Of a DNA stretch of 64,000 nt, positions 1-64,000 are shown piece by piece. The notes below the pieces were generated by a model that made no database searches, was not told the origin of the DNA, and saw nothing but the letters and a program-made list of their open reading frames with translations. A program made the translations under genes and the position numbers. The first letter of the stretch is position 1; each line of letters opens with the position of its first letter. Location: assembly GCA_963575745.1 (NCBI GenBank), contig CAUYUJ010019080.1, forward strand, positions 38,424 through 102,423. The letters are read 5' to 3'. The stretch is from Prorocentrum cordatum. Its lineage: Eukaryota; Sar; Dinophyceae; Prorocentrales; Prorocentraceae.

Positions 1-150
1 CGTCATCCGTCTCCTCATCCTCCCCGCCTGGCCGATGGCCGCCGATGGCCACCGAGGGCCGCCCATGGCCGCCGATGCCTACCGAAGGCCCCCCCTTGCA
101 ATCGAAGTCTGCTGATGGACGCCGCCCCGATGACTGCCGACGGCCGCCAA
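1..150. repeat. Degenerate 10-mer repeat (GCCGATGGCC-like)
   Basis: Imperfect tandem copies of a decamer close to GCCGATGGCC, with variants such as ACCGAGGGCC. The array is cut by the window start. No coding signal was seen here or in the following 110 bases. Confidence 0.6.
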
Positions 151-261
151 AGGCCGCGTCCTTGAGCGCGTCGTAGGCGAAGTAGCCCTGCCGCCGCGCG
201 TCACGCGCGAGGGGTGCACAGATGCAAAGGGGCGACTGGTGGCCTGCAGAGGACGTCTCCT

Positions 262-566
262 CAACGTCCTCCTCCTCCTCCTCCTCCTCCTCCTCCTCCT
301 CCTCCTCCTCCTCCTCCTCCTCCTCAGCACCATCATCTTCATCATCATCAGCATCATCAGCATCATCAGCATCCTCATCATCATCAGCGTCAGCCGCAGA
401 AGCCGCATCAGCACCATCATCAGCATCATCATCAGCAGCATCATCACCGTCATCAGCATCATCAGCAGCATCACCATCATCACCCGCATCAGCCTTAGCA
501 TCATCAGCAGCAGCAGCACCATCATCAGCATCATCAGCAGCATCATCATCTCATCACCATCATCAT

Positions 567-613
<47 letters not shown>

Positions 614-840
614 TCAGTATCATCATCCTCAGCGGGATACGCATCGGCATCATCATCAGCAACATCATCATTGTCAGCATCATCAGTATCATCATCAGCA
701 TCCTCATCACCATCATCATCGTCATCATCATCAGCAGCATCATCATCAGAGTCATCCTCCTCCTCTTCCTCCCCATCTGCCGCCTCCTCATCTCAACCTC
801 ACCCTCCTCATCCTCATCCTCATCCTCATCCTCGGCTTGC
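262..840. repeat. Trinucleotide microsatellite (CTC)n then (CAT/CAG)n
   Basis: A pure CTC run (about 264-325) passes into a long mixed run of CAT, CAG and CTC triplets. Long frames through it (poly-Ser, poly-His, poly-Leu) only reflect the triplet and are not genes. Confidence 0.95.
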
Positions 841-861
841 TCCTCTTCCCCCAGTCATTGT

Positions 862-1148
862 CCCACCTGTCGCACCCCGAAGCGTGTCGGCAGGGCGGGC
901 CGGGCGGTCCGCCTGGGCGTTACGCTGCACGTGTGCAAGAGCTTCACGGTTGGCAGGCGGGCAGTTCTCAAAATGTGGCCCTCGCCGCAGCACCGCTGCG
1001 CATTCGTCTTCGAAAACTGCAAGGGCTTCACGGTTGGAGGGTCAAAATGCCGATCTCGCCTACGCGCCGCGCACACGCGTGCTAAAAACTTGCAAGAACT
1101 TCACGGGTGGAGGGCGGGCAGTTTTCAAAATGTAGATCTCGCCTTAGC
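862..1148 (+). repeat. Partial GGA-bounded module, 82 bp units (copy D)
   Basis: It begins with the block GTCGCACCCCGAAGCG, also seen at 20248, and holds about three units of roughly 80 bp. Each unit reads TGCAAGAGCTTCACGG ... TTCAAAATGTGG ... CTCGCC ... GCGCACA. The same block and units occur at 20.2-20.7 kb (+) and, inverted, at 34.5-35.0 kb and 37.1-37.7 kb. This copy lacks the second half of the module and runs straight into the next array. Confidence 0.8.
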
Positions 1149-1149
1149 C

Positions 1150-1650
1150 CACTGGGGCCTTAGGTGGAGCTCCCGATGGGGCCACGAAACGCCGTACTGG
1201 GTGTGGCAGACGCATGTGGTACCCCCCCCCCCTGGGGCTTTAGGTGGAGCTCCCTGTGGGGCCACGAAACGCCGTACTGGGTGTGGCGGACGCATGTGGT
1301 ACCCCCCCCCCCCCTGGGGCCTTCGGTGGAGCTCCCTATGGGGCCACGAAACGCCGTACTGGGTGTGGCGGACGCATGTGGTACCCCCCCCCCTTGGGGC
1401 CTTAGGTGGAGCTTCCTATGGGGCCACGAAACGAACGAATGCTTGTGTCGGACGCATGTGGTACCCCCCCTCCCTGGGGCCTTAGGTGGAGCCCCCCCTA
1501 TGGGGTCACGAGACGCCGAACTGGGTGTGGCGGACGCATGTGGTACCCCCCCCTGGGGCCTTAGGTGGAGCTCCCTATGGGGCCACGAAACGCCGAACTG
1601 GGTGTGGCGGACGCATGTGGTGCCCCCCCCTGGGGCCCTAGGTGGAGCTC
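1150..1650 (+). repeat. 79-82 bp GC-rich tandem array, 7 units
   Basis: Units carry GGTGGAGCTCCC, GGGGCCACGAAACGCCG, TACTGGGTGTGGCGGACGCA and a run of 7-11 C. The same satellite forms a longer array at 29.7-31.0 kb. The two arrays also share the sequence that follows them. Confidence 0.9.
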
Positions 1651-1946
1651 CCTATGGAGGAGGAGGAGGAGGAGGAGGAGGAGGAGGAGGAGGAGTGAGT
1701 GGATGGATGGGACGCGGGGCGCTGTCTCTTCAAAACGAGGACCCAACACCACAGGAGGGTTGGGAAAAAAACCGAACACGGATCCAGGAAATCCGAGATC
1801 GGATCCGCGCGGACGGAAATCGGATCCACCGAAACAAACACTAGAGCCACACTCGGATCCGCGCGAACCTCATGGGATCCGGCGGCGGTCATCTCACACG
1901 CGCCTGCTCGAGATCTGAGGCCGTCGTTCCGGGCCCAAAAAGGAAA

Positions 1947-1972
<26 letters not shown>
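1651..1972 (+). repeat. (GGA)15, shared array flank and poly(A) tract
   Basis: A GGA run is followed by a block beginning GACGCGGGGCGCTGTCTC (1709-1770), nearly identical to 31050-31113 after the second 79 bp array. GGATCC-rich DNA then ends in an A run of about 32 at 1939-1971. The A run could mark a retroposed end, but I found no matching target duplication. Confidence 0.7.
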
Positions 1973-1977
<5 letters not shown>

Positions 1978-2059
1978 TAACGGAGTTCCCCACATAAAGA
2001 CATTTCACGGTCTCGTGGGACCCATGGGGTACGACAACATCAACACGAAGGAGAAGCTG

Positions 2060-3198
2060 GAGAGGCGGGGCCTCCCTGGGGAGGTGGAGGTGGGAAGGGC
2101 ACGAAACCATGTAAATAGTATAGTTTTCGGACACCCTCCTCGCTCAGGCGGGGCCTCCCTGCAGGGGTGGGAGGGGCACGAAACCATGTAAATAGTATAG
2201 CTTTCCGATACCCTCCTCGCTCAGGCGGGGCCTCCCTGGAGAGGTGGGAGGGGCACGAAACCATGTAAATGTTTGGTTTTCGGATACCCTCCTCGCTCAG
2301 GCGGGGCCTCCCTGGAGGGTGGGAGGGGCACGAAACCATGTAAATAGTATGGTTTCCGATACCCTCCTCGCTCAGGCGGGGCCTCCCTGGAGGGGTGGGA
2401 GGGGCACGAAACCATGTAAATAGTATGGTTTCCGATACCCTCCTCGCTCAGGCGGGGCCTCCCTGGAGGGGTGGGAGGGGCACGAAACCATGTAAATAGT
2501 ATGGTATTCCGATACCCTCCTCGCTCAGGCGGGGCCTCCCTGGAGGGGTGGGAGGGGCACGAAACCATGTAAATAGTATGGTTTCCGATACCCTCCTCGC
2601 TCAGGCGGGGCCTCCCTGGAGGGGTGGGAGGGGCACGAAACCATGTAAATAGTATGGTTTTCCGATACCCTCCTCGCTCAGGCGGGGCCTCCCTGGAGGG
2701 GTGGGAGGGGCACGAAACCATGTAAATAGTATGGTATTCCGATACCCTCCTCGCTCAGGCGGGGCCTCCCTGGAGGGGTGGGAGGGGCACGAAACCATGT
2801 AAATAGTATGGTATTCCGATACCCTCCTCGCTCAGGCGGGGCCTCCCTGGAGGGGTGGGAGGGGCACGAAACCATGTAAATAGTATGGTATTCCGATACC
2901 CTCCTCGCTCAGGCGGGGCCTCCCTGGAGGGGTGGGAGGGGCACGAAACCATGTAAATAGTATGGTTTTCCGATACCCTCCTCGCTCAGGCGGGGCCTCC
3001 CTGGAGGGGTGGGAGGGGCACGAAACCATGTAAATAGTATGGTTTCCGATACCCTCCTCGCTCAGGCGGGGCCTCCCTGGAGGGGTGGGAGGGGCACGAA
3101 ACCATGTAAATAGTATGGTTTCCGATACCCTCCTCGCTCAGGCGGGGCCTCCCTGGAGGGGTGGGAGGGGCACGAAACCATGTAAGTAGTATGGTTTT
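2060..3198 (+). repeat. 77 bp tandem satellite, about 15 units
   Basis: The anchor CACGAAACCATGTAAATAGT recurs at 2100, 2177, 2254, 2329 and onwards to 3171, a period of 75-77 bp. Each unit also holds CGATACCCTCCTCGCTCAGG and GCGGGGCCTCCCTGGAG. Units are nearly identical, differing mainly by 1-2 bases at TATGGTTTTCCG, which points to recent homogenisation. Confidence 0.95.
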
Positions 3199-3452
3199 CG
3201 GTATGGAGTGGTATGGAATGGTATGGTAGGTATGGTATGGTACGGTATGGTATGATATGGTATGGTATGGTACTGGAGGTATGGTATGGTATGGTACGGT
3301 GTGGCATTGGTGTGATATGGTATGGTATGCTATGGTACGCCATGGTATGGTATGGTACGGTATGGTACGTATGGTGTGGTATGGTATGGTATGGTATGGT
3401 ATGGTATGTGTGGTAGGAACTATGGTATGGTATGGTGTGTGTGGTAGGAATA
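3199..3452 (+). repeat. (ATGGT)n pentanucleotide microsatellite
   Basis: About 250 bases of ATGGT/ACGGT pentamers with point variants. It starts exactly where the 77 bp satellite ends. Confidence 0.95.
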
Positions 3453-3540
3453 ATATTGTGCTGTATGGAAGATGGAGCGGGAGGTGGGTGGGAAGGAGAG
3501 GGTGTTCTGGGAAAACAAGAACCCCACTCAGGATGTGGGG

Positions 3541-3790
3541 GGGAAAAAAAAAAAAAAAAAAAAAAACTGTCGTCCCTGGGGGGGCAGAAACCCCTCCTCT
3601 GCACTACTCCTTCCTCAACATCCCCCGGGCCCAAGAGGAAAAAACTGTCGTCTCTGGGGGGGCAGAAACCCCTCCTCTGCACTATTCCTTCCTCAACATC
3701 CCCCTCCTCGTCCTCCTCCTCCTCCTCCTCCTCCTCCTCGTCCTCCTCCTCATCCTCGTCCTCCTCCTCCTCGTCCTCCTCCTCCTCCGC
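3541..3790 (+). repeat. A tract, 75 bp direct repeat and (CTC)n
   Basis: An A run (3544-3565) leads into two copies of a segment of about 75 bp containing AAAAACTGTCGTC, GGGGGGGCAGAAACCCCTCC and CTCAACATCCCC. A CTC tract with CTCGTC interruptions follows. Confidence 0.85.
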
Positions 3791-4484
3791 CTTGTCGTTG
3801 CAGGTGGCTCTTCCTGGCCGCAACGTCAGACGCGCCGGCAAGGCAGGCTGGGCGTCTCGCTCGCAGGCGTCCTCGAGGGCCGCAGTCGAAAGGCCAGGCG
3901 CTTGCAGCAACGATGCACGACAGATGCGTGTCGTGGCCACCCTGGCATTGGTTCCTGACACCGCGTGGGTCGTGCAATCTTGAACGATCAACCTTGAACG
4001 CCCACGGTCAACCTTGAACGCCCGCGACGGGGTCGCCGCCGCGTCGACACGGCGCGAACCTACCGTACATGGACGGGGGCTGGATCGCTTGCAGAATCGC
4101 GCCCTCGCCTCGGCACCGCGGCCAGACTTCTGAACAGCGTCACAAAGGGATCCTGGTGTTTGCTTCAACACTCCCACGAGTGGAGCGCAGCGACGCGGTT
4201 GCAAACAAGAAGCACGTCCCCGCCTGGACTGCGAGGCGGGAACCGACGTCCTGCGACCCCAGCGGGCAGCGGACATGGATACAGTATGGCCCCAGGGAGC
4301 CCGAATACGTCCATATCCACAGACTGCCGAGGTCTCCGCAGATCGATTTACCAGGCGGCAGTTGTGGATTAATCCCCGCCCCGGATGGCTGCCGCGGGCG
4401 TCAATCTCAAAACGCCTCCATCAGCTGCAAGTGGGGAAGGCAGACCACCGTCGAGCTCACTTTGCTTGGGCACTCCGGATCTCA
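3791..4484. other. Unassigned unique DNA
   Basis: No recognisable gene. A 24 bp direct duplication (TCAACCTTGAACGCCC twice, 3990-4024) is the only local structure noted. Confidence 0.4.
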
Positions 4485-4682
4485 TAATAAGGGGGGGGGT
4501 CTACTTTTGGGGGGGGTCTAACGGGCCTCGTCCAGCAAGATTTCGGGGGGGTCTCGCTTTTGGACCCTCATTTGCCTCCCAAGGGGGGGTCTACTTCGGG
4601 TTGTCATGCAAATCGTTTGGGAGGGTCTACAAGTTGTCGACATCTGATGATGACTTGGGGGGGGTTCAGCTCCACGCCAGTC
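4485..4682 (+). repeat. G7-TCTA punctuated repeat, left cluster
   Basis: Six blocks of 6-9 G followed by TCTA, TCTC or TTCA are spaced about 24-42 bases apart, with non-identical sequence between them. A second cluster lies at 5476-5632. Together they bracket the (GAC)n/(GTC)n tracts. Confidence 0.7.
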
Positions 4683-4689
4683 GCAAGCT

Positions 4690-5021
4690 CCCTGACGACG
4701 ACGCCGACGCCGACGACCACGACGCCCGCGACAGCGACGACCACCGCGACGACGACGCCGACGCCGACGCCGAGGACAACAAAGCAGACGATGACGAAGA
4801 AGACGAGGACGACGACGACGACGACGATGACAACGAGTCCGACTACCGGGACGACGACGACGACGACGACGATCACGCCGTTGACGACGCAGAGAACGAC
4901 CACGGTAGCAAACGACAACGACACGGATGACGACGAAAACCACGACGAACCCGACGACGACGATGACACCGACGACGACACCCACGAAGATGACGACGAC
5001 ACCGCGACGACAAGAACGAAT

Positions 5022-5067
<46 letters not shown>

Positions 5068-5170
5068 CGACGACGACGACGACACGGACGACGGCGAGGA
5101 AAATGACGAGGACGACGACAATCCCGACGACAACGATGAAGACGGGGACACCGACGACAAGGACGCCGAC
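4690..5170 (+). repeat. (GAC)n trinucleotide tract
   Basis: About 480 bases of GAC-type triplets with scattered variants. Frames through it give poly-Asp, poly-Thr or poly-Arg artefacts. Confidence 0.95.
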
Positions 5171-5332
5171 CCAGGAGCGCGGACGCGTCCACACAATTTC
5201 CAAATCCACACTTGACATGAAGGAAAACCTTCCGACAAACATAGGATTATAACTTTTCAGCGCGGAAAAGAAAACACGACGACGGGTCCATGCTGATATT
5301 GATGCTCATGATGACCGTGTGAAGGATGCCGT

Positions 5333-5465
5333 TGCTGTTATCGTCGTCGTCGGTGTTGTCGTCACCGTCGTCGTCGCCGCCGTCATCGTCGCCGTCGTCG
5401 CCTCATTGTAGTAGTCGTGGTCGTCGTCGATGTCGTCACTGGCGCCATCGTCGGCGTCGTCGTCG
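5333..5465 (+). repeat. (GTC)n tract, inverse of the GAC tract
   Basis: TCG/GTC triplets run in the opposite sense to the tract at 4690-5170. About 160 bases of ordinary sequence separate the two. Confidence 0.9.
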
Positions 5466-5475
5466 TCTTTCTGGG

Positions 5476-5632
5476 GGGGTCCAACAATTTGCGCCTCAAC
5501 GCTTCTCTGTGGGGGGGGGTCTAGATACAAATGTCAAACGATGCTTCTGGGGGGGTCTGAATCTTGGTGCGGTTGCGCCGCTCTTGGGGGGGGTCCCGAA
5601 CGAGCCGTCAAACACGTTTGTGACCCCCCCCA
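5476..5632 (+). repeat. G7-TC punctuated repeat, right cluster
   Basis: Four G7-9 TC blocks at about 36-48 base spacing. The cluster ends with a C8 run in the opposite sense at about 5625. Confidence 0.7.
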
Positions 5633-6399
5633 CACGATTGTGAGATCTGGAGTACGTTATGTTGTCGATTGTGGCCGTTACTCCGCCAGCAGGAGTAGAC
5701 CCAACAAAATCCGCCACTGCGTCTCCTGGCAAGCTACAGCGTGTTAGAGTGCTGCGCGCTTCTCGGCCTCAAAGTCAGTCAAGAAGCCCCTTGACGATAC
5801 AAGAGAGCTCCCACACGGCGTCAATTATGCAACCAAGCGATCGACTAACAAATCGGGCAGGCAGGATCCAAAACATAGCTGTTCCTCGCCTGGGTCGCTG
5901 GCTGCGGCCTGGCGGCCACGATGGCGGCGACGACGACGATAAGCTGGGAGTGCCTCTGAAATCTTCCACTTCTCAGCGAGGCACTACGACCCTCACCCCT
6001 GGGCATTTCTTGATTGTGAGGCGAGCACCCCACGAAGGTCCCTTCTGCCAACGCTGTCCCCCAGCGATGACCTCGTCGGTGCACGCTATTCCCCCTTGCC
6101 AGGGCTTCCTCCGTGCACGCTGTCTCCAAGGTGGGGGGCTGACGGATGGTAGGCGGGCCGCTGACGCCACATCGCACGTCATCTCTGCAACGCCAACCGT
6201 ATGTCCGAGGCTCCGAGAACACGCGCATACGCCTCGAGAGAGCGCAGGAAGGCCCAGCAGCCCCCAGGGAAGCCCCAGGAGGGCCGCAGGGAGGCCCTGC
6301 AGAGGCCGCAGAGGCTTCCACTGCAGATCAAGGAACGGCATGAGACATGCTAGGTGGCAACTTATGGGAGCCTCCCATACCATCTTGTCGGCTCTTGCG
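5633..6399. other. Unassigned unique DNA
   Basis: No supported gene, RNA or repeat seen on either strand. Frames of up to 250 codons lack any family signature. Confidence 0.4.
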
Positions 6400-6545
6400 A
6401 ATCGACGCTAGTCAACGCGAAACCGACGCTAGTGGACGCTACATCGACGCTCATCGACGCTAATCGACGCTAACCGACGCTAACCGACGCCAAATCGGCG
6501 CTGTCTCATCGACTCCTGGACGCTACTCGACGCGAGTCGACGCGA
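6400..6545 (+). repeat. 10 bp tandem repeat (CGACGCTAAC)
   Basis: About a dozen imperfect decamers such as CGACGCTAAT and CGACGCTAAC. Confidence 0.85.
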
Positions 6546-6659
6546 ATGACAGAATTAAAAGGGTAGACCAGGCTCCCACGATTTGCCACCGAGGACACGA
6601 CTTGTTGGTGCGTCGGCGGCTGGGCAGGGGGACGTCTGCGCTGGCGACGGGATGCCTAA

Positions 6660-6840
6660 CTGAGTAGTCGAAGCCAATCTGGCGCCAATCTAGCAGGCCC
6701 AATCTGGCAAACGGGGGCAATCTGGCGAGGGAGCCAACGCGAATCCAGTCTGGCGAATAACCCAAATCATCCAGTTTGGCCGGGCCAGATTGGCCCTTGG
6801 GGCCCAGTCCAATCTGACAGTCTGGCCTTCGACTACCCAG
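6660..6840 (+). repeat. Degenerate CAATCTGGCG repeat
   Basis: Repeated CAATCTGG, CAGTCTGG and CCAGATTGG words at irregular 12-25 base spacing, partly in inverted sense. Confidence 0.6.
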
Positions 6841-6984
6841 CCTAAGGGGGATGCCGTTAGAGCGAATTGTGCCACCATGCACGAAGAGGAGCGGGGGGAG
6901 GCCGCGGCCGAAAGAGGGGCGGACGGAGCGAGCGGCGCAGGGGGGGGGGACGGATCGCTCCCCGAGCGGGCGGCGCGGCCACTA

Positions 6985-7147
6985 CCAAGGGGCCCAGGGA
7001 CACACAAATAAGTACACACAAGTAGCAGGACTCCCCAGATTTATCCATATTCTTAGGGTTGTTGCCTTCCCCCCCACTTCCCAGATTTTCCCATGTTTTC
7101 CTGGGAGTCGACGATTCATTGTGTCTGTGTGTTTCTTTTCCTCCTGA
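6985..7147 (+). mobile_element. MITE family 1, copy 1, with 5 bp TSD CACTA
   Basis: A 163 bp element with related copies at 33452-33613 (inverted), 38156-38328 and 48620-48785. The 5' end matches TGAAGGGGCCC (here CCAAGGGGCCC), followed by GACACACAAATAA. The 3' end reads TGTGTCTGTGTGTT ... CCTCCTGA. The ends form an imperfect inverted repeat. CACTA stands on both sides (6980-6984 and 7148-7152). The element has no coding capacity, so it is read as non-autonomous. Confidence 0.85.
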
Positions 7148-7306
7148 CACTAGAGGACATGAAAACAAGCCCTCGGAGATCCGCGCGGACCTCGAGGGCC
7201 TGCGCTGGAGACCCCCGCTCCCCCACCGCGCGGCACGCGCCGGGCAGCGGCGCCCAAGGCGCGGTCGAGACGTTGGGGGGGGGGAGGGCGGCCAAGCGCA
7301 GACTGA

Positions 7307-7467
7307 GGTCGGCCACGTCATCCTGCAGGCGGATCTGGGAAGAAAAATTAAAGAGATAGTCAAGACTGCCCCCCCCCCCCAAAAAAAAAAAAACACGAAG
7401 AAGGGTCACCACTATTGCTTCCTGACTCTTCTTGAACATACTCCTCCTGTGGAGGGACACGCCCGAC
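7307..7467 (+). mobile_element. MITE family 2, copy 1 (25 bp TIR)
   Basis: A diverged copy of the family best seen at 51988-52122. The left end is GTCGGCCACGTCATCCTGCAGG and the right end CTCCTGTGGAGGGACACGCCCGAC. These are inverted repeats of one another. The interior is A-rich and AT-rich with no open frame. Confidence 0.75.
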
Positions 7468-7830
7468 TGGAGCGCAGACCCCGGAAACCCGCGCGGGCAT
7501 CCCAAAGTTCGCGTTCGTGCCCGCTGTGTGTTCTACCCCGAGAGCCCCACCCCCTCCGAGAGCCAGGCAGGGCGGGCCTCCGCTGCACCGAACCGCGACG
7601 CCGCAGCGGATCGGAAGCGGACCCCATCGCCAGCGCAGCGGCGGCCCGAGGCGAGCCGAAAGCGGATCGCAGCGCACGGCTCCGGCCAGCCCTGGCCGAT
7701 GCCAGCCGACATCGAATCGTAGCAGGATCGAGGCCCCGGCCAGCGAATCGAATCGCATCGCCTCGGCTCGCAGGCGGCCCTGCACGGCGCCCGGGGGGGA
7801 CGCGCAGGGCCCCGCGGCTCCACGGCGCGC
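7468..7830. other. Unassigned GC-rich DNA
   Basis: GC-rich with recurring GGATCG/CGGATC words. No gene signature on either strand. Confidence 0.4.
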
Positions 7831-7837
7831 GATATCT

Positions 7838-7975
7838 ATACATATATATATATATATATATATACAGGTGTATGTGTATACAAATATAACTATAAATATA
7901 TACATATATATATATATACAAGACTGCATTGGCGCTGCGCGCCATGCACCATGGTCCTTTGAGTTCTGCACGCAA
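7838..7975 (+). repeat. (TA)n tract plus dispersed block shared with 60.9 kb
   Basis: Two TA runs are followed by AAGACTGCATTGGCGCTGCG and GCGCCATGCACCATGG. The same block, with a few changes, follows another TA run at 60845-60940. This is therefore a dispersed repeat associated with a TA microsatellite. Confidence 0.7.
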
Positions 7976-8239
7976 GCGAAATGCGTGCGTGCGTACATGC
8001 GCGCATGCATGTATACGCGCGCACGTGCATGCACGTTCCTTATTAATGTCTAGGTGTATGCAATATACTTACATTGTTGTATGTGTACACAGCGTACATA
8101 TGTACATATAAATGTATGTGTGTATGGGTACGAACATGCATATGCAACTCGTACGGGGCATCCTCGGGCATCTTCGCTGCATAACACGAGACCCTCAACG
8201 ACTGGGTCACAATGTGAAATGTCATGGGAGCAAAACCAA

Positions 8240-9409
8240 TACATGTTGGCACTCGGAAACATCGTGGGGGTGTTTTCGGGGCCCTCGTGGGCCGTTTTGG
8301 CGCCTTCATGGGCCGTCCTGGGGTCTTCTTGGGCCGTCTTGGGGAGCTTGGGCCCGCTGGAGCCCCCTTTGGACCCATCTTGGGCACTTCCGGGGACCTC
8401 CCATGGCCCTTTTGGATCTGTGCTGGGAGCCCTTGGGGGGCCTCTTGGTTCCATTATGGGCTGTCTTGGGGCTCTCGTGGGCAATCGTGGGGCCCGGCTC
8501 GGCCGTCTTGAAGCTTTCTTGGGGGCCTTTTGGAGCGTCTTGAGGCGATCTCGGGGGCTTTGAAACCGTCTTGAAAGCTGATGACATCTGAAAGGCGAAT
8601 ATGCAAAAATTGTAAGTTTTACGAGGGGAATGGGACGATTTTTGTGCTTTGAAGGCCCCTTGGAAAGCTTTGTGGGGTGCCTTGGGGGTATTTATGTTGG
8701 CATTAGGAAACATCGTGGGGGTGCTTTCGGGGCCCTCGTGGGCCGTTTTGGCACCTTCATGGGCCGTCCTGGAGCCTTCTTGGGCCATCTGGGGGAGCTT
8801 GGGCCCGCTGGAGCCCCCTTTGGACCCATCTTGGGCACTTCCGGGGACCTCCCATGGCCCTTTTGGATCTGTGCTGGGAGCCCTTGGGGGGCCTCTTGCT
8901 TCCATTATGGGCTGTCTTGGGGCTCTCGTGGGCGATCGTGGGGCCCGGCTCGGCCGTCTTGAAGCTTTCTTGGGGGCCTTTTGGATCGTCTTGAGACGAT
9001 CTCGGGGGCTTTGACACCGTCTTGAAAGCTGATGACATCCGAAAGGCGAATATGCTAAAATTTTAAGTTTTACGAGGGGAATGGGACGATTTTGTGCTTT
9101 GAAGGCCCCTTGAAAAGTTTTTTGGGGTGCCTTGGGGGTCTTTATGTTGGCATTCGGAAACATCGTGGGGGTGCTTTCGGGGCCCTCGTGGGCCGTTTTG
9201 GCACCTTCATGGGCCGTCCTGGGGCCTTCTTGGGCCGTCTTGGGGAGCTTGGGCCCGCTGGAGCCCCCTTTGGACCCATCTTGGGCACTTCCAGGGACCT
9301 CCCATGGCCCTTTTGGGTCTGTGCTGGGAGCCCTTGGGGGCCTCTTGGTTCCATTATGGGTTGTCTTGGGGCTCTCGTGGGCGATCGTGGAGCCCGGCTC
9401 GGCCGTCTT
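8240..9409 (+). repeat. 450 bp tandem repeat array, units 1-3a
   Basis: The marker TTGGCA(C/T)T(C/A)GGAAACATCG occurs at 8246, 8697 and 9147, giving a period of 450-451. Units are about 95 percent alike by eye and are internally built from TCTTGGGGGCC-like words. Unit 3 stops at 9409 and resumes at 13435-13532 and again at about 15500. The pieces sum to about 450 bases, so one unit was split by two insertions. Confidence 0.92.
9391..9409 (+). repeat. Target-site duplication, left copy (19 bp)
   Basis: AGCCCGGCTCGGCCGTCTT, identical to 13416-13434. It belongs to the 450 bp repeat and was duplicated when the retrocopy inserted. Confidence 0.92.
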
Positions 9410-9417
9410 TTTTTTTT

Positions 9418-10995
9418 GTTTCAACGGTCGGGAGTGCGATCGTTGCTTGTCGTCAAATGATTTCCCACGTCCCTGGCATCATCATTCTGCCTAACAGACA
9501 GGCTGATGGACCTCTGGAAGATCTCAACAACGACGACGCCGCTGTTGCTCTATCTGTAGCAGGGAGATGTCGCTGACAGGAGACTGAGCCTCGGCGGCCA
9601 GCAGGTCGCACGTGTGCCCGGCGCGCTTCTTGCCCAGCAGTGTGCCCCCGGCTCGCGCCGCGGACGCGGCTCGCGATCGCCCTCGCTGCGACCAAAAAAG
9701 GTATCCAGCGCACAGTGGAGGGTTTCTCCGAAGGGCTTCGGCGACCCGTCCTCCTCCTCCTCCTCCTCCGCCTCCTCGTCTCCTTCTCCTTCTCCTTCTC
9801 CTATTGGCTCCTATTGGCTATGTGGCTGTCCGTTACCGCTGATCGATAAGGCAGCCCAAAAACAGTACCGAAGGCAAGGGCAAATAATGGGTTCAGGCGG
9901 TGGCGGACGTCCAACCCGCGTGAGCCGACCATTTCAACGGGGATGACCTCCCAAAGCTCGCTCCTGAGCTGGGGTCGATCCCATTTCTGAGAAGTCTAGA
10001 ACGGGCAGCACGGTTGCGAGGACCTTTCTCATCATATATCTGGTACGAGAGAAAACATACGTTTGCTTCTCGGGATCCTCTTGGAGGTCCCCTTGGGCAA
10101 GCATCGTGCTGTGAGTCCGCCACATGCTTGCGTAGCAGGTACGCCGCGCCCGAGCCCCATTTCAGCTGGCGTCTCCTCGCCCAAGCGCCCGGAGACATGC
10201 TGAGACACTGACGCCGCCGTGCCCGAGGCCCCGGACGCCGCCGCGCCGCGGCAGACACGAGAGAGGCCACGGCTCCGCCGTCGACCACACAAGGTCTGCC
10301 GCGACGCGGCCTGGCGGCGAGGCGGCCCGTCGCCGCCGAGGCGGCAGGGCGCTGCCAAACGTGGCAGCGTGGAACGGCCCAGCGGCGCTGGATCGGTGGC
10401 AAGAGGGAACAGCACTGAGCTTATGCACAGACCTGCTATTCGCGGTGTGCAGACATTCTCCGCTCTCGAGAACATGGGCTCCTGCTATTGAACGCACTGC
10501 GGGCCGAGCCTCCTGGTGCTGGGAAGCCCTGCAACACCACGCGCCTTCCATTCCGCCTGGAAGACTGGAGCGCTGACTCCACAGAAGAGGGATGGCTGGG
10601 CGAGGAGCTGCTGCGCCAGCGGCCAGGAGAGAAGCGAGGAGGCAGGAGGAGGAGGAGTATGGATAAACGAGAGGTGCCGACAGGATGAGGTCGGTAGCGT
10701 TGTTCCCACGAAATAGAAAGGAGCGCTCTGTAGGAATCCTTAGGAACCTGTAGACAAACTCGCCGCTCGGGCCCATGGAAAATCCGAACTTACTCTCGGA
10801 GGCGATGGGAAATCCGCACTCGCTCGTTCGAGCGAGACGAACTCCATGGACTCGTGAATCGCTCTGCTGCGATTGGCTATGACTCGAAGAACCGACACAA
10901 CAGCGCCACCGCGCCCGCTCGGGGTGGCTGTCGTGCACGCCCAGGGCGCCAAAACTGGGGCACTCTCGCCTCCGGCGGAGCTACCCTCTATCAGG
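9418..10995 (-). other. 3' region of the retrocopied mRNA
   Basis: It lies between the stop codon and the A tail of the retrocopy, so it is inferred to be 3' UTR. It holds a short CTC tract near 9750-9790. Minus-strand frames of up to 258 codons occur, but I recognise no family in them. A 1.6 kb 3' UTR is long, so a second frame or later insertions are possible. Confidence 0.6.
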
Positions 10996-13311
10996 CTACG
11001 ACCTCCTCTTGGGGACCTCGGCCTGCGGCGGCGATTCCTTGGGCTCGTCGCCCCGGCTCCCGTCGTCGCTCGAACGCCGCCCGCCCCCTTCCTCCACGAC
11101 GCCCGCCGAGGGCGCGCTGCCCTCCGCCGGCGGCTTTCCTCTCTCCGCGGCGTCCGCCGTCTCTCCCTTGGCGTCCTCCGCGTGGTCCTCCTCCTCCTCC
11201 TCCTCCTCAGAGAATAGCTCGTGGTACTTCGCCCGCGCGTAGAACCTCACCAGGTACACGAAGGCTGCGAGGAGGAAGCCGGCGGACAGGAAGAGGACCA
11301 CCGCCTGCATCTCCTGCGTGGAGCTCCACGCGTCGGTCGCGAGGACGGAGGCGCATATCAGGCTGCAGCAAGTGAATAGGAGAGAGAGTCCTTCTGCGTC
11401 GTTGAGCTTCTGGTACTTGTACGGTCGGAGTCGCATGTGTGCACCAAGGAACACGGTCATCGTGAAGAGTGCCATGGCTAATTTGGAAGATGGGCTGTAT
11501 GTGGTTGGAGCCAGAGTCGCGGTGACAGCGAGCACAGTAGTCTTGGTGAGACGGAAAGCCTCCCAAGACTGCCGCCCCTCAGTGTGGGACCCTGTGATGA
11601 ACTTCATTGCGTGGTCGTGCACCGAATTGCGAATCAGGAAGATCCAAAGTAGCGGCCCTGCCACAATGGCACCAGAAGCCAAAGGCACCGTGATCATCGA
11701 ATACCTCGCCCTGCCGCTGCAACTTGCCAGTGACTCGTGTGAAAGCCAGCTCTCAGCAGGCGCAAGGGGATCGTCCGGGTGCACCTGTGTGTGGTAGCAC
11801 GGGAGCGAGCGGGCGCACGCTGCGGTGATGAGTGGCACGAACTGGTTGGTCGCCACGATGTAGCACACCATGAGGCTGCCTGGCGTGTACTTGGCCCGGA
11901 ACCACTGGATTAACTGCGCCGTCATCGCCAGGAGCATCGCAATGGCTGCCTGAGCAAACACAAGGCCGACAACGCTCAGGGGCCCGATCTGTTGCTCGCC
12001 GCCGTTGACTAAGCAGTCGAGGCTGGACGCAAAAGCCGTGGCGTCACCTCCCGAAGCGTGAATGCCCATGCTGAGAACTCCTCTGACACCATCGGGCATC
12101 CTGCGGAACACAGGCGTTGCGTCTATGGTCGACGCGACGAGAGCAGAGGCGGAGGTGAACGCTAGCAAGATCTTCAGCGCATCGTTCGAGAAAGCTGCGG
12201 ATGCCCCCCTGCGCGCGGCGTCAAACGCACTGCGGAGGGAGGCCGCGTAGAGCATGATCGGCACTCCAAGCCACGCGAGCCACTGAAGAATCTGGTGGCC
12301 ACACTGCTCACAGATGAAGGGATCAGCGTTACTGCGTCCAAAACCAATTGTGCAAGAAGCGCATCCGGGTGTTGTCGAATTGTACCCTTCCTGGCACTGT
12401 GCCTCTGCACGCAGTGTTTCGCAGTTGTCCGCAGCCTTGCTGCGGGGGTCCACGTTCAGCTCGACAACGCTATGAGGACAAGCTATGCTGTTAGGGCAGC
12501 GATGAGCTGACGTGCCGTTCTTCTGATATTGTATCGTAGCTCCTTCTGGCACGTTGATCAGCCAGTCGCTAACATATATATATATATATATATATATATC
12601 CATCTTGACTTGCTTGCTCAGGTGCATCGTGCAGGATTTCTCCACCAAGGCCTTATCTTTTAATTGCTTGGCCACCTTCATCTCTTTTTCCGCCTTCTCA
12701 GTGTCCTTGATCGCTCGCTGGCTTTTATTGAGAGCTTCTTCCTCCTTCTTTCGGGCGCGTTTCAGTTGTCCTTTTGCAAAACGTTCCCTACGCTTCACAT
12801 CTTTAAGTTCATGCCGCACCACAATTGCACTGTTGTTTGCAATGTGCGTACTCGCTTCCAACGCCTTAATGCACTCCTTCAATTCTCCCACCGTCACGGA
12901 GGTGTAATCAGGTAACTTGTCAATATTTTTTAGGAGGCTCTGGCATTCTGGCGTCAACTGAACCTGGGCCTTGGCCTCGAGGGCGGGCCCTTCCTCGTTG
13001 CCGACACCCTCCTCGCCTCCGGCCCTCTGCATGCTCCCGCCGGGGGCCCGCTGTGGCCTCGCGCCCGATCTCGACGAAACGCTCGCGGTAGGCCGCCCGC
13101 CTGTCCAGGCCTGCTTCTCCTCCAAGCCCGCGGTCGTCCCGCCCTGTGCGGCGCCACCAGACAGCTGGCCCCGCGAGTCCACGGCGAGCACCTCCCTGCG
13201 AACCAGGGCGCTCCCGCGCCCTCCCTGCGCGGAGCGCGCGCGCGCGGGCGGGCAGAGGAGCAGCGCCGCGGCCAGCAAGGTGAGCCGCCGAGGTCGCTCG
13301 GGGAACGCCAT
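10996..13311 (-). CDS. Predicted multi-pass membrane protein with Cys-rich ectodomain (retrogene)
   Basis: 771 residues from the ATG at 13311, 82 bases after the leader. The open frame extends further upstream only through leader and repeat sequence. Residues 1-27 look like a signal peptide (basic start, then LTLLAAALLL). Residues about 141-236 are Lys/Glu-rich coiled coil. Residues 239-247 (IYIYIYIYV) come from an in-frame (TA)n tract. Residues 272-337 contain eight Cys, with CQEGYNSTTPGCASC resembling GCC2/GCC3 or ephrin-receptor-like Cys repeats. About eight to nine hydrophobic spans follow (342-358, 379-396, 444-466, 478-499, 540-560, 589-626, 641-658, 668-689). The tail is Glu-rich then Ser/Pro-rich. 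The layout resembles protist polytopic proteins with a Cys-rich ectodomain and a TRP-like core. Ligand and transport role are unknown. No frame break was found, so it could be functional. Confidence 0.8.
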   Translation of the reverse strand: MAFPERPRRLTLLAAALLLCPPARARSAQGGRGSALVRREVLAVDSRGQLSGGAAQGGTTAGLEEKQAWTGGRPTASVSSRSGARPQRAPGGSMQRAGGEEGVGNEEGPALEAKAQVQLTPECQSLLKNIDKLPDYTSVTVGELKECIKALEASTHIANNSAIVVRHELKDVKRRERFAKGQLKRARKKEEEALNKSQRAIKDTEKAEKEMKVAKQLKDKALVEKSCTMHLSKQVKMDIYIYIYIYVSDWLINVPEGATIQYQKNGTSAHRCPNSIACPHSVVELNVDPRSKAADNCETLRAEAQCQEGYNSTTPGCASCTIGFGRSNADPFICEQCGHQILQWLAWLGVPIMLYAASLRSAFDAARRGASAAFSNDALKILLAFTSASALVASTIDATPVFRRMPDGVRGVLSMGIHASGGDATAFASSLDCLVNGGEQQIGPLSVVGLVFAQAAIAMLLAMTAQLIQWFRAKYTPGSLMVCYIVATNQFVPLITAACARSLPCYHTQVHPDDPLAPAESWLSHESLASCSGRARYSMITVPLASGAIVAGPLLWIFLIRNSVHDHAMKFITGSHTEGRQSWEAFRLTKTTVLAVTATLAPTTYSPSSKLAMALFTMTVFLGAHMRLRPYKYQKLNDAEGLSLLFTCCSLICASVLATDAWSSTQEMQAVVLFLSAGFLLAAFVYLVRFYARAKYHELFSEEEEEEEDHAEDAKGETADAAERGKPPAEGSAPSAGVVEEGGGRRSSDDGSRGDEPKESPPQAEVPKRRS
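12574..12599 (+). repeat. (TA)n tract inside the retrogene
   Basis: A 26-base TA run is translated in frame within the membrane-protein gene. An intron reading (GT at 12609 to AG at 12569, 41 bases) would shift the frame, so it is probably a microsatellite within the exon. Its flanks (CCAGTC..TAACAT on one side, ATCC on the other) resemble those of the TA tract in the LINE at 40099. Confidence 0.8.
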
Positions 13312-13393
13312 GGGCACGGCGCGCTTCTCTGCGTCGGCGTTGTGACCAGCTCTCGCGCGCGCTCGCGCGGGCGTGCGGGCGCACGACGGCGAG

Positions 13394-13415
13394 CTTGAGC
13401 CAAAATGGCTACGCA
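13394..13415 (-). other. Dinoflagellate spliced-leader (DinoSL) sequence
   Basis: The minus strand reads CGTAGCCATTTTGGCTCAAG (13413-13394), preceded by TG. The known 22-base DinoSL begins D-C-C-G-T-A-G (D = A, G or T), so this is a 21/22 match covering the whole leader. It abuts the 19 bp target duplication. A genomic leader joined to a gene shows the gene came from trans-spliced mRNA. It is not an SL RNA gene: no donor GT follows the leader. Confidence 0.93.
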
Positions 13416-13434
13416 AGCCCGGCTCGGCCGTCTT
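13416..13434 (+). repeat. Target-site duplication, right copy (19 bp)
   Basis: Identical to 9391-9409. The bases that follow (GAAGCTTTCTTGGGGGCC) continue the 450 bp repeat exactly as in its unbroken units at 8508 and 8961. Confidence 0.92.
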
Positions 13435-13532
13435 GAAGCTTTCTTGGGGGCCTTTTGGGGCGTCTGGAGGCAATCTCGGGGGTTTTGAAACCGTCTTGAA
13501 AGCTGATGAAGTCCGAAAGGCGAATATGCTAA
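13435..13532 (+). repeat. 450 bp repeat, unit 3 continued
   Basis: Continuation of the unit broken at 9409. It matches 8961-9061 up to GGCGAATATGCTAAAAT, where a second insertion begins. Confidence 0.88.
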
Positions 13533-13772
13533 AATCCCACCAGCCCTTTGGGCGTGAGTGGTTTAGCGAGCTCTCTCTGTCCTCAACCCCCCTTCTTCCC
13601 CTTCGGGTAGGGGTTTACCCCTCCCCCTACCCCCTCCCCCTGGGCCTGGAGAGGGGGTCCCGCGGGTCGTCAGGGGGGTCAATTTCGACTCCTGGGAGGG
13701 CTAAAAAACGACGACCCTCACGAGGATTCTGGCCCCGACGGGGGGGCGGAGATAAGTCCCTCTCCTCTTCTG

Positions 13773-13920
13773 TGAAGCCAAAAACATTGATTTTACTATG
13801 GTTTTGGCCCCATTTTGGACTTCTGAGGGGGCAGCGCTCATCGTCCTTCATAGCAAAATCATTGAGTTTACGAAGGTTTTGGCCTCATTTTGTCCTTCTC
13901 AGGGGGCAGCTCTTCTTTGC
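13773..13920 (+). repeat. Two 70-75 bp units (AATCATTGATTTTAC type)
   Basis: Units hold AA(A/T)CATTGA(T/G)TTTAC, GGTTTTGGCC(C/T)CATTTTG and TTCTGAGGGGGCAG(C/G)GCT. The same unit recurs at 14622-14790 and 28420-28490, always before a CCCAAGAGG array. Confidence 0.8.
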
Positions 13921-13929
13921 GCTTCTGAG

Positions 13930-14344
13930 GAGGTCGCAAGAGGCCCCAAGATGTCCCCAAGAGGCCCCCAGGAGGCTCCCAAGAGGCCTCCAAGAGACCC
14001 CCCAGAGGCCCCCAAGCGGCCCCAAGAGGCCCCCAAGAGGCCCCCAAGAGGCCCCCAAGAGGCCCCAAGAGGCCCCAAGAGGCCCCCAAGAGGCCCCCAA
14101 GAGGCCCCCAAGAGGCCCCCAAGAGGCCCCAAGAGGCTCCAAGAGGCCCCCAAGAGGCCCCACGAGGAGCCCGAACGACTCACACCAGGACGAGGGGCCC
14201 GAACGACTCACACCACGAAGAGCCCGAACGACTCACACCACAAGGAGGGGCCCGAACGACTCACACCAGGACGAGGCGCCCGAACGACTCACACCACGAG
14301 GAGCCCGAACGACTCACACCACGACGCGGGCCCCGAACGACTCA

Positions 14345-14345
<1 letters not shown>
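13930..14345 (+). repeat. CCCCAAGAGG array and CCCGAACGACTCACACCA array
   Basis: Roughly 10-12 bp degenerate copies of CCCCAAGAGGCC are followed at 14165 by 25-30 bp units with CCCGAACGACTCACACCA. Translations (PKRPPRGPQE on one strand, GASWGPLGGLL on the other) are repeat artefacts. Confidence 0.9.
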
Positions 14346-14614
<269 letters not shown>

Positions 14615-14964
14615 CTCTTCCGTGAAGCAAGAATCATCGATTGTACTACGGTTTTCGCCCCCTTTGGCCCTTCTCAGGGGGCTGCGCTCATGAAAGATCC
14701 TCTCTTTCTTCAACGCCAAATCATTGATTCTCCGAAGGTTTGGGGCTCCGTTTGCCCTTCTGGGGGGGCAGCGCTCATTGAAACTCCCCTCTTCTTTGAT
14801 CCCTTCCCTCCAAGATGGCCCCAAGAAGCGCCCAGAAAGCACGAAGAGGCCCCAAGATGGCCCCAAGAGGTCCCCAGGAGGGCCCCAAGATGCCCCCAAG
14901 ATGTCTCCAAGCGGCCCCAAGAGGCGCCGAAGACGCCCTCAGAGGCCTCCGACCAAAAGACATC

Positions 14965-15047
14965 CACTACTACTTCTACTCTACGACTACTACTATTACG
15001 ACTACGACTCCACTACTGCTACTACTACTACTACTACTACTACTACG

Positions 15048-15115
<68 letters not shown>

Positions 15116-15122
15116 GACTACG

Positions 15123-15189
<67 letters not shown>

Positions 15190-15216
15190 ACTAACCACGA
15201 CTACTACCACCACCAG

Positions 15217-15276
<60 letters not shown>

Positions 15277-15290
15277 AACTACTACGACTC
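14965..15290 (+). repeat. (TAC)n microsatellite, second tract
   Basis: A second long ACT/TAC tract with occasional ACG interruptions. Confidence 0.97.
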
Positions 15291-15496
15291 CACCTGCGAA
15301 GACCCCGATCACCTCGCACGCGGACGAGGTGCCCGAACGCCTCACCTCACAAGGAGGATAGACAAGGAGGCGGGAGGAAGGAGGAGCAGGGGAGATATGC
15401 GGAGCCCAGCGGACACACGCCTGAAAAACACGACTGTCGGCATGCTTCGCGAGAGTTGCTGCTGTGAGATGGGCTGGTGGGGATACGCGAAGCGTA

Positions 15497-15665
15497 AAGA
15501 ATTGAAAGTTTTACAGAAAGGGAATGGGACGATTTTTGTGCTTTGAAGGCCCCTTGGAAAGCTCTTTGGGGTGCCTTGGGGGTCTTTGGGCCGTCCGGAC
15601 GCAATTGGAGTCCCTCTTGGAGCGCTCTTGTGCTGTCTGGGGCCTCCCTTGAGCCTTTCTGATGA
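15497..15665 (+). repeat. 450 bp repeat resumes after the composite
   Basis: GAAAGTTTTAC, GGGAATGGGACGATTTTTGT and GTGCTTTGAAGGCCCCTTGG match 8612-8670. The match decays after about 15590. Confidence 0.8.
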
Positions 15666-15829
15666 CCGCTCGGATCGCTCTGGGTCTGCTGGCAATGCGT
15701 TTGTGGAGACCCGGAAAGCCGGGTAACCTTGTCCAAGGACGTCCAAGGGAGCCCGAGAACCCCAGATCCCGGGGGGTCAGTTTTGGGGGGGGAGGTTTTC
15801 CCCCCCGGGCTTGTAAACATATAGGAAGA

Positions 15830-15869
15830 GGAATATACATACATACATACATATAATATGTATATATAC

Positions 15870-15965
<96 letters not shown>

Positions 15966-16005
15966 GCATATATACATACATATACACATATACATACATA
16001 TACAC

Positions 16006-16044
<39 letters not shown>

Positions 16045-16131
16045 TATATATATACATATACATATACACATACATATACAAATACATATGCATATACATA
16101 TACAGATACATATACAAATACATATACATAG

Positions 16132-16194
<63 letters not shown>

Positions 16195-16578
16195 CATACA
16201 TATACATATACGTATACACATACATATGCACATACATATGTATGCATATACATATACATATACATATACATGTACGTGTACATATACATATACATACACA
16301 CATACATACACATATACATATGCATATACATATACAAATACATATACATATACATATACATATGCATATACATTTACATATATACATGTATACATAGACA
16401 TATACATATGCATAGCCATATATATATCTACATATACATATACATAAGCATATACATAAACATATACATATACATAAACATATACATATATACATATATA
16501 TATACACATATACATATACATACACATATACATATACCTATACATATACATATACAGAAATCTATACGTATACATATG

Positions 16579-16632
<54 letters not shown>

Positions 16633-16870
16633 TATGCATACACATACCTATACATATACATATATATATACTTATGAATATACATATACATGTACATATA
16701 CATATACATATACATAGACATAGACATAGACCTATACATATGCATATACATATTCATATACATATACATAAATATACACATACACATGTACACATGTATG
16801 TATGTGTATGTTTGTGTAAATGTATACATACATCTATAAATGTATGTATATATATATATCCATATATATA
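15830..16870 (+). repeat. (ATATAC)n hexanucleotide microsatellite, about 1 kb
   Basis: About 1,040 bases of TATACA/CATATA repeats. Reading frames translate to TYTYTY or MYMYMY and are not genes. Confidence 0.97.
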
Positions 16871-17117
16871 TATATACATTCTGGCCGCCGCCGCGGCCCG
16901 CCCCCCCAGCGCGCCCGCGAGAGGGCGGTGCGTCAGCGCGGCCGGAGCCTGCGCGTACAGGTCCGTCTCCTTGGCAATGAGTTTGATGGCATTCTTGTTC
17001 GCGCCTCGGGCGCCGCGCGGGCGAGCCCGTGGCCCAGGCGCCCGCGCGCGCCAGTCTGTTCGATGCGTGGTCCCCAGGGGCCCCCCTGAGGTCTGGACCA
17101 CTTCTCCCTGGGGTTAG

Positions 17118-17230
17118 GTCGGGCATGACCTCCTACAGGCGGATTTTGCAAGAAAAACCAAAAACTGTCAAAACAGGTTCAAGAAGCACGGAGAATCGTT
17201 GCCAGACTGAGGCTGGCTTTTCGTCCTGAG
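17118..17230 (+). mobile_element. MITE family 2, decayed copy (left end)
   Basis: GTCGGGCATGACCTCCTACAGGCGGA matches the left terminus at 47714 and 51988, also preceded by TTAG. The right terminus is not recognisable. Confidence 0.6.
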
Positions 17231-17384
17231 CGGCTGTGTGGACGGCCCCGAGGCCCGGCGAGGGCCACCAAAGGCAGAAGACGGCAAAAAAGCGGCCGCT
17301 CCACTCTCTGTCGGAGCGTCGGATCCCTACGCTTTCGGCCTCTGGGGGCCCTCATCGGGCATCTGGGAGCCCTCACTGGGCCCC

Positions 17385-17600
17385 CAAGACCGTCAAGAAA
17401 CGACCCATCGGAGATCTTCTGACCCGTGTCAATCCAGACCCGGGTCAGTCAAACCTTGCAGAAACCTGCAAGATCCTGCAAAATCCTGCACCCAAACCCG
17501 GGTCAACGCGAAGGCTCCTGCAAGCTCCTGCAGGATCCTGCTCCCGAGCCCGGGTCAGTGCGACCCTGGCCCTGCAGGATCCTGCCAGGTCGGGCGCTCT
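17385..17600 (+). repeat. Degenerate CCCGGGTCA / TGCAGGATCCTGC repeat
   Basis: Recurring (A/G)(A/G)CCCGGGTCA and CTGCA(A/G)GATCCTGC words at 40-70 base spacing. Confidence 0.6.
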
Positions 17601-17762
17601 GGCCGACCCCCGTTCGCACTGACCCCCGCACGGAGCCCGGGGAGCGGACACGGCCACCGAAGGCCGGCCGCTCCGCGCTCTTCGGAGCCGCGGGGCTCCG
17701 GGTGGCCGCGGCGGACGCCGAGATCCGGCGCTGCCAAAAAAATGCCAATGTCGCAAGAATCA

Positions 17763-18355
17763 CAGCCGGAGGAGGAGGAGGAGGAGGAGGAGGAGGAGGA
17801 GGAGGAGGAGGAGGAGGAGGGAGAGGAGGAGGAGGAGGAGGAGGAGGAGGAGGAGGATGAGGAGGAGGACGAGGAGGAGGAGGGAGGAGGAGGGGGGAGG
17901 AGGAGAAGGAGGAGGAGGAGGAGGGAGGAGGAGGAAGGAGGAGGGGAGGAGGAGGAGGGAGGAGGAGAGGAGGACGAGGAGGAGAAGGAGGAGGAGGAGA
18001 AGAAAGAGAGAACGAGGAGAAAAAGGGGGAGGAGGAGAAGGAGGAGAAGGAGATGGAGGAGGAGGAGAATCTCGGCCGGACATCCAGGCTGACGGCCCCC
18101 ATCGGCGATCAACGGGTGATTGGAGGTCGATGTTTCCACCCCTGTGCCTATCTCCACCCAACGCTGCCCCTGACAGATGACCCCCGCACGAAGAGGAGGA
18201 GGAGGAGGAGGAGGAGGAGGAGGAGGAAGAGGAGGAGGAGGAGGAGGAGGAGGAGGGAGGAGGAGGAGGAGGAGGAGGAGAGGGAGGAAGAGAGAACGAG
18301 GAGGAGGAGGAGGAGGACGACGAGGAGGAGAAGGAGGAGGAGGAGGAGGAGGAGG
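17763..18355 (+). repeat. (GGA)n tracts split by a dispersed block
   Basis: GGA tracts at 17763-18060 and 18190-18355. Between them, 18075-18185 resembles the right arm of the fold-back element at 57308-57514 (CGGCGATC, GGTCGATG, CCCCTGTGCCTAT, CGCTGCCCCTGA). Confidence 0.85.
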
Positions 18356-18525
18356 ACCTCCCCATCCTCCCTGTGGTAGTGGTGGTAGAAAACTGGCCCG
18401 TCATCTCAGGGAGCGCCGCACTCGGCGGGCGGGCGGGCGCGCCAGAGGAGGGCTGCGCGGCGAGGGCGTCGGCCTCCCCAACAAGCAGGAGCGGCGGCGA
18501 GGTCCGCGCGTGGAGGGGTAAAGCG

Positions 18526-18707
18526 TGGGACCCTGAGATGCTCGGCGACTCGACGTTTTCGGGCCAGGCGTTGTCGCTCCATCTGAGCATCGTTCAACCG
18601 ATCCCCATCCCCAGCGGCGTGGCCTGGGCCCCACGGGCCGAGTTATCCCTCTGGATGGGGGGGTATAGGCCATTCCCTTCGGGCTTCGAGGGGTGGGACC
18701 CTGAGAT
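18526..18707 (+). repeat. Dispersed block between GTGGGACCCTGAGATG repeats
   Basis: GTGGGACCCTGAGATG stands at 18526 and 18692. The 150 bases between match 55405-55560 in several blocks: TGAGCATCGTT, GGCCTGGGCCCCAC, TTCCCTTCG(G/A)GCTTCGAGG. This may be an insertion with its target duplication, or simply a repeat with internal periodicity. Confidence 0.5.
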
Positions 18708-18903
18708 GGCGGGTCGCGGCCACGACGGTCGGGAACTTTTGCATAGCGTGCCGCGGCGGCGGCCCCGGCGACACGCGATGCCTTGCAAGCGGATGGCGCG
18801 TCGCTCCGCTCCGCGGGGCAGGAGGAGGAGGAGGAGGAGGAGGAGGGCGCCGCCTTAGCAGAGCTGTCCCGACTATGGGGATGGGCGCGCAGCGCCGTAG
18901 CGC

Positions 18904-19619
18904 TCACATTGGGACGTCGAGGAAGCCGTCTTCAAGCACCGACCACTGCTCAGCCGAGAAAGGCAAAAGAAACCAGTTGTCATGTCTCGCATCATACCCT
19001 TCCGTTTGTAAGTAGGCGCAACTATCGTCAGCCCACCTCTCGTGCGGACGATTCGGGAGCCTGCCTTTTGCTCGTCTGTCCCTGCTGGCATCACACATAG
19101 TAGTGCGCAATGACCATTTCCCAAGAGATACCGCCGTAACCCGGTGGGCGAATCTCCACACCCGTCTTCGCCACAGCGGACACCAGCCTTCAATATTGTT
19201 GGAATGTGCATGTCCTTCGATTTGTCTTGTTGTTCTGATAACCCACTCAACCCAGGATTCAACCACCTCTTGCTCGTGCACGCCGTCGCTGTTGAAGGTT
19301 GTCGTAGATGTGCTCGCCGACTCGAGGTCCGCCTGAGCTTCCACCGGCTGTCTGCCAGATCCCAGGATCATGCGTAGCATCTTACGTTGAGTTGTGTAGG
19401 GTGCGTCGCAATTCCGCCGTCAGCGCCCAGCTGGAAGCTCCGTACATCACCACTGGGGTAACGACGCTGTCGAAAAGCCGCAGGCGACTGGACACAGTGT
19501 ACCGCTTGCATGTCAGCTCTGAAAAACTCGAGACGCCGACGCCGAGGGACCAGGAAGCAGATCGCGTGTCGCTCCGAAGTGCGGTGGACCAGAATCGGCG
19601 GAGCAACACGCCGTCTCAC
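18904..19619 (-). pseudogene. LINE reverse transcriptase, C-terminal remnant
   Basis: Minus-strand frames join into the thumb and C-terminal region of a non-LTR reverse transcriptase. The segment RLRLFDSVVTPVVMYGASSW (about 19460-19520) is followed, after a one-base frame shift near 19385, by QRKMLRMILGSGRQP. Then come ESWVEWVIRTTRQIE, WRRRVWRFAHRV, RPHERWADD and DNWFLLPFSAEQW, the usual LINE tail. Catalytic motifs are absent. A (CTC)n tract lies about 220 bp upstream on the transcript strand. Confidence 0.75.
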
Positions 19620-19835
19620 AGTTCCCGAAAGCTCCCGACCACACCCCGTCCGGAGAAGAAGCGATCAGAACTCTCGAGGCCCAGCCCGCCCCTGCCGACT
19701 GACCGGGGGAGGAAGAGCAGGGAATACTCCGGGTGGCAGGCACGATGCAGCGCTGCGGGTGGTCCCTCCCCGTGCCCCTCGTAAAGCTGCCGAGCTCGGG
19801 AACGGCGGCAAGATCAATCCCGGATCCTTCCCCTG

Positions 19836-20205
19836 ATCCTCCTCCTCCTCCTCCTCCTCCTCCTCCTCCTCCTCCTCCTCCTCTTCCTCCTCCTCCTCCT
19901 CCTCCTCCTCTTCCTCCTCCTCCCCCTCTTCCGTTCATTTTTCTGGTGGCCCAATATGCAGAGAACTTCTACTCCATGTCCTCCTCCTCCTCCTCCTCCT
20001 CCTCCTCCTCCTCCTCCTCCTCCTCCTCCTCATCCTCATCCTCATCCTCCTCCTCCTCCTCCTCCTCCTCCTCCTCCTCCTTGTCGTCCTCTTCCACATT
20101 CTCATCCTCATCCTTATCCTCATCCTGCTCCTGCACCTGCTCCTGCTCCTGCTCCTCCTCCTCCTCCTCCTCCTCCTCCTCCTTCTCCTCCTCTTCCAGC
20201 TCTTC
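19836..20205 (+). repeat. (CTC)n tracts
   Basis: Two CTC tracts (19836-19930 and 19977-20205) are separated by a short unique spacer. The second borders composite module C. Confidence 0.95.
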
Positions 20206-20224
20206 CAACTCTGCCAGCTCTCTT

Positions 20225-21065
20225 TCCTTGTGAATAACTCTTCGCTGTCGCACCCCGAAGCGTGTCGGTAGGGCTGGCCGGGCGTTTCACCCAAGACTTC
20301 CGCACCATTTGTGATCCGTAAGCTGAGAATGCCCAACAGATTCACAGACGGGGGGCGGGCCGTTTTCAAGATGTTCCTGTCGCCTGAGCGCCGCGCACAT
20401 TCGTCTTAACAAATTGCAAGCGCTTCACGGATGGAGGGCGGGCTGTTTCAAAATGTCGCTCTCGCCTTAGCGCCTCGCACATTCGTCCTGAAAGCTTGCA
20501 GGGGCTTCACGGATGGAGGGCGGTACCTTCTCAACATGTGGCTCTCGCCTTCGCCCCGCGCACATTCGTCCTAAAAGTTTGAAAGGGCGGTACCTTTTCC
20601 AAAGTGTGGCTCTCGCCTGGGCGCCGCGCCTATTCGTCCTGAAAGCTTGCAAGAGCTTCACGGATGGAGGGCGGTACCTCTTGGATCTCGCCTAGACGCC
20701 GCGCACATTCATTCGTCTTGAAAGTTTACGACATGTCACGGACTCTTATGGTTGACATCCCAGAATTAACTTGATGGCACGATATACGACTGCCCGAGCG
20801 CAACAGTTACGTACGTTGATTCGCGGTGCTGAAGCCCCAGGAATGGTGTTCTGGCACGGTTCAAGACCGTCAGGACACAACAGTAGCGTTGCCTCGCGGC
20901 GTTGAGGTCCCACGAAATGGTTTCCTGGCACGGCTCAGGATTCTCAAACGGTTGTCTTCCAACTGGGCATTTCCCCCAGTGACAATGAGCCCGTGTAGGG
21001 ACCTGTGAAGAGGGAACTCGGAGGGAGGGTTGATTGCGACATCGTTGGTGAGTCATCGGTTCACA
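20225..21065 (+). repeat. GGA/CTC-bounded composite module, copy C
   Basis: Order on plus: (CTC)n; GAATAACTCTTCGCTGTCGC; GTCGCACCCCGAAGCGTGTC; about five 80 bp units with GCTTCACGGATGGAGGGCGG (20340-20735); two to three 76 bp units with CGTTGAGGTCCCACGAAATG (20740-20965); GAAGAGGGAACTCGGAGGGA; ACATCGTTGGTGAGTCATC; (CTC)n. Copies A (34233-35005) and B (36753-37705) have the same order inverted, also with GGA tracts at both ends. No coding capacity was seen. Confidence 0.8.
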
Positions 21066-21318
21066 CTGCTCCTCCACCTCCTGCTCCTCCTCCTCCTCCT
21101 CCTCCTCCTCCTCCTCCTCCTCCTCTTCCTCCTCCTCCTCATCCTCCTCCTCCTCCGTCCATCCTCCTCCCCCACCTCCTCCTCCTCCATCCTCTTCCTC
21201 CTCCTCCTCCTCCTCCTCCTCCTCCTCCTCCTCCTCCTCCTCATCCTCCACCTCCTCCTCCTCATCCTCTTCCTCCTCCTCCACCTCTTCCTCCTCCTCC
21301 TCCTCCACCTCCTCCTGC
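21062..21318 (+). repeat. (CTC)n tract
   Basis: About 250 bases of CTC with CTT, CAT and CAC interruptions, forming the outer border of module C. Confidence 0.95.
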
Positions 21319-21639
21319 CAGAAGACACCGAGGCCCGCGCCCACGGTCCCGTCGGAGCCGAACCCGTACAGCACGCTCTGGGCGGTGCCCTCGGGCACCG
21401 TGTTCATCGCAGTGTACCTCGGGAGGAGGCAGGAGGGACGACGACGAGGGAGCAGGAGGGAGCTCGAGAAGGAGCACGACGACGGCAGAGAGGGAGAAAA
21501 GGAGGAGGGGGAGGGCGGACGGGGGAGGGGCAAGCCAGGTGCGCAAGCGTCACATCCGACGTCCTACCCCTCCCTCCCATCCCTTACCATGGCGTAGATC
21601 TCCTATCTATTCGCACAGTCGGATGCCGAGCAGGGCAGT

Positions 21640-21835
21640 GATCCCAAGAAGGTACGCGATGGATGGGAAAGCATGGCGTAGAAGAGCACGGCAGAGAATA
21701 GCATGTCATAGCATGGCGTGGCATTGCGTAGTGAAGAATTGCATCACAAAGCACAACAACGCAAAGCATGGCATCGCGCAGCGGTGCACAACACAGCATG
21801 CCGTGGCATGGCATCGGATGACTTGGAGAGAAGTG
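21640..21835 (+). repeat. Degenerate GCATGGCATA repeat
   Basis: Roughly 10-base words such as GCATGGCGTA, GCATGTCATA and GCATGGCATC repeat with many changes. Confidence 0.6.
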
Positions 21836-21954
21836 GCCCGTCTACGAGAGGACAAGGCCTGTCCGGAATGCCAGCTCCATGTCCTCCGCAACCGTGCATG
21901 CCCGATGTGGGCGTTTTCGAATGCCGAGTGCTGTCCGGAGGCGCGGGAACGAGG

Positions 21955-22045
21955 CCAGCGCTGCAGCGGGAGCACGATTTTGAATGACAAAAGTGAAGAA
22001 ATGATGGCGACGCTGCAGCGGGAGTACCATTTTGGAAGAACCAAA
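21955..22045 (+). repeat. 52 bp direct duplication
   Basis: CGCTGCAGCGGGAG(C/T)AC(G/C)ATTTTG occurs at about 21959 and 22010. Confidence 0.7.
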
Positions 22046-22139
22046 AACGACCGGAATAAAGAAGCACATCAGAAAGAACAAATAATGAAATCCTGTGTAA
22101 AAAACAATACGCAGAGAGGACGGGGCACTCTCCGGACGC

Positions 22140-22885
22140 CCCCGAGGCCCCTGAGGGTGCCCCAAGACAGCACAAAGAGGTGCCTGGGAAGCCCCACGAG
22201 GCCTCCAAGAGGCCCCCAAGATGCCCCCAGGAGGCCCCCCAAGAGACCCCCAAGATACCCCAAGAGGCCCCCCAAAAGCACCCAAGACGCCCCAAGAGGC
22301 CTCTGCGAGAAGACCGAACACATTGAAAGTTTTGGCCATGTGTTGGCCTCCTGGGGGGGGACCCTGATGTACTACGGCCCCTCCTTTGATCGATCTCCTC
22401 CAAGGTGGCCCCAAGATAGCCACCGAGGCTCTCAATGATGCTCCAAGACGGCCCCGAGAGGTGCCCAGAAGCCCCACGAGGCCCCCGAGAGACCCCAAAA
22501 ATGCTCCCAAGAGACACCCAAGAGGCACCAAGAGGCTCCCCAGAGGCACCCAAGACGCCCCGAGAGGCACTCGGGACTGCCAAGAGACACCCAAGACACC
22601 CCAAGGGGACTCAAATAAACATCCATTCTGCTCGCCCCAGGAAGCCCCCAGAGGCGCCCAGGAGGCCCAAGAGGCCCCCAAGAGGCCCCCAAGAGGCCCC
22701 CAAGAGGCCCCAAGAGGCCCCCAAGAGGCCCAAAAGAGGACCAAAGAGGCTCCAAAACGGCCCCCAAGAGGCCTCAAAACCGCCTCCAAGAGGCCCCCGA
22801 GAGGCCTCCCACGAGCTCCCAACGAACCTCCAATAGGCTGCATACACAACCCAGGCACCGTGGCGGGATGGGCCGGAGGCCATTG
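22140..22885 (+). repeat. CCCAAGAGGC array with conserved end block
   Basis: A degenerate CCCCAAGAGGCC array, broken at 22320-22420 by a spacer with TTTGATCGAT(C/T)TCCTCCA that is also present at 28497. It ends with GTGGCGGGATGGGCCGGAGG (22860), a block that also follows such arrays at 63425 and 60605. Confidence 0.85.
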
Positions 22886-22886
22886 A

Positions 22887-23010
22887 ATGTGTGGTGCAAT
22901 CTATGTTGTGCAATCTATGTGGTGCATATCCAATATGGTGCAATGTTTGTGGTGCAATACGCGTGGTGCAATTTATGTGGCACAGTCTACTGGCGCAATA
23001 TATGCAGTGC
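22887..23010 (+). repeat. GTGGTGCAATCTATGT repeat
   Basis: About seven variants of an 15-18 base unit around GTGGTGCAAT(C/T)TATGT. Two more occur at 23990-24015. Confidence 0.75.
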
Positions 23011-23410
23011 AATCAGGCTCGAAAAACTTGGCATTGTCCACCCCACTAAGCGCCCAACCATCCCACCCACCTGCCCGCAATTCGATTTGTAAAACCCGTG
23101 CGGCGATGATTGCGATGACAGCTTGGCGCTGACTGGCGCATTTCTACGGCTGCGCTAGCGCGCGCAAGCTCGCGCGCAGAGCGGCAAGCTAGCTCGCTGA
23201 CGGCTGGGGACTTACCAGCGCGTCTCGCCGGCCGCGCTGACGCGCGAGTACTTCAGTGCGAGTCGGTGACTTGGGCGGACGCGGTACCGCGGTGACGTCT
23301 GCAACAGCGGGCACGATGATGATAGAAGCGATGATGACGACGATGATGACAATCACGACGCGAAAGCTAATGACGGCGCCGATGGTGGTCACGCGGATGA
23401 CGATGATGGC

Positions 23411-23830
23411 GTACCCGTGTTGGTGATGAAGGTTTTGGAAAGATATCGGCGTGCGCGCGCGGCCGACACGGGCGAGTGGGCCGCACTGCACTTTTGTGAC
23501 AGGATCGTGCCCCCCCCCAAGCAAGCGCGCAAGGGCGTTCGAAGCATTCCGGCATGCGCGCGCGAGAGGCCCGCGTGGTCCCATGAGACGCACATGTTTA
23601 AAGCAAGCTATGGTTTTCACAATTCGCGATGGCGCGCGAAGCAGATTCGTTGAAAACGAATGCTCCCAAAGCACTGGCTGCATACTTCTTTGTTCGGGAA
23701 GCTCGGTCTTGAAATCCGTGCGAAGCCTCGGGTTTTTGAGAAGGTTCGGCACGCGTGCGCGACGACGCGCGCGTGTGGACGATGCCCCATTTCTGCAAGG
23801 GGAGATTGAAAACTGATGATTTTTGATAAA
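23411..23830 (+). repeat. Degenerate 190 bp repeat with CGCGCG palindromes
   Basis: Units hold GTTTTGAAG-like words, TTCGGCATGCGCGCG, CGACGACGCGCGCG and CCCATTTTTTGCA. They are older relatives of the units at 25010-25450 and 26340-26800. Confidence 0.65.
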
Positions 23831-23887
23831 CGAATGTGCGCGCATAGTACTATTTGACAGGGATGAGGGGCGGGGTCTATGAGGGGA

Positions 23888-24914
23888 CTGCTTGGGATGG
23901 TACGACTTCATGTTCAAAATGAGACATGGGGCAGGATCACATGCAAATTGTAGCGTCCCAGGGGGATGCGATAAGCCGAAAGGGGAATCTATGCAGTGCA
24001 ATCTATGCGGTGCAATTCACTTGCCGAACTTGAAGTTGTCAACTCCACTGCTCGCGCAATCATTCCACCCACCCACCCGCAACTTGGTTTGCAAAATCTC
24101 TTAAGACCGTGACGGTGGGTACCAAATGGCACTTGGCAACGACAGCGACGCCGACGACGACAGCGACAACGACGACGACGACGCCGCCGACAACGACTAC
24201 GACGACACCGACGACGTCTCCAACGACTTCGACGACGCCGACAACGACGACGACGACGACGACGACCGACGACGACGACGACGCCGACGCCGACGACGAC
24301 GACGACGATGACAACGACGACGACGAAGACGACGACCGACGACGCGACGACGCCGACGCGACGGACGACGACGACAACGACGTCGAGACGACGACGAAAC
24401 GACGACGACGACGACGAGACGACGCGACGTCGACGACGCCGACGACGACGACGACGACGACGACGCCGACGCGACGACGACGACGACGAGACGACGACGA
24501 CGACGCCGAACGACGACGACGAGGGAGGAGGAAGGACGACGACGGCGACAACGACGACAACGACGACAACGACGAGGGAGGAGGGAGGACGGCGACGACG
24601 CGAACGACGAAGAAGGAGGAAGGACGGCGACGCCGACGACGACAACGACGAGGGAGGAGGGAAGACGACGACGACGACACGACGACGACGACGACGACGA
24701 CGACGAAATAGGAGGGACGACGACGAGACGCCGACGACGGACGACGACGACGACGAGGGAGGAGGAGGAAGGACGACCACGGCGACAACGACGACGGAAA
24801 CGACCACGACGCCAAAGAGGACGACGACGACGACGACGACGACGAAGACGAACACGAGGAAATACACAGGACGACGTAGGCGACGACGACGACGACGCGG
24901 GAGGAGGGAGGACG

Positions 24915-24954
<40 letters not shown>

Positions 24955-25615
24955 CACAAGAGCGCGCGCGCACGCATTTGTTGAAAATCCGTGTTGCGTA
25001 ACCTTGTGATTTTGTAGGTTTTTTGGACGCGCGATTTTGAAATCCTTCCGAAACCGAACAGTTTTGAAGGATTTCGGCATACGCGCGCGACGACGCGCGC
25101 GTCTGCACTTCGTCCCATTTTTTGCAGAGGATTCTCGCGACGGCACACGCGCAAGGGCGTTCGACAGATTTCGACATGCGCGCGCGACGCCCGTTTGGTA
25201 GCATGTTGTGAAAATCTTGAAAACCAATGGTTTTCTTAAGATTTCGCAAGAGCTCGCGCGTAAGCTTTTTTAGCAAATCTGTGTTGCGAAACCCTGTGTT
25301 TTTGTATGATTTTTGGAAACTCGATTGCGAAATCCTTCCGGCACCGAAGGTTTCTGGAGGATTTCGGCATGCGCGCGCGACGACGCGCGCTTGTGCACTC
25401 CGTCCCATTTTTTGCAAGGGATTCGCGAAAAAGTGTTATGTTAGAACACAAGATGTCCCCGCGTATCGTTTTTTACAAGGGAACCTCAGGGGGGGGGAAC
25501 CCGGTTGGCCTGGGACATTGTGATTTCATATTTAGGATGGACATGTGGTCAGAATCACAATGATTTACATACGCGAAAGGGGGACCGATAACGCCGGGGG
25601 GGGATAGAGTCTATT
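23888..25615 (+). repeat. Segmental tandem duplication, copy 1
   Basis: CACTTGCCGAACTTGAAGTT (24019) opens a block of ACCCACCCGCAACTTGG, a (GAC)n tract (about 24140-24955) and near-identical DNA at 24960-25490. The block recurs at 25641-26990. Inside are about 190 bp sub-repeats with AAATCCTTCCG and CGCGCGACGACGCGCGC. Confidence 0.88.
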
Positions 25616-25637
25616 CTCTTTTTAGACAGGATAATCA

Positions 25638-25816
25638 ATCACTTGCCGAACTTGAAGTTGTCAACTCCACTGCTCGCGCAATCATCCCACCCACCCACCC
25701 GCAACTTGGTTTGCAAAACCCATGCGGGACCGAGCACAGATATCGCTCCGGGGTCGTCTTGGAGCCCTCGGGGGCGTCTCAAGAGCGCCCCAAGAAGGCC
25801 GGAGAAACAAGACGGC

Positions 25817-25858
<42 letters not shown>

Positions 25859-26280
25859 CGGCGACGACGACGACGCCGACGTCGACGACGACGAAGACGA
25901 CGACGCCGACGCCGCCGACGACGACGAAGACGACGACGACGACGTCGCCAACGAAGACGACGACGACGAGGGAGGAGGGAGGACGACGACGGCGACAACG
26001 ACGATAACGACGACAACGACGACAACGAGAGGAGGGAGGACGGCGACGACGCGAACGACGAAGAAGGAGGAAGGACGGCGACGCCGACAACGACAACGAC
26101 GAGGGAGGAGGGAAGACGACGACGACGACGACAACGACGACGAAGACGGCGACGAAATAGGAGGGACGACGACGAGACGCCGAGGACGGACGACGACGAC
26201 GACGACGACGACGACGAGGGAGGAGGAGCAAGGACGACCACGGCGACAACGACGACGGAAACGACCACGACGCCAAAGAG

Positions 26281-26324
<44 letters not shown>

Positions 26325-26995
26325 CACAAGAGCGCGCGCGCACGCATTTGTTGAAAATCCGTGTTGCGTAACCTTGTGTTTTGTAGGTTTTTTGGACGCG
26401 CGATTTTGAAATCCTTCCGAAACCGAACAATTTTGAAGGATTTCGGCATACGCGCGCGACGACGCGCGCGTCTGCACTTCGTCCCATTTTTTGTAGAGGA
26501 TTCTCGCGACGGCACACGCGCAAGGGCGTTCGACAGATTTCGACATGCGCGCGCGACGCCCGTTTGGTAGCATGTTGTGAAAATCTTGAAAACCAATGGT
26601 TTTCTTAAGATTTCGCAAGAGCTCGCGCGTAAGCTTTTTTAGCAAATCTGTGTTGCGAAACCCTGTGTTTTTGTATGTTTTTTGGAAACTCGATTGCGAA
26701 ATCCTTCCGGCACCGAAGGTTTTTGAAGGATTTCGGCATGCGCGCGCGACGACGCGCGCGTGTGCACTTCGTCCCATTTTTTTGCGAGGGATTCGCGAAA
26801 AAGTGTTATGTTAGAACAAAAACTGTCACCGCATAGTGTTTTTTACAAGGGAACCTCAGGGGGGGGGGATACCGGTTGGCCTGGGACATTGTGATTTCAT
26901 ATTCAGGATGGACACGTGGTCAGAATCATATGTGATTTACATACCCGAAAGGGGGGGCGATAACGCGGGGGGGGGGGTAGAGTCTATTAGAAAGG
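25638..26995 (+). repeat. Segmental tandem duplication, copy 2
   Basis: Nearly identical to copy 1 outside the GAC tract. The tract here (25815-26325) is about 300 bases shorter and interrupted by GAGGGAGGAGG as in copy 1. Differences elsewhere are scattered single bases, so the duplication looks recent. Confidence 0.88.
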
Positions 26996-27002
26996 AGAAT
27001 CT

Positions 27003-27190
27003 ATGCGAGGCGGCGGCGGGGCGGCGACGTGGCGGCGACGGCAGGCACAACACTCAGGCCCAGACGACGGGCGGCGACGAGGCGGCGACGGGGCGGCGAC
27101 GGCGGACACAAAGCCGCCAGAACTACACTCAGGCCTAGACGACGGGCGGCGACGAGGCGGCGACGGGACGGCGACGGGACGGCACGGAGC
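27003..27190 (+). repeat. GGCGGCGACG-rich tandem repeat, 85-90 bp units
   Basis: AC(T)ACTCAGGCC(C/T)AGACGACGG and GGCGACGAGGCGGCGACGGG occur twice, about 85 bases apart. Confidence 0.75.
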
Positions 27191-28250
27191 CGCTGGACCG
27201 GCACATGGGCCCAGCTCCTCAGAAAACACACAAGAGCCCCTAAGTGCATGCACTGCTTAGGGAAAAAAGGGCAATGATACAAACTCTCAGAGTTCCGCAC
27301 GTCGGCGCTGGACCTCCCAACGTTCATGCGTATGCCGCTTGTGATCGCTCGACCGAGATCACCTCATGGTAGAAGGTGCGCTCCCGATCAGCGAAAGCCT
27401 GCCACCGCGAAGCTCGCCGGCGCAGCGAGCGAACGGCGCAGCTCTGTCCGCCGCCCCGCGCCAGCCCCCAGGCTGCTGAGGCTGGCCTCTGGGCGGCCTC
27501 TCGCAGAGGCCGCTCTCGAAGGATCCGCGCATAGCCCAGAACAGCCGGTCCAAACCGACCCCGAGGCAGCCCACGGCTGGCCGACGGCGGCGCTGGGGCA
27601 GCCCAAGAGGGCTCCCAGCTTCAAAAGCGGCGGCCTGCACCGCGCATCTCCGCTGAACGATAGTCCCGCCCGTTGGTCGGAGACCTCCCACATGGGATCC
27701 GGGCAGGTGGTGTCGGAGGATCGCGCCGCATCGCCGATGGATCTACGACGTCGGCGATGCATCGGCGCCGTCGGCGTGGAGAAAACTGGGCTCCAAATCG
27801 AGCGGCATCGGCGATACATCGGCGATACTGCGCGATCCTTCGACCCCATCTACGCTGGCCCCAGTTGGGCGGCCAGGATTAAAGCCCCGAGGGCCGTCGG
27901 CTGGCTCGTCCCACCTTCCAGCCCGAGCGCTAGGCGGCCCACTTCAGGCTCAGGAAAGTGACGTCGTCCTCGAAGCCGATCGTGAATGGGTGCTGCGGCT
28001 TCGACTGCGCCAGGTTCTCGAAGATGGAGTGGCACCTCGGCCGTCGCTGCCACGCCAGGAGGGCGGGGAGCCCAGCGCGGTCTGCCGCTGATTCACGCCC
28101 CACCCAAGGATCCAGGGGCGCCTTCACCCAAGGACGCCCCACCCGAGGACGCGTGCTCCCAGCAACGTCGCTGGGGCAACCTGGCCCACAAGGCAACCGT
28201 GTACTGTAGAGCGGCCCTGTTGGTGCAGGGTAGCCTCTGGACCCCCCCGG
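27191..28250. other. Unassigned GC-rich DNA
   Basis: No recognised gene. A minus-strand frame ending near 27954 (HPFTIGFEDDVTFLSLKW) looks less repetitive than its surroundings, but I cannot assign it. TCGGCGATGCATCGG words at 27740-27840 recall the fold-back element at 57.3 kb. Confidence 0.35.
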
Positions 28251-28745
28251 CAATCCCACCAGCCCTCTGGGCGTCGGTGGTTTAGGGCGTTTCCTCTTCC
28301 ACCCCTCCCTCTTCCCCTTCGGGGAGGGGTTTACCCCTCCCCCTACCCCCTCCCCACTGACCTGGACAGGAGGGGCGGGGAGCGGTCAGAGCGTCCAAAA
28401 CGGCCTCGGCGAGGAAGCCAAAATCATTGATTTTACTATGGTTTTGGCCCCATTTTGGCCTTCTGAGGGGGCAGGGCTAATTAAAGCTCCCCTCTTCTTT
28501 GATCGATTTCCTCCACGATGGCCGCAAGAGGCCCCCAGGATGCCCCAAGAGGCCGCAGGATGGCCCCAAGATGGCCCCAAGAGGCCCCCCAAGAGGCCCC
28601 CAGGAGGCCCCAAAGAGACCCCCAAGAGGCCCCAAGAGACCCCCCAGAGGCACCCAAGGTGCTCCCAGAGGCCTCGGCGATAATGTCAAACCATTGTTTG
28701 CACTAAGGTTTTAGCCACATGTTGGCCTCTTGGGGGGGGCACTGA
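28251..28745 (+). repeat. Repeat composite: CCACCAGCCC lead, 70 bp unit, CCCAAGAGG array
   Basis: Same order as at 13533: GCAATCCCACCAGCCCTCTG, a pyrimidine-rich block with GGTTTACCCCTCCCC, the AATCATTGATTTTAC unit (28420-28490), then CCCAAGAGGC repeats (28510-28680). Confidence 0.8.
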
Positions 28746-28862
28746 TTAAGATGACTCCAAGAGCGCCTCGGAGAGCCCAAAATGACCTCCAAGATGGCTC
28801 AAGAAATCCCAAGATGTCTCATACTGGCTTCCTCTGTGTGCTGTCCACTTCCCTGATCGAGG

Positions 28863-29060
28863 CAATCCCACCAGCCCTCTGGGCGTCGGTGGTTTAAGGC
28901 GTTTCCCCTTCCACCCCTCCCTTTTCCTAATGGAAGAGTCTTCCCCCTCTTCCATGAGGAAGAGGGGGAGAAGAACAGCTGCCGATCATCGGCGCTCTTC
29001 GTTCGAGTGCCTGGTGTAGGATGGGCTGGTGGGGATACGCGAAGCGTCTAGAATTTCGAA
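28863..29060 (+). mobile_element. Short element with CCACCAGCCC inverted ends
   Basis: It starts GCAATCCCACCAGCCC and ends GGGCTGGTGGGGATACGCGA (29023-29042), so the ends are inverted repeats of about 14 bp. The interior carries the same lead as 13533 and 28253 but lacks the long arrays. Confidence 0.55.
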
Positions 29061-29212
29061 GATGGGAAACGTACGGGTAAGGGGGGATGTTTCAGAGATG
29101 ATGTTGCTCCCGTTGTCGTACCCTGTCTCAAGAATAGGCATGTCCCCAGCGCAGTCCCGGTCCAGAGGCCTCATGACAGAGAGGAGCATGCATCATTCAT
29201 GCCAACTGTTTG

Positions 29213-29370
29213 CTGCCTCCTCCTCTTCCTCCTCCTCCTCCTCCTCCTCCTCCTCCTCCTCCTCCTCCTCCTCCTCCTCCTCCTCCTCCCCCTCCCCCCC
29301 CTCCCCCTCCCCATCCCCCTCATCCTCTCTCTATCTCTCTCTCTCTCTTTCTCTCTCCTCTCTCTCGTAC
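29213..29370 (+). repeat. (CTC)n and (CT)n tract
   Basis: CTC triplets pass through C-rich triplets into TCTCTC dinucleotides. Confidence 0.95.
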
Positions 29371-29409
29371 TGCCTCCTATGTGGTGTCTCTTGCCTCTCC
29401 TGTCCTGCT

Positions 29410-29557
29410 CGATGATCCTCAGAACGTATCTTAGCGCCAACGTGTGCTTGTCCACCGAAGCCCGTCGATACGACGCGGGCGGCGCAACGAGGGCCGACAC
29501 AGGCTGCGCGATGTCGGTGGAGCTGGATGGGGGAAACGCACGTCCTGAGGATCATCG
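29410..29557 (+). mobile_element. Possible MITE with 18 bp inverted ends
   Basis: CGATGATCCTCAGAACGT at 29410 and ACGTCCTGAGGATCATCG at 29540 are inverted copies (17/18). The span is 148 bp. No second copy or target duplication was found in the window. Confidence 0.45.
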
Positions 29558-29679
29558 ACCCGTATCCCTCGCACCGTCCGCTAAAGAGGAAGAGAAGAGC
29601 GCGGCGTCAAACAAATTACATTCTCCTGGCGGAGGACCCAACCATATGCGATTGTGAATATCGCCGTTGTGGGTATCGC

Positions 29680-31113
29680 CTTCGGCGGATCTTCTTGTGG
29701 GGCCACGAGGCGTGTAAAAGATGTGTCGAAATGGGGCGGGGCTACCATGAACCATGAGCGCTGCCACTGAGGCCGTAGGCATCCCCCCCTTTCGGGCCAC
29801 GAAACGGGTGAGGAGTGTGCCGACATGTAGCGGGGCCGCCATGCGAACGTCGCCACTGGGGCCTTCGGTGGAGCTCCCTGTGGGGCCACGAAACGCGTGA
29901 GAGGTGTGCCGAAATTAGCGGGGGGACGCATGCGAACGTCGCCACTGGGGCCTTCGGTGGAGCCCCCTTTATGGGGCTACGAAACGCGAGAGGGGTGTGC
30001 CGAAATGGAGCGGGGGACGCATGCGAACGTCGCCACAGGGGCCTTCCGTGCCACCTTATAGGGCCACGAAACGCGTGAGGGGTGTGCCGAAATGTGCGGG
30101 GGGGACGCATGCGAACTTCGCCACTGGGACCTTCGGTGGAGCTCCATTTGGAGCCACGAAACGCTGTACTGGGTGGAGCGGACGCAAGTGCTCACAGCCA
30201 CTGGGGCCTTCGGTGGAGCTCCCTACGCGGCCACGCCACGCTGTACTGGGTGGCGCGGACGCAAGTAATCACAGCCACTGGGGCCTTCGGCGGAGCTCCC
30301 GATGGGGCAACGCGACACGCTGTACTGGGTGGCGCGGACGCATGTAATCACAACCACTGGGGCCATCGGCGGAGCTCCCTGTGGGGCTGCGCCACGCTGT
30401 ACTGGGTGGCGCGGGCGCATGTGATCGCAGCCACCGGGGCCTTCGGTAGAGCTCCCTATAGGGCCACGAAAAGGTATACTGCATGTGCTCACAGGCCCTG
30501 GGGCCTTCGGTAGAGCTCCCTTTGGGGCCACGCCACGCTGTACTGGGTGGCGCGGACGCATGTAACTAATCACAGCCACTGGGGCCTTCGGCGGAGCTCC
30601 CGATGGGGCAACGCGACACGCTGTACGACGCATGTAATCACAGCCACAGGGGGCATCAGCGGAGCTCCCTGTGGGACCGCGCCACGCTGTACTGGGTGGC
30701 GCGGACGCAGGTGATCACAGCCCAGCCACTGGGGTCTTCGGTGGAGCTCCCTTTGGGGCCACGCCCCAAGCTATACTGGATGGCGCGGACGCATGTGCTC
30801 ACAGGCACTGGGGCCTTCGATGGAGCTCCTTATGGTGCCACGAAACGCTGTATTGGGGCTGTGCGGATTCATGCGAACGTCGCCACTGGGGCCTTCGGTG
30901 GGGCTCCATATGGGACCACGAAGCGCTGTATTGGGTGGCGCGGACGCATGTGATCACAGCCACTGGGGCCTTCGGTGGAGCTCCCTATGGGGCCACGAAA
31001 CGCCGTACTAGGTGGGGAGGGGGAGGGGCGGGAGGAGAAGGAGAAGGAAGGAACGCGGGGCGCTGTCTCTTCAAAACGAGGACCCAACACCGCTGGACGG
31101 TTGGGAAAAATCC
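29680..31113 (+). repeat. 79 bp GC-rich tandem array, about 17 units, plus shared flank
   Basis: Units hold CACTGGGGCCTTCGGTGGAG, CTCCCTATGGGGCCACGAAA and GGACGCATG. The first third uses GCGAACGTCGCCACTGGG and the middle third TGTACTGGGTGGCGCGGACG, so there are two subfamilies. The array ends with the flank GGAACGCGGGGCGCTGTCTC (31051), as after the array at 1150-1650. Confidence 0.92.
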
Positions 31114-31149
31114 AGGCAGGGGGGGACGCTTCAACAGGTTGCCACAGGA

Positions 31150-31690
31150 TCCCCCTGGGGGGCGCCACCAGACGGCCAAGAGGTCCCGAGGGGCCGGCAA
31201 GAATGCCCCGAGAGGACCCGAGAGAGCCCCAAGAGTCCAAAGTGGCCTCGAGGCAGCCCCTGGTCTCCGGTCGGCCCGAGCAGGCCCCACGAGATCACCA
31301 AGAGGGTCCCAAGTCGCCCCAAGAAGGCAGCAAAGGATGGACGATCCCAAGAATAGCCGATGCGTTCTTCTGTTATATAGTCGCCCCACGTGCTCCCGAG
31401 ACGTCCCAAGGTGGTTCAAGACGGCCGGCAGAGGCCCAAAGATAGCTCCGAAATCGCACATGAGGGCCACAGGGTGGCCTCCCGAGGCCCCAAGACGCCA
31501 CCAACATCGCCCAAGACGGGCCGGAAGGCCCAAAGATGCCCCCAGGCAGCCCCAATCAGGCAGCAACAGTGGTTCTGGAGAGAGAGCCCATTTGGTGGCC
31601 CGAAGGTGTCCCCACAGCGGTCCTCCTCCTCTTCCTCCTCCTCCTCCTCCTCCTCCTCCTCCTCCTCCTCCTCCTCCTCCTCCTCCTTGA
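31150..31690 (+). repeat. CCCAAGA-type degenerate array and (CTC)n
   Basis: A weakly conserved CCCAAGA/GCCCC array is followed by a CTC run at 31622-31687. Confidence 0.7.
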
Positions 31691-32855
31691 CCCAAGAAAG
31701 CCCCAAAAAGATACAAGGTTGTCCAGGGATATGCCCGAGGCGGCTCCGCACGGGGGTAGCCAGCTGCAGAGCGCGCAGCCCTAACAAAGCGCTTACCAAG
31801 CTCCTGGTGCGGGCGAGGCAGACGCGTGCTGAATGCGTGATGCGCCCTTCTCTAAGTGAACACTAATGCTGGCACATTACCGTTAGCGTCTTGAACCAGG
31901 GTTGCTACAAGCTTTGTGTGTGCCTTCTGAAAGTTCTGAAAGCACGCTCAGTGCCTGCACGTGTGCTTGCTCAGCGCTTACAACGCGCGTGCGAACTGAT
32001 TGACGAGCGCGTGCTGTTCATTTGCAAATGTACGCAAATGTGTCCAGTGATTGCGAGCATGAATTTTACATTGCGATTGCCTAATAGACTGCCGCTTCCC
32101 GAATTCGGGGTAACGCTAACCTCTTGTAGCACGATTAATATTCGGCGCCGCGTATTGCTGCAGGCATTCACGCTGCCAAACACTCAAAATATTCAAGTAC
32201 TAATCTCCATCATCAATCGTTTGCAGGCGCTATGATGCAAAGTCCAGGCAATCGATGTTTCATGGGGCAACTCAAAAAATCTCGCCGACAATAGTTAAGT
32301 TGCATGCCTTTCCTGTGTGCATTCCGCCATGTCTTGACGAAATCTGGCTTGGACAATGCTCGGTTGCTCAGTTCTCCAGGAGTGGTCGCTCGAGAAAGTC
32401 TACTTACCCAGCAACGCAAGACTCTCACACAAAAGCATTGCCCCTTCGGAGAAGTGAAAACCGGGAGAATTTCGTCGATCCGAATTCGGTCCGAGTTTAC
32501 GAATTTCGAATCGTCCGTCATCGTCATCGTCCTCCTTCCCCCCTCGTCCGCCCTGCGCGCATTTGGCACGTCGTCGCCGTCTTGCCGCGCATCTGGCGCG
32601 TTTCCTGCCCGCCGGATGACGCGTTTGGCGTCGCCAGCACGCTCGCCACACTGCCTTGCCCACGCGCGTTTGGCGCATGGCCGCTTCCTTCGTCCATCGC
32701 AGATGAGATGATGAGACACAATGCGTTGCGGCACGAAGCGATGCTCCTCGGGCGGTCGGCCTCCGCAGAATTCGGCCTCGGAGCTCCTCGCGCCTGCCCG
32801 GCGGCCACGCGGCCAAAAGATGGACGGGCGCCAGGGCTGCGAGACAGGGAGAGGA
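31691..32855. other. Unassigned unique DNA
   Basis: Lower GC than its surroundings in 31860-32260. No coding family or RNA gene recognised. Confidence 0.4.
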
Positions 32856-33000
32856 GAGGGGGAAGAGACAGAGCGAGGGGCAGGGAGGGAGAACAGAGAG
32901 GGAGGGAGAGGGCAAGGGAGAGAGAGAGAGAGAGGGAGGGAGAAGGAGAAGAAGGGAGGGAGAGAGAGGGAGGGAGAGAGAGAGAGAGAGAGAGAGACAA
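32856..33000 (+). repeat. GA-rich purine tract
   Basis: GAGAGGGA and GAGAGAGA repeats over about 140 bases. Confidence 0.85.
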
Positions 33001-33451
33001 GTCAACCGAACCTCCCCCGCTGCTGCCCCTGGGCGGAGCCCGGCACATGCCCGTGGTGAAGTCCTTGCTCGCCAGGCCGTAGCGGCCACCGATCACCTGG
33101 CCGGTCGGCGTCGGCTGGGACCGCGGCGCGCTTGGAGGGATCCACCTGGCCAGGAGGAGCGTCCCCGCGGCGTCATGCCGCACCTGCGCCCTGTGCGCAA
33201 GCCCAGCGCAGGTACAGCCAAAACCGGTCACAGAGGAGCGAGAGTAAAGGAGGCGAGAGCCGCCCAGGAAACGCCGGAGGCTGCCCATGGCACCGAGGGC
33301 ACCGACGCCAGAGCTGCCAGGGAAGCCAGGGACCGGGGCGCCAGGATCCGTTGCTTCTTGCAACCGGCCTACAGCCCTTTTCCAAGTCAGCTCCACTTCA
33401 AGTAATTATGAGTTGCCCAACGCGAATGTCTGCCGTGTGAGATCCCAAAGA

Positions 33452-33613
33452 TCAGGAGGAAAAGAAACACACAGACACAATTAATCCGCGATTCCCCAGA
33501 AAACATGGGAAAATATGGGAAGTGGGGGGGAAGACAAAAACCCAGAAAATATGGGAAAATATTGGAAATCTTTTATTTGTGTGTATTTATTTGTGTGTCC
33601 TGGGGCCCCTTCA
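33452..33613 (-). mobile_element. MITE family 1, copy 2, with 5 bp TSD
   Basis: Inverted copy of the 6985-7147 element. It reads TCAGGAGGA ... GGGGCCCCTTCA on plus. AAAGA stands on both sides (33447-33451 and 33614-33618). An internal GGGAAAATATGGGAA duplication is present. Confidence 0.87.
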
Positions 33614-33618
33614 AAAGA

Positions 33619-34149
33619 ATGGCATCCATGGGCCTTGCGTTCGGAGGCCCATCGGCGATCCGAACATGGGTTCGTTGTCGCGAAGCACGGCTTCCGCGCG
33701 GGTGAAGCGCTGCCGCAGGGCTGCGCGCGCGCGCTGGTACAGCGGCGTCCTACGCGGGCCTCACGGGGCTGGCCCGAAAGCGCGCTCGGGCTCGAACGCT
33801 GACCGAGCTGGCGCACGTTCGGGGCAACCAGGGGATGAACAGAGGCTCAGCCGAGAAAGTGTTCTTGTGCAAGGAGACCTTCAGCGGAAGGCTGCCCCAT
33901 CTTCGGGCGCGTCGGACAGGACCCGAAAGAAGTTGTTCGCACAGGTGCCACGCAGATTGATCACTCCGGAACTGGCCGGTAAAGCTTTCGGGTCGCATCG
34001 GGATCAGACCCAAGAAATTTTCGGAGGACGTCGTGTGCGGTTCGCTATTCTTCGGATCCATACAACGTTTGTGATGTAGCAACTCTAAACTGGGAGCCGA
34101 GACCCGATTCCAGCCTGGAGGGGAGGAGCTGGACTTACGTTGTGATGGG
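33619..34149. other. Unassigned unique DNA
   Basis: No gene signature recognised. The sequence is of mixed composition and not obviously repetitive. Confidence 0.4.
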
Positions 34150-35058
34150 CCCCTGCGGCAGGAGGAGCAGGGGAGGAGGAGCAGGAGGAGGAGGAGGAGG
34201 AGAAGGAGGAGGAGGAGGAGGAGGAGGACCAGTGCAAATCCAAGAGTCATCAACGATGTAGGAGTTAACACTCCATCCAAGCTCCCTCTTCATAGGCCCC
34301 TACAACGGTTCATTTCCTTTCAGAGGACCGCCTCGTTGGAAGACAACAATTTGAAGATCATGAAGCGTGCCAAAACATTGTTCTCGGGATTCCAACGCCA
34401 CGTATCAACCTGACTGCTGCGTCTTGACGATCCAGAGTCATGCCAGAACGCCATTTTGGGGACTTCAACACAGCGAATCAACATAACTGTTGCGCCCACG
34501 TAATCCTCAATCCTTCCAAAACACCATTTCTGGTGCGCTGATCATGGGAATCCGTGAAAATCGTGCAAATGTTTAAAACGAATGCGCGCGGCGCTAAGGC
34601 GAGCGCCACATGTTTAAAACGACACGCCCTCAATCCGTGAAACTATTGCAAACTTGACAACGAATGTGCGCGGCGCTAGTGCGAGAGCCACATTTTGAAA
34701 ACGACCCGCCCTCAGTCCGTGAAAATCTTGCACATGTTTGAAATGAATGTGCGCGGCACTAAAGCAGGAGCCACATTTTGAAACGACCCGCCCTCTCGTG
34801 AAAATCTTGCAATTCGTTTTAAACGAATGTGCGCGGCGCTAAGGCGAGAGCCACATTTTGAAAGCGCCCTGCCCTCAATCTGTGAAACTACTGTCACTTC
34901 TTAAGCTTCAGAATCATGAGACGGTGAGGAAGTCTCAGGCGAAACGCCTGGCCCGCCCTAAAAACTGGCCTCGGGGTGCGACAGAGAGGAGTTATCTATA
35001 AGGAGAAGGAATGGAGGAGGAGGAGGAGGAGGAGGAGGAGGAGGAGGAGGAGGAGGGA
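34150..35058 (-). repeat. GGA-bounded composite module, copy A (inverted)
   Basis: Left (GGA)n at 34158-34230, module body 34233-35005, right (GGA)n at 35010-35056. Body on minus: TCTGTCGCACCCCGAGGCC, about four 80 bp units with GAATGTGCGCGGCGCTAA on plus (34560-34895), two 76 bp units, CCTATGAAGAGGGAGCTTGG, CTACATCGTTGATGACTC. Same order as module C. Confidence 0.8.
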
Positions 35059-35231
35059 GCTCGGGACGACCCATGCGCCCCCCGCGAGGAGCCCAGCGAG
35101 GCGCACCCACGGGCAAAAACACGCAGGGGGCCTGCCTCCCGACGCCGGCGGCACGTGCTCTCCAGTGGTCCACCGGCCCCCCGCCTGCCTCTCGAGCAGG
35201 GGATCTACTACAGAATTGAAGTACCCCTGAC

Positions 35232-36089
35232 ATGTTTGTTTCATCGAATCCATCTTGCCTTGCACACCCGCATTGTGTCAGGGAGCTGGTGTACGCGGAC
35301 GACACTCTCCTTCTCGACGCCAACCCAGGCGTCATCCAAGATCTGATGTCGTGCATTGAGGAATCCGGGCGACATCATGGACTTAGCCTGAATTGGCGCA
35401 AGGTTAGAGTGATGCGCGTTCGCACCAGAGCCCATCTTATCAATAGCGCAGGTGAGGCGGTGAAAGAAAACAGCATCCTAATATGTGTAGGTGCTTTGTT
35501 GTCCGCAAATGGCCGGAACGTCGCGGAACTCAACCGTAGACCCGGCGCGGCCAGGCAAGATTTCAACATGCTGAGCGCCATCTGGTCGCATTCGACATTG
35601 AGTCGCTGCCAAAAACGTGCGCATGTTTAACGCATGCGTAATCTCGAAACTAACCTATTAGTTGTTTGCAACATGTCTGAATCAAGCGGAGCCGGAGATT
35701 AGACGGATTTCAAGCCCAATGTTTGAGGAAGATTTTCCGCGTGCCACACTCGCATTACAACAGAAATTCGAATAACACTGATGAGCATAGCAGTGTAGCG
35801 GCCTTTGAGCGAAGAAAACTGTAAACAGCAGATGCTCTTCATAGGCAAGTTTGCGAGACACCCCAGCATAGGCCGGGTGCGCATGCCTGTGCTTGAACCT
35901 GGCAGCACTGACATACGAGCACCATCATGACCTCAGAAGAGAGGCCGGCCCCGACAGAATTGGGCCAACATGGTGATAAACAATTGTCTGCGTGTGGCCG
36001 GCTCCGCAGCTCGCCTTGCTGATTACTTCCGCCTGGAGGGAGGTGCAGCGCGAGCTTGGGAGTCGGCCGCGCGTTCGTGGCACATGTAG
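35232..36089 (+). pseudogene. LINE reverse transcriptase remnant (YADD to C-terminus)
   Basis: A second, unrelated LINE fragment. The plus frame from 35232 carries the catalytic YADD box (35292-35303) and then GLSLNWRK. After frame breaks come LDGFQAQCLRKIFRVPHSHY (from about 35701), then QQMLFIGKFARHPSIGRVRM and KRGRPRQNWANMV with one internal stop, ending at the TAG at 36089. This is the usual order in the C-terminal half of non-LTR reverse transcriptases. The upstream half is missing; the GGA border of module A lies about 175 bases upstream. Confidence 0.82.
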
Positions 36090-36424
36090 TGCATTTTTCC
36101 ATCTCTGCTAGCTCACCGTCTGGTGCAAAGCTTCTGACTGACTGATATCGAATCGAATCCATGAAAATGCTACGTCTTTTCTTGTAGATTCGACGAGGAA
36201 CTCAATCTTTGGGTAAATCAATTCTGTTGTCTAACCCCTGAGGTCTGGCACTGCCAGGCCGCATCGCGATGGCGTCTGACCAGATCCGGTGATGTGGCCG
36301 ATTCCGGGGCTCCCACGGGCCCCCCGCAGGTGCCAATGAGTTCCGATTGTCCGCCGACCCCCGCCTGGACGATTTTCCCCTGGAGCCATAGGCGACCCGA
36401 GGAGGGGAAGGCGAGAAGGGGGAG

Positions 36425-37837
36425 GAGGAGGAAGAGGAGGAGGAGGAGGAGGACGACGACGACGAGGAGGAGGAGGAGGACGAGGAGGATGAGGAGGAGG
36501 AGGAGGAGCAGGACGAGGAGAAAAAGGAGGAGGAGGAGGAGGAGGGGGAGGGGAGGAGGAGGACGAGGAGCAGGAGGAGGAGGAGGAGGAGGAGGAGGAG
36601 GAGGAGGAGGGAGGAGAGGAGGAGGGAGGAGGAGAGGAGGAGGAGGAGGAGGAGGGAGGAGGAGGAGGAGGGAGGAGGAGATGGAGGTGGAGGAGGAGGA
36701 GGAGGAGGAGGAGGAGGAGGGAGGAGGAGGAGGAGGAGGAGGAGGAGGAGGACCAGTATAAACCCAAGAGGCATCAACGATGCTGGAATAAACCCTCCCT
36801 CCAAGCTCCCTCTTCATAGGCCCCCTAGAACGGTTCATTTCCATTGAAGGAACCGCCTCATTGGAAGAGAAACGTTTGAAGACCCTGAACCATGCCAGAG
36901 CATGGTTCTCGGGTTTCCAACGCCAAAGATAAACCTGACTGTTGCGTGTTGATGATCCTGAATCGCGCCAGGACGCCATTCCTGGGATTTCAACACAGCG
37001 AATAAACGTAACTGTTACGCCGCCCCGTAAACCTGAATCCTTTCACTACATAATGTCTGGAACGCTGATGATGGGAATCCGTGAAACTCTCTGCAATGTT
37101 TTAAAACGCACGCGCGCGGCGCTCAGGCGAGAGCCACATGCTGAAAAGGAACCGCACTCAATCCGTGAGATTCTCGCAAAGTTTGACAACGAATGTGCGC
37201 CGCGCCAAGGCGAGAACCACATTTTGAAAACGACCCGCCCTCAATCCGTGAAGCTGTTGTGAATGTTTAAAACGAATGTGCGCCGCGCTGAGGCGAGAGC
37301 CACATTTTGAAAATCATCCGCCCTCAATCCGTGAAGCTCTTGTCATTGCTTAAAACGATGGTGCGCCGCGCTAAAGCGAGAGCCACATGTTGAAAACGAC
37401 CCACCCTTAATCCGCGAAATTATTGTAATGTTAAACAACGAATGTGCGCCGCGCCAAGACGAGAGCCACAGTTTGAAAACCACCCGCCCTCCATCTGTGA
37501 AACTCTTGCGATGTTTAAAAAACGAATGTGCGCCGCGGTAAAGCGAGAGTCACATTTTGAAAACGACCCACCCTCCATCTGTGAAACTGCTGACAAGTGT
37601 TAAGATTGAGAATCGTAAATGGTGAGGAAGTCTCAGGCGAAACGCCCGGCCCGCCATAAAAACTGGCTTCGGGATGCGACAGGGAGAGATGATTGGTAAG
37701 GACGAGGCATGGAGGAGGAGGAGGGAGGAGGAGGAGGAGGAGGAGGAGGAGGAGGAGGAGGAGGAGGAGGAGGAGGAGGGGAGGAGGGGAGGAGGAGGAG
37801 GAGGAGGGAGGAGGAGGAGGAGGAGGAGGAGGAGGAG
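36425..37837 (-). repeat. GGA-bounded composite module, copy B (inverted)
   Basis: (GGA)n at 36425-36752, module body 36753-37705, (GGA)n at 37708-37835. The body has the same landmarks as copy A, with about seven 80 bp units (37075-37600; CGAGAGCCACATTTTGAAAA). Copies A and B lie in the same orientation, 2.5 kb apart, with LINE debris between them. Confidence 0.82.
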
Positions 37838-38155
37838 TTGGAGCAGGAGGAGGACGGGTCGCCTAAGCACTTCGGAGAAACCCTCCGCCACGGGCCCCCC
37901 GCGGGCGCCACTGAGTTCCGCCTGTGCGCCGACCCCCGCCTGCCCGCGGGTGAGAGAGCGCGCGAGGTGGTTGGCTGTCAACACTCCTCTGAAGGGGCCC
38001 ACCACCACCACTAAGCCGTGCATCCTGCGGGACGCGTGGGCGGAGGAGCGCGCGATTGGCGACTCTTCAGGAAATCCACAACAGAGGGCGAGCACGCGGA
38101 GCACCCCGCGATCGCGAAGCAGGCAGCTGGTTGGTGGTTAGGACGTCGCGTGGTG

Positions 38156-38328
38156 TGAAGGGGCCCAAGGACATACAAATGAGCACACACAAATCCCAGG
38201 ATCCCAGTATCCCCAATATTCTCCCATGTTTTCTGGAGTATCGTTCCTCCCCCCCGCTTCCCATAGCTCCCCAGATCTTCCTGGGAATCGGCGACTCCTT
38301 GTGCCTGTGTATTTCTGCTCCTTCCCGA
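38156..38328 (+). mobile_element. MITE family 1, copy 3
   Basis: TGAAGGGGCCCAAGGACA start, ending CTCCTTCCCGA. It shares CTCCCATGTTTTCT and GGGAATCGGCGACTC with the other copies. The 3' end is diverged and no target duplication is visible. Confidence 0.75.
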
Positions 38329-38501
38329 TCCTCGGCGAGCCCAGCATCGAAGTCGACCAGTCGGGTCGGCGATCGAAAAACGCACCGGAGCGGCCTGCAG
38401 TGGGCGGCCGCGCCGGGAGACCAGCAGAGATCGGCGGAGACCGGCAGGCCAACGGGGCCTCCATATCGAGAAACCGAAGATCTCCATCGGGATCCGAGAT
38501 C

Positions 38502-38512
38502 GAATCGGAATC
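38502..38512 (+). repeat. Candidate LINE target-site duplication, 3' copy
   Basis: GAATCGGAATC, equal to 44036-44046. GATAC repeats (tail of the element) lie directly inside it. GAATCGG words recur locally, so chance is not excluded. Confidence 0.6.
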
Positions 38513-38637
38513 GATACGATACGATACGACTCAGCCTGGATGGAGGTGCAACTCCCGCTGGATGGCAGAACTACCTGGGCAAGTGAAAGAGACAGCAGCG
38601 ATGGAAGAAAGGCGGGCGTGGGCGCGCCTGAGCGCGA

Positions 38638-40089
38638 TCATCGTCGTGACGACCGTCCGAGCCTCCTCTTCAACCAGGCTGTGCGGCTGTCCTGCCACAT
38701 CTCTGGGTCGGAGGCTAATTCCTGATAGTCTTGACTGATCAGAAACTTAAATTGGTCCTCAAATCTCCAAGGTTTGAAAATGCGGCCGTGGCACTGGGAG
38801 CCAAAACGCGTTGTAACGTCCGCCAGATAGCGTTGACCCCTCCACAGCAGGGCCAGGAGTGCAAGCCTGTCAGGGGCATACTTCTGGAACCTACACACGT
38901 GGCCACACCAGTCGAAAACACGGCACAAACAGACTATATCCCATCTCTGGAGACCTAACTTGTCTAGATAGTGGGCCCTCAGACGGTTGACATACGCCAG
39001 ATGGTCCCCCAAGAAGTCCCCCTCGAAATCCTCGAACTCGTCCAGCTCATCTGGGTCCACGTGGCCTGTCTCAGGAACCTCGGGGGCCTTCATCTGGTCA
39101 TTGTTCGTCATCATCGTCGCCGTCGCAGTCGGGGGCGGGCGGGTCGTTTTCGGGGGTGGGGGGGGCAGCTTGCGTTTAATAACACGTCTTCCCATAGCTA
39201 TCTGGACGGCCCGAATTTTTCGAAGATGGTCCTGAGTAAGATGCAGGGTCCCGATGTTGTAGGTCAGGGCGGGGAGGACAACTTTGTGCAGCAATCTCAA
39301 CCTATTGGAGATGGTGCCACACTTCGTGGTCAGCAGCTTCTCATGGCGAGCAAAAGCACTCCAGGCGGCACGTATGCGCCTGTCCACTTCGACCGAAGCA
39401 TTGTTATCGAAGGTAATCTGATGGCCCAGGACCTTTATCCCCTGCTCTCTCGGAGTGAAAGGGATGTGAAAGACGGGGAGGGCGATATCCTCGGTTTTCT
39501 TCTGGCGCTTGGTGGGCCGAGGGGCCACGGCGGACCTCTGGGGGCTGGGCTGGGCCCAGACATCATGCACGGCCAGTCGTGATTGGTGATCCTCAGACGC
39601 TGTCCACTGCATATCATTCAAGTCCACCCACCAGCCTGCTAGCCGTACAAGATTATTCCAAGCATCAGTCATGAGGGTCACCATCGACGGCGTGAGACCT
39701 AGCAGCCAAAAGTTGTCGGCGAAGATGAGTAGCGGGACTCTTCGAATCTGCTGCGAATCCTCGCCCCTCCTGGTGTACGCATAATACTCGAAGCCCAGCG
39801 GGCGTGCGTCTTCAAAATCCACAGGGTAGCCCCAGCCCTTGGACTTGCAAATGGAGAGGAAGGGACGAATGAGAGTATGTTCCATAATGATGTTACACTT
39901 GCGAGGGCCGTCTGGATCGCCCTGATATATCGATCGAGTCCGAGATATCGGCTGCGACGGAGGCAGGCGAGGAAGCACGAGACGGCCTCGTCCGCGTCTA
40001 ACTTCGCGGATCATGGCGGCGGTAATGACATCGGGCACCGAGGCGAGCTTGAAAGCGTGGCACCAGACACCATGGTCAACCCAGTCATA
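38638..40089 (-). pseudogene. LINE reverse transcriptase, motifs A (end) to C-terminus
   Basis: The frame picks up at 40089 with YDWVDHGVWC, the end of motif A. It continues through motif B (SIYQGDPDGP, about 39900-39930) and motif C as FADN (39712-39723), where most LINEs have FADD or YADD. Then come WWVDLNDMQWT and RLRLLHKVVLPALTYNIGTL. A Pro-rich and acidic insert (EDFEGDF) and a Trp-rich tail follow. The Asn at the second catalytic position may be a lineage trait or a disabling change. The first half of motif A is in another frame beyond the TA tract. Confidence 0.8.
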
Positions 40090-40097
40090 ACATTTTT

Positions 40098-42041
40098 TTA
40101 TATATATATATATATATATATATCCCCAGAAACAATATGCAATGGTATCCGAAATTCGATAGCTTTCTCAACCAGGAGGCGAATAATAAAAATGACCTCG
40201 GCCGTCTGGTGCGCAGGGCGAAAGGCAAACTGGTTCGGCGACAGTGGCCGATCTGCAATGCGGCCTAGCTCGGACAGTATCTGCATATGAGCCTTCCATA
40301 GCACCGAGAGGACTGCAATGGGGCGCCATTTCTTAATGTGCAATGGATTGGTCATTTTCTCGATAAGATGAACATCGTGCTCGTCCCAGCCACAGGGCCC
40401 GTCCATCGATGGGTCATTCAGGAGTCTAAGTTCGAAGAGAGAGGCGAGGATCTCGAAGAAATCATCCGAGGCGTCCAGGAACATTTCGACGACGAGTAAC
40501 TCACTTCGGGGGCATGACTTACCACGTTTCATACGAAGGAAAACTTGCCGAACTCGAGCGCCAGAAAGTTGGACGAGGCCCTCGAGGGCCGAACGGTCCC
40601 AGCGTTTCTGGATCCAATCAGGGAGCTGCATGACGTTTTTGGACCGATGCAAATCTCCGAAGAAGGACTCGGCAAGGTCTAAGATCTCCTGGGGGTCCGT
40701 CGTCAGGACACCTTGCTCGTTAAACATGGCCCCCTGCCAGGTCGGTGGCGGGACACTTCGGTCTGCACGACCTTTGGAGAGAAGCCAGTCGCACTCGTAC
40801 GCGAACTTATTCTGCTGCAGCTGGCGGCGGATCATAGACTCAGCCGTGCAGTAAAAGTGTCGAAGCTGCTGCGTCGCGGCAGCTCGTCGGAGAGATCTGA
40901 CGGCCTCGAGGTGGGTACGGGTGATTTCGTCTTCTTCTTTCTCTGGCTTGGGGGGGGGTCTCCGGTTGCGTCGATGTCCGTGATCGGCGGCGGCGGTCGA
41001 AATGGCGTCAGCCAGAAAGCGTAACGAGGGAAGGGGGCGTCCATGGGCATCCGTACAGGGTCTGAAAGGTTCCTCATCGGGCTCCAGTGGGGGCGTCGCG
41101 GGGGCGGGGGCAGGGAGCGGAGAGGTGGCGTGTTCGGACCGGCGGTGGCGGGGTCTCTTGCGGAGGGGGAGGCAGGCGGGGGGCGGGGTAGGGTCGGCCT
41201 CCAGCCGACGAGCGAAACACGGAGGAATCTTCCAGGTCGATTCTTCCCCAGGAGGCGGCGTCCAGGAATCCGTCAGCTTGCTCCAGGGTTCTCGCGGCCA
41301 GTAGGAAGGCGTGTAATGTCGCACACTGATTCGGGCGGGGTGGTTGGACCGAGGGTCCGCTCCTTCCTTGGCCAGTAGGTCGACCGCCGTGTTTCCTCGA
41401 TCTTGAGAGTGACCTTTGCGCCACTCTGGCAAGCACACCTGATAGCGCCTGCAAACGTCCTGCCACAGCGCCAGCATGACGGACACCAGATTCAAATTAG
41501 ATCGAGGCCGCCATCGTCCCCAGATTATCTGTTGGCAATATCGAGAGTCGAAGATCATCTTGATTTTGGCCTGAGGGGGGATCGTCCTGACGTTGTCGGG
41601 GAGGGAGTCCTGGAAAATCAACCACAGAAAGGCCTCAATGGGTGCCGTCAACTCTGCCGCGTTGTTCGACTCTCTACACGCTCCCACAAAGAGTGGGTCT
41701 TCAGGGCCAGTGCATACTGGTCCACATGCTGAGGCTAAAGGAGAGGAGCCTGCCGTCGGAGACGCCGAGGAAAAAAGTGCAAAGCCCCAACCAGCACGTC
41801 CTCGGAGGTGATCACGCGCACGCTTCCGATACCTAGGTAGTGTGTCGTAGAAAGAGCCATCCAGGAAGAGTCCGAAAGCCTCGTCGTCCCGAAAGAAACA
41901 GTGTACAGTACGATCGACCTCGAGGGCGTCGCCGAGAGCGTTTCGATAAGCCGTGATATCCGAACAAGTCCAGTTTATTGGTTTGGGAGGCGGAGGAGGG
42001 GAAGCCGCTGTCAGAGTCCAGTTACTGCTAGGATCGCGCAC
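40098..42041 (-). pseudogene. LINE RNase H plus reverse transcriptase N-terminal half
   Basis: About 647 codons. RNase H comes first, with all acidic residues visible: LFLDGS (D61), NNAAELTA (E130), IFDSRY (D165), KGHSQD (H211) and NTAVDLL (D221). After a Pro-rich linker comes the RT finger region: HIKKWRPIAVLS (about 570) and NQFAFRPAHQTAE (about 605). The frame ends in HIVSGD followed by IYIYIYI and a stop, where (TA)n interrupts motif A. RNase H before RT is the reverse of the order in I- and R1-type LINEs. The frame has no clear ATG and is entered by a shift from the endonuclease frame. Confidence 0.82.
40099..40122 (+). repeat. (TA)n tract inside RT motif A
   Basis: A TA run plus T7 separates VSGD from YDWVDH and shifts the frame. 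Flanks CCAGTCATAACAT and ATCC resemble those of the TA run in the retrogene at 12574. Confidence 0.85.
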
Positions 42042-42841
42042 CCGCAGACGTAGATGTAGGGGAGATGATCAGAGGTGGTAGCAGTAGAGAAATCTACCGT
42101 ACAACTGACCGTGCCCGTAGGGAAGTGCCGTGTGAGAACGTAGTCTATCTGCTTGGGGTCTCTACGCTGTCCAGGATCAGGAATATGTGTGTGAACACCG
42201 TACTTACACCAATGGTATGTATTTTCCGCCCGAAGATCTAGATCGCACATGGCAATGAATAACTCCTTGGCCTTCCAAGCTAACTTATCCAGAACAGGGG
42301 GTTCACCAGGAGGACGAGTATAGGGACCTATATGATCAGCAAAGAGATCGGAGTCGGCGACCGAACCGAGGTGGGCGTTAGCATCAACGCCGATAATAAC
42401 CTTAGTCTCATTCGGGACTGAGAGGACGTGCTGACGAATCTCGCGCAGGCTCTCCATCAAAAGAGCCCTATCCTTTGACGGGTGCAGATGGGCGGAGCCC
42501 ACCAAGACACGATTGTATTCTGGATGCTCGCACAACGCGCCGACGTAGCGGGCGCCCTGGACCACGCTCAAAATCTTCCAGCCACAGTCTCGATGGACAA
42601 CGATCGCATTCTGCCTGTCCTTGCCACTTGGGGGGACCACAATAAGGCGATGTCCTTCGATCTGCTCTGGAGGTTCTGCTCGGCGAAGGGCGAGGCATTC
42701 CTGTAAAAGCAACATGCACCATGGGAATTCTCTCTCAAGGTCGCGTAGAAAAATTGGCAGCCCCTTCAGCGAGATCATTCTGACATTCCAAGAAAGAATA
42801 CTGGAATGGTCGACCAATCGTCGCTGTCGCCATCTACGCAT
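42011..42841 (-). CDS. LINE apurinic/apyrimidinic-type endonuclease domain
   Basis: 276 residues from ATG 42841. Endonuclease/exonuclease/phosphatase motifs in order: SWNVR (N19), LLLQE (E48), SAHLHPS (118-122), IIGVDANAHLG (D153, N155), KQIDYVL (D233) and TSDHLPY (S257-H259). Spacing suits a LINE endonuclease that nicks target DNA to prime reverse transcription. The frame is the same as ORF1, six codons after its TGA. The RNase H-RT frame overlaps the last 31 bases in the -1 frame and would be joined just after SDHLPY. The domain looks catalytically intact. Confidence 0.88.
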   Translation of the reverse strand: MRRWRQRRLVDHSSILSWNVRMISLKGLPIFLRDLEREFPWCMLLLQECLALRRAEPPEQIEGHRLIVVPPSGKDRQNAIVVHRDCGWKILSVVQGARYVGALCEHPEYNRVLVGSAHLHPSKDRALLMESLREIRQHVLSVPNETKVIIGVDANAHLGSVADSDLFADHIGPYTRPPGEPPVLDKLAWKAKELFIAMCDLDLRAENTYHWCKYGVHTHIPDPGQRRDPKQIDYVLTRHFPTGTVSCTVDFSTATTSDHLPYIYVCGCAILAVTGL

Positions 42842-42859
42842 AGCAAGAGAAGTGCCGCC

Positions 42860-43888
42860 TCAGGGATCCGCCACAGCGTGGATCTCACCGAGGTGTGTCT
42901 GGAGCTTGAGGTCGATGTTCAGGTCCTGCAGCAACGCGTTCGCGGAGGGCGGGATCTTCATCTTGTGGGTGGTCCTGTCGCAATCGTACACTTTGATGGG
43001 GCCTCCCTGGTGGGCGTTCCCTGGCAACGACATCGGCAGGAAGATGACCTCCCCCCTGTCGTTCTTGATATCGAAGGCTGCGTCCCAGTTGTGCTGCGGG
43101 CTGTTCGGGAAGATGGCTGCCAGGACTGGTTTGAGCTCCGCCACGGCCTTTACCTGCTGCTTGCTCACGCCGATCTCCCAGCCGACTTTGTCGATGTTGT
43201 GCCAGAGAGCCGTGCGACCTGCCTGGCGGAGGGAGCCACCATTGAACTTTCTGCCTTTCATCTTCTTGAGACATACCCACATCTGGTCTGAGCTGTAGAA
43301 ATGTACTTTTACACGTTCACCATAAGAACCAGTACCCACGACGCGCTCGTAGAGGATGTTCTCCCTGTCGAGCTCGGACTTGATCTGTGCCACCAGCTTG
43401 TCGCTAGCGTCGTATTTGAAGCCACCAACACATCTCGTTTTTCGTCTACCCATGGGAATGAACACTGCTGTGGATGCTGCCGAAATAGCCGCCGAGAGCG
43501 TCGTAGACAATGGTGTGTGCACTCCAGAGGCTGGGGTAGCTCCTCCGCCTCTCTGCTGCTGTCCACTCTCGTAGGCGTCCATGCGAGCCTCTAGGGCCTG
43601 CTGACGGGAGCTGAGGGAACGGACCTCCACGGAGACCGACGTGACGTTCTTTTGAATCTCCTCGATTTTCACCGTCTGTACCTCAGTGGCGTCCTTGATC
43701 ATGCCACCCATGGCACGAAGGAGACGGGCTTGACCCTCATCAAGGCCTTCTTGCACTGCATGACGGGAGGCTGCGGCAGCTGCGTCGAAAGGAGCGGATA
43801 GCCGAGGCCTCTGCGCGGGAGGAGCGCCGAAGATGTCTCCGTCAATACCTATCGGCTCCATTGGATGATCACCACCACCACCAAACAT
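42860..43888 (-). CDS. LINE ORF1 protein (RNA-binding type)
   Basis: 342 residues from ATG 43888 (MFGGGGDHPMEP). An upstream in-frame extension lacks ATG. Residues about 65-110 form a coiled coil (VQTVKIEEIQKNVTSVSVEV region). Residues about 155-225 begin GRRKTRCVGGFKYDAS and continue through YGERVKVHFYSSDQ, an RRM-like pattern known from ORF1 of several LINE clades. Its role would be binding element RNA in the retrotransposition particle. The frame ends in ADP-TGA, after which the endonuclease ATG follows in the same frame. A lost sense codon or stop readthrough would fuse them. Confidence 0.72.
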   Translation of the reverse strand: MFGGGGDHPMEPIGIDGDIFGAPPAQRPRLSAPFDAAAAASRHAVQEGLDEGQARLLRAMGGMIKDATEVQTVKIEEIQKNVTSVSVEVRSLSSRQQALEARMDAYESGQQQRGGGATPASGVHTPLSTTLSAAISAASTAVFIPMGRRKTRCVGGFKYDASDKLVAQIKSELDRENILYERVVGTGSYGERVKVHFYSSDQMWVCLKKMKGRKFNGGSLRQAGRTALWHNIDKVGWEIGVSKQQVKAVAELKPVLAAIFPNSPQHNWDAAFDIKNDRGEVIFLPMSLPGNAHQGGPIKVYDCDRTTHKMKIPPSANALLQDLNIDLKLQTHLGEIHAVADP

Positions 43889-44013
43889 TGCGGGCGACAC
43901 TGGTTTGGTCAGGATGCAAAGGAGGGGGGCGATGCTCGCCAGTCGGATGCACTGGGAGCGGGTCAAAAGCGCGCGACCCCCCGTCATTCAGGACCTATCC
44001 TGAAGCACAATTG

Positions 44014-44028
44014 CTTGAGCCAAAATGG
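44014..44028 (-). other. Relict dinoflagellate spliced leader at LINE 5' end
   Basis: The minus strand reads CCATTTTGGCTCAAG, the last 15 bases of DinoSL, 125 bases before the ORF1 ATG. The 15-base form is the one expected when a genomic leader has been re-used as acceptor, since DinoSL carries TAG just before CCATTTT. Only seven bases separate it from the candidate target duplication. Confidence 0.88.
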
Positions 44029-44035
44029 AAAAATG

Positions 44036-44046
44036 GAATCGGAATC
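44036..44046 (+). repeat. Candidate LINE target-site duplication, 5' copy
   Basis: GAATCGGAATC, matching 38502-38512. A further GGAATCGGAATCGG lies at 44104, beyond the GGA run. Confidence 0.6.
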
Positions 44047-44049
44047 GGA

Positions 44050-44230
44050 GAGGAGGAGGAGGAGGAGGAGGAGGAGGAGGAGGAGGAGGAGGAGGAGGAG
44101 GGGGAATCGGAATCGGTCGAGGTCGAATCGGATCGAGTCGGGGGAGTCGAAACAAGTCCTGGCCTCCCCCTTCTTTTCCCCTCCCCTGGGGTCCAAAATT
44201 CAGTTATGAGGGGGGGGGGGGGGGGGGCGA
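44050..44230 (+). repeat. (GGA)n tract and G17 run
   Basis: GGA repeats to 44102, GAATCGG words to 44150, then a run of about 17 G ending near 44227. Confidence 0.9.
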
Positions 44231-45295
44231 GCTCCCCGATGCACGTCTGGACCCTCGGAGCCTCAGATCGACCCTCCGTGGCCGCCAAGTTGCCCAGAAT
44301 GACACTCGTGATGGACTCAACGCGTTCGCAATGCAAAATGCGCGCTGCCAGCACGGCCCTCTGTGGGGCCTCTGGAGCGAATCGCTGCGGAGGTGGGGAA
44401 GCGCTGCTGCAAACCCATCTTGCAAGAGGTGGGAAGCCCGTGCTGAACTGTGTGCGCAACCATCTTGCCGGAAGCCGAAGTCGGGCTGGCCTTCACATGA
44501 CGCTCGAAGCAACGCCGGTGGGAGCCAGCGCGCGCAGCACTGGCATTTCCGCAACGCTGCGGCAGCACGCCGGAGAGGCCACAGAGCGCCCAAGACAGCT
44601 TCAAGACGGCCCACGACGCCGAAGAAGGGCCCCACGAGGACCCCCAAGAGGGCGCCAAGGGGCCAAGAAACCGTCGCCTCTGCATCGGCTTTTCAATGGG
44701 TGTCGCGTTCTCGCCCCGGCGGGCGTCTGCGAGCCCGAAGCGGCGCGAGGGGAGGCTCCACAGCGACGGGGACGATGCTCACTCTAAGACAAAAGAAGCG
44801 CGCGGTGCTCGCGCGCGGACCCGGTAGCCCTCAGCCTCTGGAGCTGAGGGCCCCTGAATCAGTTAGGGCGTTGGCATGCTCGACGTCAGAGAAAAGCACA
44901 CTGTCAACTGCATGGAGGCCGCATAACTGTGTGCCCCTTCCTGGCGGTGTGCCTCTTGCCGCTCCTGGGCGGCCCCTGGCATTCGTCGAGCAATGAGGAG
45001 GCGGAGGAGGAGGAGATAAGGAAGAAGAGCCTCGGAGGAAGGGGCCGCCTTGATGTGCTTGGCCGCCGGCAGGCCGAAGAAGGTCGCGCACACGTCGGTG
45101 TAGAGCGGCTCCCCGAGGCCGGTCTCCTTCAGAGAGCCGCGGCGTGGCCAGAGGCAACCCTGACCCAATGAGGGCCGCAGGAGCTGCGAGCTGCCTGGGA
45201 GGACGGCGGCCTCTGGAGCACCCCTCGCTCGGCTCGGAGGGCCGCGGCGACTTCCAGACTGAGAGGAGAACGTTCGGGGGGGAAACTGGCTCAGG
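44231..45295. other. Unassigned GC-rich DNA
   Basis: No gene recognised. A degenerate CCCAAGA-like stretch lies at about 44590-44670. Confidence 0.4.
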
Positions 45296-45560
45296 AGGGG
45301 GGGGGGCAACATCGACCTCGAATCGGCGATGCATCGCAGATAGATCGGCGAGAAGCACCCGACAGCGAATCCGCACGGTCCTGAGCGCACCAGCAGCCCT
45401 CGAAAGTGGCGACAGTTTCGCAGATCGCAGCCCCCCAGGGACGGAGAGGTCTCGCTCAGATCTGCGCGGTGTCTCACTCCGCTGGACCCACCGGCAGCCC
45501 TCGAAAGTGGCGACAGTTTCGCAGATCGCAGCCCCCCCCCCCCCAGGGACGGCGAGGCCT
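45296..45560 (+). repeat. Fold-back arm relative and 94 bp direct repeat
   Basis: 45296-45390 (CATCGACCTCGAATCGGCGA, AGATAGATCGGCGA, AATCCGCACG) matches the left arm of the element at 57308. AGCCCTCGAAAGTGGCGACA with GTTTCGCAGATCGCAGCC then occurs at 45401 and again at 45495. Confidence 0.75.
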
Positions 45561-46640
45561 CGCGGGAGACAGGAGGCGGAAGGGAGGAAGGAAGGACGCG
45601 CTAGCAGTGCCCCATTCAGAACGAATACCCAACCAAGGAGGGCTGGGAAAAGCGAGACGCATCGCAGAACCCACACACACATATCGGAGATGGACAGACC
45701 TCCCTTTAGCAAAACGTGGTTTAGTGAAAACGACCTGAGGCCCAAACCTGGCGGGCGCAAGCCTGGAAAATAACGGCCACGGCGCCCTCTCGAAATCGAA
45801 AACGGACAATTCACTCATCGACGTGTCACTGTTGGGGGTTCTGTCCACCCCCGAACATACACACGGCGCCACCGCCGGGCCGCGCTGCAGCTGTGCTGCC
45901 CAGCTCCCCGCGCGCCCGCGGCGGAGGTGCGCGGGAGCGCAGCGGGCTGCCGAGCACCACGCCGAGGGGGCGCGCCGCCCTCCGCCCCGTCCGGACGCCG
46001 AGGGGGGCGCGCGCGGGCGGTCCTTGCAGCGGTCCAGCACGGCCACGCGCCGCGTCGTCTTCGGCACCGCGGCGAGGAAGTGCTGCGCACTCGGGGCCGC
46101 TGTTTGCCACGCCCCCGCGCGCAAGGAGGACGAGGGAGCCGAAGGCACTCCAGAAGCGGCGGGCGGAGACCAGCGCGCTGGGAGCCACGCACCGGCAGCC
46201 GTGCACATGCGCACGCGCACATGGTCGGCGGAGATCCTGTCGCATCGTGCCTGTGGTCGCGCTCCCTCCCGCGGCTCTCTGCGACCACCCCCGTTGACGA
46301 GAGCCTTCCTCGATGAGAAGGCGGCCCGCTACCGCCCCAAAATCACTGGGGCGGTGTTTGGCCGTCTGGGCACTTCGTGGGACTCTCTGGAGGGGATTCG
46401 AAGGCGTCCGAGGGGCATCTGGGACGGCATCGGGACCGCCTTCGGACCACGTGGGAGCATGCAGGCCAGAGAATTACAGGCTGGCAGCAAATAACTAGAA
46501 TCAAAACATCCAAGACATTTGAGCTTGTCGTGCTTCTTCCTCGCCCGACCCCCCGCGCATCTTCTCGCGACCAGCCTACGAGATCAAACTTCGCTGAGAT
46601 CTTGATTGCTCAAGAGATTGGCTTCAACGTAGCAACCAGC
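45561..46640. other. Unassigned GC-rich DNA
   Basis: A block at 45605-45655 (CCCCATTCAGAACGAATACC, GGAGGGCTGGGAAAA) is a relative of the flank after the 79 bp arrays. Nothing else recognised. Confidence 0.4.
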
Positions 46641-46641
46641 A

Positions 46642-46840
46642 ACTGTCACCAGTCAGTGTGGCCATCACTCCTTTTGCTGGCAAACTCTGGATCTCGAGCC
46701 CTCCCCGTCTAGAGGGTCGCCTCCAGGGGCGGTAGAGGTGCACCTTCACGATGCCGATCTTCCTGCCAGGGCCGGAGTAGTCCAAGAACTCCTGGCGCAC
46801 GCCACGAACGACGAACATACCCATACGAATGACCTCGCTG
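46642..46840 (-). pseudogene. Probable pyruvate:ferredoxin oxidoreductase fragment
   Basis: The minus frame reads EVIRMGMFVVRGVRQEFLDY, then GRKIGIVKVHLYRPW (about 46723-46764), then SLPAKGVMATL. It resembles the part of pyruvate:ferredoxin/flavodoxin oxidoreductase with MGS..., GEKIG-KV-LYRPF and ALP..K...VLDR. The canonical MGS and DR-T-E parts are altered, and nothing of the rest of the enzyme was seen, so this is an isolated exon or a decayed gene piece. The assignment is from pattern memory only. Confidence 0.4.
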
Positions 46841-47713
46841 GCTGGACACCAGGAGGCGATCCTACGGATACGCGGCCCAACGGATACGCTCTGCGCGGGG
46901 CCTCCGCGCACAGCCGCCCAGTGTCCACGGGGTCGCGGCCGAGGCGTCTAGACTGGGGAAGCCACAAGGTACCGATACCGCTGCTCCCCGGACCTCTCCC
47001 AGGGTGCGTTCTGACCAGAACTTCGAGGCGAATCCGACGGTGGCGACGAGGGCCTCCGAGGAGGCCCAAAGAGGGGAAAACGGGCGCAGGGTAGTACAGT
47101 ATGGGCACCTCTTCCTGCTCTGATAGGCAAGGAGGCCGTGGACATGGTTCCTGCCAACGACGACCGCTTGGGAGCTGGGGCACCGGCCGCGCGCACAAGC
47201 CCTGCGACCCCCGATGTCAGAGCGGCGAGAGGGGGGGGGGGGGGGGGCGAACGGTCTGGCGCTGTCCCTGGGTGCGCGGCTGCCGTGGGATCCAGCGGTG
47301 CGCACTCGTGCTCTTGCCAAACCCCGCCCCACGACCCACCCGCCACCCGCCCCGCGCCCCACCCCCGACCCGCCGCGCGTTTCGCCCAGCGGCCCGCCGA
47401 CGACCCATCCGCGACGCACCAACACTCCCTGAGATCTGACGTTGCAAGACAATTGCAACATCGCAGAAAATCACGCCCAGACCCCCGGACCCCATCCTTC
47501 TGCGCCATGTTAAGGGCCGGATCGATCTGTGAGGGTCCCGGGGCCCGAAACTGCGCGAAAACGCCCAGCTCGAAAAAATTGAGTCGCCAGGATCTCAGGG
47601 CTGTGCTGAGGACATCGGCACGCCTGCCGCGGCCTCCCTGCGAAAGCGGCCCCCTGAGGGGGCCCGAGGAGGGCGAGACGCCTCTGCGCCTCGACTTGCC
47701 CACCGAGGCTTAG
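46841..47713. other. Unassigned GC-rich DNA with G17 run
   Basis: A run of about 17 G at 47231-47247. CCCGCC-rich DNA follows. No gene recognised. Confidence 0.4.
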
Positions 47714-47866
47714 GTCGGGCATGCCCTCCTACAGGCGGATTTCGGAGGAAAAAACTAACAATATACCAAAAATGCTCAAAAATACGCAGTAAAGTACTAG
47801 AAAATCGTCCCCAGACTACTTCCTGACTATTTTTGAATATCCTTCCTGTAGAAGGACATGCCTGAC
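47714..47866 (+). mobile_element. MITE family 2, copy 3 (25 bp TIR)
   Basis: 153 bp. Left end GTCGGGCATGCCCTCCTACA; right end CCTGTAGAAGGACATGCCTG, then AC. The ends are inverted repeats. AT-rich interior with AAAATCGTCCCCAGACTAC, as in the other copies. TTA stands on both sides, with one base between on the left. Confidence 0.83.
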
Positions 47867-48619
47867 TTACACAGAGGCGTGGAAAAGCACGGGGCGAGCC
47901 GACGCGTCGGACCTGGGCGCCAAAAATGGCCCGGCGCTGCTGCGCGCGGAGACCCCGCTCCCTGGAGGCCGAGCCGCCTCGGTCGGGCTGGACCGGCTCA
48001 CCCGGCCCAGCACCTCCGCGCCTCCTGCCCGAACCCCCTCGCGCTGTGAAAAGATCACGACCGGAGGTTTTCCCGTATCTTCGGCCTCTGGGGGGCCCCC
48101 ACCGGGCCTCGGGACCGTCAAAAAACGGCTCAGGATAGAGAACCGGTCCCGGGGAAGGGGTCGAGACCTCTGGGGGTCGAAGTTGTGAAAAAGTTACGAC
48201 GTCAGGGGTCTGGTTGAGGACTCGCGCCTTGAGCCCTCGAGACCCCTCGAGGACCCGTGCCTCGTGCTGAAGACACGCCTCGATGCCCCATCTTCGAGTT
48301 CTGCCAGCGGTAGCCCTGGGCCCCCAAGGGGGCCCCCAGCTTTTCGGGGGACCCCTCGCCCACGGTGCTCCTGCCACCCTGGAAGGACCTCTTCGGATCG
48401 AGCCTGGTCGATATGCGGTGGGCAGGGGCCATCAGCCCAAGCAACAAGGAGCGCTGGCCGACGCCTGCAAGGGTGCACTCTACAACGCCGCCGCTCGCGG
48501 ACCAAGTGGAAGGAGGCGGTACCGAGAAGCGCGCTGCTTCCACGTTGACACCGTCGTGGCCATAGTGCCCTGGCCCTTTCCCGCAACCGCGTGGTGCAGC
48601 GGCCCTTGTTGGGCAACTT
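47867..48619. other. Unassigned GC-rich DNA
   Basis: A block around 48070-48125 (TTCGGCCTCTGGGGGGCCC, GGGACCGTCAAAAAACG) has a relative at 17335-17400. No gene recognised. Confidence 0.4.
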
Positions 48620-48785
48620 TGAAGGGGCCCTGGGACACACAAATAAATACACACAAATAAAAATATCCCCCATGTTTTCCCATATTTTCTAGGTTTTTGT
48701 CCCCCCCCCCCTCACTTCCCATGTTTTCCTATGTTTTCTGGGGAATCGACGATTAATTGTGTCTGTGTGTTCCTTTCCCTCCTGA
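48620..48785 (+). mobile_element. MITE family 1, copy 4, with 5 bp TSD AACTT
   Basis: 166 bp, TGAAGGGGCCCTGGGACACA to TTCCTTTCCCTCCTGA. AACTT lies directly on both sides (48615-48619 and 48786-48790). This is the best-preserved copy. Confidence 0.88.
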
Positions 48786-48957
48786 AACTTGCATTGCAGT
48801 AATCCCTTGACTGGGAGACTGCCATCAGCGCCCCCCGACGCATGGAGCCCGACATGCATCCTGCCGATCCCCGTGGCCGGCCGCACGCCACCACGAGCCG
48901 CTCGGCTCTGCGCAAGGAAGGTTACCTCCTGACACCGATAACGTTGCTCGTGCTCAG

Positions 48958-49075
48958 CTCCTCCTCCTCCTCCTCCTCCTCCTCCTCATCCTCCTCCTCC
49001 TCCTGCTCGTGCCCAGCTCCTCCTCCTCCTCCTCCTCCTCCTCCTCCTCCTCCTCCTCCTCCTCCTCCTCCAGAA
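48958..49075 (+). repeat. (CTC)n tract with internal duplication
   Basis: Two CTC runs, each preceded by GCTCGTG(C)(T/C)CAGCTCC, suggesting a duplicated start. Confidence 0.93.
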
Positions 49076-49079
49076 AGGC

Positions 49080-50340
49080 GCAAACTGTGCATTCACACCG
49101 ACCCTGGCTGGGCCGATCACGGGCCCAGGATCGAGGCATACGCCCTCCGAGCTCGGCGCCAGGGAAGCGTAGACACCGATCCCGAGCCCGGGCCAGGCGC
49201 GGCGTCGGTGTGTAGCTGGCGGCCCCCGATGCCGCGTCACCATTTCAATCGCATGGGCCTCGCAACTCTACTCAGAATCACCAACAGCCACGGCGCTTGC
49301 TGGCCGTGCCGCTGAGGCCGTTGATCTCATTGGCGTTCTCACCGGCTTCACTCTTGTGGTGTCACCACCGCTACAACTTTCCACTTCATGACCTTTTTAT
49401 CATTCACATGCGCCTGGTGTTGTCACGCGTGCTGCCCCCTCTCGTAGCACTCCTGACTGCGAATATCCTCATCCTCCTGATCCTCCTGCTCAAGCTGACG
49501 ATCCTCCATGACCTGCGCACCGCAGCCCATGATGACCACCACGTCGGTGGCGTGCGGGTGGCCGACGTACTCGAAGATGTCGTAAGAGCGGCCTGTGGGC
49601 TTCGCGGGGGGCGGGGCGGCACATATTGGGGAGACGCACGACTCGGGTTCGGGGGGACTCGGGCTGGCCTGACGGGGCCGTCATGAAAATGACGAGACCC
49701 CATCGGAAATTTGACGCGAGCTCCCGCTGCAAACATCGCACGAAAACTGGACCGCCAAAGCCCAGGACGCGCTCGTCAAAAAACGTCGGCGGACCCGAGT
49801 CCTGGCGTACTCGAATCATACGTTTCCCCGAACAGTGGCGCGCACGGCGCGCGCGCCACGAAAGCCCGAAGGTCACTCCCAGGCGCGACGTGCCCCGGCG
49901 CGCGACGTGCACCGGCGGCCGCGCCGGGGGCCACCCCCCACGCGGGCACACGGCGGGCGCCCGCAGCGCGCCCCCCGAGCAAGGGCTGCACCGAGAGGAG
50001 GGGTCGCGCGTGCTCTGCAGGACTTGGACGAGCTGGCTGCCGCACTTGCCGGTGGCTGCCAGGTTTCCTGCGCGGCCGTGGCGGGTCAGGCGAGGGCTGA
50101 CCCGTGGGCCCCTGCCTGGCCCCGCTCCGCGCGCGGGGGGCGCGCGAAAACCCGCCCCGCGCACCTCCCCCGCCCCGCGCGGGCTCGGCGCGCACGGGGC
50201 TCCACACGCACGCAGGGTTGCACACATGGGGCTTCACACGAGTCCACGCACAGACGGGGGTTCTACACATGGGCTCCACACAGCTAGGGTTTCCACTCAC
50301 GCTGGGTTCCACTCGTAGGGCTCCCTACATATCGGATCAC
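49080..50340. other. Unassigned GC-rich DNA
   Basis: GC-rich throughout. From 50200, 15-20 base words around GGGCT(C/T)CACAC repeat irregularly, with more at 50925-50985. No gene recognised. Confidence 0.45.
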
Positions 50341-50344
50341 GCAC

Positions 50345-50352
50345 GCACACAG

Positions 50353-50384
<32 letters not shown>

Positions 50385-50611
50385 ACACACACACACACGC
50401 ACACTTTTTGGTCGTCGCGGGCGGGAAAGTCTACTCGCCGTCAAACGTCCGCGCGGCAAGCTGCACGAGCACCCAGTAGTCAGAAGAGAAAGAAGAGAGA
50501 GGACAGCGGCCAGACGTCCACAAGGCGGTACGGCGACGAAGCAAGGAAGAGGCCAAGTTGGCCCGAATCGGGCCACACACACACACACACACATACACAC
50601 ACACACACACT
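50345..50611 (+). repeat. Two (CA)n microsatellites
   Basis: CA runs at 50345-50402 and 50572-50611, each ending in ACTTTTTG(G/T)T. The shared border suggests a duplicated segment. Confidence 0.9.
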
Positions 50612-51987
50612 TTTTGTTGCGTCGGCGGCTGGGCAGAGGGCGACTGCTCTGGCGGATTGGCAACAGGGGACACGCTGTATGCAAATCAGGGCCGCAAAGC
50701 ACGGAAGGAGGAGGAGGAGCCCCGGCGCGACGGGGAGAGAGGAGGCCGGGCCACTCATAGCTGCCGGCTGCGGCGGGGGGGGCGCCGGGGGGGAGCAGCG
50801 CCGACACAGGCTGTACTGAACTGCGCTGAACTGAAGCTGGGGGGGGGGGGCGGCCAGGGGCTGCATCAGGTGGTGAAGAGGAGACGAAGTGCAAGCCAAG
50901 CCGGAGGACCGAGCTCCGCAGACACAGGGTTCCGCACACGGGGCTCCACTCGTAGGGCTCCACTCACGCAGTGCCACCCGAGTCACTTGTGTGGGCCCCA
51001 CGCGCTGGCGCCCTGCTCAAGTGGCCTCTGGCCTCCGAGCGGAGGCGCACACAGGGGGAGCGCAGGGCGGAGGACCAGAGTGTCGTGGGTGCGGAGGCGC
51101 AGTGCCCACGCGGGGTCCCGTTGCTGCTGCTGCGGCTGGGGGTGAGCCCGCTCGCTCGAGCGCGCCGGGTCCGGGGCCGATGAGGAACAAGGAGGAGGAG
51201 GGCGAGGGGCATGCGCAGGGGAGATGGACGTGCTGGTCCGAGGGGCCGACCCCGCCGACAGGGCAGAGCGTGCAGCTCCGCCTGGATCTGGGCCGGACCC
51301 AGAGTCACCCAGAGGGCGCGGACTGCGCGCCTGCACCGATCGAGGCCCGCCCTGGGCCCGGGCTCGGCGCCAAGAGAGGCTCTCCTGGCTTCCGCTCCGG
51401 GCCCTGGCCTTGGCCCGGCCAGGCCCCGCGCACGAAGAGAAGTCTGCGCGCCGGGCTCGGGTCGTGGCGGCGTCGGCGCTGCTTTTTCCGGCACCGCGCG
51501 CACGGCGCCACCTGGAGCGAGTGCGGTTCTCCAACAGCGCAGAGCGCTCGCTGCCACCCCATTCCAGGCCACTGGGGGCGTCCAACCTCGGGGGGCGTCC
51601 AGGAGAGGGGCTCGCAACTCGTGGCCCGAGGCACGTGCGCGGCCCAGGGGGAGGGGGCCAGGAGACGCATTGAAATAGGACGAAGCGCCATGCAGTCTAG
51701 GGAGAGATCATGGCCCTGGGCATGATGTCCACCCTCCTCAGTCCTCACCCCCCTCTTGGCCGCTCCGCAGGATGTCCACCCCCCTGAGTCCTCACCCCCC
51801 TCCGCCCCGGATTCTCCAGCCTGCCCCCTCGGACGCCTGAGGTCTCCGGGACGGGTCCCTGCGCGGCCCCGTCTGGGACGGGCAGGGGGGCCCCTGCTTG
51901 GGCCCTGAGCGTGGGCCCCCTGGCAGCAGAGGGCACCCAGGGCCCTCCTGAGCGGCGCGGGCCGCCCAGGGACCCCTAGAGCGTTAG
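50612..51987. other. Unassigned GC-rich DNA; 60 bp direct repeat at 51.7 kb
   Basis: GATGTCCACCC(T/C)CCT(C/G)AG and TCCTCACCCCCCTC occur at 51725 and 51772. No gene recognised in the remainder. Confidence 0.5.
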
Positions 51988-52122
51988 GTCGGGCATGTCC
52001 TCCTACAGGCGGATTTTTTTGTTGGGGGGGAATCGATCATGGTACCAAATAGTCGAAAGATCGTCCCCTGATTTTTGCTCGACTAGTTTTGAACATTCCT
52101 CCTGTAGAGGGACATGCCCGAC
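51988..52122 (+). mobile_element. MITE family 2, copy 4 (best preserved TIR)
   Basis: 135 bp. Left GTCGGGCATGTCCTCCTACA; right TGTAGAGGGACATGCCCGAC, its inverse apart from two changes. The inverted repeat extends to about 25 bases through GGCGGA / TCCTCC. AT-rich centre, no coding capacity. TT flanks on both sides may be a short target duplication. Confidence 0.87.
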
Positions 52123-53212
52123 TTGACCCTCACGCCCGCCGCCCGCCCAGCTGGCCCTCGGCCCCTCGGCCCCGCCTTGCGCGACGGCACCTGCTGCGGC
52201 CACTCCCCGCGCCGGGACCGCTCCGCCCCGCCCGCCGCGCGCTGCCGCTGCGTCCGCGCCGCGGGCCTCTCGGCGCCCTTCTCCGGGCGCCTGACCCCCC
52301 TGCGCTCGCCGCGCGCAGGGCTGGCACACCCCGCGCCACCCTCGGCCCCGACTAGGCGAGCGCGCTCCACGACTCGCACAAGAACTGCTCGCCAATGGCC
52401 AGGAGCCGCCGCGGGGGATCTGCGATCAGTCACTTCGAAGCAGACACGTGTTTTCGGACGCTTGCGAGCAGGCACTCTGCGAGCAGTGGCGCGCGCTCGG
52501 TGACCGACGCCTGGCGCCAATGGACCGAACTGCCGGGGCCCCCGCCCAGGCGCGCCGTGCCGCCGCCAGGCGCGCGCCCGCAGGAGCGCAGGGCGCGTGC
52601 GGAGCCCAGCTGCCGCTCACCCCCACTCGGCACGGAGGAGGACGTGGCGGGGGAGAGAGGCGAGGGCGGCGCGCGCACGGGGGCGGGACGAGGGGCGCGA
52701 CCCTGCCACGAAGGGGGAGGGCTTCCCGCAGGGCGTCGGGAGCTTCCCAGAAGGCCCGCCACGTCCCACACGTCCCGCGTTCTCCGCCAGCCCTTGGGCC
52801 CCGCCCGACACCCGGCCTGGAGGACGGGGCCTGCGCGAGGGGGAGGACTGCTTGACCGTCTCTGCGCGGCCTGCCAAGGGCGGCGGGCAGCCCGGGCGCG
52901 CCGCGCGCGCCCGCCCAGCCCCGTGCCGCGCCAGAGTCGGAGCGAGCTCCTCGGCCGCGTCGGCCACAGAGACCCGCAGCCGTGTTCGGCGCGGCGCCCT
53001 CTGCTCTGGACCTCTCCGGCGCTCGCACGCAGAAGACGTGCCACCTTGCCTTGCCAGGGCCAGCCCGGGCCCCGGCACGGTGTACACGCCCTCCTGGCCT
53101 CGTCCAGGAGCGCCTGCACGCCATCTCAAGGGGGCGCGCGACCGCCCTGGCCAAGCGTGGCGGTGACCTGCGCAGGCCTTCCGCGGGGCTCTGGCCTGGC
53201 GCCTCGGCAGAA
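52123..53212. other. Unassigned GC-rich DNA
   Basis: Very GC-rich, with open frames in many phases and no family signature. The open frames follow from composition. Confidence 0.4.
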
Positions 53213-53215
53213 GCA

Positions 53216-53270
<55 letters not shown>
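53213..53270 (+). repeat. (CAG)n tract
   Basis: CAG triplets with two CAGAAG interruptions, about 19 units. Confidence 0.95.
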
Positions 53271-53787
<517 letters not shown>

Positions 53788-54133
53788 TTTTAGGGGGTTG
53801 CGTTGCCTCTCGGGGGCTCTGAAAACTTCTGCGGGACTGCCTGCGGTTAACCAAAACGGTGAACAAGCGACGATGGACCTCCGAACAGCGCACTGGTGGC
53901 TTGCTCGCTGCAGAAAGCGACAGAAAGCAATACCCGACAGCGCCTGGGGTAGCCTCCCGAGGCCAGCAGCGTTGCGCCGTTCCCCGTGCTGCCGCTTCTG
54001 GCCGAAGGCCTCGATACTGGACGTCCCCATGGTTTTTCAACACGTGGCCCCGTGTGTGGGCACGCGACATCCCCGTCGCGTCGGCGACATGCGAGCGGGG
54101 GACGGACTCGCACCATCGACAGGCCATCGCTGT

Positions 54134-54333
54134 TGGATGCTCATTCTGGGGATCTTCCTGGAGACACTCGCTCTACTCGTGCGTCGAAGCTGCGTCGAAC
54201 ATCTGTCGATTTGAGCCGACACTGAGTCGAACCTGAGTCGAACTTGAGTCGAACTTGGATCGGACTGAGGTCGAGCTAGAGTCGAACAGATCTGTTAGGT
54301 GGACCCCAGGAAGGTCCCCAAAACGAGCATCTA
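54134..54333 (+). mobile_element. MITE family 3, copy 1: 33 bp TIR, 8 bp TSD
   Basis: 200 bp. Left arm GGATGCTCATTCTGGGGA, right arm TCCCCAAAACGAGCATCTA; the inverted repeat runs about 33 bases to CCTGG.G.CAC. The interior has degenerate GTCGAACCTGA repeats. ATCGCTGT (54126-54133) and ATCGCTGG (54334-54341) flank it, 7 of 8 identical. An 8 bp duplication suits hAT-like transposases; the family name is inference. Confidence 0.88.
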
Positions 54334-54437
54334 ATCGCTGGGATCCTTCCTCCCCCCCAGCGAGGCCACAGGGCCCCTCGACTCCCTACTGGGGATCAGC
54401 GCTTGTCATGCCAGAGCCGCTCTCGAGAGCCCCATAA

Positions 54438-54605
54438 GGCGACGAAATCTATACATGTCCACTGCTGCCTGGCCAGGCCCATCCTGAACCCAGCAGCGAT
54501 GTATACGCCACGCCCTCCCCGCTTGGCAAAGAAGGCGTCTACACAGATCCTGGGCCAAGGGTGGGCCAAGCCAGGCGGCAGTGGATATGTATAGATTTTG
54601 TCGCC
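54438..54605 (+). mobile_element. MITE family 4: 37 bp TIR
   Basis: 168 bp. Left GGCGACGAAATCTATACATG; right ATGTATAGATTTTGTCGCC. The inverted repeat extends through TCCACTGC(T/C)GCCTGGC to about 37 bases with four mismatches. No second copy in the window and no clear target duplication. Confidence 0.72.
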
Positions 54606-54870
54606 CGAGCCCAGAGCTCACGTCCGAGATACCTGGAAGATCTCCGCCCTGCTGATGCTTTCGAGGCGGTGGAGGTCCGGGCGCAAGGCCAGAAAACGTC
54701 CACATCCGCAACTCATAGAGTCCCGCCCTGGATCCGAGGTGAGCAGTGGATGTTGGCGCAGGGGGGCCGCGCCAACATCCGCGGAGGAGGGCGCAGCTGC
54801 CTGGGGTGCGCGGCCCACACGCAGCCCCAGGGCTCCCCAGACCGTGTGGAGCCAGACGGGTCGACCACAC

Positions 54871-55002
54871 CTTCCTCCTCCTCCTCCTCCTCCCCCTCCT
54901 CCTCTTCCCCATCATTATCCTCCTCCTCCTCCTCCTCCTCCCTCCTCCTCCTCCTCGTCCCCCCTCCTCCTCCCTCCTCCTCCTCCTCCTCTCATCATCA
55001 TC

Positions 55003-55090
<88 letters not shown>

Positions 55091-55118
55091 CATCATCTCC
55101 TCCTCATCCTCATCATCC

Positions 55119-55191
<73 letters not shown>

Positions 55192-55345
55192 CATCCTCAT
55201 CCTCATCCATCCTCATCCTCATCCTCATCCTCATCCTCCCTCCTCCTCCTCCTCCTCCTCCTCCTCCTCCTCCTCCTCCTCCTCCTCCTCCCCCTCCTCC
55301 TCCTCCTCCTCCTCCTCCCCCTCCTCGTCCTCGCCCTCCTCCCGC
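54871..55345 (+). repeat. (CTC)n and (TCA)n compound microsatellite
   Basis: CTC, then TCA (about 54992-55190 with CTC breaks), CATCCT and CTC again. Confidence 0.96.
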
Positions 55346-55404
55346 CCATCGGCGGGAAGACATCCTTTTCCACCGCTCGTCGAGGGGCCTTCGAGGTCCC
55401 GAGG

Positions 55405-55560
55405 CCTAACCCCGAAACGGTGGGTCCTGAGCATCGTTTCGCCGATCCCTGTCCTGTCCCCATGAGCGCGGCCTGGGCCCCACAAGCCGATTTACCCCCC
55501 GAGACGGGGATGTAGGCGGTTCCCTTCGAGCTTCGAGGGGTGTATCTACAACCAGGGTGC
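55405..55560 (+). repeat. Dispersed block, relative of 18526-18707
   Basis: Shares GTCCTGAGCATCGTTTCGCC, GGCCTGGGCCCCACAAGCCG and TTCCCTTCGAGCTTCGAGGG with the 18.6 kb copy. Confidence 0.65.
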
Positions 55561-56119
55561 TGAGATCGTCGGGCTCGGGACGGAATGGGGATGGGGATAG
55601 GGGTCGGTTACACGATATTGAGATCACGAATTATTCTGGCCTTTGACTGAGAGTACACACACACACACACATTTCACTCCGAAGCACCGAACTGGAGCTA
55701 CTGCTGCTACTGCAGCCACACACCGCTCAAAGTTCGCCAGAGGGAGAGGTAGGGGGGAGGTGGAGCAAGAGGAGGGAAAGGACAGACAGAGAGCATTGCC
55801 CAACCCAGCTCCTGCCGCTGCTGGCGAGGCCTTTGCCAACAGCAGAAGAGGGGAAGGGAGGGAGAGCTCCCAGCGGCCTCCGCGGGCAAAGCCGCACTCG
55901 TCTCGCGTCCGCCGGCTGACGCGGGTCGTCCGGCGGCCCCTCCCCCGACGGCGGAAGCGGCAGCGGGGCAGTGGGGCGGGGCAGCAGCGGAGACGTGGAG
56001 ACACGCCGGGACACGAAGAGAGCTCGAGGTGAGGAGGAAGGTTTAACCTCCAGGGCTGGATGCCCTCAGTTGAAGGGAGCCAAGTCGAGGGAAGAACATG
56101 CAATTAGACTCCCTTCATC
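55561..56119. other. Unassigned DNA
   Basis: A short (CA)9 run at about 55653. No gene recognised. Confidence 0.4.
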
Positions 56120-56620
56120 AGAGCTGAAGGCCTGAGGGGAGGAGGAAGAGGAGGAGGAAGGGGAGGAGGAAGGGGAGGAGGAGGAGGAGGAGGAAGAAGA
56201 AGACGAAGAAGAAGAAGAAACAGAAGAAGAAGAAGGAAAAGAAGAAGAAGACGAAGAAGAAGAAGAGGAATAATAAAGGAAAGGAACAAAAAAACAGAGG
56301 AGGATGAACAAACAGAAGAGGAGGAGTGAACGCCCCTGGGGAGAGTCCTGGATCCAGGCCGCACTGCTACGACCTCGTGAGAAGCTCTCGCGCTCTGGCA
56401 GAGCACTTGGCGATAGCTCTGCACCTGGCCTCCATAAGGGGGGAAACGAGGGATTCGGAGCACCTGTCCTGGGATCGACGGGAGTTGAATGTAGATAACA
56501 ACAGATCAGCAGCAATAAGGAAGCAGAAGAGGAGGAAGAGGAGGAGGAGGAGAAAGCGGAGGAGGAGGAGGAGGAGGAGGAGGAGGAAGATGAGAGGGAA
56601 AAGGAGGAGCAGCAGCAGCA
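56120..56620 (+). repeat. Purine-rich GGA/GAA tracts
   Basis: GGA and GAA triplets at 56125-56320 and 56515-56600 with unique DNA between. Similar purine-rich stretches reach 56830. Confidence 0.85.
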
Positions 56621-57307
56621 GCATGAAGAACCTCCCGCCGTCCCCTAGGATGTCCAGCAGAGGGGTCGAAGACCTCCAGGAACCCCCGCAAGGCTACTGA
56701 GGATCCCCCCGCTCCGCAGGAGTCGGGGGGATGGGAAGGGGAAGGAGAATAAAGGAGGAGGAACAGGAGGAGTCGAGAGGGAGAAGCAGGGAAGAAGGAG
56801 GGAGGGAGGAGCGAGGGAGGGAGGAGGCCGAAACCGACCCGCTAGTCCTACGTGTGGCCACGACGGCTGTGGTAACAGGGCAGGCACCAAGTAATGAACA
56901 TCACACATGCGATCCTCTTTCACGAGCCCTCTCCCTTGTCCGCCCCCCTTCCCTATCATGTCGCCTCTCGTTCCCTGGAGAGCCGTGGGCCACACGTACT
57001 TCCAGAGGGCAGAGACGATGGAGTACTCTTTCTGGGATCACCCGTGAGCTCTCCCGGGTGCCTCGCCCCTGGCGCGCCTGCGAGCAGGAGCGGTGCCTGG
57101 CTGCAGCAGCACAGCCGAAGGCTCATACAACAAGGAGCCTCGGAACGAGCGGCCATTCGCAGAGCCTGTGAGGTTGGAGGCATGGCCAGCTCGAAGCCTG
57201 CAGAGGGGCAGCTCTCGTAAGAGAGTACCCCTCGGAGACGGCGAAGGAACACACGCTCGACACGAGCACTCGGACAACGAAGATCTCCGTAACCAGCTCA
57301 GGGGTGA

Positions 57308-57514
57308 GGGGCAACGATAGGGGGGGACTGTCATAGGGGGGATGCATCGACCTGGAATCGGCGAGACATCGCCGATAGATCGGCGATAGGCCCCCGATAG
57401 TGCATCCGCACGCTCCTAGGCAGGTTGGGGCCATCGGTCCCTATCGGCGATCGATGGGCGATTGGGGGTCGATGCATCCCCCCCTGTGCCTATTCCCCCC
57501 CTATCGTTGCCCCC
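57308..57514 (+). mobile_element. Fold-back element with about 80 bp inverted arms
   Basis: The left arm starts GGGGCAACGATAGGGGGGGA, then GGGGGATGCATCGACC, AATCG, ATCGCCGATAG. The right arm is the inverse, ending CTATCGTTGCCCC. Nearly the whole 207 bp can fold back. Single-arm relatives lie at 18075-18185 (right arm) and 45296-45390 (left arm). Confidence 0.75.
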
Positions 57515-58340
57515 GAAGGGGCCATGTGCCACGGCCAGTGCTCTCGACGGGTGCGGCTCGTACAGCGGCAGAACTGCCCCCCGAGCAGCTGCGAGCACCG
57601 GCGGGGCACGCCCAGGCAGCGAGTCCATCGATCTCTCGTGGAGGGGGGAAAAAACGGTGACCATGGCCAGGAGTGAGCGCGGAAACGTCGTTGTCGATCT
57701 TGGTCACCGTCCATCTTGGTAACGGTCAATGCGGGGATGCTCCTCGCGAATCGGCGACGGCCAGCATGGACCATGACCAAGACGGGCGTCGGCCAGGTCC
57801 CGCTATATAGCTTGGTCATGGTCATCATGTGCTCCCCTTGGCAAGCGGTCCACGAGCCCTCGAACATGTCCGCAGCACCATGTAACCGCTGGCTCGCCTG
57901 CCGGGCCACCAGGCTAAGAAGCCTCCATGATGGCCACAAGACGACTGAGGAGAGCGTCAAGATAGCCCAAGAGGCCTCTAAGATAGTCTCAACACGGCCC
58001 AAAAAGGGCTCCAAACTAGCCCCAAAGCCTCCACCATTGGCGATTGCTCCCCTCGCGCGCCACCGTTTCCCTCGTCCGTCCTGGGTGACATATTCCATGG
58101 GCGGCATCCGCCGCAAGGCTTTTGCGACGTCCGTAGCGCACAGATTCGGCTGGCTCGCCTGTGGGGCCACCAGGCTACGCGGGTCATGTTCCCTGCCAAG
58201 GAGCCCGCATGTGTGGATGCTTACATTCAGGTCAAGGTTTTATGCTTCCCGAAACGTTTGCCGCCATGAGGCGTGGGATCTCCCCAGCATGGTAGAAATC
58301 GTCCGAAATCTTAGCAAGCGCCCATGTGTATGGTGTACTC
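57515..58340. other. Unassigned DNA with short inverted repeats
   Basis: GACCATGACCAAG (57771) and CTTGGTCATGGTC (57820) form a 13 bp inverted repeat. GGCTCGCCTG(C/T)(C/G)GGGCCACCAGGCTA occurs at 57891 and 58153. No gene recognised. Confidence 0.45.
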
Positions 58341-60100
58341 ACTACAGCAAGTAACGATCCATATGTTCTGAGATGTGCTGCTGGCAGTACTGCCTGACCC
58401 AGGAGCTTGGGTGCGGCCTCCACTCGCCGCGTGTTATCAAGCCCACGGTTGCCCAGGAAGGCCTTCCAAGGTTTTGTTTGCTGCAAGTCTCCCAAGGTCT
58501 TGACGATTTCTTGTTCTGTGTTTTTCTTGCTGCAGTCTTCCCCCAGTGTTCACAAAGGCCTCCCAGGGGCGCACCATGGCCTCCCAAGACGTTCAAAAAC
58601 CCCCCAAGGCCTTCCAGGGGACTCCATCTGAGGACAAACAAGAAGCTGCAAACTACAACCCTGAGAGTTTTTGGCCTGTCGCCTGTTTTGCGACCGCGAG
58701 GTCCCAATTAGAGGCCTCGAGACCGACCCTACAGATTGTCAAGACTGCACAAAAGGTATTCCCCCGAGACCCTTCGATGCTCAAAGTGTCGTCCAAGACG
58801 CCCCGTGGCACAGCGAGGCCCCCGGATGCCTAGACGACGCAACAACTCCACGAGATGGCCCCAGCACAGCCCCGAGATAGTTCCAGGAGGGCACACATGC
58901 TGCCCCAAAAAGCGCCTGGCTCAGGCAAGCCTTTCCAACGAAACATGCCCTGAGGGCAGCGGCAAAGGGCGAAGCCATGCAGCTGATGTACCAACAGATT
59001 CCCTGCCGGGTTCTCTCCTGGTGCGTTGCGCTTAGCACGGCATCCAGAGCTGGATCAACCGAACTAACCGACGATGGAAGGCTAGCATCTGCCGCGATAC
59101 TGCCATTGTAGCGGCATCGGACTCTGGAAACTGCCGGGCGGGCCGCAGGCAGCCACCCTCTGAACACCTCAATCCGGGTCTGCGGCAGGCGGGTGGTGGG
59201 CCGATCACGGCGAGGCCGTGGCCGCATCGCGCGGGGCAGGGCCAGGCTGTGGCGAGACCATCCCTGTCAGGAAGAGCTCCCCGGCCCGAACCACGTGCCC
59301 AAGCCCATCATGTCCGCTGCCCCGTAGATCTGCCCACGGGGAACGCCCTGATGGACTCAAGCGGCACCCCGGCCGAGCCGAGGATTCGCAGCAGCAGGGG
59401 CCAGCGCGGCCCAGCGGCTACCCAGCGCGGCTGCGGGCGGCCTCCGCGCCACCCAGCCCCGAGGGGCGCAGCAGCAGAGCCGCCAGCGGCGGGAGAGTCG
59501 CGGAGCTGGAGGGCGAGCCGCGGGCGGCCAGGACCACCAGCTCCTTCCACGGATGGGCCGACCAGTGAAGCAACATCTCCAGAACCGACCCTCCCCTTGT
59601 GCCCTGCCCGTCCTCCCGCTCTCACTGCGCTCCTCAGCGCCCCATCTACCCCCGGCGCGAACGCAGCACACCAGGCAGCGCATCAGTGTCAAAATTGGAA
59701 CCCCACCGGATACGGCTCATCGCGCGGAGTCGAACGTTTCGGACAGAAAGAGCTCCTTAGCTCCTGACCAACCGATCCCCCTGTCGTGGGTCGCATCGTG
59801 ATCCCTCCGAACACTAATTCATTCGAAATGCAAAATATGCATGGAAGACGATGGGGTGAGCGAGAAAACGCAGGCAGGCAGGTATGCTGCCACGTGGTGG
59901 AGATGCTTCCACAACTATGTGTATATAGCCACAGTGCCGCCAGTAACCGAGTGAGGTGTCCTCAGGGCCCTCGGGCTCTCAGTCTTCAGTCTTGCAAAAC
60001 CCTGGGCCAGGAGGCCCGAGGGATGAATTTCTTGGCGCGAATTTTGGGGTGCGTCGCATGATTTCTCCCGAGGCCAGAGAGCATCAAGACGATCAAAGGA
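58341..60100. other. Unassigned DNA
   Basis: 58440-58900 has a faint CCCAAG/CCTTCCAAG periodicity related to the CCCAAGAGGC arrays. 59000-60100 shows no repeat or gene that I recognise. Confidence 0.4.
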
Positions 60101-60632
60101 GGTCCCGAGAAGGCCACGAGATGGCCCAAGAGGGCCCCAAGACGGCCCAAGGTGTCCCCAGTATGGCCTAAGAGGCCCCCAAGGCGCCCCCAGACGCCCC
60201 AAAACGGCCCCAAGAGGACCCCCAAGAGGACCTCGAGAGACCAAAAGCATTGATTTACCATCGTGGTTGAAGGATATCGGTTTACTTGCGCTTTCTAAAT
60301 TCATCGCCCCCAGACGACCCAAGACAGCCGCAAAGATCTCCCGATGACGTTCCAAGAACCGCCCCCAGAGAGCCCAAGGACGACCCAAGAGGCTCCCCAA
60401 AGTGCCCCCCGAGAAGGAAAACCAAGGGACATGGGAGCCTCATCCCCACAGCTTGCCCCCAACATGCCCCCAAGAGCTCTCAAGGAGCACCAAAAAAAAG
60501 CCCCAAAGAGCCCCCTCAAGTCCGCCCCGAACAGGCTCCCGAGAGACGCCCAAAGGGAGCCCAACGGGTATCCAAGAGCCCCTGGCCAACAGGCCAGAAC
60601 GCTGGCGGGATGGACCGAATGCCACGATGGAC
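60101..60632 (+). repeat. CCCAAGAGGC array with conserved end block
   Basis: Two array blocks (60105-60240 and 60300-60590) end in CTGGCGGGATGGACCGAATG, a relative of the block after the arrays at 22860 and 63425. Confidence 0.82.
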
Positions 60633-60640
60633 GTGCATAT

Positions 60641-60841
60641 TCGATGCTCATTCTGGGGACCATCCTGGAGCCACTCGCTCCACTCGTGCGTCGAACCTGA
60701 GTCGAACCTGAGTCGAACATGAGTCGAACATGAGTCGAACCTGAGTCGAATCTGAGTCGAACCTGAGTCGAACCTGAGTCGAACCTGAGTCGAACAGATC
60801 CATTGGGTGGCCCCCAGGAAGGTCCCCAAAACGAGCATCGA
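60641..60841 (+). mobile_element. MITE family 3, copy 2: 33 bp TIR, 8 bp TSD
   Basis: 201 bp. TCGATGCTCATTCTGGGGAC at the left, GGTCCCCAAAACGAGCATCGA at the right. The interior is a cleaner tandem of an 11 base unit (GAGTCGAACCT), about nine copies. GTGCATAT (60633-60640) and ATGCATGT (60842-60849) flank it, 6 of 8 identical at the same offset as copy 1. Confidence 0.88.
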
Positions 60842-60849
60842 ATGCATGT

Positions 60850-60945
60850 GTATCTATATATATATATATAGACACACACAAGACTGGATTAGCGCTTCGC
60901 GCCATGCACATTGGCCCTTCAGGATCGGCGCGAAGGCGGCAGGCG
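60850..60945 (+). repeat. (TA)n tract and dispersed block shared with 7.9 kb
   Basis: TA run, GACACACACAAGACTGGATT, then AGCGCTTCGCGCCATGCACA and TTGGCCCTTCAGGATCGG, as at 7921-7975. Confidence 0.75.
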
Positions 60946-60959
60946 GGGCACGGGAGGGC

Positions 60960-61378
60960 GAGAGAGAGAGAGAAAGAAAGAGAACGCGCGAGAGAGAGAG
61001 AGTGGAAAAAACAAATAATATAAGGAAAGAAAAAGAAAAGAAAAGAAAAGGAAAGAAAAGAAAAGAAAATAAAAGAAAATAAAAGAAAAGAAAAGAAAAG
61101 AAAAGAAAAGAAAAGAAAAGATAAGATAAGAAAAGAAAAGAAAAGAAAAGAAAAGAAAAGAAAAGAAAAGAAAAGAAAAGAAAAGAAAAGAACAGAACAG
61201 AAAAGAAAAGAAAAGAAAAGAAAAAAAAGAAAAGAAAAGAAAAGAAAAGAAAAGAAAAGAAATGAAATGAAAAACAAAGACAAGACAAGACAAGACAAGA
61301 CAAGACAAGACAAGACAAGAAAAGAAAAGACAAGACAAGACAAGAAAAGAAAAGAAAAGAAAAGAAACGACGAAGAAA
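60960..61378 (+). repeat. (AAAAG)n pentanucleotide tract
   Basis: About 400 bases of AAAAG with ACAAG variants near the end (61277-61345), preceded by GAGAGA. Confidence 0.97.
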
Positions 61379-61960
61379 AGATCCCTGTTGCCGTTAGCCC
61401 CATGTCACGAATATGTTATAGATCACCTGTCCGTCATGGTTCCTCTTCGTGCTTACTCGTCGTTTGCGAACGCGTCCCTGTTACAATTGTCGGATGCTCT
61501 TGCGTGGCATCCTCCTTAGAGGGCTTTCCGGGAATCTCGCGAGAGCGTTTTGGGGCTTCTGGTGGTCTTTGAGTGCCTCTTGGTTTCTACTGGAAGCTCA
61601 TTTTGATCCTTCAGCGCCGTTTCCCTGGGCGCAGTCCTGAACCCGCCTTCCAATGCATGATATGCAAGGTGCGAACCGTCGAATTGCCCGAAGGCAATCA
61701 CATAGGCACGGCAGGCTACAAGTGAAGAACGGAAATATCATCTTCGAATTGAAGATTCAAACAACACTACTTGTAGGAGAACGGAGTCAAACACCATGCA
61801 TACGTGAGTTTCTGCATGGTAATGATGCAAAGCCAATCCGTGTGATAGGCAATCCAGAAGCAGCCCCATGAAAGAATCGAACCTATCGCACGTGTAGGGA
61901 TCCAACTCATAGGCCCGAATCCGCCGACCCCTTGGGGTCCCAGCCTCTGGAGCAGTCGTG
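61379..61960. other. Unassigned DNA
   Basis: Not repetitive and moderate GC. No gene or RNA recognised. GAATCGAACC at 61875 recalls a tRNA T-loop on the minus strand, but no cloverleaf forms. Confidence 0.4.
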
Positions 61961-62580
61961 AGCACAGAAGGGGGAGCACGGACGGAGCGGGAGGCGAGTC
62001 CCTGTTGTTGGGCGTTTCTGGGCTTTCGTAGAGGCCCTTCTGGACCGTTCAGGGCCCTTTGGGACCGCTTCGGGGCCCTCTGTGGGCTGTCTCGGAGGGC
62101 TCTGGCCGTCGTGGGGCTCTGCTGGGAGCTTCTTGGAGCTGTTTTGAGGTTTCTCTTGGGAGCCTCTGGTGGCCGTCTTGGGCCGTCTCGGGACTCTCTT
62201 GGGCCATATTGGGGCTATCTTGGGCCCGTCCTGGGGCTCTCTGGGGCTGTGTTGGGGCCCTCTTGGGGCTTTGTGGGGGCCTCTGGATCCGTCTTGGGGC
62301 GATTTGGGAAGCCTCTTGAACCGTGTCCGGAGCCTTGGAAACCCCATACCCAAGGAATGGAACGATGTTAGCTTGGTTGGCGTTCTCTTGGGGCTCTTCG
62401 GGGCGTCTTGGGGGGGGGGCCTCTTGGACAGTCTAGGAGCTACTTGGGGGCCTTGTTGGGCGTTTTGGGAGCCTCTTCAACTGTCATGGAGCCACCTGAG
62501 ACCGTCTTGGAGAGCTTTTGGGCCGTCCTGGAACCGAATTGGGCCTCTTTGGTGCCGTGTTGGGCACCCAGGGTGGTCGA
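61961..62580 (-). repeat. CCCAAGAGGC array, inverted
   Basis: GGCTCTTGGGGCC-type words, the inverse of the other arrays, broken near 62340 by short unique sequence. Confidence 0.82.
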
Positions 62581-62644
62581 AATTCGTCCGGTCTTGCAAA
62601 AACCAATAAATAGGAATGTGCATGCGCGTGTGTGTTTGTGTGCG

Positions 62645-62720
62645 TACGTATATGCACATATATAAATCTATATCATATATATATATAAACTATATCTATA
62701 TCTATATATATATATAGGGG
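62645..62720 (+). repeat. (TA)n tract
   Basis: TATATA and TATCTA runs. The AGACTGG-type block is absent here. Confidence 0.9.
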
Positions 62721-62924
62721 CCATCAGGCTGAGTTGCGGAGGTGTCCTGCTCCCATCACTTGTTCAAGATTCCAATTGCCAGTGTCACAATGTTGCTGTC
62801 TGCTTCCTGCTGAAAATTGTTGCTGTCCGCGCGAGGGGGGGGAGCCAGAAACCACCCTGATAACCACGCCCGAATCGTATGCTCTGATTTTCTAAAGGGG
62901 CGTGATATACATGAAAATACTTGA

Positions 62925-63232
62925 GATTCGCGCTCCCGACGCAATAATCCTTCGTAAACTACGCTGTATTCGCGCCCCCGAGGCCAAAATCCCTCGTAAA
63001 TTACATTGTATTCGCGTCCGCGGAGCCACGATTCCGTGTAAAATACACCATACTCACGCTCCTGAGGCCACGATCCCCTGTAAATTATATCACATTCTCA
63101 CCTCTGGGGCCACGATCCCCCGTAAATTACGCCGCAGTCGCGCTCGCGAGGCTACGATCCCGTATAATGACGCCACATTCACGCCCCCGAGGCCACGATC
63201 CCGTGCAAATAAAGCTACATTCGCGCCCCCGA
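62925..63232 (+). repeat. 42 bp tandem satellite, 7 units
   Basis: Units hold CGCGCCCCCGAGGCCACGAT, CCCGTAAATTAC and a variable CATATTC. Spacing is 41-43 bp. The 14-residue periodicity of the plus frame is a by-product. Confidence 0.88.
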
Positions 63233-63234
63233 GG

Positions 63235-64000
63235 CCCTGGCCCCAAGAGGCCGTCAAGAGGCCCCAAGAGGCCCAAAGAGGCGCCCAAGACGCGCCCAAG
63301 AGGCCTCAGAGAAGCCCAGAAGATACCCCACGAGGCTTCAAGAGGCCTCCAAGAGGCCCCCGAGAGGCTCCCCACGACACCCCAACACATATACAAGAGG
63401 CCTCAAACCCACAACCCGGGCATGGTGGCGGGATGGGCCGAAGGCCACTAGGATCCGCCACCCCCTGTCGATTCATCGCAAGGGTACCTGGTGTGCTGAA
63501 CCCTTTCGATTTTGGTTGTGGCTCGTTTCCAAAAGAACTCCCCCTGGGGCTCCGGCGCGTCCCGCGGGGGTCCCGGGACGATCTTCAAGGAGCTCGATTC
63601 CCAAAAAAATCCTCCAAGACGGTCCAAGATGGCCTCGAAGATGGCCACGTCGGCCCAAGATGGCCTCCAAGATGACCCAAGATGGCCTCCAAGACGGCCC
63701 AGGAGAGGAGATGCCTCCAAATCCGCCCAAGAAACCTCCAAGACAGCCCAAGACGGGCCAAGACGGTGCCCAAGAGGCCTCCAAGACGGCCCAAGAGGCC
63801 TCCGAGAGGTCCTCCAGGAGGGCCCGAAGAGGCTAAAATCATTTTGCTCCATAGGTTTTTAACAGGTTTTTCGTATTTGCTCCTTTTCGGCTTTCCGACA
63901 ACCCAAGACGCCCCCACAGCGCCCAAGAGGCCTCCAACATGGCCTCAGGACTGCCCAAGAGGTCCCCAAGACGGCCCCAAGAGGGCACAAAGACGACCCG
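63235..64000 (+). repeat. CCCAAGAGGC / CCAAGATGGCC arrays
   Basis: An array at 63238-63400 ends in GGTGGCGGGATGGGCCGAAG (63425). A second array (63590-63830) uses CCAAGATGGCCTCC and CCAAGACGGCCC. A third runs off the window end. Confidence 0.88.

Follow-up and report, generated by a model that had tools for sequence, protein, structure and literature searches.

Dinoflagellate retrogenes, as Slamovits and Keeling are said to have established in 2008, are tagged by relics of the spliced leader DinoSL, and the species treated here, Prorocentrum cordatum, is presumably the same as the one listed elsewhere as P. minimum. According to a 2018 review (PMC6050394), such genes account for one fifth to one quarter of all genes in the dinoflagellates surveyed, and a count based on tandems of DinoSL relics gives 477 of them in P. 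minimum (PMC12014239). The review treats the type of inserting element as unknown and favours Ty1/copia LTR elements, the later count leaves the responsible element open, and a third study argues for LINEs from their nearness (PMC10235124). The processed pseudogenes made by L1 in mammals are described as intron-poor and A-tailed, with target duplications at their flanks (PMC4151081).

Here, one insert is described from the window, that is, the whole stretch of 64,000 bases of P. cordatum DNA that was analysed. It is highly probable that a processed P. cordatum mRNA was copied here at full length, and that this retrocopy was placed by a LINE-type element acting in trans through target-primed reverse transcription (TPRT).

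Structure of the insert and its target site

The insert lies on the minus strand and is bounded by two copies of a 19-bp sequence. In minus-strand order, the first of these copies (13434-13416, on the 5' side, reading AAGACGGCCGAGCCGGGCT) is followed by a copy of DinoSL (13415-13394), by 82 nt that would correspond to the leader region at the 5' end of the original mRNA (13393-13312, from reading and script), and by an ATG at 13311. This codon opens an unbroken frame of 771 codons, established by ORF translation, which closes with a TAG ending at 10996. Then come a 3' region of 1,578 nt (10995-9418, by script), an A-run (9417-9408) and, on the 3' side, the second copy of the 19-bp sequence (9409-9391). 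The duplication stands directly against the leader on one side and against the A-run on the other, with no sequence between. Leader, frame, tail and duplication, together with the restored empty unit described below, are read directly from the DNA, and they bear out what an earlier, sequence-only reading had reported for the leader, the frame, the 3' region and the exact 19-bp repeats.

The 22 bases at 13415-13394 read TGCGTAGCCATTTTGGCTCAAG and agree with the DinoSL consensus (given in PMC6050394) at 21 of 22 positions, the mismatch falling at position 2. Their opening TG can be read in two ways. It may be positions 1-2 of the leader, with G in place of C at the second of them, or it may be two filler bases ahead of a leader cut at position 3, which is then identical over 20 of 20 bases. 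Under equal base frequencies, a 22-mer with at most one mismatch to DinoSL is expected about 1.5e-6 times per window. The genomic leader sequence sits 82 nt before the ATG and upstream of a coding frame, which is the arrangement by which dinoflagellate retrogenes are recognised.

The 3' region holds none of the motifs AATAAA, ATTAAA, AATGAA and TGTAA in its 1,578 nt, and no Rfam family reaches its gathering score within the window. A frame of 204 codons inside this region (10162-10776, minus strand) has a single relative, P0004, a protein predicted for P. cordatum (59% over 53%). Instead of marking a second gene, this match may mean that P0004 is a paralogous 3' region wrongly taken for a gene.

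The A-run at the 3' end and the adjoining duplication have two bases in common, so that the junction consists either of A8 and 19 bp or of A10 and 17 bp. The earlier reading had reported A10 next to a 19-bp repeat; both are present, but they cannot both be counted in full. Its further claim that the insert fixes the ends of the source mRNA holds to within about two bases at each end.

The target is a tandem array with a repeat of about 450 bp, which comparison of the sequences resolves into two whole units of 451 and 450 bp and the start of an interrupted third (8243-9409). The third unit is broken after 9409, continues from 13435 and ends near 13534, its remainder (13435-13534) closing the array. 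Once the insert is removed, the joined flanks are identical to unit 1 in 349 of 368 aligned columns and to unit 2 in 348 of 368, about as good a match as that between units 1 and 2 themselves (353 of 368); the expectation that excision would restore a 450-bp unit is thus borne out. At 13535-13560 the array stops abruptly and unrelated sequence starts.

The 19-mer itself, AGCCCGGCTCGGCCGTCTT on the plus strand, was searched for on that strand by script and by reading; 9391-9409 and 13416-13434 are its only plus-strand sites in the window, and it is exact at both. Its last 18 bases have four plus-strand occurrences, namely in units 1 and 2 (8492 and 8943) and in both flanks of the insert. They are preceded by A on both sides of the insert, but by G in either of the intact units. 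Because this A is private to the flanking copies, the far copy stems from the very unit that the insert interrupts, and the pair is a duplication of one target.

The window is repetitive, and for this reason 85 of 2000 random points are matched by an identical direct copy, 17 bp or longer, located 0.2-8 kb upstream. A repeat should therefore not be trusted by itself here; it becomes convincing when taken together with the leader, the tail and the restored unit. Of six A-runs of at least eight bases in the window (five on the plus strand, one on the minus), only that of the retrocopy has a flanking repeat of at least 12 bp under the filter used; at the other five, no tail-plus-duplication insertion was found with this filter.

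Encoded protein, age and fate

Two predicted P. cordatum proteins are close relatives of the 771-residue product, in a search that scored only the 7,995 candidates with most words in common. P0002 (626 aa) reaches 92% in the alignment and 90% over 82% by BLASTP, and P0003 (801 aa) reaches 74% and 69% over 99%, respectively. The frame runs without an intron over 2.3 kb, and its product can be aligned with P0003 along the entire length. Across 524 core sites the private changes number 80 in P0003, with 6 further sites at which all three sequences differ; the counts for the retrocopy and P0002 are taken up below. In-frame gaps relative to both paralogs, located in the helical region, suggest that the source was a third paralog or had diverged from P0002 and P0003.

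The protein has a hydrophobic N-terminus, recognised by eye, a Cys-rich stretch, six hydrophobic segments and an acidic tail, and a low-confidence model predicts a long helix. From the N-terminus, the Cys-rich stretch, the six segments and that low-confidence model, it looks like a membrane protein. Searches of Pfam and NCBIfam gave matches below the curated cut-offs only, and PDB sequences gave four matches, the best with an E of 0.09. AlphaFold2 run on the three-sequence alignment produced a mean pLDDT of 33.7, too poor to use. The G+C content of the window averages 59.6% over 32 blocks, and that of P. cordatum is reported as 59.7% (PMC10666404).

Within the frame, an (AT)13 microsatellite (12574-12599, minus strand) adds six codons (IYIYIY) that are missing from both paralogs. 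A second (TA)n expansion lies in another coding frame of the window, at 40099-40122, and each of the two follows GGATATA on the minus strand; the second disrupts the reverse-transcriptase frame of a LINE, and the first leaves the frame of the retrocopy open.

Regarding age, the 19-bp duplication shows 0 differences, which bounds divergence at less than 7.6% per copy at 95%. The insertion had been called very recent, and this is plausible from the unchanged duplication, but the bound that it sets is a loose one; that the retrocopy is young is probable. In the frame, 255 of 6,939 possible single changes give a stop, so that one unit of neutral divergence would bring about 85 stops. From these counts, the open frame would mean either low divergence or selection, which are not separable on this basis.

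This leaves room for a rival reading, which concerns how old the copy is and what became of it but not how it arose, and which overlaps with the main statement: an established functional retrogene under selection instead of a young, unselected copy. It would explain why 771 codons remain open and why the microsatellite was gained in frame, and it agrees with the 6 private changes of the retrocopy against 8 in P0002 at the core sites, no excess of change. Survival of retrogenes is also described as frequent in dinoflagellates (PMC6050394). On the other side, duplication, leader and tail are all intact, as fits youth without selection, and private changes at sites on which both paralogs agree, such as Y576H, Y582S and E635K, could mark relaxed constraint. 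A selected gene is regarded as somewhat unlikely.

Route of insertion

TPRT leaves target-site duplications of about 7-20 bp. The exact duplication of 17-19 bp falls in this range, and a tail of A8-A10 abuts it directly. From duplication, tail and leader together, TPRT-type insertion of a processed copy running from leader to tail is the best explanation, as the sequence-only reading had proposed. For the RNA intermediate, the enzyme, the order of the steps and any present activity, what follows is what we infer.

The source would have been a mature transcript, cis-spliced, trans-spliced to DinoSL and polyadenylated. Genes of P. cordatum have on average 9.8 introns, with 240-bp exons and 4.7-kb introns, and 83.7% of them bear introns (PMC10666404); against this intron-rich background, an intron-free frame of 2.3 kb in a unit that runs from leader to tail points to a mature mRNA. 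The target would have been nicked in the last unit of the array, at GTCTT/GAAG on the plus strand, and the freed 3' end in TT could then have paired with the A-tail and primed synthesis. Such pairing would also account for the two bases common to tail and duplication. Synthesis of the cDNA extended as far as leader base 1 or 3, as read from the sequence. A second nick, 17-19 bp away, followed by gap filling, would have generated the duplication that is observed. Most likely, the machinery would have been provided in trans by an element of LINE type (non-LTR). Should the locus be transcribed, a new leader is expected to be joined at the AG of GTAG/CC, inside the existing leader copy. The predicted mRNA would then begin with DinoSL, followed by CCATTTTGGCTCAAG and CTCGCCGTCGTGCG, and so show the tandem on which the retrogene count of PMC12014239 is based.

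Several points stand against this explanation. The L1 endonuclease motif is TTTT/AA, to which GTCTT/GAAG, at this one site, bears only a loose likeness. The LINE found in the window (see below) has no poly(A), and its frame of 656 codons is without a relative among those scored. To these are added the missing polyadenylation-like hexamer in the 3' region and the frequency of long direct repeats at random points.

An alternative route would be copying by the reverse transcriptase of an LTR element, with integration by integrase or by template switching. Integrase duplications measure 4-6 bp, and the duplication of 17-19 bp seen here, with the A-tail abutting it, is longer than that; furthermore, nothing lies between the duplication and the leader or the tail, so that the copy has no LTR attached to it. 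This route is regarded as improbable, even though Ty1/copia elements are the mediators favoured in PMC6050394 and although, for Suessiales, which are another order, LTRs are described as conserved and LINEs as remnants of old age (PMC8045281). Least probable is an assembly join or library chimera, with a cDNA or transcript contig pasted into the array: tandem repeats are risky places for assembly, and transcripts were used in scaffolding the assembly of P. cordatum CCMP1329 (PMC10666404), which would matter if the window belongs to it. However, the 64,000 bases contain no N, and a join is not expected to leave identical repeats at both ends, each with the variant that is private to the interrupted unit.

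Leader-bearing insertions and known systems

The window also contains a degraded LINE-like element (44028-38514), recognised by a leader relic, its frames and domain matches, on the same strand as the retrocopy (minus). At its 5' end (44028-44014) stands an exact 15-nt relic of DinoSL, CCATTTTGGCTCAAG. The first frame has 375 codons. An endonuclease-like frame has a weak Pfam match (E 0.02, below the cut-off) and no match among PDB sequences. In the frame of 656 codons, an RNase H match (E 3.6e-7, above the cut-off) comes first; the reverse-transcriptase match that follows it is weak and stays below the cut-off (E 0.005), and no relative of this frame was found with E up to 0.001 among 7989 candidates scored. 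The repeat at 40099-40122, here a (TA)12, breaks the frame within the reverse-transcriptase region. The element apparently ends in (CGTAT)3, without poly(A), followed by a 12-bp repeat of sequence that lies 7 nt upstream of the relic. The two 12-bp copies (44036-44047 and 38502-38513) form a candidate target duplication, and at least 12 bp are in common in 5 of 400 random pairs. This structure suggests that LINE-type insertion of leader-bearing RNA occurs in the P. cordatum genome. Its tail is not made of A, so the element is not evidently the partner of the retrocopy.

Taken together, the two insertions allow a broader reading that is put forward tentatively, as possible but short of probable: mRNA recycling in dinoflagellates would proceed by LINE-type TPRT and not by LTR elements, leader-capped RNA would be its normal substrate, and modified bases of the leader would halt the reverse transcriptase in vivo or lead it astray, leaving their stamp on each insertion. 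That leader-capped RNA could be the normal substrate follows from the presence, in one window, of a host mRNA and a LINE both inserted with a 5' leader. The part played by modified bases comes from the starting points: the leader of the retrocopy deviates at position 2 or starts at position 3, and the relic of the LINE begins at position 8. In Polarella, about 70% of full-length transcripts of DinoSL type start at leader positions 2 or 8, which are two cytosine pairs, and the authors explain this by methylation affecting 5' selection (PMC7245778). Positions 2-3 and 8 being those of the Polarella cDNA starts (PMC7245778), modified bases may stall or mislead the reverse transcriptase. Two cases prove nothing, since position 8 is also the cut point of re-splicing at GTAG.

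Young copies that keep both junctions address the question of the inserting element directly, and the retrocopy points to LINE-type insertion. They also provide a search rule for whole dinoflagellate assemblies, namely a leader, an A-run and a duplication of 15-20 bp, and the retrocopy locus in addition yields a testable RNA prediction.

The retrocopy is real and complete; it belongs to a known kind, and its junctions tell unusually much. Among the matches listed from the dinoflagellate literature on retrogene mechanism, target duplications, tails and non-LTR elements, in the text available there, no such junctions appear. With the mammalian processed pseudogenes made by L1 (PMC4151081), the retrocopy shares the lack of introns, the 3' A-tail and the target duplication. 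It differs from them in its trans-spliced leader at the 5' end and in a cleavage motif that is only loosely alike. For the endogenised RNA-virus genes of dinoflagellates that carry relict DinoSL, LINE-mediated retroposition of leader-bearing RNA is proposed as well; in that case the support, as described in PMC10235124, consists of the nearness of LINEs and of leader relics and concerns viral genes, whereas here it comes from the structure of the junctions and concerns a host mRNA. Closest of all are the DinoSL-relic retrogenes of dinoflagellates (PMC6050394, PMC12014239), which are likewise derived from mRNA and carry leader sequence upstream of an open frame. These have been found mostly via transcripts or upstream relics, whereas the retrocopy keeps both junctions, the A-tail and the duplication in one genomic copy.
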